Origin: Isoetes taiwanensis
Taxonomy: Eukaryota > Streptophyta > Lycopodiopsida > Isoetales > Isoetaceae
NCBI GenBank assembly: GCA_021234155.1
Contig: JAJEKV010000002.1
Coordinates: forward strand, 1,022,164-1,086,163
Reading direction: 5' to 3'
Length of the DNA: 64,000 bases
The notes beneath the pieces are model-generated. The model saw nothing but the letters and a program-made list of their open reading frames with translations, was not told where the DNA came from and ran no database searches. Positions within the stretch are counted from its first letter, which is position 1, and each line of letters starts with the position of its first letter. Made by a program: the position numbers and the translations under genes. Of the stretch, positions 1-64,000 are shown one piece after another.

Positions 1-1621
1 ATATAACGCCATAAATACGATATTCTCGGACCTGTCACCATACAAGTCTACCTAGGTAGCCTTGTATGCCCCGGATAAGTGGCAGGGTGCACATCTAAGT
101 TAATTGTTTAACTTAGATAACCTTTAGGATAAGGCCCATTTCCACATGGCCTTATCCTATTGGGCAACCGCCACACACCTCATCTTAGTGGTGCCAATGT
201 GGCATCCCACGCGGACCCACACCTATATGAGCTCTAACCCTAACCCTAGACCCTTTTCATGAACTAGCACCGAACTCTCATCCACGCAAGTTCAAACCCC
301 CGTTTCGAAAGCACCGTCATTATAGCCTAGCCCGGAGCAAAGAGCCCCCGGAAGGTGTGTATGATCGTAGAGGGAGTAAGCCTTCAACCACGCCTAGGAG
401 CATGGAGACGCCAGGGAATGGGAGGAAGCGCTTCGAGGAGGTAGGTTGAGTAGAGTTCATGTTAGTTCATCTGGAAGTTAGCACTCCAGATGGGTTAGTG
501 ATTCGTATCTAGAGTAGAGCCACCCTAGATCCTTCGTTGAACATCTTGAACCCTAATCAAGGAACCCTAACTGTTAGTTAGCTATGTATGATTAGGTTAA
601 GATGTTCATATGATGTTGATGTTGATCATGATGTGATGTATGTGATATTGGTTGATCATGTTGCTCCTCTTGTATTGGGAAGGGGGGTAGAGACCTAGGG
701 CCATATGTAGTATGCTCCTAGTGTAGATCCCTTAGTTCCTATTAGTATGCGGCCTGTGCATAGGAACCCACCGGGAAGCTATGATGTGACTCAGCACTCC
801 ACTGCGGGCTAGAGGCAAGATGGAGGGTGGATCCCCCCCGAAAGTGGGGGCTTGGGGATCCCATAGTGGGCTAGGCTTATGGTGGGTCACTTAGGTGGGC
901 CGAGCATGGGTCCGACACCTCCCCGGGGCAATGGTGTTGCCCCGCCTCTCAAGAGTTGCAAGTGTCGGCTTGGCTCTTGTTTTGGGGGTTCAATCGGTGC
1001 AGAATCGCGTGTGTCGTCACGATTCTCTAGTCGCCCGCGGAGCCTCTAGACCCGGGAAGGGGAGATGCAACCCTTCCTACCTCATCGGACCGGGGAGATG
1101 CAACACGAGTAGTCCCGATGGGTGATGCCATGGGATTGCATATCCTAAGGTTAGAGTCATGCCACAGCTTGGTCTAGCCCATCTGCAAAGTATGCACAGG
1201 AGGGGCGGATGGAGTGGTCAACCCTAGTCATTGTCTTATGCCAGCCCCGCCATTGTTATGACTCGGTCTGCTCTATCTTGAGGCTTAGCCAGTCAGTCGA
1301 CTACCCTATGTGTCAGAGCCACGGGTAGGAGCTCTCATGTTTTATGGTATATGATTATGTTCCTTGCATCTATGGATATGCGGTTGAGCTACCCTCGAGG
1401 TAGTATATTGTATTGTATTGCTAGTTCTGACGTGTTTATGCTTCCGCTGTGATAGGAGCCCATAGGGGAAGGGCGCGCAAGACACCTTCGTGTCCCCTTC
1501 CTGCACTACGGAGGTTCCAGAGTGCGGGATAGACGGAGGGCATGTGCGGTTGTTGAGCCGGACGGGGGATTTCCTGCCGAGTGTACGGCCGGGCGCCGTA
1601 TGTTTAACAGGGAGCGTCACA
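1..1621 (+). repeat. LTR of a Ty3-type retroelement, 5' end cut by window edge
   Basis: This stretch aligns by eye with 49519-50795 and, in reverse complement, with the LTRs at 35585-37198 and 46701-48316. A shared block is the run around 1187-1245 (GCACAGGAGGGGCGGATGG). It ends at 1621 with GCGTCACA, the mirror of the TGTGACGT that opens related LTRs. The DNA after 1621 is neither a tRNA-iMet primer site nor a gag leader. It is therefore a solo LTR or the 3' LTR of a plus-strand element lying left of the window. The first few bases of the LTR appear to be missing at the window edge. Confidence 0.7.
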
Positions 1622-1624
1622 GGC

Positions 1625-1823
1625 TTGTTGTTCGAATTTGACCTCCACTTTTTATGCCAACAGTCCCTATACTGTTGTGCATAAGTGGTACCTTTTCTTG
1701 CTATCAGCTCCCAATAAGACACAAACATCTTTTCGTAATGGGTAAGAATAGGGTCTTGCTCAGGGTCCTCTTCAGCAAAGGCCATCCATGCAGCCCTGGT
1801 CTGATGAGCGAGAGCATTCCTTT
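1625..1823 (-). pseudogene. Coding-like fragment of unknown family, cut by a CACTA end
   Basis: The minus strand is open from 1823 down to about 1625 and reads as ordinary protein, with segments such as TRAAWMAFAEEDPEQDP and YAQQYRDCWHKKWR. It is bounded on one side by the CACTA terminus at 1824 and on the other by the LTR end at 1621. I do not recognise the family. It may be the continuation of the transposase-like ORF that reappears at 35187-35579 and 48322-49515, if the DNA between is all inserted. That link is inference from position and strand only. Confidence 0.3.
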
Positions 1824-1869
1824 CACTACAAGAGAAAAGCTCTTTAACGTCAAAAAAATATGACTTAGA

Positions 1870-2160
1870 ATCTAAAAAAGTACCATATGATGCTAATAAC
1901 GCTATTGAGGGCACAATGACACTATCACTGACGAAAATTGTAGCACCCATAGCACCATGCATAGTACCAAAATTAATGTCAATAATTATATCAGTATTCT
2001 CAAATGACACTATATTTGTTGTTAATACCATCAGAGGTAATACCATGTCTTACATTACTCTTACTATCAATATTATGATAGTTATAGTAATGACCATACA
2101 AATGCTATTACTTATAGCAATTACAATAAAGTCGTATTTAATTAAAGTGGGTCAAATCTC
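1870..2160. repeat. CACTA subterminal repeat region, left
   Basis: Short degenerate motifs of the type GACACTAT, ATACCAT and TGATAGT recur in both orientations. The run ends near 2128-2155 with a segment (GTATTTAATTAAAGTGGG) that reappears in reverse complement at 17567-17590. Dense short direct and inverted repeats next to a CACTA terminus are typical of En/Spm transposase-binding regions. The same style of repeats occurs at 17590-18000 and 22180-22660. Confidence 0.5.
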
Positions 2161-2212
2161 AAAATTTGGGACTCAGACTGAAAATGGGACTCATACTAAA
2201 GAGAATTCAAAC

Positions 2213-2540
2213 TGAGGGGGAGGGAGAGGGGACGCACCTCGATAAGGAGAAGGGTAGGAGGAGAAGGAGGGAGGGGCCACAGATTGAAGAGGGGAAAGGG
2301 CTAAGTTGAAAGAAGAGGCGACAGGGGCATGGAGGGGAGAGGAGAGAAAAGGGCAAAGGAGGATGGGAGGGGATACGCTGGAAGAAGGGGGAGGGAAGGG
2401 GGGGAGGGAGAGCAAGGGGAGGGGAGGGAAGTGGCAAGGAAGGGGATAAGTTGGAAGAAGGGGATGGGGAGGAGGGTAGAGAAGAGCAAAGGGGCAAAGG
2501 AGGAGAGGGAGGGGCAAAGGGGGCAAGAGTCTCCCCCACC
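2213..2540. repeat. Purine-rich strand-asymmetric tract
   Basis: About 330 bp are almost pure G and A on the plus strand (GAGGGAGGGG, GGAAGGGG and similar). The tract is followed by an AAT-repeat stretch at 2548-2566. Open frames across it on the minus strand are Pro/Leu/Ser runs and carry no sign of a real protein. Confidence 0.8.
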
Positions 2541-2568
2541 CCCTTCAAAATAATAATAATAATATTAA

Positions 2569-2607
2569 CAAGAAATTTATCGCGGCGGCCTCGCGAACAT
2601 TTCTCTT
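2569..2607. repeat. GC hairpin motif, copy 1 (3' arm shortened)
   Basis: The segment starts CAAGAAATTTATCGCGGCGG and ends GCGAACATTTCTCTT. It matches 6506-6551 except that the right half of the GC stem is missing about 7 bp. Both copies follow an A/T simple repeat. Confidence 0.6.
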
Positions 2608-5009
2608 TTCTTACTTGCTCCGGCACAGTAAGAGAAGCCACTGTAAGAAAAAACTATGGTACATTGAATAGGACTGCTTGAACAACTCCGCCATGGCCAG
2701 GCAGTCGGCTATGAACTGCTGGAAGATTGTCGCCATAGCCACGTCGCCCTGCCCTGCCGCACAAAATTGCAACAAACCCTACCTGCCAAAGAAACAAACC
2801 CGAATCGTGCTCCACAATAAGAAACCCTGCCCGTAAAAGAAAACCAAGACCATAAAATTCCCAAACCCCATATGCTGACATCAGCATTCTACGAATTTCA
2901 CATTAACAATAGCCCTCCAACCTTACTAAATCTTATGTAATAAACTACCCTTGCAACATCTTGGGAACTTACTCACAATAAGCTAAGGTTATTTGTTGAA
3001 CAATCTTCAGGATTGTTATATTTTCAATAATCTCAACTATTAAAGGTTAACTAAATGAACATTTCTTAAAATGAAAGGTTTGTTCTTTCCTCATGACACT
3101 GATAACCCAATTGCTTTGAAAAAATAAATTCATGCATTTGCTAAAATATTGGCATTTATTCATAATAGTAACAGTGTGCTTTTACCTCAGATAAGTCGAA
3201 CTCAATGTCTCCTTTCACAAACTGGATAAGGTTGGCTGTTGAACAATCTATGGATTGTTATACTTTCCATCATTTTGATTGCAAGTTCAAATCATTCAAA
3301 GGTCATCCAAAGGACCACAAGAAATGTTTATTATGTTGTTTAGATTCCCTCATGTTCTTTGAGTTGACGTGAGGGCGTGAGTAAAGACTGCCTCAATGGA
3401 TCCGCTTGACTTTATAATCAATAGGTTTAATTACGTGATTCATCAAAATCTTTTCAACATTCTAGTACATTTGATTGTTCTAGCTAGCTCAACATCAGTT
3501 GCTCGTCGTATTAACAAAAGTGAGAGTATCATTGCGATGAGAAAAAATGTGAATTAGAGCTATGATTATGTGGAATGCTCAATTTCAATCCTCCAAACTG
3601 GGCAATTGCCTATCATTTTGTAAAACTCACAGTTAACTTCATTATCTTGAGTTGCAGTTTGCAAAAGTTGAATGATGCCTATGCTTGTGGAAAATGTCTA
3701 ATTAACCTAGTTGTTCAGTTATGACAGCAGCTAGATGTCTGGTTTATACAAAATCATTACATTATGGAGAAGTTCTGGACTCGCGCAATTTGTACAAAAT
3801 AGAATCATGCTGGCTTCCATCACCAATCACCACTCTGCATGACAGATCTAAAAACAGAGCCCAAATTCCAAAAGCGTTTCAAATGGCTCATTTCTTAAGT
3901 ACCTGGCAGACAATTCCATGCAAGAGAACATCGAATCTCCACTTTAGATTATGTGTCTGTGCAGAGCTAAAAATCTACTATACTAGTTTTGGAAGTTCAC
4001 AAGCTGCTAGGAGTAAACTTGCCTAACCTATCAAATCAAAGCAAGCTTCAATTTTTTTTTGCTGGAAAAGACTAAAGGTAGCTAGGAAGCCACATAGTAC
4101 CCGAAAACTGAAAGAACCCAGAATGGCTTAAAAACTTGCCTTTGCAGAGGGGCAGTACAAATACTGTTAGAATACCAACACTGGTAATATTACTGTGACA
4201 AAGATTCAAACTCTATGTATTTAATATTACTGCTTTGAGGGTATTTATGTATTTGAATGCTGCCACTTTGCATCAGCAAAATATGCAAGTGCTTTGCGAG
4301 CTTGAGCGCTTTACCATAGCTCTGGAAAAGTAATATGAGTTGCTCCTGTGTGCAACTAGTCATTGGTCAACAATATCATACATAAGGCAGTTGTTTCTCT
4401 TTGCAAAGGCTTTCATTTCCTACAGGTAGCGCAAATGCATAAACGCATCCAACATCTTGTTAAAAGTTACAGTAATCCACAATGGGCCTCATAAATAAGA
4501 AACGAGTACATCCAAACCAAGCCTATTGAACTTTCCCAGTATGGAATCAACTTCATCTACCTTTTTCCAAAAACTATGCAAAAAATTAGGTTTAATAATA
4601 AAGTTCAACTGGATAAACAATAGACATGTGGGTGCATTTGCATGCACAATGGGCTGATCACATTGTAGCACAAAGAGGGCTTCAAAAGGCAACGGCCATA
4701 AACTTCATATCTAGCAAACTTTCAGAAAGAAGGTAACAGAAAAACAAATGGAAAGCAAACTAACTATATGAATATCAAGAACACACAAGACTCATTTGGA
4801 GCAAGTACTGCATCCCATTATTCCATGGGATTTCATTAAATATCTCTGCGTCCAACTACCAGATTTCCTGACCCACCCTTGCAATTGCAGTCAACATGTT
4901 ATTAATGTTTCCAAGATGGCACATGTTACCTTTATTCATATAAAAAAGGGATAAAGTCAAGTATATTTTGACTTCACTGTGACTAGTTTAAAAAAAAAAA
5001 GTTCTCATC
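2608..5009. other. No supported gene; AT-rich, intron-like DNA
   Basis: No long reading frame has protein-like composition. On the minus strand, 2690-2632 could be a short exon starting MATIFQQFIADCLAM, but nothing supports it further. A degenerate direct repeat shares TTGAACAATCT...GGATTGTTATA at about 2995-3026 and 3236-3267. The composition (long T runs, AG before coding-like patches) would suit introns of a decayed gene. Confidence 0.4.
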
Positions 5010-5440
5010 AACAAAATAACACTTACCTTTTGCAGCAAAAGTCATAAGATGTTGCTGGGCCTCGCAAGCACATATGTCCAAAAGCTGCCGCATTTTGCAA
5101 AGACCCAACTCATTCTGGGTGTTCGAGGACTACCAAACCAATGTCTTACGTCAGTTGTGGGAGCACTGACCGTTATCATTATGGAACCAATTGATGCTTT
5201 CAGAAATAAGGATATTTCTATGTAACTGCAGAAATAAAGAGACCACCCGTTATTGACAAAGAAAATCTCTATGAAAGGTAATAGACTGACACAACATAAT
5301 GCACCAGACATTGGGCTCAAATGCAAAAACCTCACCTTTTCCCCAATTCTCATCTTTTGCTAACTTGACTACATCTTTTGCATGTGATGCGATACTCAAA
5401 CCCAGCAATCACCATAAGACTAGAGCATCTGAAGCATATG
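5010..5440 (-). pseudogene. Cluster of exon-like segments, unknown gene
   Basis: Three protein-like patches on the minus strand sit next to splice-like sites. One near 5440-5337 ends IASHAKDVVKLAKDENWGK before GTGAGG. One near 5228-5160 follows TTTCTGCAG. One near 5115-5043 (MRQLLDICACEAQQHLMTF) ends in AAAG followed by GTAAGTG. The frames do not join cleanly, so the set looks decayed. I do not recognise the protein. It may be a host gene fragment carried inside the large CACTA candidate. Confidence 0.25.
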
Positions 5441-5444
5441 TCCA

Positions 5445-6068
5445 AGTCCAGCAGATACTGTACCTAATCTTCAGATATAAAAGGCTCTGCCAGTTGTAAA
5501 GCCTTGGCATCGCAATCACAAGCAAAATATAGCATGTTTTGCATATATACAGCCTGTTTTGTATCTTACATGTCGTAGAAGGTGTTTTTGCATCTTACAT
5601 ATTCTACTGGTAATCAGAGAGTTTCCAAAGGAGGCAGAATCCAAATGCTCCAAGTGGCAGGCAGAAAAAAACTGACAGAATATACATTGATGAAGATGTA
5701 GAAAAAGGGAAGAAAAAACATAAGTGGACTATTATGGTGCATGCAGAAAATCCGACCCTACAGAATCTGAGCTTGAAGCATCCGGTGGCGACCTTCCAGC
5801 ACTTTGCACAGCAAAAAGTTCCTTAAAAGGCAAGGGCCAAAAAACCACAATAGGAAGCTGCGACCTGCTTCAAAAAAGGTTGGACGCCATAGCCAAAGAG
5901 ATGCAGCACAAAAAACACGAAATTTTTTGTTGCCTGACTTATGGCGGCGGCCGCCTACCATCAATGGCCTCCATCGGAGCATTGGCGACAGGCAAGAGGA
6001 GTTGTTGGGCTTGGCAATTAAATGCGACCAGTGTTCCAATGAATCTAGTGTCGACTCCGATTCCCGGG
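5445..6068. other. Possible 5' part of a minus-strand gene fragment
   Basis: A short minus-strand frame at 5893-5765 begins MASNLFEAGRSFLL and ends at a stop after 42 codons. The segment around 5940-5957 contains a GC palindrome (GGCGGCGGCCGCC). Frames are open on both strands across 5724-6134, so neither is persuasive. Nothing else is supported here. Confidence 0.15.
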
Positions 6069-6242
6069 CGTGGTATTTATCAACCACCGTCATGTTTGAA
6101 CCAAAAAAAATACACGAGGTTTTTGTGGACTTAACCAATTTTTGAGTGAGTGTCATGTTAAAACCACATTGAGAGAAAAAATACACGGAGTTTTTTTAGG
6201 TTCACGTTGGTTCAAACATGACGGTGGTTGATAAATACCACG
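6069..6242. mobile_element. Small foldback (MITE-like) element with 35-bp perfect inverted repeats
   Basis: Bases 6069-6103 (starting CGTGGTATTTATC) are the exact reverse complement of 6208-6242. The 104-bp middle is also partly self-complementary (ATACACG near 6110 and 6182). The 174-bp total size and long terminal inverted repeats fit a MITE or foldback element. Flanks share an imperfect 13-bp repeat beginning GACTCCG (6054-6066 and 6246-6258), which is not placed exactly at the ends, so no clean target duplication is claimed. Confidence 0.65.
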
Positions 6243-6300
6243 ATTGACTCCGGTTGCCTATGGCATCGGTTCCACTTGCTTGCCTTTCAAGCAACATGCG

Positions 6301-6380
6301 CTCAGGAATCCGTCGGTTGCTTCGAACAAAAGCTTCTTAACTCAGGAATCCGTCGGTTGCTTCGATCAAAAGCTTCTTAA
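6301..6380. repeat. Two-copy 40-bp tandem duplication
   Basis: Bases 6301-6340 and 6341-6380 are the same 40-bp unit (starting CTCAGGAATCCGTCGG) with one mismatch (GAACA versus GATCA). Confidence 0.9.
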
Positions 6381-6505
6381 CTCAAATCGAACACCTTGCA
6401 AAATCGACGGCCACGATAAGTGCCCTGGTGACACGAATATAATATTCGTCCAAAGAATTTTTCTATAGCATTTATATATGTTTAGATAATATAAATAAAT
6501 AAATA

Positions 6506-6551
6506 CAAGAAATTTATCGCGGCGGCCAAGGCCGCCGCGAACATTTCTCTT
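6506..6551. repeat. GC hairpin motif, copy 2 (complete)
   Basis: The core CGCGGCGGCC-AA-GGCCGCCGCG is a perfect 10-bp stem with a 2-base loop. It is flanked by a second matching pair, AAGAAAT and ATTTCTCTT. It is in the same orientation as the copy at 2569-2607, 3.9 kb away. Confidence 0.7.
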
Positions 6552-6559
6552 CCCAACCG

Positions 6560-7150
6560 GCTCACTTCTTGGTTTGACGGCATGTGTGGACATTTGAACT
6601 TTGTTTTAATTTAAGTTCCGAATTCAAGAGCTGCTCGGGAAGTTATAGGAAATAATTTCAGAGCAGAAATGGTAGATTCGTCTTTGGAGTGTGAAGAGCA
6701 AATTGATTAAGAGGATGCAATTTCGCATCCGGTTGGTGCTTCTAAACCGGAAAGCTGCCCCATTCCAAAGCAGGAATCTGCTCATTGTTGCTGCTCCACA
6801 TAACATCCTCATCGACGTATTCTAATGTAAGGTCTGGAAGCAGCCAACCAAAAACCAATACGATTCGAATCTAGAATACACAAGACGAAAATATATAATT
6901 TCCTGACAGTATATCGTATCTTAGGTGAGATTTTTAATTTTGTACACACATTCAAGAGCATTTTTTGTGTCGGATTTTTTTTGAGGGAGCGTGTTCGTTT
7001 TTTTTTTATCGGATTTTTCTTGGGTGAGCGTGTACTGACGCCTGAGCCTGAGATCTTACATTCATCTCGTTTAGGTTTAACCTAAATTCATACGATTCAT
7101 TTTTTTGCTCTCTGCTCTCTTTAGCGTTTTCATCTTCAGTTGAGGTTTTG
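6560..7150. other. No supported gene
   Basis: AT-rich sequence with T runs at 6960-7020 and no protein-like frame. It precedes the GIL1-like pseudogene and could be its former upstream region. Confidence 0.4.
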
Positions 7151-7154
7151 CACA

Positions 7155-8185
7155 ATGGGGATTTGTTTGTCGGTTTTCAAGAATTGGCCTTCATGGTCTA
7201 ACGAGTTAGTGGTCCGCGGCCGGACTTTAGAGGATCAACTAACTTAGTTAAATTTCAAGAGTCGTCTGCACAACAAAACCAGGAACCTGAGGCTAGAATT
7301 CCTGAACTAGCTTCTCAACTGCAGATGTTATAAAGAGAGATCACAGCGAGGAGCAGAAGCTACAAAAAGCTCTGGAAGAGGATTTTCAGAATGTAGAAAC
7401 TCAAATAGCCTAAGAAACTTCGAAACAGAATGAACGAGATTGAAGCTGCAAACGCCGCCACGCACAATCCTGGAAACCCTGATTCCGATTCATCTGCCAC
7501 TCCTACACTGTTCTCAACACCATGAATACTCGGCTAAGAGAGGCTGCAATATCCTTTGCAAAGGTTTTTGAACCCCATGTTGAATCCTGGCAATATCCTC
7601 ATACATTTGCTAAGAGAAGGCACAGGCACTTTGCTATCGCATCCTCAGTCTGCAGAGTATTATTCACCGGATTTGAAACTGTGGACTTTGGCAGGATACT
7701 GTACTGTGATTATGGATCCACCACAGCTGAGAAAACAGGCTTTTAAAACGTATGAGCTATTCCGAGAGGCCAAAGAGCAGAATATGTTGAAATATGATTT
7801 TTCATTTTCCAGGTTTTGCCAAATCAAAGGGGCAGATCTTTGCCGCGAAGCCGCAATTGGATATGAGTTGCATGAAGCAGTTACAGAATCATTTTTGAAG
7901 TTGGCAAAATAAATCTGGTTGATCCACAAAGTTGCGTGTAGTTTTCATCCCAGCCCTGCTACTGTGCTTCGGTTCAGTGATGGCGCCCCATTTGATGCTC
8001 GATATATGGAAAGTGTTAGCGTGGACGAAGAGGATGGATTTAAAACAGAGCCAGTGGTCGGATTTATAGTGATACCTGGATTTCGTGTTCGAGATCAAAC
8101 TTTCAAAAGCTATGTCTACCCAATGCGGCAATCCTTTTGCGCACAGCCAGATCGCTGCATATTGCGAATAAATTTCTGATGGAAT
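7155..8185 (+). pseudogene. GIL1-like (DUF641 family) pseudogene
   Basis: The plus strand encodes, across frameshifts and stops, recognisable pieces of the plant GRAVITROPIC IN THE LIGHT 1 / DUF641 family. In order they are a possible start at 7155 (MGICLSVFKNWPSWSN), a coiled-coil-like part around 7280-7400, a middle segment at 7570-7690 (RRHRHFAIASSVCRVLFTGF), the conserved block at 7715-7832 (DPPQLRKQAFKTYE, then KYDFSFSRFCQIK), and a C-terminal part at 7915-8130 (VGFIVIPGFRVRDQTF). Known members act in light-dependent growth responses. At least three frame changes and several stops break it. No introns are seen, so it may be a processed copy or a captured fragment. The family call rests on remembered motif similarity. 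Confidence 0.65.
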
Positions 8186-8189
8186 GGTT

Positions 8190-8590
8190 CGATCCAAATG
8201 CTCGTCCTTTGCCGGCCGGATTGAGGCTATGTTCGCATTCGCAGTGCAGAAGGCCCGAGACCAGAAAACACGAATTTAGACGCCATGCACCGCCATAGCT
8301 AGACACGTTATCAGAATCGGACGGAGAGGATTGTCCAGCAAAAACGTGGCAATAAAGCAGAGAAATAGATTGCGGCCCAGAAACTTTTCAAGGGAACAAA
8401 AAAGAAAAAAGGAAAATTACAATATGAATTACATAGGTAGAGAAAAATAAATAAATTACAGATTAATTAATTAGAGGACATATAAGTTAATATAATTATT
8501 TTGTCAATGTAATTAAATAGACAAATTAGAGAAACATAATTAATTAATTTAGCCTAGACATTAATTTAGCCTATACCATTTCTCGCCTCG
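8190..8590. other. AT-rich stretch without genes
   Basis: From 8390 onward the sequence is mostly A and T (TTAATTAATTAG-like repeats). It separates the GIL1-like pseudogene from the TM9SF fragment. I see no feature in it. Confidence 0.6.
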
Positions 8591-8637
8591 CAAGGCGAAA
8601 ATGTGCAGGGGACTGAAGCCAGGCTGAAGCCAGGCTC

Positions 8638-9006
8638 CATTGCCATCGCCATCTGTGGTATGGTGTGTGGATACCATGGCAAAGAGGGAATCTCCCGGGG
8701 GAATTTTGAGGTACGACAGTGTGCTTGAAACTCTGCCTTAGTATTGTTTCCTGCAATGCCACCAAGTACAAGCAACGGCGAGGTAACTAGCATCCAGATG
8801 AGAGTGATTACAGCAATGGTTCCAAATGGAAGGGCAGCTGTTGAATTGTAAACTATTGCAACTGTGTTCAAGAAAGCAAATGTCAAGAACAAGGGTCCGC
8901 AAAACAGGACACCTGTCAGAAGAATGTTCCGGACCTGCGAATGGATAGAACAGAACAGAACAGTTAAAAGTTCCACAATCAAGACACAGAACTCCAGCTT
9001 ACCCAG
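8638..9006 (-). pseudogene. TM9SF/EMP70 (nonaspanin) gene fragment
   Basis: The minus strand from 8934 down to about 8638 encodes a transmembrane 9 superfamily segment. It reads VRNILLTGVLFCGPLF, a hydrophobic stretch including ALPFGTIAVITLIWML, then SPLLVLGGIAGNNTKAEF, CRTSKFPREIPSLPWY and PQMAMA. Nonaspanins are nine-helix proteins of the Golgi and endosomes, about 600 residues; only some 100 residues remain. A plausible 68-bp intron (8935-9002, GTAAGC to CGCAG) lies before VRN, and the codons before it read AKNW, matching the family's N-W-V-R junction. Similarity stops abruptly after PQMAMA and upstream of KNW, so it is a truncated copy. Confidence 0.8.
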
Positions 9007-10041
9007 TTTTTTGCAGCAGCAGCAGCGGCCGACGAAAATCCCCTGTTTGTGCTTCTGTGTTTCTACTTATGTTTGTGCTTCCGGCAGAGCTAGGATGCGA
9101 AACAAGGCGGGGCCAAAATATGGGCCTCCTTCTCTTCCTTGCTTCCTTCATGCCTCCTTCTCTTCCCGCAGGATCTGTCCAGCTCAGACCTCCATATCTT
9201 CAGGATTATGCTGCTGTCGCCAGCTATGGAGAGCTTCTTTTGGGTTCTGATTCTGCATAGTTATCCCAGTTTTGGCTGAGGAAAACACATTCAAAAGATA
9301 GCGCGAATTCAGAGAAGGGGCTCCGCCATCGGAATAGAAGACGCGCTGGCTTTTGAGAACAGATAATCTCCTCATGCTTGCCAAAAATATGGGCACAGAA
9401 CTTCAAATTAGATGTAATCCGGCAGCCTCTACCTCCTCCCAGCATAAGAACGAGGAGAAGGTCCGGCTATTGGCGCTGACGTAGCGGCATCCCCCTGCCT
9501 CCTCCTTTTTATCGTCCTCTACCATGAATCCTCTGTTTTTCTTCTTGTATCCTCTGTTGTGTGCTCTTTGCTGCTTCAATCAGCTCCGAGCCTTTTGAGT
9601 CTCGACCAAATTCTATTTTTCAATTGCTACAAGTCATTCCACCAAGACCCATGAAGAATAAGATAAGCCAGAGTAGGGCAAATCGGCCAAGCCGAAATTG
9701 ATTTTTTTCAGAAGAACGAGCAAGCCAGGATGCGGCTTTTTTATGCAAATCGGTCTTGTGGCAGGTCAAAAGTGCTTGGCAGAGAATTTAAAAGCCTGTG
9801 AAGGATTGAATCAATGAAAATCGGGCCTGTGGCAAGCCGAATTTATCCGATTTGAGGAGAGTATGCATGTTAGGTTCAGAAGTGCTTGCAAATCCAAGAA
9901 GAATGGACGAATCTGCCGGATCCTTTTCATCTGCCTCCTTCTATCATCTGCCTCCTTCTTTCTGTCCTTTGCTCTGCATTTTTGGATCTCACTCTCCATA
10001 GCTGTGAAGCTTTTGGTTGCGGGTCAATTCCAGTGGGAGCG
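9007..10041. other. No supported gene; possible upstream region of the exon at 10042
   Basis: Mixed-composition DNA with no convincing frame. It contains a GCAG trinucleotide run at 9012-9026 and pyrimidine-rich patches around 9120-9180 and 9490-9560. Short related phrases recur at 9700-9850 (CAAATCGG/GAAAATCGG, CAAGCCG). Nothing further is supported. Confidence 0.4.
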
Positions 10042-10106
10042 ATGGCTACGGGAGCTTCTTCCGGAAAGAAAGAGTCCAAGTGGTACAAAGGATCTTCGTC
10101 TCAAAG
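10042..10106 (+). CDS. Possible first coding exon of an unidentified gene fragment
   Basis: The ATG at 10042 has a strong plant context (GCGATGGCT) and opens MATGASSGKKESKWYKG. The frame runs to 10106, where CAAAG is followed by GTATGT, a good 5' splice site. No second exon was found before the LINE begins near 10.6 kb. It may be the first exon of a gene captured or cut off by transposition. The protein is not recognised. Confidence 0.3.
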
Positions 10107-10560
10107 GTATGTACCAAATTTTAAAATTCAAGCATGGGCGGAAAAAAAGGGCGGGGTATTAGGAAAAAAGGGGGTAAAATAATACATTGAAAAAGAAAGT
10201 GTAAAATAAATGCTAATAATATAGGATTATATTTTGACGTGTCCCCAATTTCTCTTTTTATTAGTGTGCTACTATGTTCACACGTTAAACATTATGTTGC
10301 CATGATGCACGTTTTCTAGGCATATATTCTTAAAAATTGCCTTAGTGATGATTTGATTCTGATCTATAGTATTATATCCCACAGAGACAATGCACCAATA
10401 TGTATATGGGGAATTACGGAAACTATAGGAAATCATGGATGCTAACATAACAAAGAGTATCGAAGGATTATTGAGGGAGTATAATGCTGATAAGATACAC
10501 CAAACAGATTTATAAACAGGGTAGGAAAACATCTCAGTCGACGTCGGGTTACATTGGGCA
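10107..10560. other. AT-rich DNA, no gene seen
   Basis: Possible intron sequence of the fragment ending at 10106. No protein-like frame is present. Confidence 0.4.
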
Positions 10561-10561
10561 A

Positions 10562-10611
10562 TATAACAGAACAGAATAGAATAGAATAGAATAGAATAGA
10601 ATAGAACAGAA
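10562..10611. repeat. (GAATA)n pentanucleotide repeat at the left edge of the LINE
   Basis: GAATA or its variant GAACA is repeated about nine times. It is the reverse complement of the (TATTC)n-type tail at the LINE's 3' end (16212-16252). Confidence 0.85.
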
Positions 10612-10830
10612 AAGATAACTTAGAGAAAATGGACCATATTGCGAGAGATATTGACTCAGAACGAAACGGGTGGCGAACACGTCAAAACCAAGGGAAACAC
10701 AAGATGAGGGGCGACAGATAAGTGACAGATAGGCAGGGACAAGGATAATATGAATTGCAGAACGAGCCTCTTAGGGTACAATTAAGGCGGGACCGTTTGA
10801 AAGTACACAAAGAGAACAAAAAGAAATACA

Positions 10831-11210
10831 GAGTAAAAGGCGGACGGGGCAAGCTACGGGACAGAGAGGCTATGCCTCCGCCGTACACCAGGATAGCGAG
10901 GGCTAGACCCACCAACTGGTAACCCGGACCACCAAAAACTCGTTAATAACGGAAGGACAACATATGACTTATTCAGCGGGGTATGAAGAATACCCTGCCA
11001 TCGATTACGATTCATCAACATTGAGTAAAAGGTGGACGGGGCAAGATACGTGACGTTGAGGCCAAGCCTCCGTAGACACCAGGATAGCGAGGACCGGACC
11101 CACCAACCGGTAACCCGGACCACTAAAACTCACCATAATACCCGCGAACAACATATGACTTCTAGCGGGTATGAAGAATACCTCGATGATGAACCTACCG
11201 GCACTATGGA
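10831..11210 (+). repeat. LINE 5' leader: two tandem 192-bp repeats
   Basis: Unit 1 starts at 10831 and unit 2 at 11023, both with GAGTAAAAGG(C/T)GGACGGGG. They share blocks such as ACACCAGGATAGCGAGG, TAACCCGGACCAC, CAACATATGACTT and GCGGGTATGAAGAATACC. Tandem promoter-bearing monomers are well known in mouse L1 leaders. Whether these repeats drive transcription here is inference. Confidence 0.75.
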
Positions 11211-11736
11211 AAAGGGGGATTATGGACAGGGGGGAGTTTCTACCCCTCGTCATAAGCCAGGGGGACGTGGGCACGGCCCCCCGCTGGTTCCATGACTCCA
11301 GCCCACCGAAATGACACATGCACAGAAATACAAAAATACAGAACTACAAGGGTGCGTAAATACAAAGAGTACGTTGGCTATTTGGTTCCCGGAAATTACC
11401 TAAAATACCAACGTAATCAATACGATAGGGTATCCACCCAATAATCAACCTCGAAAAACCCAAAAGGATCAACCTTGGGGCAAATGATCGAAGGGAGTTG
11501 AATGATAATAAAAAGAGATAGGCGGACTTAATTACTTGTCCGTTTGAATTTTGAATTTTGAAGTTCAAAATTAGAACGGTAAATTAGGAATAAAAATACC
11601 GCTTAGAAGCGAAAAATATATAGTCCCAGGCGAGAGAATACGGTTATCTTACAAGTGAGAGTCTAGCACCGTCGCGACCGCCTAGAGCCACCACCGAGTT
11701 TTTCCTCGCCATACGAGTTTCCTTTGCAAACAAGCT

Positions 11737-12355
11737 ATGGCCGACAAGATCAACAAAGCCAGCCGCCAGAGGAGATCGAGGTGGCAAGAGCCCCAAATGA
11801 GCCAACAGGATCTTAGGGACTTCCCCGGCGAGAGATGGATAAGCTGGTAGAATCAAAGATCCCGGATCGATGCTCTCAACGACCGGGTGAAAACGCGGTA
11901 ACAAGAATAAGATAGCCATCAATGGCTTGGACATGAGAGTAGGAGGGATGGAGAAGCTGAACGAGGAAATGCAGCGCAGAATGGACGAGATCGAAGAAGA
12001 GAAAGCAAAGATCTTGCAAAGGTTGGTTGAATTAGAGAAATCAAATGTTGAGTTGGATGCATGGGAATCATTTGATAGGATAAAGCCACATTTAATGGAA
12101 TATGAGGAGCAAAATAAAATTAAGCATGATGTTAGGCTAATTGGGATAGCAGAAAGGCCTAACGAGGATATATACCGAGTTACTGCAGAAGTGATAGAGA
12201 CGGTGTTCAAGGAACACAGAGGCGTCATCGTCAAAGCCCTCCGATCAGGTCAATGGAGGGGGAGATCGAGGCACATAAACTTGACACTGAGAGACATGGC
12301 AACCAAGGAGAGGATCCTGCGGATGGGATCCAGATTGAGAAATGGAATCAAAGTA
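11737..12355 (+). pseudogene. LINE ORF1-like protein (coiled coil plus RNA-binding domain)
   Basis: A possible start at 11737 (MADKINKASRQRRSRWQ) is broken at about 11848. The frame from 11927 to 12355 holds a long charged helix (residues about 5-45, EMQRRMDEIEEEKAKILQRL) predicted to form a coiled coil. It then has an L1 ORF1p-like domain with KHDVRLIGIAERPNED near residues 65-80, and a C-terminal part RHINLTLRDMATKERIL near residues 115-131. L1 ORF1p coats the element RNA as a trimer. The call rests on this order of parts and on the position ahead of endonuclease and RT. Confidence 0.65.
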
Positions 12356-12859
12356 TAAGAGTCCTTAATGGTGATGCAGAGATAGGGGCTACACAGGGAA
12401 TTGGCCAAAGCCAGGGAACTGAACCAAGCAGGGATACAGGCGGGGGTCAAGAATGGCAAGGTCTACATACACAAGAGGGTAAGAGAGCAAATGACTCAAC
12501 CGCAAGAACAGACATAAATGGGTGGGGATAGCAAAATCAACTAAGGTAAAAGGAAAACATATACCCCCTCAAGTCTATACAACAGGGGGCCTGAGAACAT
12601 GACACTGGGGGAAGGACCGAGAATAATCACGGTGAAGGGAACCGTAATGGGGAGTAATAGGAAGAAGCGGAAGCGGGGAAACGGAAGAGCTTAAAGCAAA
12701 TACAGTGGGTTCGGAGGGCCAACCCCAACAATGAAAACCAGGGGGAGGCCAAGGAGAATAGGCAATGGCACAGAAAACATGGAGACCCCAAAGGAGCAAC
12801 CCTGGGAAGAGATTTATACATTATGGTACCGAACTGCACCGGCACCCATGGGATGATGG

Positions 12860-13640
12860 AGAAAGACTAGAAGGTGCCCATGGTCTTACATAATATGCCC
12901 GGACGAGACATGGGGAGCATAACGTTAAAAGGCTGCCAGAGGAGGAAGGATACCAGTTATTCACATGCTGGAAAGACAGGGATTTTAAGATAGGGAGGGG
13001 GAGTGCAGGCCTGGCTTGTTATATAAAGAATAGTGTAGCCAACAATGCATGTATGTTACATTCAGATATCAATAAAAGGTATATGGTCTTGAATATCCAA
13101 TTGAAAAACAAACAAGAGATAGTTCTGATAATTACATATTACCCGCCAAAAAGTGATAAGCTAGAATTGCTGGATCTGGGAGAGAACATAACGAAATGGA
13201 AGGAACAGGGACCAGTGATTATAGTAGGAGATCTAAATGCCAGAACCAGACAAGAACAGGCACAAAGCACACACACGGACGAGAAGGATGGTCAGATAGT
13301 GTATACGGCAAGGACACAGGAATGGCAGAGGGATACAGAAGATAAGACAGAGGTCAATGCTAGGGGTGAATTACTGTTGGAAGTCTGCACGGCAACAGGG
13401 ATGATCATAGCTAATGGCGTGAGAAAATGGAAGGGATCAGGAGGTTTTACGAGCCAAAACACACATGGTAAGAGCATAGTGGATTATATAATTCTGAACG
13501 ATCAAGCAGCAGATAAGATAGAAGAGGTGATGCTACAAAAATGGCCGACTGGGAAAAGGGAAAGCCATAGACCGATTAAATTAACAATCAGACTGGATGG
13601 AAAGCCACAAAAAGATCGCGACACAAAAAAAGGATGATAA
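12860..13640 (+). pseudogene. LINE ORF2 endonuclease domain (APE type)
   Basis: From about 13053 the frame is open for 194 codons and carries endonuclease/exonuclease/phosphatase signatures. These are VLIITYYPPKS, the GDLNAR block at about 13227, SIVDYIILND at about 13470, and a late SHRPIKLTI like the family's terminal S-D-H-x-P. The domain nicks target DNA to start reverse transcription. The N-terminal part (12860-13050) is in other frames with stops. Confidence 0.75.
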
Positions 13641-13699
13641 GGAAGACAGGTGAGGATTCAATTCCGTGAGAAATACGCAGTAAACCTTCATCCAAACGA

Positions 13700-15010
13700 T
13701 CGTGGAGGAAATGGGAACATGGGATTGGGGAAAACACAATGCGAAAGTGATAATGGAAACACCCCTCAATGACATCATGGTAAAGGTAGCAATGACGTGT
13801 TTGGGAAAAAAAAGATCAAAATCAGGAAAAAACAGGGCATTCAGAGCTTCAAGATGGTATGATGACGAGTGTAGAGAACACAAGAGGAGAACAAAAAGCA
13901 CAGGGAAAGGAGACATACCGAAGAAAAAGCAAAGATACATAAGATTATTCAGAAGAAAAGATACAATAACCTCGCTACAAAGCACCAATGGTATTTGGGA
14001 AAATTGTTGACAAAATAGCCCCGAAGATTCTGGAGGGGACTCAAAAACAAAGGAGGGGCAGCAATATGAAAGCAAGGAATGAACAAGAAGACATTGGAAC
14101 CGAGGGATGGGAGAGTTACCTGGACAAATTATACAAGACGGGGGCACCCCCGGTGCCAATACCAATGCAGCATGACCCGGACAAACCATGCTTCAACATG
14201 CTAGAAGTAATGCTAGCCCTAAACAGGATGGCTAACCATAAAGCACCAGACCTATACGGCCTGACCGTGGAACTGCTGAAGTGTGCAGAGACAGAAATTG
14301 GTAGACAGGTTACAGACATTTTCAATGGCATCATACATACAGGACTTCTAGACAGATGGACATACAATAGAGTCATACCCCTACATAAGGCAGGAAATAG
14401 AAGAGACCCAGGAAACTATAGGACGATAATGGTAAGCTCGATTTTCGCAAAATGGTTTGGAAAGGTTCTGGATAACGTGACTCTTCGGATATTAATAGAG
14501 CATAACAAAGTGCATGGGAGAAAATAATCACGCTTTGTAGATTTAAAAAGCATTTGATACAATTTCCAGAGAGAAGCCATTAAAAAGACCGATGGACATG
14601 CAAGCCCCGATAAATATGGTAGGATCGATCGCAAAACTATACCACAAGCTGTACGCTAAGATGGAAAAGGAGGGACAGCCGATAGTCTGTGACACTGGTG
14701 TAAAGTAGGGATGTCCGTTATCCCCAACTCTGTTTGGTATATACATAGATGCGCTTCTGAGGGGATACATAGCGTAACAAAGGGGATCGAATACGCCCCA
14801 CACTAGGAGACACGAAGGTACCAATAATGCTATATGCGATGATCTCGATGATGATGGCAACAAAAAACAAGGGGATGCAAGAATGCTCAAAATTCTAGAA
14901 ACGCCTGTGGAGGAGATCTGGCCGACAGCTGAATCTAGCAAAAACTAAGATAGTCATCTTTGGACACAAGAACAAGCATAAACCTTTCGTGATATAAAGA
15001 AAAAGAGATA
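13700..15010 (+). pseudogene. LINE ORF2 reverse transcriptase domain
   Basis: Across two or more frames the sequence has non-LTR RT blocks. ANHKAPDLYGLTVELLK is near 14235 and VIPLHKAGNRRDPGNYR near 14370. After a stop there is FVDLKKAFDT near 14540, then the block GCPLSPTLFGIYID at 14709. The catalytic Y-A-D-D region near 14830 is disturbed (ICDDLDDDG), so the enzyme is dead in this copy. A following TKIVIFGHKNK matches the usual post-catalytic segment. Confidence 0.8.
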
Positions 15011-15975
15011 GAGGAAGCAAATGTAATACGATATCTAGGTTATGATGCGCATGGCACAGGGAAATGGGCCAAGGGAGCTAACGCCAGATTCCAATCAGCT
15101 ATAGGAAGCTGCTTTAACATGAAAAACTTCTGTAACAGAAGCAAGATAACTGATTGGGACATCAAATGTTACCTACTCAGTGCAGCGGTAGCCACTACTC
15201 AATTATACGGAGTGTAGCATGGGGACCAGGTCTAACAGAAAGAAATTGGGAAAAGCAAGAAGGGATTCTTAGACAATGGCACAGACAGGAATTCAGGGTA
15301 AGGACAAACACGCCGCTGACAATCATGGTCCTCGAAACAGGGCAAAAGCCGATGGAGGTGAGAGCATGGGAGAGAACCATGAGGTACCTGCTCAGAGACT
15401 GTCCAGCATCGCAATCACCGAATCAGCAAAATCACACATCCTCGAAAACACTGGATGGTTTAAAGATGTGGCAACATGGACCGTATTGCATGGGATTAAA
15501 CCCGAAAGGACCTAATAGAAGAGGGGCAAGGAATGAGGAGTGGACGTACATAGCGACAAGAGCATGGTCATGAAGACACAGGACCCAAGATGACCGGCTC
15601 GCATGTTTTAACCCAGACAACAAATAGGACACCGTGATATACCGAGATAACACATTGGGGAAAAAACAGGGACATCCCGCCGATTCGGATGGGAAGTCAT
15701 GACCTAATAATCAAAAAGACGATGGAGAGGGGTAGACAAGGAGGACAGGATATGCGTAATATGTGACGGGGAGAATAGAGGATGAGAATCATATGCTTAA
15801 TGATCGGTCCGGCCTACTTTAGACATCGTGTGACGACATACGTAAATATAAGGTGGGGGGAACCAGTCCACAGGCTGATGACGATGACAGAATCATTACG
15901 GGATCTGGCAGACGCGATCCAAAGAATGACGACCAGACACAGAGAAGTACACAGTGAGAGAGGGCTTGTAATATG
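15011..15975 (+). pseudogene. LINE ORF2 C-terminal region
   Basis: The frame is heavily broken, but pieces such as ITDWDIKCYLLSAAVATTQLYG (about 15145-15215) resemble the segment after RT in LINEs. The last part, about 15750-15975, has cysteine and histidine codons where a C-terminal zinc knuckle is expected (CVICDG-like at about 15750). The zinc-knuckle reading is uncertain. Confidence 0.5.
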
Positions 15976-16211
15976 ATCTGTACAAAGCGGGTCATACAGC
16001 CTCACACAAATTGCTCAGCTAAAAGCTGATTGATAACGACGCATCACTGCACGGCCAAGAAGCCGAGATAAAGCGGGATGCTGGTATTAAAAGAAAAAAA
16101 GTCAGCCTTCAGAAAAGGCTACATTATAACAGCGTGATGTGCTAGTAGCACCCTTTTTTAGGGAGCTCGCCCATGCTACACAAGTCCAGGGGCCTTACGG
16201 CACAAGGGACA

Positions 16212-16252
16212 TTAATGTATTCTATTCTATTATATTCTATTCTTATTCTAAG
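16212..16252 (+). repeat. LINE 3' tail, TATTC-type repeats
   Basis: TTCTA/TATTC units are repeated in place of a poly(A) tail, right after the last LINE sequence. This fits a LINE 3' end made by slippage during target-primed reverse transcription. Confidence 0.6.
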
Positions 16253-16530
16253 GTAAAAAATTAACTTTGCGAAGATCATGATATATTTTACACCTTGTTT
16301 AACCCATTTTGAAGGTTTAAGACACAAAATGGGGACAAGTACATATTAATAGGTCTAATGCATATTAATAGATTTAATGCATAGGTCTAATAGGCTCTCA
16401 TAGGTTTAATGCACATGTTTACATTGGTTTAATCATTTCAATGTGCTTTCATAGGTATATTACATAAATTTACATATTTTTAATGTATACTTTCATAGGC
16501 TTAATGCATAGGTTTAGATAAGTTTAGATT
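16253..16530. repeat. Degenerate tandem repeat, CATAGGTTTAATGCATA-like units
   Basis: From 16345 to 16520 the phrase AGGTTTAATGCA(TA) or a close variant returns at least six times with irregular spacing. The 16253-16340 part has no visible feature. Confidence 0.6.
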
Positions 16531-17426
16531 GCGAGTCGAGAAAGGCTCTCATACTTGTGTTTTTCACTCTGAGCTGCCTTTCTTGACTCGGGAGTCGAGA
16601 AAGGCCATTAGAGGGGCCTTGAGATCTTTCTCAACTCGCGAGTTGAGAAAGGCCCTCAAAAACCTTTTTTTTCTATTTAAAAAAAAAGGAAAAAAAAAAG
16701 TTTTTTTTGGGCTCTGAGCTACGTTTCTCGACTCGCGAGTCGAGAAAGGTTGTTAGAGGGGCTTTGAGGGTCTTTCCGAGTCGAGAAAGGTCCTCAGCAA
16801 GCTTTTTTTTTGTTTTTTTCCTACACACCTGCCTTTTCCACAGAATTGGCCCATAGACCTGCGCTTTTCACTCTGAGTTGTCTTTCTCGATTCGCGAGTC
16901 GAGAAAGACCTTCAGACTTGCGTTTTCGCTTTAAGATATCTTTCTCGATTCGCAAGTTGAGAAAGGGCCTCAAACCTACATTCTTCAGAAATGGCCCTTA
17001 GAACTGGTTGTTTTCTTATTTGTATTGTCTGTAGCATCACTTGCATTAACTTGATTTTGCCTTTCTCGGTCGAACAGAAAGGACATGATCGGGAGCCATG
17101 GAAAGACCCGTTCATTGAGGAAAGAGGACGAGAAGATGTTGGCGACATGCATTGGTCATGCTAGCGTGTTCAGATTTCTATTCTCTTCAAGTTGCTCTTG
17201 TGACTTGGAACACCTCGCTGTTCCCAGTAGGTGGTCTGTGTGCGAAGATGATGTAATATTTGTGTCAGCCCGACCATCATGGTATCTTCAACCATTGTAA
17301 AATACAATGTAATACAATTATTTATGAATAAAAATTCATGGCAGATCAGCACTTTGTTTACAGAGAGATAGCATTTTCATTGGTTTTAGTTGCGCTCCTT
17401 ATCTTCTCGACTCGCTAATCGAGAAA
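16531..17426. repeat. Array of 24-28 bp palindromes
   Basis: A palindrome with half-site TTTCTCGACTCG recurs at 16577-16604, 16626-16652, 16724-16747 (perfect, 24 bp), 16881-16908, 16940-16965 and 17403-17426. Partial or variant copies are at 16531-16545, 16772-16790 and 17060-17082. Around them a longer unit repeats (TTTTCACTCTGAGCTG or GAGTTG before, CCxTTAGAGGGGC(C/T)TTGAG after). No frame across the array looks coding; short frames there simply re-read the palindromes. What the array does is unknown. Confidence 0.85.
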
Positions 17427-17560
17427 AGTAGACCACATAATTTTCCGTAACATTTTTTTTCACAAAGGAAAACATGCATCTTCTAAAGCAATAATGCGGC
17501 TTTAAAAGTTTCCCTCGTCTTTTTCGTGTAAAATAACAGGGTTCCAAAAAAAAGTGGGAA
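17427..17560. other. Short spacer between the palindrome array and En/Spm remnant
   Basis: AT-rich; no feature seen. Confidence 0.4.
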
Positions 17561-17589
17561 TGGAATGAGACCCACTTTAATTAAATACG

Positions 17590-18000
17590 ACTTAATACCA
17601 ATTATACCATCATCTATTGTATCACACGTGATGGCAATAATATATCAGTACACACAAATGACACTATGTATGTTACTAATAGCATCATGGATATTATCAC
17701 TACTTGCATCATTATTAACGTCAATAATTCTTCCATTTATAAACTGACTATACAAGTGTTATAACTTATATCAGTTATAGTATCACCTATAATGTCTTGT
17801 GTCAATATCTACAAATATGACACTATATGTGTTTCTACTATAGATATCTATTGCATCACCACTTGTATCAATGTGATGTTCTTATTGTTTTTATTTATGT
17901 TAGATGTAGTATCACTCATTTCACCACTCTTCATTGGCATTGGTATCATTTTCTTAGATATAAAATGGATTTTCATGTCTACCATTATAGAATAACAAAG
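17590..18000. repeat. En/Spm subterminal repeats, left
   Basis: Motifs such as GACACTAT, TATCACT, ACCATCAT and CAATAAT recur in direct and inverted copies, as at 1870-2160 and 22180-22660. Confidence 0.5.
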
Positions 18001-18061
18001 TAACTCAAGTTCATTGGCAAAGTACACAAATTGATTTTTTTAAGAAAAGATTCTACATTGG

Positions 18062-20220
18062 CTAAATCTCAATTGCCACTTCATCTCTTATATCATGTGC
18101 AATATCATCTAGTTCATCATCACCAAGCTGTAGTTGCAATAAATGTTGAGGCACAGTACCAATTTCTTCATTTCCGTCATCATCGTCATATTCTATAATC
18201 TGATGATTTGGTGAATCCCTTGGTAGACGTAGCATACCTTCAAATGAATTATCCTCGTTGTCAGTCGAATCATGACTTTCTACCTGATCACTTGCCATTT
18301 CATTTGTCTTCTCGAGCATCAATTCCCTCAAGTAAAAGGGTTGGGTCGGTCTCGAAGGATGATAAATCTATATGCATTAAAGTAGAAGGATCAATCATGC
18401 ATCGCGATGTAGGTGTTGCATGAAATACGATCCACCAATCAGTGTCCCTCTGATTTGTATGGAAGAAAACCTGCTCAACTTGTCTAGGATAAACAAATGG
18501 CTCATCCATTTCTCTTAAAAACTGTGTAGAGTTAACCTCATAAAAACCTGATGGATGTTGTCTCATTGTACAATTTCTCCCTCGATAACATGCTTTGAAC
18601 CACTTTGCTTTCAACACATTGACTTTGAAGGAGTGATAATCTACTTCAATGATATCCGTTATTTGACCAACATAATTCAGATCACTTTCTAATGGTTGAG
18701 TGTCTCTAGCTGAAGCTTGACTTTTTTGCTCAAAGCATGCTGCAATACCACTATCAAATGTAACTCTACTTCTATCAGTGCTCATGACTCAAAAATGTTG
18801 TCCATATGCCCACATTGATGTGTAGAATCTTGCCTACAAAAGTTAAAGATTAACAACATAGCAACAACTAAAGTGGAAACTTAAAATAATGTAAATTTGA
18901 GATATACCTTCTTTGAACATCCAAGAGCTACATTATAGTCATCTACTGGAATTTTGACACCTTGACGTTCTGCTTCTTCCGGGCGTTTGGTCTAGTGGTA
19001 ACACACTAGTTCCTTAGCAATGTGGTCTCGAGTTCGAGACCGCCCAGAATCGCACTCGGTACTGTTGGGGGTCAAATCCCAACAAGGCCCAACCAAGCAA
19101 TGTAGTGTGGTGTGTGGTCACATGTCCAGTTGGATGCTGCCTAGTGGCGTGACGTTAAAACTACTATCTATCCATCTTACTTAACAACCACTCTCATGGC
19201 ATTGCTTCTGGCAACGGTTCAAGATCTTTTGAGGTCCTTGTGTTTTCCACGTCTTGCCCTCCTTCTTAAACCATGACTTTTTCTAGTTTCCTCTCTTTCC
19301 ATACAAGCAATCTTATATTGTTCTCTCCATGCATCTAGGCTATCACAGTTTGCCATTACCCACTTGTTTATCTCCAAGTACATTTCTTTGCTAAGTTTGC
19401 ATTCCACACCAATACCTTCAAGAACTTCTCCCATGTCTTCTATACATTGTTCTTTTTGCCATATGCGTGGAGCGTCAACATCTATTGATGTGATTGCATC
19501 ACTCATAAAGAAAAGAATCTCTTGCACGAAATACCCTTCAGCCATGCACGCTTCTGTTCTAGCCATCTGACGAACAAAGCCTTTCAAAACATTCATATAT
19601 CGTTCCAAGAAAAACATCCAATGACCAGGAGTTGGTCCAACCAAACGGATTTCTTCAGGAATATGTGCAAGAAGATGAAGTTGAAGGTCAAACAAGGCAG
19701 TAGGAAAGTTCCGCTCTAATATGCATAACAACTCTGCAACTTCAACCTCCATCATTGATATTTCAGAGGCATTGATCTCTTTTAACGATACCCATCTTTA
19801 TATAAAAGTAAATGATTAAAATCACGTATTACAAAAAAAAGGGAGGTTTTCAATTAGTATGATACCTTGCAAATTTGCCTAGTCGATAAATGGCGTCACG
19901 AATTCTTGGTGTCAAGCAATTATCTATGGCACATGGTAGTAGATGCTACATAAAGTTTAAAAGAAAATCTAGGTTTACCTGAAGAAACTTGTGCCAATCA
20001 TGTGATTTCAAGCCAGTAAGTTCACCATCCTTTATAAATGCCTGACGTACGTTGGTGTTCTCATTTTAGATATCACTTCTTTGACTTGTTTAATCTCTTG
20101 TTTGTTGAGAACCCAAGGTGCATCCTTGCACTTTCCGTTATCCAATGGCCACAATTGTGGCATGATTTTTAACTCTTTTAAGTCAATGAGTTTTATAATA
20201 AAGAGAACCTTGCTGGTCTA
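18062..20220 (-). pseudogene. CACTA TNP2-type transposase, C-terminal part
   Basis: Minus-strand pieces follow the order of the C-terminal half of CACTA TNP2 proteins. A segment at about 20195-20040 contains LIDLKELKIMPQLWPLDN. Next come HDWHKFLQ ending at 19979 and HLLPCAIDNCLTPRIRDAI below it, joined by a 33-bp intron-like gap. The DUF4218 domain lies at 19755-19219 (ERNFPTALFDLQLHLLAHI, PTPGHWMFFLERYMNVLKG). The DUF4216 domain lies at 18785-18300 (DIIEVDYHSFKVNVLKAKWF, DEPFVYPRQVEQVFF), followed by an acidic tail to 18062 in another frame. The N-terminal catalytic half is missing beyond about 20220. A SINE splits the sequence between DUF4218 and DUF4216. Confidence 0.85.
18978..19202 (+). 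mobile_element. tRNA-derived SINE inserted in the TNP2 gene
   Basis: The 225-bp insert has a polymerase III A box (TGGTCTAGTGGTAA at about 18988) and a B box (GAGTTCGAGACC at about 19029) near its left end, so it lies on the plus strand. It is flanked by the 7-bp direct repeat TGCTTCT (18971-18977 and 19203-19209). The transposase sequence on either side reads on when the insert is removed. The tail is CTTACTTAAC-like rather than poly(A). It is not a functional tRNA because the acceptor stem is not intact. Confidence 0.75.
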
Positions 20221-20660
20221 CATCAGTACAGCACTAGAGAGCTTTTAGATACCATGACTGATCACTGCATCTCTTCTTGGAGCATCTCTTCCAGGACAGA
20301 TCCAAGGTTTTGAACCTCTTATCACTCTTGCAGATCCAAGGATTGAACCTTTAGATTGAGGCAGCCTGTTTTTTAATTATATACAGATTGAAACCAGCAA
20401 GTTTATTCTCCTTCTTTATGCCCTTGCACTAAGTTTAGAATTTTTTACATATCCAGTTGCACATTGCCAACATATCCAACTGCAGGCTGCCTTTCTTTTG
20501 CATCCATCTTCTCATGAGCATTTTCCTAATCAGACAAGTGCCTATCTTTTGACATATCCAAGTGCATTTTCAGTGTCAACAAAGCATGTTTTTTATGATG
20601 TTGCTGCAGACTGTAGCATGTTTTCTATTTGTACTTATAACTTGGTATTTACAATGTCTT
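20221..20660. other. Spacer between divergent En/Spm genes
   Basis: It lies between the minus-strand transposase remnant and the plus-strand TNPA-like gene. Short duplicated phrases are present (CAGATCCAAGG at 20295 and 20333; CATATCCAA at about 20450 and 20475). It could hold a shared promoter, but no motif proves it. Confidence 0.3.
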
Positions 20661-20689
20661 GAATTATTAGGTGTGTATATCTGGAGGCG

Positions 20690-21883
20690 GACAAATCCAT
20701 ATCGATAGGACAGGAAAGAAATTCATGAATTCAGCAGCAGAGTACATGAAATTTCATTGCCATGACATCCATCAAATATCGCCAAGAGTGAAGCGCGTGT
20801 AATTGCTGAGTTAAAAGCGCATTATGGTGTTGGGTTCTCAAAGCGTGATGTGTTAAAGAGACTTGGTCGGCAATGGAACCATTACAGGTTAGTATATTGC
20901 TTTATAATATTTCTTGCTATAAATCTTCCTTTCTAGATCTTCCATGCTTGTGAATTTTACATTACAGGACTAAATTAAGGAACGAGGTGAGGGAAGATCC
21001 CAGCATGGATCAACCCAACGAGGTTAGACAAGATTCTTGGGGATTGTTTAAAGAGGACAACAAAAAAGTATATGCTCGTTTTATACGAGCTGCTGCTGCA
21101 AGGCAAGAGAAGCAATGCACAGGCTCTGGTGGAGACGATTATATCAAAACAGAATTTGTATGTGGCTAAAGATGCCTTTTTCTATTTTAGTTCTTACTGA
21201 CCTTAAATGATCATGCAGTTTAGGCACTATTGTGGCTATCCAACGGATGTTTAACTTAGTGAGATTAAAAAGGCAGGTGGTTTTTTGTGATGGATTAAAG
21301 ATCAGGAAGTCTCGAATAAGAAGGTACATCCGGTTTTTATAGATTGTCGGGTTTTCGAGAAGGTACGTTCATATGTATAGTTTTTTCTTTACAATTGCCT
21401 TTCTATAGCGTGATAAATAAATCCTTGATGACTTTTTCTTGTATATGAAGGGGGAGGGGGGGAGGGAATATTGTTGAGCAAGAACAAAAGGAGAACGCTG
21501 AGTCCTCAAAAGACGAGTTAGACATAATTGGTTTGGATGAAGAGGTATGACTACAATTGAAATTTTTGAGTTCACAATATCACATTCTTTTAAGAACTTT
21601 CTAATGCTTATAATGCTGCTATGTAGGACAAGCGAGAAGGAGACAAGTGAATCATCTGATAATGATGGCAGCACTAATTCATCAAGTGCATCACCGGAAA
21701 GTTACTCAAGTAGCAGAGATGAGTCTGAAGGATCGCAAGTCAGACAATCACCACCGAAGAAGAAAAAACATGCCATGATATTGCTCGAGAAATATATTTA
21801 CGGCGTGGGGAATCTGAACCATCTACTTCAAATCAAACCTATAACCCTTGAGAATGCTTTATTTCAGTTTTATTGTACTACGT
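20690..21883 (+). pseudogene. TNPA-like second gene of the En/Spm element
   Basis: Exon-like segments on the plus strand are joined by good splice sites. One ends at 20887 (ATTACAG followed by GTTAGT). The next starts at 20968 after TTACATTACAG and encodes RTKLRNEVREDPSMDQPN and WGLFKEDNKKVYARF. One ends at 21545 (DELDIIGLDEE, then GTATGA). The last is at 21627-21883, Ser- and Lys-rich (SPPKKKKHAM). The pattern of a lysine/arginine-rich segment with N-P-x-E-V and a W-x-L-F block resembles the Ptta/En/Spm transposase family (Transposase_24), which binds subterminal repeats. Frames do not join fully, so it is probably decayed. Confidence 0.5.
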
Positions 21884-22179
21884 AATTTCAATTTTTATAT
21901 GCGCGCTTCGCGAAATCTTTGTTCTAGAATCTAAAGATATTAATATAAAGTTTTTGGATATTTGAACCACCTTATGATATATTTTGTGGTTTCCCAACTT
22001 TGATTCTTTATATATATACAATAAAATACAAATTAAAAAGTGCAAAAATCGAAAAAAAAAGGAAAAAAGTAATAAATATAAATAAAATATAAATAGGAAA
22101 ACAAAATAGAAATTGGATAAATAGGTGATATAACAAATATTGCTAAATGTTATTAAAGTTGATGCTATTAGACCACTAG

Positions 22180-22745
22180 AAGGTTTGTAAAATGACTATA
22201 AAAGTGATAGTATTGTATGCTAGTTATGACTTTAGGAATGATATAAATTGTGATGTATGCTTGATACTATTTTGTATACATTCTGACCCTATAAACAGTA
22301 TTATACTTGACGCTGTTAGTGTTATAAGTTGTGCCAATTATGACATTAGGAATGACATAAATAGTGATAGTATGTTTGATACTATTTGGTACACTCTTTG
22401 ACCCTATACATGATATTGTATTTGACGCCACTAATGTAATTAGTTGTGACAAAATAAATGATACTAACTATGGTATATACGTTGACATAATAGATGACGT
22501 TAGTTATAGCATTAGAGGTGGTATAATGGTGATATAAAAGTGATGCCATAGATGACACTTTTATGTCAAGGTGGATGACACAAGGATGATACTAATGTTG
22601 ACGCTACAGACGATCTTACCAGTGACGATATCACAACCATCATTCAATTAAATTGGGATTATGTCTTAATTTTGGGATAAATTTTATATTGCACTTTTTT
22701 AGTAACTTTGTTAAATTCACTTTTTTAGTAACTTTGTTGCCCTTA
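22180..22745. repeat. En/Spm subterminal repeats, right, and short terminal duplication
   Basis: Between 22180 and 22660 phrases such as GATACTA, GACGCTA, TGTGA(C/T)GA and TTAGGAATGA(C/T)ATAAAT recur. At 22694-22740 the phrase CACTTTTTTAGTAACTTTGTT is present twice, 25 bp apart. Confidence 0.5.
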
Positions 22746-23510
22746 GACTAGAATAGACGTTAACATATAATCACACACGGGAATATAAACTCACACCTTA
22801 ACTTCAAATTACAAAATCATATATCATGGAACTCAAGTAGTACACAACTTTTATTAACTGTAGAAAAGATACATAGTAATTGTTTTTCATTTTTCCACTA
22901 GCATCCCCAAGGATATGAGAACCTTATTCCTTACATCCCCGAGGTATTGTAACTCTCGCTTTACTAGGAATAGTTTTTGGAGTCCACGAGAGTACAATAC
23001 TTGTTTCAATGTCTAGCCAAAGATCGTGGATCACTTGGATTTCTCCTCCACCTCTTTGTCCAACAATCAATATCTTTCTTTATCTAAGACATTACTCAAC
23101 TGATGTACCGGACACCACCATTCCACGCGCACCTTATTGAAGTTAACATCACCTTCTTCTTTGCAAATATCCAGATAGTCCATCCCAACCACACCGGATA
23201 GGTCTCTAGATCTGGCCGGGTTTTACTACTACAAATTGGTTGCACTCCACGTCAAGAGAAGGTTCATAAGAATCCATGCCTAGATATTTTGGCCTATCCT
23301 TCTTAGGACCAACATAGTGTTTATCGATTGAGGAGGAGCATATGCCTTCACAATGCTACTAATGGTACCATCATCTTCGGCAGCAAGACCAGCTAATGTT
23401 TTCCACTTACTTTTAGGGAACCACCCTTTTTTCAGCTCTTCGAGGATGTGTCTACCTCATCCAACAAGTTGATCACCTTCTTCCAATAATCTATCAATGC
23501 ACGATTAGTG
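22746..23510. other. No supported gene; possible 3' part of the minus-strand pseudogene
   Basis: Patches on the minus strand look like degraded coding sequence, but no frame exceeds a few dozen codons. Nothing else is visible. Confidence 0.3.
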
Positions 23511-23515
23511 TCATC

Positions 23516-25801
23516 TCAATTAGTTTGCCAATGCTTGATGTAGTCATTGATGCCATCCTTAGTCAATCCCAATTGCTTGACTTCTTCAGTTGGTTTTAGA
23601 GCTTTTGGTTGACCAGAGATATCATAGGCTTGCCATTTGCATCCCCTCAAGGCCAAATTTCCCCCCCACCTCTCCACTTCTCCTCCTCCGGGTCTCATTT
23701 TCCATTGCATGATTGGAATCCCTTCTCTCACCCAAAAAGTGAATTGAAGAGGTCTAGAATGACCTTCCATGTCGAGAGCATAACCATCCACAAAACTCTT
23801 CCAATCGTGCACTTCTTCTATGATAGATCCTATAGGAGATGGATTTGTACATCCATGAAATATTTCCAATAGCCCGGAAAGTTGGTAACCTGCTCACGCC
23901 TCAATACATGACTATATTTTCCAAACAATGCATCCACATCCTCATGAGTATGTCCGGAGCATTAGGAACCCCAAATTGACTCTTTCAAAAACACCCACAA
24001 ATTAAGTAAGTAGGATAGGAAAGAAAACATCCACTGTTCTTATTTTGACCAGCACAATTATCTAGTTGCAAGAGGAACTTTCTTCAAGCATCTCGAGGTT
24101 TAGCACGAGATGTTGAAGCTCCAACATGTTCATTAGGTCCATTCATCCTAAATCTTGCCTTGCTAAACTTTTCAATACTATTAGGGTTCCATCCAACAAT
24201 GCACTATGTAGTGCCTGGCTAGTCAGAGGGATCCTCGTAGGTGACCATTGTAACCCTTCTCATAGTTTCTTAAACACCTCATGATACTCCCAATGTGAAA
24301 ATCTGGACCATCACTCCACAACTCTAAACCGAAATGGCCATAATAGGTCCGAGACCGCCCATGCAATATTGCCCCAGCCATTGAAATCAAGAAGGGTATG
24401 ATCTTCCACATGACTTGGGAATGTACTTGAATTGTGGAAGATAAGTCTTCGTTGGTCCATTTTATCATGTATAATACATAGATAGTTATTAGGTTCCATT
24501 GCGTATAAGGTCCTCCATATCCAATAAGTTGATCTACATGATAGTTGATCCGTCATATGGTCCTTCATATGTTCCCTTATCTTTGCCCTTAGACTTGGTT
24601 GCACGCCTTATCTAGTGTCTCCTTCAGCTTGGCACATAAATTGCACTTGGCAAAGTTGTTTGAAGTTGCTATGGTCACATGCTTGAAATGCCTATTCCAT
24701 AGCCTACTAAAACCCCTGGGCTGGGATATAGAGGCCACTCCAAGTTCAGAAGCAATGCATTTATTTCCTCTAATATGCTCTTCCGGGTACAATGGGATGG
24801 CAATCTCTTTCAACAATAACTCTACCCCTGCTCATCCTTCTTACTCTTATGTGGCATGTTTTTCTCATTGAAATCCACATATCTTTCAAATATTTCCTTT
24901 GCAGCTATAGTTCTTGAGGTAGGCCTTACCGTGGCGATGTTCCCATGCAATGCAATTTTACTACCATTTTCATGTCTCTTTTGCCGGTTATTGCCAAGAA
25001 GAGGTTGGAATTCCATGTATAGCCATCCATGCTTTTGAACATATCCACTTTCCATTCAATGGGAATCTTTTCTTCTTTGATCTTTCATCCCGAATTGCAT
25101 AGCCAAATATGGTGTACATGAAATTCCTCCCCTATCACACTTATGTTCCTGATATGTAGCTCTTGCTCCCACCAACTCCTCTATCGTGGAACATTCTAAC
25201 ACAAGAAAAACAACAACATTCACCTCCTCTAACCTTCATCATAGCTTCGGAGAACAATCATAATCCGACTTGCATCTTTTGGTGGGATAATGTTTGAAAG
25301 TTGGAAGTGGCCTCTTGCTACACCAGGTGAACATTGTTGACAATGGTTCTACATCTAAAGGAAACGTGTAGTTCCCCTCCGCTTGAATCGTCCCCTAGGC
25401 CATGCAACAATAGTTGGAACCTCTAGTTGCTTCACACAAGCTAGGCATTCTTGTTTGCCCGAACCCTTTTCCTTCCAATTGTCATATAATTTTGAGATTG
25501 CCACACCTAACCTGTCCTCCCCTAATCTTTCATCATTCACCGCATTGATAGGATCTGCTAGAACAATAATCCCTTCTCCCTCGCCTCTCTCATTTGCATG
25601 CATGCGGGATCTTGACCTTTTGTTTTTCAGGTCCAACTTTCGAGTATAAAGTATAATTTCCTTTCCTTTGGCATCATCCTTTTCATTTGAGGTCTTTTCC
25701 TTTCCTTTGCCATCATCAACATCATTTGTAGTCTTTTTCCTTTCCTTTGCCATCATCAACATCATTTGAGGTATTTTCCTTTCCTTGGCCATCATGTTCA
25801 T
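23516..25801 (-). pseudogene. Transposase-like pseudogene of an uncharacterised plant repeat family
   Basis: Consecutive minus-strand frames form one decayed protein. From upstream to downstream they are a Lys-rich start with MAKERKK-type repeats (25801-25640), a segment with CLACVKQLEVPTIVAWPRG (25470-25400), FKHVTIATSNNFAKCNLCAKL (about 24700), CRSTYWIWRTLYAMEPNNYL then CIIHDKMD (about 24480), and GRSRTYYGHFGLELWSDGPDF then SIMRCLRNYEKG (about 24340-24250). Paired C-x2-C groups and the CIIHDKMD phrase occur in transposase-like proteins I associate with early-diverging plant genomes. That association is memory-based. Many frameshifts break it. Confidence 0.4.
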
Positions 25802-27480
25802 TAGTTGGGGATTTTTTCCTTGCCTTGCTCAAAGATCATTGGGGGCTTTTTTTTTAGCATTTTGCATGCCATTGACCTAGAATGCATAAAAACATATAGT
25901 AAGTTAGCATATCCAAATAACCTCTCACTAACATGTTCATAAATGAAAGCCTCATATATGTCTTATTCTATTTGATCATTCTATTTATATAAATGGGATT
26001 CCCCAAGTTATTTTCCTCAACATTATATATAAATAAAACCCTCTACTTATAACCTTTCTAACTTTTTATCCTATAATAATCTTAGCAAAACTTTTAAGGT
26101 TATTAATTATAGGTTAGCAGTTTTAAGGTTAAGAAGTTTATTATAGGTTATTATAGGTTAGAAATTTTAAGGTTGGAAAGTTATTGTAGGTTAAAAGTTT
26201 TAAGGTTAGAACTAAGTTTTAAGGTCACTAACTTAACTATTAACTTATAACTTTTAAACTATTAACTTATAACTTATAACTTAACTTCTAAACTTTTAAA
26301 GTCACGGTCCTTAAAACAAAAAATCTTTGTAATAAATTTTCGCGGCAGTGATGATTGCGCGGTACGAAAATTGTTGAAGGCAGTTATTAATATGCAGTTA
26401 GTTCTCACTTTCGAACCTTTCTCTCACTTTCGAACTTGCTCTCACTTTCGAAGGCGCTTCGATTCCAAATCTCGCTTCTATTCCAAATCTCACTTCGATT
26501 CCAGTTCCAGGCGCTTCGAGGCGCTTCCAAATTCGGCTTTTGTCTGCTTCTCGGCTTCTATCTGTTTTTTATCTCCTTTTATCTACGTTTTCGAGCTTTT
26601 CGGCTCAAAGGTGTTTTCACCAGTACTATTTTCAAAAGGTTTAACTTGGTTTTTGGCTGGAAGGTGTTTTCGGCTCAAAGGTTTGTAGGCTTTTTTGGCG
26701 TTTCGGCTCTCTAACATGTTTCTGGCTTTTTTGGCGTTTCGGCTCTCTAACATGTTTCTCTAACATGTTTTCTGGTTTTTTGTTTTTGTGTTAAAGCTTC
26801 TCGGCTTCTCGGCTTCTCGGTTTGCTTCTTCTCGGCTTCTTCAGGTTCAAATCATCTGCTATTGTCTTCTCGAATCAAATCAACTTTGGTTTTTGATTTT
26901 TTGGTTTCGGCTCAAAGGCAAAGGCTCAATTCTCGGGTACAGAACACAAAATAGGTTAGTATTTCTGGCTTATTCTATTTATGAAGCAGGATATTTATTT
27001 ATAAGAGCAGGATCTATCTGAATAAGCAGGTTATTTATGATCTGCTCTTATTCTATTTATGAAGCTTGCCTATATGATCTGCTCTTATTCTATTTCACTA
27101 GCTCTTCCTCTATCTGTTTTAATTAATGATCTGCTCTATGATCTTGCTCTATGATCTATGATCTATGATCTATGATCTATCTGCTCTATAATCTATGATC
27201 TATCTACTGTATGATCTATCTGCTCTATGATCTTGCTTATATGATTTTTGTCAGATTCCGCTCTTATTCTATTTCACTAGCTCTTCCTCTATCCGCTCTA
27301 AAGAATGAACTAAAAACAATGGACTAAATATTGAACTAAACAAGGAGTATAATTATTATATATCTGCTCTATCTGCCTTCATTCTATTCTATTATATTCT
27401 ACTGCCTTCATATTCAATCGCTTCATGTTTTGAATTCGCATTCGCATTATGCATTCTCATTAGAATAATATGTTAGAATG
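25802..27480. repeat. Simple and degenerate repeats, no gene
   Basis: TTAAGGTTA/TAGGTTA phrases fill 26080-26300. A hairpin with arms AATTTTCG/CGAAAATT lies at 26335-26372. TCTCACTTTCGAAC and CGCTTCGATTCC phrases repeat at 26405-26540. TTCTCGGC is repeated at 26795-26840. A GATCTAT(G) array is at 27130-27245. Plus-strand frames here are low complexity. Confidence 0.6.
27130..27245. repeat. GATCTATG microsatellite-like array
   Basis: ATGATCTATG units repeat head to tail, interspersed with CTGCTCTAT variants. Confidence 0.8.
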
Positions 27481-27732
27481 GGAGAAATCGCTTCTACGAT
27501 TTCTATTTTTAGGTTCCGAATTTCCACTAGGTTAATCAAAGCGCCAGCGTGTTTTTAGTTTGGCTTTTCTATTCCACCACGGCTCTATACAAATCGGCGC
27601 CAAAGCGTAAAAATAGATCCGTGAAAAAATATAGCAAACGGCGCCGCTTTTGAATTATGTATGTTTAGAATCGCTTTTATGGCGAGAGTAATATATCATT
27701 TGCTAATGACTTAATTTCTCTCTTCTAGTGCC

Positions 27733-30700
27733 ATGGATTTTCCTTATGCATGGACACTAGCTGATCCCGACCGATGGTTCTAGTTCAAATACACTTCCAA
27801 CGAGCGACCATCAACTCGGACCTCGCATAAGATATTACTTGAGTGTGTTGTTCAAAACGTTCAAGAGAGTTGGAGAATCCAATAGACACCAGACGAGGGC
27901 CAATGGTACACTTCCATCGCATCTATGGACATATCGTACTCCTCATGCTCTTAGTAAGGCTCATGCCAACAAATAAGTACGAGGATTTGCTTTATCTTAT
28001 CAAGGATCGATACAACACTGGGTTTGGAGACTCGACATCCGGGCAGGGAAGATGAGGATCCCGGCCATATCGGGTGGTTCGGGTGGGACTTTTATGGATT
28101 GGGCCGGCGAAGGGGGCTATGTGACATATTGTAGAGATAGAAAGAATTCGCTACCAAGCATTTTTGCGTAAGATGAAATGTACATACACTTTTTGAATAT
28201 GAATACAAACTTCAACCGGGCGCATTTTGCACTATAATTTTATGTCATTTAGTTTATTATGTTTTTTATATGCAATGTCGAAAACATTGAATCCTTTGAT
28301 GCCCTCCGCCCAAGATGACCAACCCCAAGAAACTATATATTTTCATTAATGTGTAGTTTCATGGGGTTGATATGGATCAAGCAAAGAACATCACAGTATT
28401 CAAAATTCACAACATCACGCAGATGTTATGATATATTCATTTCTTTTGAATATCCAAATATACATACCTTTTTCGACGCCCTTTGGCCATGCTACAAATG
28501 TGCCCACGCCACCAATCAGACGCATACCGGATGTCTTCTTGAAGAGCCTCATCTTCAGAATTGCAGCTTTATAATGGAAATCTTACGTAACTGCTTTCCA
28601 AGAGGAACACCATGACACATAGAACTTGATTCAGATCTTGATTTTACATAAGCCTACCTCCTGGCTTTCAAGTTTGTCGTTAAAAGATAGCATTCTTCTC
28701 CACAATCGATGAAGAACCGTAATGCATTGGAAAAAAATAGAGGACGAAAAATAGAGAACAAGAGAATGCATTCGAATGGAATCACACTCACCATAGCTCG
28801 GCAGACATCGAATGGGATTGAAGGCGGCTCGATCGAATAGGATTGAAGGCGCTAGATGGATCTTGGGCCCGATAGTAGGAATGATCTTGGGCGCCTCGAA
28901 AGTAGGAATGATCTTGGGCCCTGATAGTAGGTGGCCGATTAGGTGGTAGTAGATTGCCACATATGCGCTTTCTTGAAATTAATAATTAATGGTTCTTGAA
29001 ATTGCACTAAAAAGAAAAACACAATTTTAAATTTGTAAATGAGCGGATTCGCTGGTTAATTAAGGCTGTATAAATTTAAAAGGACGCCAATTTGAATTTA
29101 CGGTTTTAAATCGACGGCCAAGATTATGAACGATACATATAAGTTTAAACCAAAATCCCAGCCTCATACTATCCGCACTTGCGTTCAATGGCGCCTAGAG
29201 GATCTCGGTAGCCGCCGAGGGCGCCGGTAGAGGTGGGCTGACGATCCAAAGCACAAATGCAAAGCCCGGAGGTCTTCAACAAGTAGAAAGCACAAATCCA
29301 ACAAGCGCCTGTAATTGATCTGCTTTTTGTTCAGAATTGATCTCTCGTGTCCCTTTTTTGTTAGGTTTTTAGGATGTTTTTCTCAGTAATAATATAGTTA
29401 TTATCCAATAAGAAGCATATGTCCTCTAATGTTTGAGTTCATATGTCCCAAAAATGTATGGAAACAAATGCTTAATGTGTACTTTTAATTTCAGATGTGT
29501 CGCTTGAAGCTTGTATACTTAGTCGAACAAAGATTCAAAGAGCTAGTTGTGTTTTTTTATAGTTAGTTGTGTCCTCCGATGAAGATTCAACTCTTTAAGT
29601 TGCATTTTTATAGTTAGTTGTGTCCCGAGCATTTTGATTCGGACAAAAACGCCGGGCGCAGCTTTTAATTAGGCATTACATTAGTTTCTTTATCTTTCGT
29701 GTCATCGCTAAACGCCGCCAAGCGCCATTTATTGCATTTTGACCGATAAAACGCCACCGCCCCCCCCACAATAAACTAAATGAACTTGTCGTATTCATTT
29801 TCAAATCGCGCCAAGCGCTTTTGTTGTATATGTGTCGACAAATTTTATCCGAGCATAAAAAGATTAACCCATGTGCTATAATTTCACAGGATCACAAAGG
29901 ACAATCAAAAGAGGGAGGACCAAGCAAGGTAGACCTCTACACCCGTAAAAAGCAAAGGACAAAAGAAGATGTTAAGCATATGCACTGCAAAGATGTATTG
30001 ACGTTAGAAGATACATCCGAATAATAAAGGCTCGTAGAACCTCCATGTCCGTAAGAAGATCTTATAGAGGGGTCGAATGGTATGTGGAGATATTCAAAAC
30101 TGGTGGGAAGACAGACCTCATATTCATGTCAAGGTTAAGAGAGACTGATCAAATGAAGAAGCAGGGAATTCTTATTACATGTGAAGTACAGATCTATTCT
30201 TTCTCGCTTCGTAAGCTAGTTGAAGTGGGCCAAAACATAAGAAAAGCCTAAAGAAGATCAATCGATGCAAAGCAGAGCTCTTTTAAAGAGATCGCTTTAA
30301 GAGATCGCACGACATGGCCGATAACCTCTTCAAATTTGGTCGACAGTGGCGCAGCCATTGACTCCTATAAGAATATGCGAGGGGCTTACAAATGCTCGAC
30401 GAGCCATTAGCACGAGGCCCCCAAAGGTCTACTTACAGCAAGTGAAGGACAAGGAAGAAGCTAGCTCTAGAGGAAGAAACTACGGCGACAAAAGGCCTTA
30501 CAAGTGACGATGACAAGGCCAGCAGCTTGGAGGCAATGAGCAAATCAAGAAATATGCCGTCGACAAGTATCCACTGGCCTCGCCTTCACACATCCAAATA
30601 ACGTGGATAGGCTTTTCGTGTCCACTAAAGCTATTTATATCGCCAGAAGGTATGACAAGCAAAGACTCTTGGAGATATTGAACAAAGATGATCGAAAATC

Positions 30701-33700
30701 CGTAAAAAAAGCCAATGCCTCGCAGATGTAGTGCCTTACGATACCGTAACAAAAAAGGTAATCATCCGAGCAAGCCGAGGACTTCATCGAGAACCCGTAT
30801 ATACATTTTATGATAATAGATGGCCAAAGATTCAATAGAGGCCCGTAAGATTCTCATCAAGAAGGCACAAAGATACCGGAATCGCTTGTTCTATAAGTCG
30901 ATTCTCGTCGAAATCGCGGTTCCCGAGCCGGTCAACAACACCTTAGAACTAGTCAAATAAGCGACTCCTAAAATGACATGGGAAAACTTTCCTATACAAA
31001 AGGTAATTCTCTTCCCACATTTTTATTTTTCAGATACCAAATCGCGCCATCGCGATTTCATAGTAGAAGGCAATGGGTTCTCGGATGGTAGACGCCGTTC
31101 GTCAAATAATAAAATGCGCCGACGCGATTTTTATATTAGAATACAAGTTGAGCCACGCCGCAATTTGTATTCTAATATAAAATCGCCCAGCGCCATTTGC
31201 TTATACGACTAGAACCATCTAATATTTCAAAACCCTTTGTTATTTAGCGAAGGCAAATCGCTAATAGCTGACGGTTGCCTTCTAATATGAAATCGCTGGG
31301 CGCGATTATAAACTAGAAGGATTGTTTGAATTCACGATTATAAAGCTAACGGGTTATTCCTTGCATTCCTATATAGAGCAACTTCGGATGCTCTAAACCG
31401 GATTGAATATGGGAAGCCAATGCCTACCGCACAGGGCCACCCAAAAGCTACCAATTCAAGTTGCCGGAAAGGACACTTAGTCGACTATAATACAGACAAG
31501 ACCAAGAGCACCGATCAAAGAAAAAAAAGGAGATGAAAAGGGTGATGTCATTAAAGAACCAACTGCGCCTAAGGATGCCCGCAAGAAGATAGTTTTTGCT
31601 TCGTGATCCCGTGATGGGAGAAATGGAATGAATTCGGGGACGCCACGTGGAGAAAGAAGTTGCCGATTCACAAGGAAGATTTCTTCCCCGACACATCAAT
31701 TTTTGATATCCATATAACAGAGATGAGGAAGGCCCAGGATTGGAAGATCAAGAACTCATCTCACCCGATAGGTTAATCGAAAGGAAATCCTTTTACAAGA
31801 AAAACTCCCCAAAGAACAAAGGCTATGGAATCCTTTTGAAGATGCATGTGACGAAATGAAGAATATTAGAGTGCTCAAGAAGGCGGCTTGGTGAGGAATT
31901 GCAAAGGCTTACATCGTGAGTGGTCGTTGCTCCGAGTTAGGACTAATGCAAAAGTATAACGCCTCCAACCAACGGCCCCAAAGAAGTATGTATTTTGGTC
32001 CAAGGACTTTGTCAAGCAACGGGTTGAAGAACGCTTGCAAAGATCGGGATTCACACAAAAGTTGCATCCGACTTGAAACGAAAAGTCGCTGGTGGAAGCG
32101 CACCTTTGAGACTTAATCCACATTTTTTATCAAGTGGCCACCGGGTTTCAAGTGTGCCTTGCCGTAAAGTGGGTGAAGGTCCTCATGATATCACACTCTT
32201 CGCTTGATAGTCGAGGCGCCGATGATGGTCACTTGAAGACTATAATACGCTTCTTCAACATATGCAAAGTGGTTGCACGGCAATGCATTACACAATCGCC
32301 ACTATATGTCCCTCCGACATGTCCTATGCATATGCTCTAAGTGCCGCAAATGACTTAGAATGCGTGAAAGTCATACGACATTGCGATCCTCATAGATGAA
32401 ACCAAGGACGGTGACTTCAAAGACAAAGAAGTAAACTTTCTCATGTGCTTATTATTATGATAGCCATTATGGATGATAAGGAATATGAAAGGCTTAAGGG
32501 AAAAGCAAATGGAGAGAAACTAGCATGGCGGTGCTATCGGTTAGATGAACGATCCTCTGAAACGCCTTCTATCCGGAGCAAGAAGACAAGGGGAAGGCTG
32601 TCAAGATTGTGGAAGAGTTAGAGGAGGAAGAGGAGGATGAGGAAGAAAACGAGGATCGACCCAGCCTTGTGGGCCACATTAAGTATGAGCTCCTAACTTC
32701 ACATAAGGGGAAGCTAAACAAGAACGGGTTCTCTATGGACCTTTCCCAAAGATCTCATTGAAGCATTCTCATCCATTGGGGAACAACTTGTTGGAACTTC
32801 ACGTTGGAGGTTACATCGGTGAGAAGCTTTGAAGTTAGCAAGGAAATGCCGGCGTCGCCTCCGATGATCGAGCCAAATTTTTTTGGACCTCTTCTTTGAG
32901 AAAAGTACTAGAGGAAGCCCCTAGGGGACCAATCCAAGCAGGTGGCAAAAACAAAGCTTCTAGCTCTAAGGCGAAATACCTTCAGATTTGCTTAAGGAAC
33001 GGAGATTCTCGAGACAGGCATTGCTTGGCTCCAACATCATGGATGACATGGACGAAGCAGCGGATCTCCAAGTACCTATCGACATGCCTGTGAACATTCT
33101 TGGCCTCGAAAATATAGACCGTGATGACAATGCCAAGGATGATGATAATAACAATAATGATGATGAAGCGGACTCCAAATCGATAACACTAGCCAAAGAG
33201 CGTAAAGAGTAATGAACTATCAAAGCGTAGTTCACACCGCATGCATCTCAACCGATGTGGTTGGTGCTTCTAGCAGACGGAGGCAACTTCGAATAAAGAT
33301 GCAAGGGATGAAGAGAACACGGGAATGATGAAGACGAAAGGTATCGTGACAATGTTCCTTTCTTTAATATCCATGCATTTTACAAACTAGAAGATATAGA
33401 AATCGCTACCGGCGCGATTCGAGTTTCCTAGAACATACTTTTGAATTATGTTGACATGCATCATTAATGAAATCGCTACCGGGCGATTTTTGTTTTCCAT
33501 TTCGTCATCTCATACGCTATTGTTCTCCTTACGTAAATGATTTGGCTTCCCAAAAGTACCGGTCTTTGATTTGAATGGTGTGCTATGTAGAACATTACCT
33601 AAAGCCCAATTTGAAAAGTCATGGTATGCGCAACAACCATTTGAGACACGTACCAAATATGTTTACCCGCCCTTATCCGGCGGAGATGTTGAACCAGGCC

Positions 33701-34060
33701 TTCACCGCTTTGCAGTGCAATTTGGTCATCCATGGAGCATAGAAATATACAGATGTTTTGAAAGTAGTGCCTGAACTAAATAGAAATTAAGCCCATCCGG
33801 GATCAAAGCAAATGTGCTTCATTCACAAACCCTAAAGAACCGATGGGTAAAAGATATTTGTGAAATGCTTGCGCAACATGATGGATGCCCTAGGTGTTGA
33901 GGATAAGGAAGGCATGATCATCGTGGATGATGACGCTCTAAAGTGTTGCTTCAATCAGTCACGGTCCATTGAATCCGCCACCCTATCATCCTCAAGATTT
34001 TGACAAAGATGACTTCTGCTTAAACTTTGTTAGTGTCCTGCAGAAATAGCTTCAGGAAAA
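27733..34060 (+). pseudogene. Long decayed coding-like region, family unknown
   Basis: Many short plus-strand patches read like protein but none lasts beyond about 100 codons. Examples are MDFPYAWTLADPDRWF at 27733, SYRGVEWYVEIFKTGGKTD at about 30058, VSTKAIYIARRYDKQRLLEI at about 30620, an acidic segment rich in Asp and Asn (33090-33170), and MMDALGVEDKEGMIIVDDDA at about 33875. They are separated by AT-rich spacers and the small hairpins. I recognise none of them. A decayed multi-exon transposon or a decayed viral insertion are both possible. No polymerase, integrase or capsid motif was found. Confidence 0.3.
31110..31200. repeat. About 90-bp long hairpin
   Basis: The inner arms 31131-31150 (TTATATTAGAATACAAGTTG) and 31161-31180 are reverse complements with one mismatch. 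The AAATCGC-type motifs just outside (31111-31130 and 31180-31199) also pair, so the whole segment can fold into one long stem. Confidence 0.75.
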
Positions 34061-34990
34061 ACTAATAAGAGATACAAACACTATACCCAAGAACTTGATC
34101 TGGATAGGGGAAATTGATGTGGACCTTGAGAAAATCGTTCTAGAAAGGGAACTTTTTGATATATATGTATACAGGAAATACACTTTTCAAAAAAAAGTTT
34201 TGAATATGAAATATACTTTATAATGAAAAGGTTTTGAATATATATTGTGTTCTTTTATCATCATTATTGGTTCTCTGTACGTATTATGTTTTTATATTAT
34301 GTGTACGGTTTGCTATACTTGCAATAATTTGTATGCATATACCATCAATTATTTTGGTGTGTATAAATAGGTATGCATGAAATAGCCCCTGAATCGGCTT
34401 CTTTGTCTCCGCCTTCTCCTTTGTTATTATGGCACATTCTATTACCCGCAAGATGAACCATGCGGACCTCTCGGAAAAGTGCCGCGAGCTAGAAATAGAA
34501 CTTCGTGGACTGGCTTGATGTCGCTTGCTATGAATCCCGTCCCGCTTCTATCCTGATCCCTTTGATGTTGTAATCCATCTTATATGGAATCCGTGAGCAT
34601 GGTTTGTTCATGATCGACAGGATCTCGTGACTTCAGGCAGCTGAGAGGACGATGAATCTGATTAGTTTTTGTAGTTTATGTTCTATTATAATGCGTTATT
34701 TATGCCAAATCGCTCCACCACAGCGATTTGAACCACGAAAAATCTCTTTTGTAGCAACTTGCTTGTTGTTATTTACTTGTAAAGCATTACAATTTCAATG
34801 TTTAGATTTCGTTGTCGTCCGTGAATGTGCGAATTAATAGGCAATTTCCTGCTTTTTCAACGGCCTACATTCTGTCATAATATGGGTCATTTGCATCGAA
34901 TATTTGAATGCCTTTGCATTTTCGCATACAATGCATATTCCCAGCCCGAAAATGAACACAGTGCAAAAGTGTGGTTAATTCAATATAATG
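34061..34990. other. AT-rich stretch, no supported gene
   Basis: Contains T/A runs around 34160-34380 and a few unconvincing short frames. One small hairpin (34706-34730) is listed separately. Confidence 0.4.
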
Positions 34991-35020
34991 GTCAATAAAA
35001 TGCTTATACGGCGCGATTTT

Positions 35021-35183
35021 GGAATAGACATAATCCCAATTTAATTGAATGATGGTTTCACTGATGTTATTTCATCAACGGGTTTAGTCATTCATTGTAT
35101 CAATTTCTAAAAAATTTCAAAACATGATTTTAAGTATATAAATGACAGAACTAATGACTTAAATTGTCTATTCTCTTGTAGTG
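35021..35183. repeat. Right terminal region of the large CACTA candidate
   Basis: It includes a segment shared in inverse orientation with 22627-22660 (ATAATCCCAATTTAATTG) and ends in TTCTCTTGTAGTG, the reverse complement of the terminus at 1824. Confidence 0.5.
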
Positions 35184-35186
35184 TTT

Positions 35187-35579
35187 TTTGATATCTTGGT
35201 ATGGGTCGAATATTTCAACTGGGTTATGCGGTTTATCCTTTACAAGGCCCACGTGGTGCGGACGTGCTACTACTCATCGAGCATTACTGAATCAAGCTCC
35301 ATTAGCATGGACTGTCTTGTAAGAGGCTAGAAGTCTCTAATTTCCTCGAGGCCGGAGGGAACCTGTCCAAGTGCATGCATCAGATTTGACCAGTAGTCAA
35401 TAACCTCATTCATGTAAGCATTAGACCATGAGTTCACACCAGCATGAGAGATCGTTGCCCAATGCATCATGTACTTCGCAATGTACTTCCACCTACCTAG
35501 GATTGGAGATGGGGAGATGTGCTTGCCTGTCTCCATGACACTGGCATCCACCTCATGGAGAATGTCTTTTTTTGGTTAG
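35187..35579 (-). pseudogene. Downstream half of a transposase-like ORF split by the LTR element
   Basis: The minus strand is open from about 35570 to 35327. It encodes KDILHEVDASVMETGK and GRWKYIAKYMMHWATISHAG, ending EEIRDF. It abuts the left LTR through the GACAA target duplication. Below 35327 the frame is broken. The upstream half lies on the other side of the LTR element (48322-49515). A one-base difference in an A run near the junction suggests that the ORF was already, or later became, frameshifted. The family is not identified. Confidence 0.45.
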
Positions 35580-35584
35580 GACAA

Positions 35585-37198
35585 TGTGACGTCCCCTACT
35601 CCTTATACGATGCACACATCGTATCCGAAGGAGGAGCATTCCCCCTGGCAGCTACACTGACAGGGGCCATCCACCTGACTCCCACTCCCAGTGGAATGAG
35701 CCAACAAGGGAAGAATGGATGTGTCATTCACCCGTCTCCCATCGGGTCGACCTATCTGCGGAAGCGTGAATAAACAAACATGAGCACAAACTAACAGTAT
35801 ATAAATACAATCACCTCGAAGGGTGAGCACACCATCATCATCATATATACAACATCATCAGTATGATCAATATCAACAAGGGAATCCTACCCTAGGCTAT
35901 GACTCAAGAGGGTTCGACTGACAGCTTGGCCCCCAGAAGTCATTGCAGACAGAATTCATGGCAATGGATTTGGCTGGCAAAGGAACATGGCTATTGGGTA
36001 GTCCACTCCATCCGCCCCTCCTGTACACACTTTGCAGAGTGGCTTGATAGGTATTGGGACTGGACCGTAGCCTGCCGGATACGTAGCCAAGAGGGCTACT
36101 ACTGGATTGCATCTCTCCAGCCCCTATATGAGGCAGGAGGAAGGTCACCCTCCCTCCAGAGGCTTCCATGCTCAACACAGGTGGCTAGAGGGCCACTGCC
36201 CTTATTCGACTTGAACCCAATGGAGAGTGACGCATCACTCCACGGGTGTCGAGCCCATGCCTTGCCCACACGCAGTGACAAGGCATTAGACCTAGCTCAC
36301 TAGAATCCCTGGTAGGCCCACACCAGAGGGATTGATCTGTGTTGGGACAAGTACCTCCTTGTTCTGCCGGTCTGGCCTCTCCACCTTCAACCCGGTGGGC
36401 TCCTGTGTACAGGCCGCAATAATTGGGTACTAATGATACTATTCTAGGATCATCTTCTACAAAGCTGCTAGGGTCTTTACCCCCCTTCCCAATACATGGA
36501 GGTCATAGAATGAAATACCAACATTATCATAGAACTTGAAATGAAGAATATCATCTAATCTATTGACCTAAACAACAGAGTTAGGTTTTTTAGTTAGGGC
36601 TTATGATCTTGGGATCTATAAGGCCTCTATGGCTGAACGAATATGCTAAACTACCTCACTGCCTAGCCCAAAGACGGCTTTGCACAACAGAATGACTAGA
36701 TACCTGGTCCTTGACCTGCTCCGGATCCTCGGAATGCATCCATGCTCCTGATCTTGATGAAGATGGATGCTACTCGATGATCTATTGTGCAAAGACGGCT
36801 TTACAGAGCCGAGCAATGCGGAATGGGGTCTTGACTTCGCCGAAATGGCTCAAGGAAACCCTAAATGCGAAAAGGGAAAGAAGCTCTATGAAAACCCTAA
36901 AATGCAAAGAGAGGAAAAGGGTTTAGGGTTTAAGGGGGAACCCTTATATAGAAACCCTTATGGTTAGGTTAAAACATTGGCAAATGGGGTTTAGCCATTT
37001 GGCAATGGGGTCCATGGGGGTTATTAATTGTGTATGTTTATTTAACATGCACAATATTCAAAGTTGCCCCCTAGGTGCAACTCTTGCCCCCTAGGTGCGA
37101 CCTACTACAACCACCAAGTACATGTCATCTGTGACATGTACGGGTGATGTGGCATATAATATACGTATTCGGGGCGTATATTATGCTGGAACGTCACA
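35585..37198 (-). repeat. 3' LTR of the chromovirus
   Basis: Bounded by the 8-bp inverted termini TGTGACGT (35585-35592) and ACGTCACA (37191-37198), with GACAA directly outside. It matches 46701-48316 along its whole length with scattered substitutions and small indels. On the inner side it abuts the polypurine tract. Confidence 0.95.
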
Positions 37199-37253
37199 TT
37201 CTCCCCACCTTGACTTGATGTTGTCCTCAGCATCACGCGTCTCCCCACCTTGG
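37199..37253 (-). promoter_or_regulatory. Double polypurine tract
   Basis: Read on the minus strand, CAAGGTGGGGAGA lies directly against the 3' LTR, and a second copy lies about 40 bp upstream (37240-37253). Polypurine tracts prime plus-strand DNA synthesis. The second element at 52475-52530 keeps the same two-copy arrangement. Confidence 0.8.
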
Positions 37254-37988
37254 AAACCTGCATATCCTGCAATCACATTTAATGTACATACAATGCAATT
37301 ACTTCCAGGTGATATGTTAATTAATTGTAATTTATCCTTGCATAAAATCATATTATGGTGAGAGGCTCTTTCGTCCTCTACTTCATCATCTATTTCACAA
37401 AATTTTTATGGCTTATACCATAATTATAAACATAGTCCAAATTTTTTCCTACTTAATGCTCCTTGCCGTGTCCCCACAACACATTATGACAAAATTATGT
37501 GTTGCGAGTCTTCGTAGTGCCATTCCCCTGCCGCTCGACTCCTCTATTGGCCTGCAGGTCCAACACTACGTTAGTACACATTTAATTATTATAAGGGTTG
37601 GTTGTAGGGGAACCACCCATTAATTACAATTATATGAATGCAAGGCATATCTCCCAGCGTAGGAAGATTATGATTCTTCCATCGTGGCCGTGGAGACAGT
37701 GCCATATCATGCCTAGGATGTCAACTCATGCCTACATCTTTAGTTGCCTTTGGCGTGGAGGATGACGTCCTTCCCGTATTTGGGCGTGAAGGATAGAGTC
37801 CTCCCCATCAAGGCATTGACTAGAGGTGGTTTCCTATCAATGCATACCTTAATGACCTCTTATCTCTCAAGGTCGTCTACTTCCGTGGGACGTAAGTAGA
37901 CTTTTTAATCTACCTTCCACTCACCTATCGAGTCGATGTCGACTACTTCGGTGACGAGCCGACCCTTGCATTGCTCCATAAATTCGGG
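37254..37988 (-). other. 3' untranslated region of the chromovirus
   Basis: No coding frame lies between the chromodomain stop and the polypurine tract. Part of it (37640-37930, with CTACTTCCGTGGGAC near 37880) matches 53095-53350 in the second LTR element, which shows that the two elements are related. Confidence 0.6.
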
Positions 37989-38390
37989 CTACTGCTTCTC
38001 TAGATCTGATTGTAGCGCCCAAGTAGCATCTTCCACTGGTAAGTGTGTCCACTTCACAAGGTATTGGAGAAATTTTGACCTTCTTGTCTTCTTATAAGCC
38101 CTGTAAAGAAGGACCTCAAGGACGATTTCAAGCTGATTGTCCGTCATTTTCAGCAACTCGGTTGTCTCCAATATCTCCTCTGGATTAGGAGTGTGTTTCT
38201 TTAGGAGACTTACGTGGAAGACCCTATGGATTTTTAGATGTGCTGGCAGGTCCAACTTGTAGGCTTGGGTACCTACTCTTTTGGTAATCCTGAAAGGTCC
38301 AGCCCATCTTGGAGCAAACTTCTTGCAATTGCCGATGCGGAGCTTGGCCTGCTTCACCTTGATCTTCAACCACACCTTGTCTCCCACCTG
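37989..38390 (-). pseudogene. Integrase C-terminal part and chromodomain
   Basis: The frame starts GDKVWLKIKVKQAKLR, the usual integrase C-terminal module. It continues FAPRWAGPFRITKRVGTQAY and LKIHRVFHVSLLKKH, then ends with a chromodomain, residues about 85-132. The chromodomain keeps YLVKWTHLPVEDATW, with the two tryptophans placed as in other chromovirus chromodomains. In plant chromoviruses this domain directs integration to modified histones. It is out of frame with the upstream integrase (frameshift near 38390) but is itself open to its stop. Confidence 0.9.
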
Positions 38391-38840
38391 AAATTCTCTT
38401 ACTGTCCTGCTTGTTGGTGATGCTTTTCTGCCTGCTTCTTGCTGCTAGGAGGTATCCCCTCACCTCCTCCACTAACTCTTGCATCTCCGAAAGCATCTGT
38501 TGGGAGACTTCCACCTTGGACACAGGATTGTGCCAAGTATCCGGATCCGGGGTAAGATATTGGTACCCGTAGTTGATCATAAAAGAACTCATCTGCTCCA
38601 AGACATTTGGAATTCGGAGTTGTTCCGCCTTTGTTTGTTGGCATATCTGGCACTTACGAATGTACCTTGCTATCTCCTTCTTCATGCCAGGCCAGAAGTA
38701 ACTGCTTCTAATTTTGCAGTATGTCTTCATAAACCCTGCATGCCCTGCTATGGGACTATTGTGTGTATCATGTAGGATTAGCTTCCTAACTCCTGAAGAT
38801 TCGGGTACACACAATTTGTTTTTATGGTATAGCAAGTTAT
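38391..38840 (-). pseudogene. Integrase zinc-binding domain, catalytic core deleted
   Basis: The H-H-C-C zinc domain is intact (HDTHNSPIAGHAGF, then CQICQQTKAEQ at about 38650). The sequence then jumps from PNVLEQ straight to a segment resembling the region after the catalytic core (SSFMINYGYQYL, EMQELVEEVRGYL). The D,D-35-E core, roughly 200 residues in relatives, is absent. This internal deletion removes the integration chemistry while leaving the zinc domain and chromodomain. Confidence 0.85.
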
Positions 38841-40807
38841 TCTCCTTCTTATAGTGCCTAAATGTTTTTCTTTCCTTGTCGGTCCTGGCTTTCTTGCAAA
38901 GACTTGCCCAAACTTCCTTGAAGTCGGCATCTGTTGGCAAGCTTTCTTCAATTTTCTTGCTGAACTCGCTCGTGAGCGTCGAAATTGCATTACAATGCGT
39001 TCTTGTTGCCAAAGGCTTCCTAGAAAGAGCATCTGCAACCACATTGAGCTTTCCTGGCTTATAAATTATCTCGAAGTCATATTCTTCAAGGAATTCCATC
39101 CACCTCCTTTGCCTCAAATTGAAGAGCGGTTGTGTAAATATGTATTGAAGGCTTTGATGATCCGTATCTAGCTGGAATCTTCTTCCCAATAGATAGTGCC
39201 TAGATTCTTAAAGCTCTTACAATAGCCAGAAGCTCCTGATCATGCGTTGGGTAGCGCTGTTCCGCAACATTCATTTTCTTCGAATCATAGGTCACTACCC
39301 TTTCCTCCTGCATGAGGACTGCACCTGTTGCTATTCTGCTAGCGTCCGTCGCCACAAGCTTATCTTTGGCCGGGTCTGGCAAGACCAAAACTGGCGCCGT
39401 CGTCAATGCTTCCTTCAATGTGTCAAATGCTTTCTGGGCCTTACTTTGCCAATGAGTTGCTCAATCTTTTATCTTCCCTGCTTTCATAAGATCCGTTAAT
39501 GGTGCTGCTACCTTGATAAAGGTCTTGGCAAACCTTCTATAATAGCCTGCTAGGCCGAGGAAGCTCCTTACTTCATGTGTGTTCTTTGGTGCTGGCCAGT
39601 CTATCACTGCTTCAATCTTGGCAGGGTCCGTGGAGATGCCTTCCGCTATAATCACATGCCCTAGGTACTCCACTCTTTCTGTGGCAAAGTGGCACTTAGA
39701 TAGCTTCGCGAAGAGTTGATGCCTTCTTAGCTTTTCGAGCACCTTTCTCAAATGTTGGGCATGCTCTTCTAGAGATTTGTTGTACACCAAGATGTCGTCG
39801 AAGAAGACTATGATGAAAGAATCTAGGAATTCATGGAAGACATCATTCATGAGCCTCATGAAAGTTGTTGGAGCATTGGACAAACCGAATGGCATCACCG
39901 TGAATTCATAGTGGCCATATCTCATTCTCAAAGCCCACTTGTGGATGTCTTCTTCCTTGATCCTGATCTCGTGATAACCTGATCTCAAGTCTATCTTAGA
40001 AAAGACCTTCGCTCCCTGCAACTGGTCCATGAGATCATCTGATCTAGGCAAGGCATACTTATTCTTAATGGTGTGTTTATTTAACTGGCGGTAGTCAATG
40101 CACATCCTAAGGCTTCCATCCTTCTTCTTTACAAAAAGGATAGGCGCTCCAAAAGGAGAGACACTAGGTCTTATGAACCCTAGGTCTAGCAATTCTTGCA
40201 GTTGCTTCTTCAACTCCGTCAACTCTTCGGTTGACATTCTATAAGGTGCCTTGCTAGTTGGCTTAGTCCCTGGTTCAAGTGCTATTTCACACTCGACTCC
40301 TCTATAGGGTGGAAGCTGCTTGATCTCATCAGGAAATAAGTCCTGAAATTCCTTTATCAACTTTGCTATAGGCTTTGGGAGCTTTTTCACTGCTTTGGCC
40401 TCTTTCTCTTCTTCCGTCTCTTCCTTGTCCGCTTGGAGTCTGAAGATGTAGGCCACTTGCTCTTTCCTTATGCACTTAAGTAATTTCTCGCTCGACATGC
40501 ATTGCATAATTGGTGTTACTTCTTTACCTGCTATCTCGATGATCTTGCCTTCCGGCGTAGTTAAGGTCACCTTACGCTTTCCACAATCAATGATGGCTCC
40601 TGCTGGCCCAAGATAATCCATTCCTATTATCAAATCATATTTGCCGATGTTCATCACTTCGGTTCCCAATACTACGTTGACTCCCGGCAAGTCTATGTTG
40701 AAGTTAATTCTTTTTCCTGCTGTATGCCTGATTGCACCACTAGCCAACACAACCGGTCTAGGCTTTGACTTCAAGGGCTTAAGTCTAGGCTTTGACTTCA
40801 AGGGCAA
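38841..40807 (-). pseudogene. Protease C-terminal part, reverse transcriptase and RNase H
   Basis: From 40807 the frame holds the late protease block [17 protein letters not shown]. The RT follows with [20 protein letters not shown], the first catalytic Asp in [19 protein letters not shown], and the catalytic pair in [14 protein letters not shown] ends at a TGA at 39461 where relatives have Trp (context KIKD-stop-ATHWQSK). RNase H follows (VATDASRIATGAVLMQEE, then LLAIVRALR). A 1-bp shift near 39200 leads into GRRFQLDTDHQSLQYIF and VVADALSRKP. It copies element RNA into DNA and removes the RNA strand. Apart from the two breaks the domains look well conserved. A 27-bp tandem duplication (40756-40809) lies at the frame change with the gag-protease frame. 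Confidence 0.95.
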
Positions 40808-42062
40808 AGTTATGGATGCGCCGTGTATCTATCAAGACTATGAAAGATTTTTCCTTGGCTTTCCCAGTTGTGAAGATTACTTGGTACTGGCTTTCTGCGT
40901 TCTCCGTATCAATGGCTGCAAAAATATGGCACTCACCATGAATATAGTCCGGTGCATCGTCGTCGTCAGCTTCTGTTGGTGTCTCCCATCCCATTTCCGT
41001 TAATGCTGCGTTCATCATCAGGGGGCAGTTGTTTGTCCTATGCCCTGGTTGGAAACACCTAAAGCACAGTTGCTTCTTTATGCACTCCTGCTTCTTCTCT
41101 TTGGGAATGGATTGCAAAAACTGTCTCACTGCCTTGGAATAGTTGGATCTCCCTCCTTGCTCTTTGAAGGTCACCTGTTTCTTATCCTGCTTGCCAGAGT
41201 TTGCATTGCCCTGCTTCCTATAATTAGCATTATACTAAGGCCTGCTGGCTGCTGGGCTCGCCGCTCTTGGGCTATAGCCTCCCGTGCCCTTTCCCTTGTC
41301 ATGGAAATACTACTGTCTTGGTGCATTCTCTTGGGGTCCCGTCCCTTGCAAGCTGACCGCTTTGGATTCCGCTTCTGACACGGTTCTGGGGTTGATTGCT
41401 CTTACTAGTTTCCTGATCTCTTCATTCAACCCCTCTATATAGCCCTCCACTGCGTGCCTTTCACTCAACTTCGGCACATAGAGCCTTAGTCTCATGAATT
41501 CCTCTGTGTACTTTTGAACTGATTTGTTGCCCTGCTGCAATCGGTAAAACTGCTGCATCATGTGACACTTGTGCTCTCTTGGCACATAATGGCGCTTGAA
41601 AGCCTTAGCAAACTTCTTGAACCTGCAACTGTCCCTGCTCAGTCCATGTGCTTTGGAGTAGCCCTTCCACCAAATCCTAGCTGCTCCCTTCAGGTTGGCT
41701 GTAGCTACTTTGCCTTTGTCCTTGTCCTTCATGCCATAGGCATTTCCATATTCCCTCATCTCGTCCAACCATGCTTCTGCTTCCATCCCTGACCTGCTAT
41801 CTCCTAAAAATTGCTCCAGCTTCCTTGCTTTCCATACATTACTGAGCGCTGAGTCGACCTTCTTCTGATAGTCAGATTGTGCCATGCCCCTATCATGGTT
41901 TGGGTTCTCCCGGCGGTCTTGCCTCTCTTCTTCCTGCTCTTCCGATCCGGAGTCAGAGTCTGAACTAGAGTCGGAGGAGCCGCCTGAGCTAGGTGATCTT
42001 CTTCTGTGGGTTCTCTTCCTTTGCTGCACTGTTCGGCCGGCCAGTGTTTCTGGCAATGGCAT
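40785..42062 (-). pseudogene. gag with zinc knuckle, and start of protease
   Basis: The frame opens at 42062 (MPLPETLAGRT). It has an acidic Ser/Asp stretch, then the retrotransposon gag domain (AEAWLDEMREYGNAYG, GAARIWWKGYSKAHG, FKRHYVPREHKCHMMQQF, YTEEFMRLRLYVPKLS). In the same frame, after in-frame TAG codons at 41310-41312 and 41235-41237, follows a CCHC zinc knuckle, CFRCFQPGHRTNNC, at about 41060. Next is the protease active-site region, which reads [11 protein letters not shown] where relatives have D-T/S-G-A, so the catalytic motif is damaged. Gag packages element RNA into particles. Confidence 0.92.
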
Positions 42063-42447
42063 ATTCTGGTCTTGCCCTCATGTTGCTGCTACTGCCAACA
42101 ATGCCCTTATCTCATGAATGTCGGATCGAATCTGTGATAGCTCTTCCTCTGGTGTTACTGCATCAAACTCTTGGCGTAGGTTTCTTGGCTAGAAACGCCT
42201 TGGTGGAGTACGCTCTTGGTCCTGATGTCCTTGTTGTTCAACATTTCTAGGTACTCTAGCTGCATACACATTAGATTATACTCTGATGATTAGTTCATTA
42301 TTTTGTCATTGCATTGGTTGTTTGATGATGTAATTGAGGGGACAAAATTATATGACAAGAAAACAAAATTAAGGTCATGGTTTATATTCATAGATATACT
42401 ATTGCTTTTACATTCAAGATATCAAAAAATTGAAAACATTATTAATT
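42063..42447 (-). other. Spacer between ORF-B and gag
   Basis: The stretch next to 42062 may encode a further N-terminal part of gag in another frame (RGRAITDSIRH-like). The part nearer 42447 is AT-rich and non-coding. Confidence 0.4.
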
Positions 42448-43858
42448 TTATTCCTGGAATTTCTTCAAATAATCAGGGTTGTCCTCCAAAACTTTCTTCA
42501 CTTGGGCCGTGCCGATTGTTCTCCCTAGGTTCCTAAGGATGTTTGTGGCCGTGCCTCCTTGAAGTGCTGTCACTAGGTCCTTGATCCTCCTATCCGAAGT
42601 ATATACCTCCCTCATTGCCAACCTGCCCTGCCGTCTGTAGGGGACTGCGAAGTTGAAGATACTTAATGCTATCGTTCTCTTGATAAGGACGACATGGTCG
42701 ATGTTTGGGGCCATCCGAGCATGATTTTCAAATCCCGAGAGGGCGATAAGCATAAAGACTCCTTCTTCACCCCGTGGGCTGAATTGACGGTGTATAACCG
42801 TTATTCTTCCATCTAGGAGTAATGGAAGATAGAACCTAAGGGCTTTATCATGCCCTGCTTCCTCAGCAGAAGTCGAGGTTGCCCTATGTCTTCCCGCGTA
42901 CTCGTCAACCTGCACCTCCTCCAGTTCTCTGAAGTCCTGGTGCACTAATTTCCTCAGGTTGATGATGCCTCCATGCTGCCCTGGTGCCGTTGCCGATGAG
43001 CTAGGTAAGAGTGCTGATGTCGACATACCCTTGATGCCCATGCGCTATTGGATTGCCAGGAACTCTTCTTCTGACGGCAATTCCCTCTCGGTCATCATTT
43101 GTCTGATGCCTGTGTAAGCCTCGATGTCCGATGACGTCTCGCCGGTGTATGTCTTGGCTTCCCCTTATGCTGACGGGGAAGTCTTGAGTTTCTCGATTGA
43201 TGAAGTCGTCGAGATCTGGTTGTTGTCGTAGGAGATGCAGAATTTCATCCACTCTGAAACCCATGTCTCTGCATTCTGGAAGATTTTTAATGTCATGGAG
43301 GCTTAAGTATGCTTCTCCTCCCATGAACACTGGGGTCAAGCTTGTTATTCCTTGCCCAAGTGGTGGGGCTCTTCTTGTTGCTCTGAGTCCTTCTTCGAAG
43401 CCTTGGAGCTGCTGCTCTGCCTGCTGCCTCTCCTGTTCTAGGTCGATGTCTTATGAATCCGATCCGTGTTCCTCCTCTTCTCCCTCCTGTTCGTACTCGA
43501 GGCGCATCTGCTCCTCTTCTGCTGCTGCCATGGCCATGGGTTCAACTTCTAAAGGCTGCAGTGAGGGTTCTCCTATCTGGGTTTGGCCTCGAAGAGATAG
43601 GAAAATAGCTATGGCTGTTGTATAGAAAAAGTACCTCCTCCTATTGACAGAGATAGACATATAATTGGGTAGGCGGACTGCTTTGTTCTCTAAGTACTTG
43701 TCTATGTTTGGGATATCCTGCAGGGCTGACTTAAGGGCCATGCTGGGGGCAAAATATCCTATGCAAGGTGGGAGTTCTACCAAGGACGGTCCTATCTTGG
43801 CATGGAACTCGAACATAATGTCTTGGTAAAAAGGGGTGGCATTGATGGTGGCTTCCAC
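42448..43858 (-). pseudogene. ORF-B, extra retrotransposon ORF of unknown function
   Basis: A protein of about 470 residues is encoded on the minus strand between the hairpin spacer and gag. It starts MEATINATPFYQDIMFEF and has an acidic linker (EEEQMRLEYEQEGEEEE). It is broken by a stop at 43451-43453, a frameshift near 43170, and a TAG just before the MGIKGMSTS segment at 43041. It ends TAQVKKVLEDNPDYLKKFQE. A central hydrophobic patch (HVVLIKRTIALSIFNFAV) could be buried core. No family was recognised. Its place upstream of gag recalls ORF1 of Tat/Ogre-type elements, which lack a chromodomain. Confidence 0.7.
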
Positions 43859-44252
43859 ATCAAGTTCCTTGTGGAAGACGGCAAAGATGGAGTTGAGTTG
43901 ATGTCAGCCTCGGCCACATGAGATGTGGCACTGTACCATCGCCTGAATGCAGTGGTTGCCATGGTCTATGAGCAGCTGGGGATGTCAAACAGATGGGAAA
44001 GCACCTTAGTGGCCTGAAAAATTGGCTTGGAGTGAGGAGCAAGGGTGTAGGATGCAAATGACACTTGTGGTCCTATTTATAGGCAAAACCCTAATTTTGG
44101 GAAAATTCAAAGTTGGGAAATATCTATGATTCTAAGCTCTAGGTATATAATTCACAGACTAACTATGCTAAAGAATGCATTCTAAGGATCCTATAGCAAC
44201 AAATTTCACCTAATTTGGGGAAAGTATGGACAAGCTAGGGCAATTTTAGTGT
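43859..44252 (-). other. Leader segment directly upstream of ORF-B
   Basis: No long frame. It lies between the third hairpin module and ORF-B. Confidence 0.4.
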
Positions 44253-44330
44253 GACCACTCACCGCGGTGCACCGGGGTCGATTTGGGTTTGCAAACCCCG
44301 GGTGGTCCAAGCGCACTCGAGAGGGGTGGG
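44253..44330. repeat. Hairpin module 1 (diverged)
   Basis: CCACTCAC...GTGCACC pairs with the GAGGGG side, and GGTTTGCAAACC is an inner palindrome. It has the same layout as the modules at 44462 and 44664, with several substitutions. Confidence 0.75.
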
Positions 44331-44461
44331 GCCTTATTTGGGTCAAGGATGATGCCAAACATGGAAATTAAGGATGGAAACCTGCATATCTCGTCGAGGT
44401 AGGTCGGATTGAGCCCTTACTTGCCTCATTTGGACAAGTTTTGGCCTAGTTTTGGGGTCGA

Positions 44462-44532
44462 CCACTCACACAGTGCGCCAGGGTCGAATCGGTTTGCAAA
44501 CCGAATTGGTCTGGGCGCACCCTGTGAGGGGT
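44462..44532. repeat. Hairpin module 2
   Basis: A 71-bp unit. The outer stem pairs ACTCACACAGTGCGCC with GGCGCACCCTGTGAGG, and the inner stem is the palindrome CGGTTTGCAAACCG. It differs from module 3 at one or two positions. Confidence 0.85.
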
Positions 44533-44663
44533 GTGGCTCCATTTGAGTTAGGGTTGGGCAATTTCTACAAACTAGGGGTCAAATCTTACATTAAGGTGAG
44601 CTGAGTTGAATGATATACTTACTTTCTGCATTTGGACAAGATTTGGCATCAAACCAAGCTCGA

Positions 44664-44734
44664 CCACTCACACAGTGCGCCAGGGTCGAATCGGTTTGCA
44701 AACCGAATTGGTCTGGGCGCACTCTGTGAGGGGT
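44664..44734. repeat. Hairpin module 3
   Basis: Same 71-bp unit and stems as module 2. It lies about 380 bp downstream of the ORF-A stop when read on the minus strand. Confidence 0.85.
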
Positions 44735-45112
44735 GGGGTCAAAAACACTTGGGTTTGCTCCAAATTTGTTAATTCCAAGTATAGAACTTAGTAACACAAC
44801 CTACTTACACTTGATTTAACACATTGTATTAACAAAATTTATTTACAACAGTCTTAATATGGCTTCTTCTTTATGTATTGGGCTAGCCTTATATCCTTGG
44901 GCATACAAGCTACTCTTTTTGCATGCATAGCACATGCAACAGAGTCTTCGAAGTGTCTGACCACGTGCTGCTCGGCTGCCTCCTATAACGCGAGCAACAT
45001 ATCACCTGTAACTCGCTTGGACTTGTCGAATTCTTGCAAAATCTCCCGTGTCAGCCTCGCGAAGGGAGCTCTGGGGATGATAACTCTGGGGATGATAACT
45101 CTGCTGAAAATG

Positions 45113-46018
45113 TCAGATCTCCCGAGCAGCTCTAGAAAAATTGGAGTTCGCCTTCCTCTTTGGTGGAGCAGGTCTCTCAGGTGGCGGCTTCAGAGTGTTG
45201 TTCTTAGTCGGCCGGCCTCCTTCGACAAACGTGACCTTGTGCTCGTCATAATACTTGGAGTATTCTTCGTACATTTTCATGTACGAAGTGTACTCTTTCA
45301 GGTTCTTCCTATACTCAAGGTCCTGCTTGAGTATATACGACTCCCTCTGTGGCTTCGGCTTCTTGGTGCTGTCGCTGGGGTGCTTTGGCGACGGCCACCT
45401 AAGGTACGGGGGCACCCTTGCTACTACATCGTCCTCCTCCCGCGCTGTATTTGAGGGTCCCGAGCCCTCAGCTGGGTCGGGCATCCTAGTTCCCTCATCT
45501 GACTCAGTGTCAGATGAGGATGGAGGCTTCTCGGGGGCTGGCTCCTGGATAATGACTCCTTTGGCGGGAGTCGTCTTCATCTTGCGCTTTGAGTCCTTTG
45601 GCAGCGCAGGAGCTTTTCTTTTCGCTGCCCTCAGCTTCTCGCGCTCCTCCCGCCGCCTCTTCTTTTCCTCCCTCTTCTGCTTCTTCTCTTGCTTTCTCTT
45701 GCGCCCCTCCTCTTTCTCCTTGCGGCGCTCTTCTCTCTCGAGCTCCCTCTGCAATAACTCTGCTGCTTCTTCCACTGTGAGTTCTTGTGCTACCTCTTCA
45801 AGGCCTTGGGGCCGCTCCTCTTTCTGGTGCTCAGGGGCTTCCTCCTGGTGCTCAGGGGCCTCCTCTTGTGTATCTGGGTTAGGTTGGGCCTCCTGCTCTT
45901 CGTGATCCCGCTCGGCTCGCTCTTGAGCCCGTCGGGCCTTCTGCCGAGCTGCTCGCTCTTGGGCGCTCACATGTCCAGGGGAGACTGTAATCCGGGCTGT
46001 CTGTTTGGTGCGGGCCAT
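45113..46018 (-). CDS. ORF-A, 301-residue protein starting with a histone H3 tail sequence
   Basis: The first ATG of this open frame is at 46018 and encodes MARTKQTAR, identical to histone H3 residues 1-8 after removal of Met. The next residue is Ile, not Lys9. The frame upstream of this ATG is open but contains no ATG, and the context GACATGGCC is a strong plant start. The rest is a tandem EEAPEHQ repeat (residues 52-65), a long Lys/Glu/Arg-rich helix with possible nuclear signals (about 80-147, including KKRRREEREK), an acidic Ser stretch (about 167-200), and a Tyr-rich segment (SYMKMYEEYSKYYDEH, about 245-260). The frame is intact, unlike ORF-B, gag and pol. Hairpin modules flank it. A role as a histone mimic is inference. 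Confidence 0.8.
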   Translation of the reverse strand: MARTKQTARITVSPGHVSAQERAARQKARRAQERAERDHEEQEAQPNPDTQEEAPEHQEEAPEHQKEERPQGLEEVAQELTVEEAAELLQRELEREERRKEKEEGRKRKQEKKQKREEKKRRREEREKLRAAKRKAPALPKDSKRKMKTTPAKGVIIQEPAPEKPPSSSDTESDEGTRMPDPAEGSGPSNTAREEDDVVARVPPYLRWPSPKHPSDSTKKPKPQRESYILKQDLEYRKNLKEYTSYMKMYEEYSKYYDEHKVTFVEGGRPTKNNTLKPPPERPAPPKRKANSNFSRAAREI

Positions 46019-46236
46019 GTCTTTGTTTGAAGCAATCCGAGCTCGGGCACCTAGAAATCGTTCTCTGGGACGAGTTGTTCTCCGAAGGCGCTGGGGACAA
46101 ATGAGGAACCCTAATTTTCTATTTATAGGCAGGGGAATTTTAGGGTTTGGACCTGCAATTTCATATTGGGCCAATCTGGAAGGTCTTATTGAAGATCTGA
46201 GAGGTACTTTAGGTTTGTTTAGCCAAAAAGCATCCA

Positions 46237-46274
46237 CCACTCACACAGTGCCCTGGGCGCACTCTGTGAGGGGT
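46237..46274. repeat. Hairpin module 4 (outer stem only)
   Basis: CCACTCACACAGTGCC runs directly into GGGCGCACTCTGTGAGG. The inner palindrome part of the 71-bp unit is missing, leaving the outer stem. Confidence 0.8.
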
Positions 46275-46417
46275 CATCTCTTTTTGGGTCCAATTTTCAA
46301 TTTACAAGGGGTTTCTTAGTGTTATAACATGCAAAACTAGCTAGAATCAAGGAGATAAGCTGAACTGTACCATTACTTTAGCTAAATTACACATCTAACT
46401 AGGTCAACAAGGGTCCA

Positions 46418-46488
46418 CCACTCACACAGTGCACCAAGGTCGAATTGGTTTGCAAATCGATTTGGTCTGGGCGCACTCTGTGAGGGGT
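46418..46488. repeat. Hairpin module 5
   Basis: A 71-bp unit, as modules 2 and 3, with the inner palindrome slightly changed (GGTTTGCAAATC). Confidence 0.85.
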
Positions 46489-46687
46489 CACCTGTTCTTG
46501 GTTGTTTTAGGTTGGGTTTCTACTAACTTACTACTAACTTAGCATTAATCTATTTACTACACTAGAAATTGGAATAAAATTTCCAATTTTCGAGGTTCCT
46601 GCTTGGGTGGCTATCTCCCAAGGCTTGAATCTACTGTTAGTTCTATGGGAAAATGGTCAGTGCTCGATCTTGATCTGCCAAGATCAT

Positions 46688-46699
46688 GCTCTGATACCA
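46688..46699 (-). promoter_or_regulatory. Primer binding site for initiator tRNA-Met
   Basis: On the minus strand TGGTATCAGAGC, the standard complement of the 3' end of plant tRNA-iMet, lies one base after the 5' LTR. It primes minus-strand DNA synthesis. Confidence 0.95.
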
Positions 46700-46700
46700 C

Positions 46701-48316
46701 TTTCATGTCCCCTACTCCTTATACGATGCACACATCGTATCTGAAGGAGGAGCATTCCCCCTGGCAGCTACACTGACAAGGGCCATCCACCTGACTCCAC
46801 TCCCAGTGGAATGAGCCAGCAAGGGAAGAATGGATGTGTCATTCACCCGTCTCCCATCGGGTCAACCTATCTGCGGAGGCACGAATAAACAAACATGAGC
46901 ACAAACTAACAGTATATAAATATAATCACCTCGAAGGGTGAGCACAACATCATCATCATATATACAATATCATCAGTATGATCAATATCAATAAGGGAAT
47001 CCTACCCTGAGCTCTGACTCAAGGGGGTTCGACTGACAGCTTGGCCTCCAAAAGTCATTGCAGACAGAATTCATGGCAATGGATTTGGCTGGCAAAGGAA
47101 CATGGCTGTTGGGTAGTCCACTCCATCCGCCCCTCCTGTACACACTTTGCATAGTGGCTTGATAGGTATTAGGACTGGACCGTAGCCTGTCGGATACGTA
47201 GCCAAGAGGGCTACTACTGGATTGCATCTCTCCAGCCCCTATGAGGCAGGAGGAAGGTCACCCTCCCTCCAGAGGCTTCCATGCTCAACATAGGTGGCTA
47301 GAGGGCCACTGCCCTTATTCGACTTGAACCCAATGGAGAGTGACGCATCACTCCACGGGTGTCGAGCCCATGCCTTGCCCACACACAGTGACAAGGCATT
47401 AGACCTAGCTCACTAGAATCCCTAGTAGGCTTTACACACCAGAGGGATTGATCTGTGTTGGGACAAGTACCTCCTTGTTCTGCCGATCTGGCGCCTCCAA
47501 CTTCAACCCGGTGGGCTCCTGTGTACAGGCCGCAATAATTGGGTACTAATGGTACTATTATAGGATCATCTTCCACAAAGCTGCTAGGGTCTCTACCTCC
47601 CATCCCAATACATGGAGGTCACAGAATGAAATACCAACATCATCACAGAACTTGAAATGAAGAATATCATCTAATCTATTTACCTAAACAACAGAGTTAG
47701 GTTCTTTAGTTAGGGCTTATGATCTTGGGATCTATAAGGCCTCTATGGCTAAATGAATATGCTAAACTACCTCACTGCCTAGCCCAAAGACGGCTTTGCA
47801 CAACAGAATGACTAGATACCTGGTCCTTGACCTGTTCTGGATCCTCGGAATGCATCCATGCTCCTGATCTTGCTGAAGATGGCTGCTACTCGATGATCTG
47901 TTGTGCAAAGACAGCTTTGCAGAGCCGAGCAATGCGGAATGGGGTCTTGACTTGGCCGAAATGGCTCAAGGAAACTCTAAATGCAAAAAGGGAAAGGAGC
48001 TATATGAAAACCCTAAAATATAAAGAGAGGAAAAGGGTTTAGGGTTTAAGGGGGAACCCTTATATAGAAACCCTTAGGGTTAGGTTAAAACATTGGCAAA
48101 TGGGGTTTAGCCATTTGGCAATGGGGTCCATGGGGGTTATTAATTGTGTATGTTTATTTAACATGCACAATATTCAAAGTTGCCCCCCTAGGTGCAACTC
48201 TTGCCCCCTAGGTGCAACCTACTACAACCACCAAGTACATGTCATCCGTGACATGCACGGGTGACGTGGTAGTATAATATACGTATTCGGGACGTATACT
48301 ATGCTGGAACATCACA
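46701..48316 (-). repeat. 5' LTR of the chromovirus
   Basis: Matches 35585-37198. Its outer end is ATCACA (to 48316), followed by the target duplication GACAA. Its inner end (TTTCATGT at 46701-46708) has lost the TGTGACGT terminus by three substitutions, one of them C to T at the CpG, as expected after DNA methylation. Confidence 0.95.
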
Positions 48317-48321
48317 GACAA

Positions 48322-49515
48322 AAGGGAGTCTCTTCACATTTTCTCTCACACCTTCACTAGTGATTCTCGACTGTGAGGCACCGTCTCCGCATTCTCGTCT
48401 ATGTACATAGACAGCAGAACATTTCCTGCTAGAGTGTGTGACCCATGTTTCTTTGAGCCCGTGTTACCATGTTCGGCAACTTTGTGATCAGCAAGGAAAA
48501 GTTTACGCCACTTATAGAAAGTTGACATCAGAATACCGTAGACTTTGTGCCATGCTTTCAAGCATACTTGCTTGTTATTTAGCATCACCTTCTGGACCTG
48601 TCCATTTTCTGAGCAAACGTCAAGCATGTTGAAAGTAAAGATGGTCCTGTCCGCAGCACTCATGTTCCAAAAGAAACTCCGCATGCACTTGATCTTGCAG
48701 GTGGAGGAACTGGCACAACATCTTCGAATGCAACAAAGCGAGGATTTGAAGTCTAGAATGGAAGCTGTAGTGATCTTTCTCTCAGCTTTAGCTGGCATAA
48801 TGGTTGGTGTTCGCGGTGTGCGATTCACCATTTTATAAGACCTCTTATGAGTCTTAGGAACTTCTACCTGCATGGCATAGGGTTCTGCCTCGATGTTCTG
48901 CTCTTTCATAGCCTTTAAGAGTGTCGATACTGTAACATTGTCCACTAACACCAAGGCATTGGACCACCTGACCAAGTCGTGCACCTGTGGCATTTCAGCA
49001 CAAGCTTGACATCTCATTGACGGCTTTTCTGGCATAGGACATATCTTCATTACAATGGCAGCCAGGAAGCCTTTCCCTAACCTCATGTCACCAACTGCCT
49101 GGTTATGATCAATGAAGATGATCACGCTGTGTCCATAAGGCATGTTGCAGCAGTCATGCAAAAGCATGCAGTTCCTCTCCACTAGCTCATCCTTTAAAAC
49201 ACCTTCATCACGACAGTTTTTTCTGAAGGGACCTTCTTGATCTTCCACCACCTGCCAGTTAATTTTTTTAACCGTACTGGCAGAGTGGATATATCAGGTT
49301 CAAACGCTTATACACTGTGCAGGCCACAAAATGAAACTCCGAACAACTCTCCGAGAGTTGCAATTTCGGCTTTCGGATATGGCAAACGCATGCTTCCATC
49401 CAACCTGCATAGACACTACCATGCTACCCTCGGGCAAGGGCAAGTTATGGTGTTTGCTGAAGCTGTGTACTTTGCCCTCGCCAACTTTGACACCATTGAA
49501 TAGTGTGGACCTCAA
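48322..49515 (-). pseudogene. Upstream half of a transposase-like ORF split by the LTR element
   Basis: A first frame (49515-49300) contains NLPLPEGSMVVSMQVGWKHA. The main frame (49251-48346, 301 codons) contains GHSVIIFIDHNQAVGDMRLG, CQACAEMPQVHDLVRW and then the block KQVCLKAWHKVYGI followed by TFYKWRKLF. The last block resembles a helix-turn-helix-like stretch in transposase-like proteins of several plant and animal repeats; that resemblance is from memory. It stops 25 bp before the LTR junction. The continuation is at 35187-35579. Cys pairs may bind metal. Function unproven. Confidence 0.5.
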
Positions 49516-49518
49516 GTC

Positions 49519-50795
49519 TGTGATGTTCCCCTGAATATTATGCTATAAATACGTATATTTCTGGGCCACGTCATCTTGCAAATCTACTTTAATAGCCTTG
49601 TACACTATAGTAAGTGGAAATAGGAGCATGGCTAAGTTATTCATATAACATAGCCAACCTTGGGCATAGGGCCATTTCGACATGGCCTCACCCTATTACA
49701 TGGAACCCTAACCCATAAATGGCCAAACCCTAATCCTAGGCCATTTTTCTGGCTCTAATAGTCTTGGAACCTTGTTCGTGCTCAAAACTCCGTTTCAAGA
49801 ACCGTCTGCTATGGCATAGCATAGCACAGTAGCCATCGAAGCGTGCGCATATCGATAGGAGTGGACATTACTTCGAACACCTTGAAGGCCGTGGAGACGC
49901 CGGGAGCAGGAGGGAGTTCCTCGGGAGCAGGCGTTTGGGTTAGAGTCCTTTGTAGATCATCTGGAACTTAGGATTACAAATGAGTTAGCATTTCGTATCT
50001 CTGGTAGAGCCATTCTAGAATCCCCAGTCTAGATCTTGAACCCTAATCAATGAACCCCAACTGCAAGTCGGATGCATGTGATTAGGATTAGATGTTATTC
50101 TCTATTATTTATCATGTTATATGGATATATGATGTTGGTTGATTATGTTTGCTCCTCTTGTATTGGGAAAGGGGATAAAGACCTAGTGGCCATTATTTAG
50201 ATGATGCTCCTAGTTTAGACCCCTTAGTTCGTATTAGATGCGGCCTGTGCATAGGAACCCACATGTTTACGAGGGCTATGGAGTGGCTTAGCACCATACA
50301 ATGAGGCTAGTGGCAAAGTGGAGGGAGGTCCCTGCTGAGCACGGCTACTGGGGACCCATAGTGGGCTAGGCCTATAGTCGGTCACTTCGTGTGGACCGGG
50401 TATGGGTTGACACCTCCTAGATCAATGGTGTCGCTCTGACTCTCAAGAGCTGCAGGTGTCAGCTTGGCTCTTGTTTTAGGAGATTCAGTCGAATACGGAT
50501 CGTATGTCATCATGATTCTCTAGCCGCCCATGGAGCCACTAGTCCTCGGAGAGGGAGATGCAACCCCTCCTACCTCATCGGACCGGGGAAATGCAACTCG
50601 AAGTAGTCTCGATGGGTGATACCATGAGATTGCATATCCGGCAGGTTATAGTCACGCTAGAGCTCGATTTAGCCCGTTTGCAAAGTATGCACAGGAGGGG
50701 CAGATCGAGTGGTCAACCTTAGCCATTGTCTATAGCCAGCACCATCATTGTTATATCTTGGTCTGCTCTATCTTGAGGCCCAGCCATCAGTCTAC
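49519..50795 (+). repeat. Plus-strand LTR, interrupted at its 3' part
   Basis: Starts TGTGATGTTCCC at 49519 and follows the LTR at 1-1621 block by block (GCTCCTCTTGTATTGGGAA at about 50151, GCGGCCTGTGCATAGGAACC at about 50240). At 50795 it stops about 345 bp short of its expected end and another LTR begins in the opposite orientation. The remainder is not in the window. Confidence 0.8.
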
Positions 50796-52474
50796 TGTGA
50801 CGTCCCCTACTCGTATACGGTGCCCTCACCATATACAAACAGGAGTTCATCCCCCATACCAGCTCCATGCTAATGCACACCCTCCACATGACACCGCAAA
50901 CGTGGTGGCGGGTTCCGGTGGGAAGAGTGGAAGGGTCATTGCACCGTCTCCCTCGGGGCCTACCTAGTCTGCGGGCGTAAAACATACATGTCGTTAGCAC
51001 ATACATCAACATCATATGACCATCACGAAGGATGGTCCTCCACATATCTGCAAAGACAAAGATCAAGACATCACATAGGAATCCTACCCAAGGCTCGGAC
51101 TCAAAGGGATGACCCGACGGCTTGGGTCTCCTCGGAGTTCATTGCGGGCGAATTCATGGCAATGGATTTGGTCGGCATATGAACATGGCTTAGGGTTGTC
51201 CACTCCATCCGCCCCTCCCATTGCACACTTTGCGAGTGGTCTCAAAAGTGTCGGGACTGACCAGAGCTCACGGATGCATAGCCAAAGGGCTACTCCCGGG
51301 CTCATCCTCCCGATTCAGATGGGGCGGGTAGGGATCACTCCCTCCGAGAGATCTACATCTTTGACTCAAGGTGACTAGAGGGCCACCGCCTATTCGACCG
51401 AACCCACCGGAAAGTGAGCACCACTTCCGCGGTGTGTCGAGCCCATGCCTTGCCCACACGCGTGGCAAGCCATTGGACCTAGTCACAATGATCCCGGTAG
51501 GCTTTACACACCCGGAGGGATGGCTTCAAGAGTCGGGACATGAACCTCCTTCTCGGCCGGTCCGCCCCTTCACCCACATCCCTGTGGCTCTTGTGCAGTA
51601 GGCCGAATCTACAAGCAGTGCTAGAGAGGCTACTCTAGGAGCATCAACTACAAAGCTTTAGGTCTCTACCCCCTTCCCAATACAAGGAGTTCATAGAGAT
51701 ACATCATACATATACTTCACATGAGAACTAAAGAACTAGATCTAATCTACATCATAGAGTTAGGTTCTTTTGGTTAGAATCGCTATCTAGAGATCCTGAA
51801 GGGCTGCTATGGGCAATTTAATAGGCTAAACCCTATCTTGATTCAATGACTAGAAGATGGTTTAAGCTATTAAATTGACCAAATACCTAATCCTTGGCTT
51901 GCTTCTCTCTCGCCACGAACTTCGACCATCCCTGAAATGCTCGAATCAAGGGAAACTAATGATGCGGTTCTCTCATAAAGTTCAGGGAGGCGGTTTTAGC
52001 TCTTGAGGCAGCCAAAAACAGAGCTCTAAAACCCTAGAAACGAAAATGGGCAAGTTAGGGTTCTCCTACTTAAATAGACAAGGGGTTGGCTAGGGTTTCC
52101 AATTATCCCCTTTAGGCATGTGGGATAATTGGGAATGGGCCCACTTGCCTTTAATGGCTAGGTGGCCAAATGTGCCCACATGGAAATGTGTGCACCCAAT
52201 TAATGTGTACATTGGAAAATGTGCACATTAATTGCACACACTTGGGTATGGCCCACTTGGCATCAAGTGGCCACATGGAAATGTGTGCCCACATTAATGT
52301 GTACATTGGAAAATGTGCACATTAATTCTAATGCACATTCTTAGCAAGTTGCCCCTAGGGGCTACCCACTTGGCTACGTCGTATTACCGCGTCGGTCGGG
52401 GTGGCGTGTGCGGCGTGGCGGCAAAAGATGCGATACGCCCCGGGGCCGTATATCGCGGCCTTTGGAACGCCACA
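50796..52474 (-). repeat. 3' LTR of the second element
   Basis: Starts TGTGACGTCCCCTACTC and ends GGAACGCCACA, followed by TTCTCCCCACCTTG as in the chromovirus. It aligns with the chromovirus LTR over most of its length but is clearly diverged. It contains a duplicated phrase around TGTGCACATTAAT (52197-52330). Confidence 0.9.
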
Positions 52475-54428
52475 TTCTCCCCACCTTGAAATGATGTCGT
52501 CCAAAGATCGTGGGTCTCCCCACCTTGAATCTTCCTAACCTGCAATCAACCCGATGCATACGTATACTACTATAATACTTACACAGTTATTACGATTACC
52601 TTAAGGTAATATTTTTAAATCATTATTACGCCATTACATTATCAAATAAGTTGTCAATTCGTAACTTCTACTAAAACAAGGTACTTATTAGTTTCTATTA
52701 TCACAACATTTAGTTTATCACAATTTAACACTTTCATATATAATTATTATTTAAGGTACTCTTCATTCCTTGCAACACATTCCAACAAAATTTGTGTTGC
52801 AGGTCTTCGCACCTTAAAATCCTGCATTAATTTTACAATATCTATAATTACATACTTACTATTTTAATTATTATAATTACTCTAAGGTAATGTTTAAGAC
52901 ATTACTATTTCATTATCCAATTAACTTATCACATCATAACTTAATCCACGCAAGGTAATTATTAACCTTACTTAATACAACATTTAAGTTTATCAAAGTT
53001 TAACACTACCTGCAGGTCGACACTACCTATTATTAATTATTAATAAAATTTTGGTTATATGGTGACCACCCCACCTATCTACATGGATGCATGGCTAATC
53101 TCCCGGCGTAGGAAGAGGGTGAATCTTCCATTATGGCCGTGGAGCGGCGCAGTATGCCTATATGCCGCTCATGCCTACACCTCTAGTTGCCCGGTGGAGG
53201 ATATCCTTCCCGTGGGAAGGATAGATTCCTCCTATCAAAGCATATATGGGGCTAAAGGTGCCTTTCCTATCAATGCATTCCTCAATGACCTCCTTTCTCT
53301 CGAGGTCGTCTACTTCCGTGGGACAGAAGTAGACTTTCTAATCTACCTTCCACTCGTCCAAGCGGAAACGCGGTCATGCCTACATTGACATTACACCACG
53401 CCCTAGAGATCACCGTAGTGGTCTCATCATCGCAGAACAACGCATGCAATCCATACCAAGCATAGGTTGCATGCGCAGATTAATCTTAACTACACATAGA
53501 ATTAATCTACACAAATCGACATGCCCGAGCGATTTTTTTTTCGGCTCCTTTTAATGCATGTGATTAACATAATTACCCTAAGGTAATATTTATGAATTAA
53601 CATTATCATATTATCGGATACATTACTTCCGATAGTACAATTAAATTTACTCTAAGCTTTGCAATATTTAACGACTTTTAGATCGCGATTATTTAAACAA
53701 TAACCCTACTTCCGACCTATTGTTACATAGACAAGGTTTTAATTATCATACACAAGAATTAGATGTGCTTCTTATTCTCTTCCTTGGGTCTGCATTACCC
53801 TTGGAAGTATATCCCTAAGATGCACTTAAGTATATCCTAAATTCTATTTTCTATTTATATTTATAAGGACCTATAGCTATCCTTGGAAGGAATTGCATCC
53901 TTATGAAGGATTAATTAACATGCTACTTCACATTATCGTTGTTATTTAACTTATTTCCCTATGATACATATCACGTACAACAATTTCTATCACGGTTATT
54001 AGGATCTATATTTAACTTATCAATAAGACACATTAAAGCTTATAATACATCGCATACCTTACCTAAGGCTAGAGCGCATCCACTCATTGAGCCGTCGAGT
54101 AGTTTGGAGGTGACTTGGTCGTTCATTGCTCCCATAGTTTTGCTCCACTTAGTTGGTGTAGTTAAGCTACTACGTCGGTCTCGCCGCGTTGAAGGCCTCT
54201 GAGCTATCTATCTATCTATCTTACGCTCTATTAAACCCGGCATGCCGAGTGAACTCTATTCTGAATTAGGTCAATTGATTGCAAATGCGTTCAATCATAA
54301 GATTGAGCCCTCCCACTTTCTTCGAAAAGAAAATGGTCCTGCACCCCTTCAATGACATTGCACACAACGTCATATCTATTCTCTCCCCTTAAGAGGTTAT
54401 ACGCTTCTTACTTAGCGCATTAAGTTAC
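52475..54428 (-). other. Polypurine tracts and 3' untranslated region of the second element
   Basis: Two polypurine tracts (52475-52488 and 52515-52528) mirror those at 37199-37253. The rest is AT-rich, with the phrase TTAC(C/T)(T/C)TAAGGTAAT near 52597, 52878 and 53573. It includes 53095-53350, which matches 37640-37930. No coding frame is supported. Confidence 0.6.
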
Positions 54429-54445
54429 TAGCACACTAACCCCAA

Positions 54446-54990
54446 AATCTGCTCTATGTGTAGTTTTTTGCTGTCTTTTTTGCAAAAAAACAACACTTAA
54501 ACACCACCCATAGTAATGTTCCGAAAATGCTAGAAAACACGTGTAGTTTTTTAGTGTTGTTTTTTACACATAAAAGACGTGTAGTTTTTATGCGTGGTTT
54601 TTGGAAAAAACAACGCATAGTTTTTATGTGTAGTTTTCACCATGTAAAACAACCTGTAAATTCTATGTGTGGTTTAAAGAAAAACAACGTGTGTTTTTCA
54701 GTAAAAACAACATGGTTTCAAGTGTGGTATTCACCTATAAACAATGCATGGTCTTCATGGTCTTTCTGTGTTGTTTTTTTTTTAGTGTTGTTTCTAGTGT
54801 AACTAGACATTGTTTATTTTCAATATAAGTCACGTTGTTTTCGATATTACAACATGTGGAAAACTAATATTACTACAGTAAAAAGAAAAACTACATGGCA
54901 TGTCCACACATTGAAAAAAAAAAAAACATTGTTTTCATGCGTCGAAACTAAAATTACAACACTATAAAAAAATTACTACATGTCATGTCC
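54446..54990. repeat. Left subterminal repeats of the nested CACTA-like element
   Basis: GTGTAGTTTTT, GTGTGGTTT and AACAACGTGT-type motifs recur more than ten times in both orientations. Confidence 0.7.
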
Positions 54991-56090
54991 ATGTAGGCTT
55001 TTGATTTTCTTCACCTTATGGGAATCGAACCCAAACAAGTCCTTTCAGGCAATAACAATGAAATAGAATGTCTACAAAAGCATGGGCTAGCATTATCTAC
55101 TAAAAAATGAGAAGCCACTTACGATAATAGTGAACATGTATTTAATTGGTAACCTAATCTGCAAAAAATGCATATCAGTCTAACTGACCTCCTTTTATCG
55201 ATTATGGCAACATCTTTGCTTTTAGATTTGTTCCATGCTCAAAGCCACGGTTTCCTATTCCATGTCACCAATGGCTTATTAGGACAATATTTCATAAAAG
55301 GGAAAGAAGGGATATAGTAAAATCGCCATCCAAGTTAAAGAACCGCCTTCTTTTCTCTTCCAAGGTTGGGGTATCATGAATCTGGGGTACCATTTGGGGA
55401 ACTACGCTTTGAATGTGTGAAAAGGCAAGGAAACAGGGGTCAATTATGCAAAGACTGTGTTGTAGAACCGGGACACCTAAAGCTTTAGATAACAGAAGCA
55501 ATAGAACAAAAAACCGGAAACTAGGCTTTAAAAGCGTGTTTTGACAAAGGTAAGGAAACGAGAAGTTTGTCTTGCAACCTTTGTATGTAGAACCAGCAAA
55601 TTATAAGCTACCAAAGCAATAGAACAGAAACCCTTATCCTAACTAAAGGAGGAATACGAGAGAGAACCAAAAATTACTGCAAATACCTTTCAAAAAATGG
55701 CGTCAACAAGAATCTACATCATGATATCCTACGTAGGTGCACTTCTTAATCGATTGTGAGGTACAAATATGCTCAAGGACTAATTCCAACTTGTATAACA
55801 TGGTAATCATCCAAAACACAACTTTATCCTCCAAATATAATATCTGAGGATATCAGTTGTTATTATTACCTTTAGCTGTCTAAAAAGCTTGTGAATCAAG
55901 CAATGTTCGGACAACATTTCATGACCATTTCAATGTTGTAATGCCGCTTAGGAGCACTTCCAACAAATTACAGTTTACAAGCGCCATAGATCTATGGCCT
56001 TACGGCTTCTCTGCAAAGAAAGATGAAAATGTTAAGGAATAGAGATCAATGAAATAATAGCGACATGGTAGGCTCACCATAGATGATCGT
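54991..56090. other. Interior of the CACTA-like element, no gene supported
   Basis: AT-rich, with minor coding-like patches on the minus strand (55501-55292). A tRNA-like phrase, GGTTCGATTCCCA, on the minus strand near 55022-55035 matches a polymerase III B box, but no tRNA or SINE could be built around it. Confidence 0.4.
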
Positions 56091-56640
56091 TTACTCATGA
56101 GCTTTTACGCAAGCGTAATGCCTTTGCCACAATGAATCACAATGCTTCACCCCATCGATGTCCCTGTTTAAATAAAAATGATTAATCTGAAGGAAAAATA
56201 AAAGGGAAAAGAGGGAAGGAGGCCCGGCGTCTTCATGCTTGGTGGTTTGAGCTCTTGCCTCCTTTTTTGACCATTTTTTTTGCGATGCTAGAGCTCCTCG
56301 GATTAACTTCAAGTCTCTTAAGCAAACATAGATCTCTTACGCCAAATGACCATGGTAAGTTAACGCATCTCCGCCCTCTTATTCAAAAACAGGGGTTTGC
56401 ATCATATCCAGACGGCCCGCAGACAAAGTAATCCAAAGCAGCGGCCGATTTGCGGATCGTGAATCTAGATAAGGGGAAAACCGATTGTGTTTTGCACGTG
56501 CTGGATCTAGATAGAGATAAGCCATTGGGTTGCTTTGGTTTAGAGTAGACACAAAAATCCAAAACCGTACCTCCAATCTTTGCGAAAATCAAGCTAGCTA
56601 ACAAGGTAATTTTTTTCTTACGCAATGTAAGCTTTCTATC
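56091..56640 (-). other. Exon-like patches of an unknown gene fragment
   Basis: On the minus strand one patch (about 56160-56091) reads DIDGVKHCDSLWQRHYACVK and ends at TGA. It follows a TTTAAACAG acceptor-like site. Another (56625-56383) is open for 80 codons. They may be captured host exons. Not recognised. Confidence 0.2.
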
Positions 56641-56644
56641 TCAT

Positions 56645-57010
56645 AGCCGCGCCTTCATCCCCCACCGGTTGCCAACATCATTTCCTGGCCTCATTACCTT
56701 TGGTAAGCTTCAAAACTTCACCGGATTTCGGGCCGAGGTATCAAGCCGGCGCCTTCATCCTCCACCGAATTTTCCAACACTATTTTCCGGCCTCGTGCAA
56801 GCTTCAAGATGCTACATGCGCCATCGCCCTCGCCATCAGCTGGAGCCGTGGATCACTGGAGCCATCGCCATGGCCATACCAAAGCGCTAAAAGGCGGGAT
56901 ACACAGGCGGCGGGAAACAAAGCCGTTTAAGTCCAACCAATAGAATGAGAGGACACGGATCGAAATCCGGGCCGTTCATCTAGGCTTATCCCTACCGTCG
57001 AATTATAATA
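56645..57010. repeat. GC-rich segment with a 101-bp spaced duplication
   Basis: The phrase GCGCCTTCATCC(C/T)CCACCG recurs at about 56649 and 56750, followed each time by CCAACA..ATTT.C.GGCCTC. The composition changes sharply from the surrounding AT-rich DNA, which would fit a captured promoter or 5' region. Confidence 0.5.
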
Positions 57011-57342
57011 TCTGTTTCCTATGATATTGCCAAGCGAGAATTAAGGGTTTTTGTTTTTGGGTTGCCGGAAGGGCCAACCCTAAGTCTAGTGGAGGTGAGA
57101 AAGGAATATGCCTTGTTTATACCAGAACAAGGGCCCAGATTTGAGCATGCGATGAGATGAAGGGGACCGATGAGATTCAAGATAGTGGACCTCTCATGCA
57201 AAAAAGCCGTGGGAGCCGGAGGAGAGCGGGGAATTCGGGAGTTTTCATGCGCGGAACGTTAGAGAGATAGGTAATGTGGAAAGCCCTACCTGCAAATCGA
57301 CTCATTCTTTCTTCATGGCTTCTGAACTTAACACAATCCAAC

Positions 57343-57429
57343 TTAGATAGGGTGTACACCCACCACACCATCTTCAAAAGACCAATTTAGATAGGGTCTA
57401 CACCCACCACACCAGCTTCAAAAGACCAC
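57343..57429. repeat. Two-copy 44-bp tandem duplication
   Basis: The unit beginning TTAGATAGGGTGTACACCC is present at 57343 and again at 57387. Confidence 0.85.
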
Positions 57430-57489
57430 ATTTGGCTTCGCACATACTCTACAACACAGCAAGTTTGGATTTAGGAACCAGGATTTAGA

Positions 57490-58160
57490 ACCTTGGCTAC
57501 AGTTTAACTACCCACGAATTGCAGGTGATACACTCTTGTGAACACAACAATGGACTCATCCTGTTATGGAAGAACCACCGCATGAGGCTCATGGTCATTG
57601 ATTTTCTAGCAGGTATGTTATATTACAAATTGGTATCAATGTATGGAACTAAAGGCAACTTCCTTCCAACTTATAGGCACAATCGCAAATTTCATGGTTT
57701 GGACATGATGCATTTGGGCAGTGAAGTCTTTTGGTACACTGGCCTTCAAAGTCAGATTCTAGAATAATATTGTCTTCTATTGCAACATTTGGTTCTTTTC
57801 AACAAAGTAATAGGGAGCATTGATAGTGCATCCTTCATTTTAAACAAGAATTGTGTTCGCGCAAGGCCCATGGAGTTGCCATATGGAGTTATGTAGCACC
57901 AGAAGTGCAGAATTAGTTGATGTAGCAATGAAACACCAGCAGCATGATCCTTCATTGCAAATGTTGGCAATGTGGGAACGAGGCACGTATCACCAAGCAA
58001 CCTTACTTCATTAAAATGTAAGGACATTGAAGTAGGACATTTGTTGACTCAGCCAATAAGTAGTGCACCTGAACATGTGTTGGCAGGTTTGAGGCATGCA
58101 GTGAAATGGAGGACAACACACCATATTTTTGGTCAGGTCAACTTCTTTTCATTTGCCTAG
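57490..58160 (+). pseudogene. Coding-like fragment inside the CACTA-like element
   Basis: Plus-strand patches read as ordinary protein: NHRMRLMVIDFLAGMLYY and FLPTYRHNRKFHGLDMMHLG (57520-57765), then after stops TRHVSPSNLTSLKCKDIEVG and EHVLAGLRHAVKWRTTHHIF (57970-58130). The phrase TGGACTC...GAAGAACC sits after an AATTGCAG acceptor-like site. It may be a captured gene fragment. The protein is not recognised. Confidence 0.3.
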
Positions 58161-58690
58161 CACGTAGTTATTTCTAGTATCATTGCCGACTTTACAGCAT
58201 GCATTTCAGCCTTCATCTACAGAATGCATGGGAGAAAAAAGCATGATTCAGGATACACATGTGGCAATACTTTCTCTTGGAGGCATTGATTCATGATCTT
58301 CACTGCACTTACTCATAGGTGTCTTCATTATTGTTGTACTTATCATATGCCGATGTAAGGAACCTCTCTTTGATGTTCTTTTGCATCCTACTTATAGTCT
58401 TAAAGCATGCTTAATCTCTGTAGTTTGGGAGTGATATCTCAAGAAAGTCCAATAAAAGAGACCTTGGTAGCTAATCGAGCATCTGCATGGTGAAAAGATC
58501 GAGAACAAACTATAGATTTCATGCATGCATTGAAGCCATATAAACTCGTGACTCCTCAAACTAAACTATGATCTATTGTGATCTTTTATTGGATGTAACT
58601 ATTGTCTTATGGACTTGAAGGTCTCTTCTGAGAATGATTCAAAGAATTATAAAAAATAAAATGTATATTTATCATAAAATCGTTTCCCAC
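58161..58690. other. No supported gene
   Basis: AT-rich DNA leading into the tandem array. Confidence 0.4.
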
Positions 58691-59695
58691 GTGCCATGTT
58701 TGAGCCACCTTGGCATGTTGGAGCCTAGGTGGCCTTGGAGCCCGTGTGGCATGTTTGAGCCACCTTGCATGTTGGAGCCTGGGTGGCATGTCTTGATGTG
58801 TTGGAGCCTAGGTGGCATGTTTGAGCCACTTTGGCATGTTAGAGCCTAGGTGGCATGTTGGAGCCCACCTAAAGGTTATCATATTTCTTGCATAAAGTTG
58901 TAGTCATCATGTCCACATCACCACCATCTAGCCATGTCAACCAAAATTTGCCAACGTCACCCAATGAAAAGACCAAAGATGGACATCTTTTCATTTTTGG
59001 CCTAGTCAAAACTTGGCCTTGCTTAGTTGGCATGCCATCTCACCGCTTGAAATGCCTAGGTGGCATGCCTGAGCCACCTTGGCATGTTGGAGCCTAGGTG
59101 GCATGTTGGAGCCCACATGGCATGTTTCAACCACCTTGGCATGTTTGAGCCTAAGTGGCATATTTGGCACGTTGGAGCCTAAGTGGCATGTTGGAGTCCA
59201 GGTGGCATGTTGGAGCCCACGTGGCATATGTTGGAGCCTAGATGGCATCTTTGAGCCACCTTGCCATGTTTGTGCATAGGTGGCATGTTTGAGCCACCTT
59301 GGCATGTTGGAGCCTAGGTGGCATGTTGGAGCCACCTTGGCATGCTTGAGCCACCTTGGCATGTTGGAGCCTAGGTGGCATGTTTGAGCCACCTTGACAA
59401 GTTGGATCCCGCATGGCATGTTTGATCCACCTTGGCATGTTTGAGCCACCTTGGCATGTCGAAGCCTAGGTGTCATGTTTGAGCCACCTTGGCATGTTGG
59501 AGTCTATGTGGCATGTTTGAGCCACCTTGGCATGTTGAAGCCTAGTTGCCATGTTGGAGCCACCTTGGCATGTTTGAGCCACCTTGGCATGTTGAAGCCT
59601 AGTTGCCATGTTGGAGCCACCTTAGCATGTTTGAGCCACCTTAGCATGTTTGAGCCACCTTGGCATGTTGGAGCCTAGGTAGCATGTTTGAAGTC
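58691..59695. repeat. About 1-kb tandem array of short GGCATGTT units
   Basis: Units of about 20 bp alternate between GGCATGTTTGAGCCACCTT and GGCATGTTGGAGCCTAGGT, some 40 in all, with a non-repetitive gap at about 58868-59055. The two unit types are partly reverse complementary (GGCTC..CAT). Open frames on both strands are by-products of the repeat. Confidence 0.9.
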
Positions 59696-59769
59696 AAATG
59701 CTAGTGAAGTGTGTCAAGCATATATAACTCTTGTATGCTGCCATTTTGTGGCAATAATGGCATGTGGAC

Positions 59770-60085
59770 AACTTGGTCATACATGAATTTTTAGAAAACC
59801 TTAAAAAACCACATCTCAAAAAAACACTACCTTAAAAAACAACACCTTTAAAAAAAACATCCCTTCAAAAAACCATATGCTTGAGAAAACAACACATCCT
59901 TAAAAAAGACACTACACCTCCTTAAGAAACCACCCATTCTTTAAAAAAAAAAACTACATATTCTTAAGAAAAACTACAGTATATCCTTGGAAAACCACAC
60001 CCCCATATAACTACGTGTAGGTTTTTTCCAAATCTTCAAAAAAACAACACGTATTTTGTTTTTACTGTTGTTTTCAGCCGTGGAC
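59770..60085. repeat. Right subterminal repeats of the nested CACTA-like element
   Basis: CCTTAAAAAAC, AACAACAC and AAACTACA-type motifs recur about a dozen times, mirroring 54446-54990. Confidence 0.7.
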
Positions 60086-60105
60086 CAAATGTTGGGGTTA
60101 GTGTG

Positions 60106-60720
60106 TAGCCTTAGCTAACATATATAACCATCTAAGATGGATGCACATATTATGTTATCATTTATTTCAATATAGTTATGGGTTATCTACTTAGTTAGAA
60201 CGATTCTAAACCACAAGGTTTTGTCATGACGACAATTCCTTTTGTCTCAAAAGACTATTTGATTACTATAATTCTTATTTTAGATGTACCTTGCATGTAC
60301 TATTATTTTATTATTCTAGAGATTCCCCCTTTCTTAGTTATTTAAACTCTTGGAATATTCCTACCAATCGAATTGATGTCATCGTAACAAGTTGGCCGGA
60401 CTTGTTAGATTACTTCTTTTCTTTCAGTTGGATTATTCTTTAGGAGATACTAGATTTATACATGGTCAACAATTATCCTAGTAATGATTCCTTCTTAGTG
60501 AGGAGATCAATCTCACCAAGTGGTTTCAATACATTGGATGTCTTATTAAATCGTGTATAATTATAGTTACTCCTATGCATTTCCTTCCCAATCTTGACGC
60601 TTAGCTCAATATTGGGGCAATCCTTTCAGCGAGAATATCTGGAAATGCCTTCTAATCCCAATATGGATGTTACCATCCATACATTTAACCTACTAGGCCC
60701 CATGGCCTTAGATCCTTGAG
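60106..60720. other. AT-rich stretch, no gene supported
   Basis: Probably continues the 3' untranslated region of the second LTR element, interrupted at 54428. No repeat or frame stands out. Confidence 0.4.
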
Positions 60721-60724
60721 CTTG

Positions 60725-63700
60725 CTAGAAGCTCATCCACTTGTTGCCTGCTTGAAGGAGCAAGGTAACGTTCTTCCGTCGCTCGATACTTGGGTCTCCT
60801 TGGCGGTGGATGCTCTTTGAAGTAGAGGTTGACTTTGTTAAGCTAGAAAGCCTCTCATTGCTTGGTGGCTTGATGGTGTAGTTGATCACTTGAAATCTTC
60901 CATGCCGCTTTTCAAAAGCCTGAAGGTGGCGTCCTTGAAAAAGATCTTTCATCTTGAACTCTTTATCTTGGCAGCTAAAGGACGACTCTGTATCCGATAT
61001 TGTTTCTTCGACTCCATCGATGTTTCATACATCGAGTCCTCTTGTCGTTATCGTGTTGCCCGAAGAGTGTTGACGATGTTGATTGCTTCACCCCTGCAAC
61101 TTGCATGACATCTCTTCCTTTGATCTGTTACGCTATGGGAGGGAAGAAATAACAAGGGAACTATACATGCAAAACATATAGCTTACATAATTACAATTAC
61201 TACTAGAGCTATTAGGTCTCCCTTGTGCCTCCATTCGAGTTGCACACCTACTCCTTGGCCTTGGCATCATCGGTGTTCCTCCGGTGCAATGGTGTTGACG
61301 ATCTATATCCTCCTATTTGTCGCGTCGGCTCATACCCGGGTAACTTGTTGAAATACTTGGGCCCTCCGACGTTTGTCGACTATGGCACAACACGCTTTGC
61401 ATCACATTCTAACGAAAGGTATCTTTGGTCGTTGATGCTTCGACATTTCCGATTACGCTTCGATCCCTCGTTCTCGGGCTGTAATTGTTCTCCCCTTCAT
61501 GATACTTGAAGCTATTTGGAGGCGTCTCTTGAGGTTTGTCTTGGCGATTCCTTTGGCAATACTCTTACGGGTTGTTCTCTTCTCGGTTGTTCTTTGAATC
61601 GTTCATCCTTGGGTTCACCAAGTTGCATGCAAGGCACGTGCAAGTCATCGGCTCGCCTCACCTAGTTGGTTCTCCATCGAGCTTCCAAACTTCCTCGTTT
61701 GATCCCCTCGATCACATGGCTTGGACATTGTCACGTTCCACTATCTTGCCGCCTTCTTGTCTTGAGGTACCTTCCGTTGGCTTTATTGTGCTTTCGTCCC
61801 GTTTTGATCCTCCCCGCTTTGCCTCACGGGAAGCTTCGTGGAAGAAGTCGGTTGCTAGCACTTCTCCATCTTTCGGTTCGACCTTTGTCCTTCTATGCAT
61901 GTCGGTCTCTTTGGCAAGTAAGGCATCATGACTCTCCTCCACGATGGCTCGGTTTGTCCGGGATGATGGATCCTTATCTCTGCGCGGCTTGACCCTTTAT
62001 GTTGAAGAAGTACACCGCCTTAGATATACTCTTGTTGTTGAATAGCACGGCTATTATCTTGAACTCTCTTTTTAGCCAAAGGTGCTTCATTTACTATCCT
62101 TGTCGTTAAAAGTGAATGCTTCTACCTTTACGTTTGGCGTGCCACATGTCGGAGATATGGTGGAAGCTTCTTCTCTTCTAGTTACCGGTAGGAGTACCTG
62201 ACATAAGCCATCACCTAGTTGTTGGAGGCATATCTCCTTGTCGCGGTGCCTTCGTAGAGTGCATCTCCATCTAATACACGTGTCATAGCGCATCACCCTA
62301 TATTACCATAAGTTGGAATTATGGTTGTCGAGATGTTGCCTTCTTAGTTGGCTTGTTGATGTCGGGGCGTTCCTCCTTTCATTGTTGAGGCCACTCATGT
62401 CCTAGGTTAGGTCAAGTCGCCACCGCTACAAGAGGTAGTGTTGCGCCGGCGATGTCCTGCAGTGCCGTGTTGATGATCTTGACATGACCCGGTGTTGTCT
62501 CTTATTCTAACATTGGGTGGCCGAGCAGTCTTCTGCTTGAGGGCATTTCCCGAAGTGTTTGGAGTTGAAGGTTTGCTTGGCCTCTAGTCGTTTCTCCCTC
62601 GTAGTTGCTCTTCCATTTTGATCTTGGGCTATAGTTGTGCCTCCTTGCTTCCTCCTTTGGTAGTCGAAGTGAAGGAGCTTCCTGATCATGTTTCTCCACT
62701 ATATATGTGGACACCCTAGATATACAATAGACATATACGCATTTACATTGGGATTTTAATTCATCCACTTTTGCAAAACAACTACGAAGATCTACCTAAT
62801 TATTTATACTCCTTTAGGGTTTCCCCTCCTTGATCGCGTTTGATACTTCGGTTTTGCTGCATCTTCTTCGTTCTGGTTGACTCCGGGATTCCTTGAGATG
62901 CTGCTACTATTGTTGAGCTTCGTGTCTGATCCGAGCTGATCACCTCAAGTTGCGAAGAGTGTTCGTCGATGTGATCCCTTGAAAAGATGCTCCTCCTTAT
63001 TGTGTATATTCGTCCGCGAGGAATCGGTAACCGCCACGTCCCTACATGCGGTTGTATCGTTGCAAGATTGCTGATTTCTTGGTGCCATTGATCGAGCTTG
63101 AGTAGGGTCACCTGGCTGTTGCAGTCGGGCATTCTTGAATGTCTTCGAAGCTCTGAGATCGTGGTCGGTAGGCAGGCATTGTCATTCCCCAGCGGGGTTG
63201 AATTTCCGAGTCGACTCCATTGCTTGGGCTTTGCTTTATTCGAGGTGGCTCACCCGCGCACGAAGTGTGGTCATCTCCATTGCCCCTACCATGGCTCCTT
63301 CCTCGTTTGCCTTTGCGTGATTTGTACCTGCTGGCTAGGTCGTCTCCTCCGTCCTTTGGGTCCTAACCATTCGAGTCTCGCACTCCTTGGCTGACGTAGT
63401 AAAGCCGTCCTTCCTTTGGTTTCTAGGTGTTCCTGGGTCCGGAATTCTGTTTGAGCGAGAATATTCTCCTCCTTGGTCTTGCCCCTAGTCTTGTCTGAGG
63501 CCTTCGAGTCGAAATGTTCCTTGATATCGTCTCCTCCCTCTCATGGTCTCCTACCTTTTTGGAACCGATGAAAGTTCTCCCATGGTGCAAGGGAGCCGGA
63601 GGCTCATCTTGGTCAGCCTTAGGTGCTTTGTGGTTGCCTAGCTTGGTTACTCCTTTTTGTTGACGTTGCGCTTGAGCTCTTTGGGGCAAAGGTCGTGGTG

Positions 63701-64000
63701 ATCTTCCCTCCGGTTTCTATACGCTCCGTGTCGCCATGAGTTGTCTCCTCGACGGAAGATTATGCCCTCGGCCCTAGCTCGTGATGCTAACGCGACATCG
63801 ATGCCTAACATCTTCACATGCACGTATTTTGTTGTCTTGCGTTCTTCCATTTGAAACTCATGTGCGTCGAGTTTGGTGAAGGCGTTGAGATCCTCTTTTC
63901 CGATGTGAGCTCGTGGGCGTGGTAGCCGGAGGTTGACATCTAGAACATTCTTGGTGCCGTTGGTTACCAATATTCTTCCCATTTGATGACGATTGATGAT
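60725..64000 (-). pseudogene. Decayed coding-like region, unidentified
   Basis: Minus-strand patches look like protein: FQGRHLQAFEKRHGRFQVI (about 60930), VGGPKYFNKLPGYEPTRQIG (about 61330), RRTKVEPKDGEVLATDFF (about 61880), LKLDQWHQEISNLATIQPHV (about 63090) and NAFTKLDAHEFQMEERKTTK (about 63860). All are broken within about 110 codons. No RT, integrase, gag or transposase motif was found on either strand. It may be the eroded interior of the second LTR element or an older insertion below it. Confidence 0.3.

What the first reader, a model, noticed from the sequence alone, without database searches (positions are those of the whole stretch)
45113..46018. Retrotransposon ORF whose first nine codons spell a histone H3 N-terminus
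The first ATG of ORF-A encodes MARTKQTAR. After Met removal, expected before Ala, residues 1-8 equal H3 1-8 with Lys4 in place; Ile replaces Lys9. The match is at the true N-terminus, which is what H3K4 readers and LSD1-type demethylases need, because many bind the free Ala1. The frame upstream is open but has no ATG, and the start context is strong. The same element encodes a chromodomain. ORF-A is the one protein of the element with no visible stop or frameshift. An H3-tail mimic could recruit or titrate chromatin readers to protect or target the element. The mimic function is inference.
Basis: partly seen in the sequence, partly recalled or inferred. Interest (0 to 1): 0.92.

Follow-up and report, generated by a model that had tools for sequence, protein, structure and literature searches.

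The report
Retrotransposons carrying their own histone H3
In a plant genome that is very probably the quillwort Isoetes taiwanensis, a family of virus-like jumping genes carries its own version of the chromosome-packaging protein histone H3, with a large extra piece inserted behind an unchanged tail, and natural selection has preserved both the tail and the histone core.

Summary
ORF-A (minus strand, 46018-45113) starts MARTKQTAR, but it is not only a tail mimic. It is the front part of a retrotransposon-encoded histone H3: unchanged H3 residues 1-8, about 300 inserted residues, then an H3 fold. In the window the fold (about 45087-44854) is cut off by a premature stop and a broken frame, so 45113 is not the natural end. 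One other copy was read fully open (397 aa; Pfam Histone E 4e-23). The fold follows the tail in the window and in 15 of 16 related loci with long flanks. Selection is strong on the tail (pN/pS 0.06 against 0.38 just after it) and on the fold (0.14-0.27). A TATA box about 110 nt before the ATG suggests that translation starts there. The genome holds 1,888 such start sites; 75 of 100 sampled belong to this gene. A second, unrelated high-copy protein keeps the same tail with no fold detected. Function is inferred: most likely deposition into nucleosomes as an H3 variant. Ten literature searches listed no retrotransposon-encoded core histone. Other plants could not be searched.

The parts
46707..48316 (-). 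5' LTR of the element
   Evidence: blastn pairing with 35591-37198, 95.5% over 1,613 columns, 65 mismatches
35591..37198 (-). 3' LTR of the element
   Evidence: as above
46688..46699 (-). primer binding site TGGTATCAGAGC, directly inside the 5' LTR (initiator tRNA-Met type by recall)
   Evidence: exact match 681 nt upstream of the ORF-A ATG
46120..46127 (-). TATAAATA, putative internal promoter of ORF-A, 109 nt upstream of the ATG
   Evidence: TATAAATA or TTTAAATA at -95 to -117 in 15 of 17 loci; shuffles mean 0.28, maximum 2
45992..46018 (-). MARTKQTAR, histone H3 residues 1-8 after the initiator Met
   Evidence: sequence; pN/pS 0.06
45113..46018 (-). ORF-A: H3 tail plus most of the insertion; ends at a premature stop where the fold begins
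   Evidence: relatives continue into the fold
45233..45283 (-). most conserved block of the insertion (residues 246-262, YMKMYEEYSKYY region)
   Evidence: lowest pN/pS windows of ORF-A, 0.019-0.033 at starts 249-253; recognisable in several other families
44854..45087 (-). degenerate histone H3 fold, in another frame than ORF-A and with one in-frame stop
   Evidence: tblastn with an H3 fold, 48.6% over 72 aa, E 3e-18
42448..43903 (-). ORF-B, conserved protein of unknown function, in three frame pieces here
   Evidence: the ORF listing; 150 scored relatives in the genome; homologues in order in 14 of 16 loci
41310..42077 (-). gag (capsid)
   Evidence: Pfam Retrotrans_gag E 1e-17
40785..41234 (-). 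zinc knuckle, below Pfam's own cut-off
   Evidence: Pfam zf-CCHC_2 E 6e-4
39461..40828 (-). protease (weak) and reverse transcriptase
   Evidence: Pfam RVT_1 E 2e-38, RVP_2 E 4e-4
38224..39207 (-). RNase H and integrase zinc-binding domain
   Evidence: Pfam RT_RNaseH E 8e-9, Integrase_H2C2 E 1.5e-20
37989..38444 (-). integrase C-terminal SH3-like domain and chromodomain
   Evidence: Pfam SH3_Tf2-1 E 1e-22, Chromo E 9e-8

Best explanation
ORF-A is the front three quarters of a histone H3 gene carried by a chromodomain Ty3/gypsy LTR-retrotransposon lineage of the host (very probably Isoetes taiwanensis). The encoded protein is H3 residues 1-8 unchanged, residue 9 Lys or in the minority aliphatic, then about 300 inserted charged residues with one conserved block, then an H3 fold. 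The gene lies between the primer binding site and gag and has its own TATA box. These points are shown or read directly from sequence. Inferred: the protein enters the nucleus, pairs with H4 through its fold, and is deposited in nucleosomes, on the element's own DNA or more widely. Such nucleosomes would keep the K4/K9 end that chromatin readers recognise, would lack H3 residues 10 to about 46 (S10, K14, K27, K36) and would carry a bulky insertion. That would hinder silencing of the element, or form a platform that its own chromodomain integrase can recognise.
For: H3 fold after the tail in the window and in 15 of 16 ORF-A loci with long flanks (weak in L028, absent in L017). One fold hits PDB H3.3 at E 2e-27; two pass Pfam Histone with 82 and 90 bits, cut-off 26.4. 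One copy open from ATG through the fold, 397 aa. Of the 150 scored fold matches, 144 have no stop and 40 lie in frames of 400 aa or more. pN/pS 0.06 for tail residues 1-8 and 0.14-0.27 for the fold in 21 pairs of seven sequences. C110, H113, R116, D123, L126, R83, K115 and T118 kept in 5 of 5 folds (their roles are recalled). Own TATA box in 15 of 17 loci. Chromodomain in the element.
Against: No expression, binding or localisation data. R63 is Pro, F84 is Val and K53 is His in 5 of 5 folds examined, so DNA contacts and stability may be altered. The insertion may be too bulky for a nucleosome. 10 of 75 sampled copies would start MMARTKQTAR. The window copy itself is broken. Only one full-length copy was read end to end.
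Confidence: 0.5

Rival explanations
1. Soluble decoy. The free ARTKQTAR end, on a long charged arm, binds and titrates H3 readers or H3K4/K9 enzymes; the fold is needed only for stability, chaperone binding or nuclear import. Copies with V, I, M or L at position 9 could trap H3K9 methyltransferases as H3K9M does.
For: Selection ends sharply at residue 8. A second, unrelated protein X keeps the same tail, pN/pS 0.04 against 0.48 after it, with no histone fold found. Residue 9 is K in 54 and V, I, M or L in 20 of 75. Precedents: H3K9M traps Clr4 (PMC5030085, start of abstract); DPPA3 and PAF15 act on UHRF1 (PMC11187062, PMC7060239, starts of abstracts).
Against: The fold is also under purifying selection and its core contact residues are kept; a decoy would not need them. 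Residue 9 states are shared by descent, so the K-or-aliphatic pattern is weaker than it looks.
Confidence: 0.22
2. The retro-H3 coats or compacts the element's own new cDNA, with host H4, before or during nuclear entry, as virus-encoded histones do for viral DNA, rather than acting on host chromatin.
For: A fold with conserved core, encoded within the element and upstream of gag. Virus-encoded histones that build nucleosomes are known (PMC9396995, title and start of abstract).
Against: Nothing here shows particle association; no H4 was found among the window's element proteins scanned. The strict conservation of ARTKQTAR suggests reading by chromatin proteins.
Confidence: 0.15
3. The captured gene is a centromeric-type H3 (CENH3-like) that directs the element or its integrase to centromeres.
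For: The folds carry words that resemble plant CENH3 as recalled (EIRHFQ, LLIP, RxTxExL, VTLMRxD), and the element has a chromodomain integrase.
Against: All five folds tested score higher against canonical H3 than against the recalled Arabidopsis CENH3, for example 255 against 198, and they align to canonical H3 without a gap, i.e. lack the longer loop 1. The tail is that of canonical H3.
Confidence: 0.08
4. Passive gene capture without function: a host H3 gene was picked up and merely rides along.
For: Captured genes are common in plant transposons (recalled). A degenerate H3 in another repeat in this genome looks like this: all 17 of 17 sampled copies share a near-identical start and those with long flanks are full of stops.
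Against: Same place in the element in deeply diverged families, low pN/pS in tail and fold, a placed TATA box, many open copies.
Confidence: 0.05

Closest known systems
Canonical eukaryotic histone H3 (H3.1, H3.3)
   Same: Identical residues 1-8, with the initiator Met before Ala1; H3 fold 51-57% identical over 85-88 residues in five loci, Pfam Histone
   Different: About 300 residues replace residues 10 to about 46; encoded inside an LTR retrotransposon in high copy; R63P, F84V and K53H in the folds examined
Virus-encoded histones of DNA viruses (PMC9396995, title and start of abstract only)
   Same: A mobile genetic parasite that encodes a core histone
   Different: Here a retrotransposon, an H3 alone with a long insertion, and a strictly kept H3 tail
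VANC anti-silencing proteins of Arabidopsis VANDAL transposons (PMC5735166, PMC10398659, starts of abstracts)
   Same: A transposon-encoded protein proposed to counter epigenetic silencing
   Different: VANC is described as sequence-specific and belongs to another kind of transposon; no histone part is mentioned in what I saw
Histone-tail mimics: DPPA3 and PAF15 acting on UHRF1 (PMC11187062, PMC7060239, starts of abstracts); SNAG domains on LSD1 and influenza NS1 (recalled)
   Same: An H3-like peptide end that can engage an H3 reader
   Different: Here eight identical residues at the true N-terminus plus a histone fold, in a transposon; protein X is the closer parallel because no fold was found in it
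Chromodomain Ty3/gypsy elements (chromoviruses) of plants
   Same: LTRs, PBS, gag, RT, integrase and chromodomain
   Different: Two extra genes before gag: the retro-H3 and ORF-B

Membership tests
Histone H3 | H3 fold recognised above a curated threshold | tested here: met
   Pfam Histone 82 and 90 bits, cut-off 26.4, for L174 and L018; the window's fold has a stop and was not scored by Pfam (one search failed), but tblastn with an H3 fold gives E 3e-18
Histone H3 | H3 N-terminal tail ARTKQTARKS... | tested here: inconclusive
   Residues 1-8 identical and conserved; residues 10 to about 46 replaced by the insertion
Histone H3 | Residues of the H3-H3 and H3-H4 contacts (roles recalled) | tested here: met
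   C110, H113, R116, D123, L126 kept in 5 of 5 folds
Histone H3 | Incorporation into nucleosomes | not testable with these tools
   needs experiment
CENH3 (centromeric H3) | Longer loop 1 and closer to CENH3 than to H3 | tested here: not met
Ty3/gypsy chromodomain retrotransposon | LTRs, PBS, gag-RT-integrase order, chromodomain | tested here: met
   the copy is broken in several frames
Histone-tail mimic (decoy protein) | H3-like peptide without a histone fold | tested here: not met
   retro-H3 has the fold; protein X has the tail and no fold was found in the 716 aa read
Histone-tail mimic (decoy protein) | Binding to an H3 reader or enzyme | not testable with these tools
   needs peptide binding assays
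Transposon-encoded anti-silencing factor (VANC-like in function) | Loss of silencing marks when expressed | not testable with these tools
   needs experiment

The most novel reading that the evidence does not exclude
A whole lineage of LTR retrotransposons uses its own histone H3 variant to set the chromatin state of its DNA: nucleosomes with a free K4/K9 end, no residues 10-46 and a bulky insertion, which resist silencing and can be read by the element's own chromodomain integrase. A second, unrelated repeat protein has arrived at the same H3 end as a soluble decoy, so histone H3 would be a repeated tool or target of mobile elements in this plant.
Probability: 0.3. Interest if true: 0.97.

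Novelty: categorically new. Interest (0 to 1): 0.93.

Why it matters
Retroelements are normally packaged by host chromatin; they do not supply it. A retrotransposon lineage that keeps a core histone gene under selection would be a new kind of element-host interaction. It is also a natural experiment on which parts of H3 matter: residues 1-8 and the fold core are kept, while residues 10-46 are replaced. It makes directly testable whether mobile elements defend themselves by changing the nucleosome, and it offers natural H3-like proteins with aliphatic residues at position 9, which can be compared with laboratory H3K9M.

Tried and rejected
Database homologues: ORF-A, protein X and a second-family ORF-A found none at E <= 0.001 in the protein collection, so presence in other plants could not be tested. 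Pfam, NCBIfam and PHROGs for X: nothing. PDB for X: only weak, probably chance ClpB matches, best E 0.021.

Constraint on DNA or RNA as cause of the conserved start: rejected, because synonymous sites vary as freely in codons 1-8 (pS 0.61) as in codons 10-21 (pS 0.55).

Young copies as cause of conservation: rejected; pS is about 0.6 within the ORF-A family and best RT pieces of other families are 37-70% identical to the window's.

Hairpin repeats around ORF-A as part of the gene: rejected; paired arms near ORF-A were seen in the window and L017, and only scattered single arms in others of the 17 loci scanned besides the window.

CENH3 membership: not supported by score.

A sample of the largest family by its own ORF-B could not be made: the search did not complete. 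A comparison of folds with host H3 was out of register by one residue; it was redone in register and the first is not used.

Literature: 10 searches. By title and start of abstract, no listed paper describes a retrotransposon-encoded histone H3 or an H3-tail mimic in a plant retrotransposon; several lists were cut to the top rows. Most subscription papers and all preprints are outside that library. Only PMC8566536 was opened (passages).

Full report
WHAT IS THERE. The window lies in an unnamed assembly of 1,658,258,908 bases in 1,110 contigs. The published assembly of the lycophyte Isoetes taiwanensis has 1,658.30 Mb in 204 scaffolds plus 909 unplaced contigs (PMC8566536, passages read), so the host is very probably that species. 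On the minus strand the window holds an LTR retrotransposon: LTRs at 46707-48316 and 35591-37198, 95.5% identical, a primer binding site 681 nt before the ORF-A ATG, ORF-A, ORF-B, gag, RT, integrase and a chromodomain. ORF-A starts MARTKQTAR as reported.

NOT CHANCE. The degenerate start pattern occurs 1,888 times in this genome and 0 times reversed. It occurs at 10 sites in the prokaryote collection, 7 of them H3 or an H3 start, and at none in the viral collection. The 100 listed sites (contigs C1 to C290, so not a random sample; mostly short contigs) were all read. By cluster and by eye 75 are ORF-A type, 17 a degenerate H3 in another repeat, 5 a further protein called X here, 2 true H3 genes and 1 alone. 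The 75 use 44 different 26-mers for these residues; one of the 75 has Ser at residue 8.

THE MAIN CORRECTION. A search with the end of ORF-A showed H3-like words further downstream in some loci. Reading past the window's ORF-A stop shows a degenerate H3 fold in another frame, with one more stop. With H3 or a retro-H3 fold as query, the fold is found in the window (E 3e-18) and in 15 of 16 ORF-A loci with long flanks, about 870 to 1,340 nt after the ATG; it is only a fragment in several, weak in L028 and absent in L017. The best five are 51-57% identical to H3 over 85-88 residues. One fold matches PDB H3.3 at E 2e-27, and two score 82 and 90 bits against Pfam Histone, cut-off 26.4. One copy is open from the start codon through the fold, 397 residues (two overlapping pieces, L039 and L174, translated apart in one frame). 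In the genome search with the fold the 150 scored matches, of 9,079 candidates, are all at least 94% identical; 6 contain a stop and 40 lie in frames of 400 aa or more (frame lengths copied). Whether each of those frames starts with the tail was not read. The gene is therefore a retrotransposon-borne histone H3 with about 300 residues in place of H3 residues 10 to about 46.

SELECTION. For 25 sequences found by ORF-A similarity (18, window included) or ORF-B similarity (7), pN/pS is 0.06 for residues 1-8, 0.54 for residue 9 and 0.38 for residues 10-21, with pS 0.55-0.67. The ORF-B set alone gives 0.06 and 0.43 for the two stretches. To enter, a sequence had to match 6 of the 9 start residues, and 4 with frame lesions were dropped, so this leans towards conserved starts. 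Over whole ORF-A, 16 of 21 sequences kept, the tail window ranks 6th of 270 by ratio and 2nd by pN; the five lower ones start at residues 249-253, the conserved block of the insert. Of 20 relatives taken from the ORF-A list, 3 of them on purpose because their match began late, 13 keep MARTKQTAR exactly. In a sample of 20 taken every 7th rank down the ORF-B list, without regard to ORF-A, 9 had an ORF-A start in the 1.2 kb fetched: 5 exact, 2 with one substitution, 2 with frame or start lesions; the other 11 showed no such start there. The fold gives 0.14-0.27 in all 21 pairs of seven sequences at pS 0.43-1.04, that is, near saturation, so these ratios are rough. C110, H113, R116, D123, L126, R83, K115 and T118 are kept in 5 of 5 folds, while R63 is Pro, F84 Val and K53 His in all five.

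EXPRESSION. Between PBS and ATG there are 7-16 upstream ATGs in nine loci, about what base composition predicts, which argues against simple scanning from the LTR. But TATAAATA (11) or TTTAAATA (4) lies 95-117 nt before the ATG in 15 of 17 loci and only once elsewhere within 700 nt; shuffles of that stretch give 0.28 on average, 2 at most. The last 100 nt hold 9 ATGs where 18.6 are expected. All 9 ORF-B-sampled leaders have TATAAATA (6) or, by eye, TATAAGTA (3) at the same place. Against a clean N-terminus: 10 of 75 copies have ATG-ATG. The context is A or G at -3 in 74 of 75. There are no transcript data.

BREADTH. In the 16 ORF-A loci with 10 kb, ORF-B homologues follow in order in 14 and gag in 12; best RT pieces are 37-70% identical to the window's. 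L014, L020 and L021 also hold gag or pol pieces in another orientation or place, probably neighbouring elements, and L017 shows only ORF-A. A PBS within one mismatch was found in 8 of the 16 and in the window.

POSITION 9. Residue 9 is K in 54, V 10, I 4, M 3, L 3 and E 1 of 75. Lys or an aliphatic residue would suit H3K9 enzymes in two ways, as substrate or as a K9M-like trap (K9M on Clr4: PMC5030085, start of abstract). The copies share ancestry, so this is a lead only.

PROTEIN X. A second high-copy repeat (150 scored of 882 candidates) encodes an unrelated protein starting MARTKQTAR. 11 of 14 sampled relatives keep the start exactly, 1 has one change and 2, chosen because their match began late, have frame lesions. 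pN/pS is 0.04 for codons 1-8 against 0.48 for 9-32 in 11 of the 14. One copy is open for the 716 aa read, with no histone fold found. In L022 its ATG follows TTCTGCAG, which looks like a 3' splice site, as in the two host H3 genes.

MECHANISM. Shown: anatomy, selection, placement of a TATA box, fold core. Inferred: nuclear entry, H4 pairing, deposition, and effect on silencing or integration. I give nucleosome deposition 0.5, a decoy 0.22, cDNA packaging 0.15, a CENH3-like role 0.08 and no function 0.05. That the gene is an H3-derived gene of the element I hold at about 0.95.

LIMITS. Presence in other species could not be tested. The 100-site sample is not random. Novelty rests on ten searches of an open-access library and on recall.

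Noticed in passing
L149:1-2148 (+); L022:7255-7500 (-); L150-L163: Protein X: an unrelated high-copy protein (at least 716 aa open in one copy) whose first residues are MARTKQTAR under strong selection, with no histone fold and no database match; possibly an independent H3-tail mimic.
   Followed up: partly
L015, L025, L027 (17 of the 100 sampled sites): Another high-copy repeat carries a degenerate H3 (MARTKQTARIHPGG...) with remnants of the H3 fold after an insertion; L025 also has an ORF with a very weak RAG1-like match (E 0.024). It looks like a separate H3 capture.
   Followed up: partly
window 42448-43903 (-): ORF-B between the retro-H3 and gag is conserved across families (29-60% for its first piece) but matches no Pfam family; its function is unknown.
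   Followed up: partly
window 44458-44536, 44660-44738, 46414-46492: Three 79-nt near-palindromic repeats lie on both sides of ORF-A, one upstream of its TATA box and two between ORF-A and ORF-B; similar arms occur before ORF-A in L017.
   Followed up: partly
L018, L026, L050, L051, L054, L066, L086, L093, L105, L127: A subfamily has a second in-frame ATG directly before the motif ATG (MMARTKQTAR), which could hide Ala1 unless leaky scanning uses the second ATG.
   Followed up: no
window 45233-45283 (-): A block of the insertion (YMKMYEEYSKYY region) is even more conserved than the tail by pN/pS and has no Pfam match; its role is unknown.
   Followed up: partly
residue 9 of ORF-A in 75 sampled loci: Residue 9 is Lys (54) or V, I, M or L (20), with one Glu; this resembles the K-to-M class of inhibitory histone changes.
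   Followed up: partly
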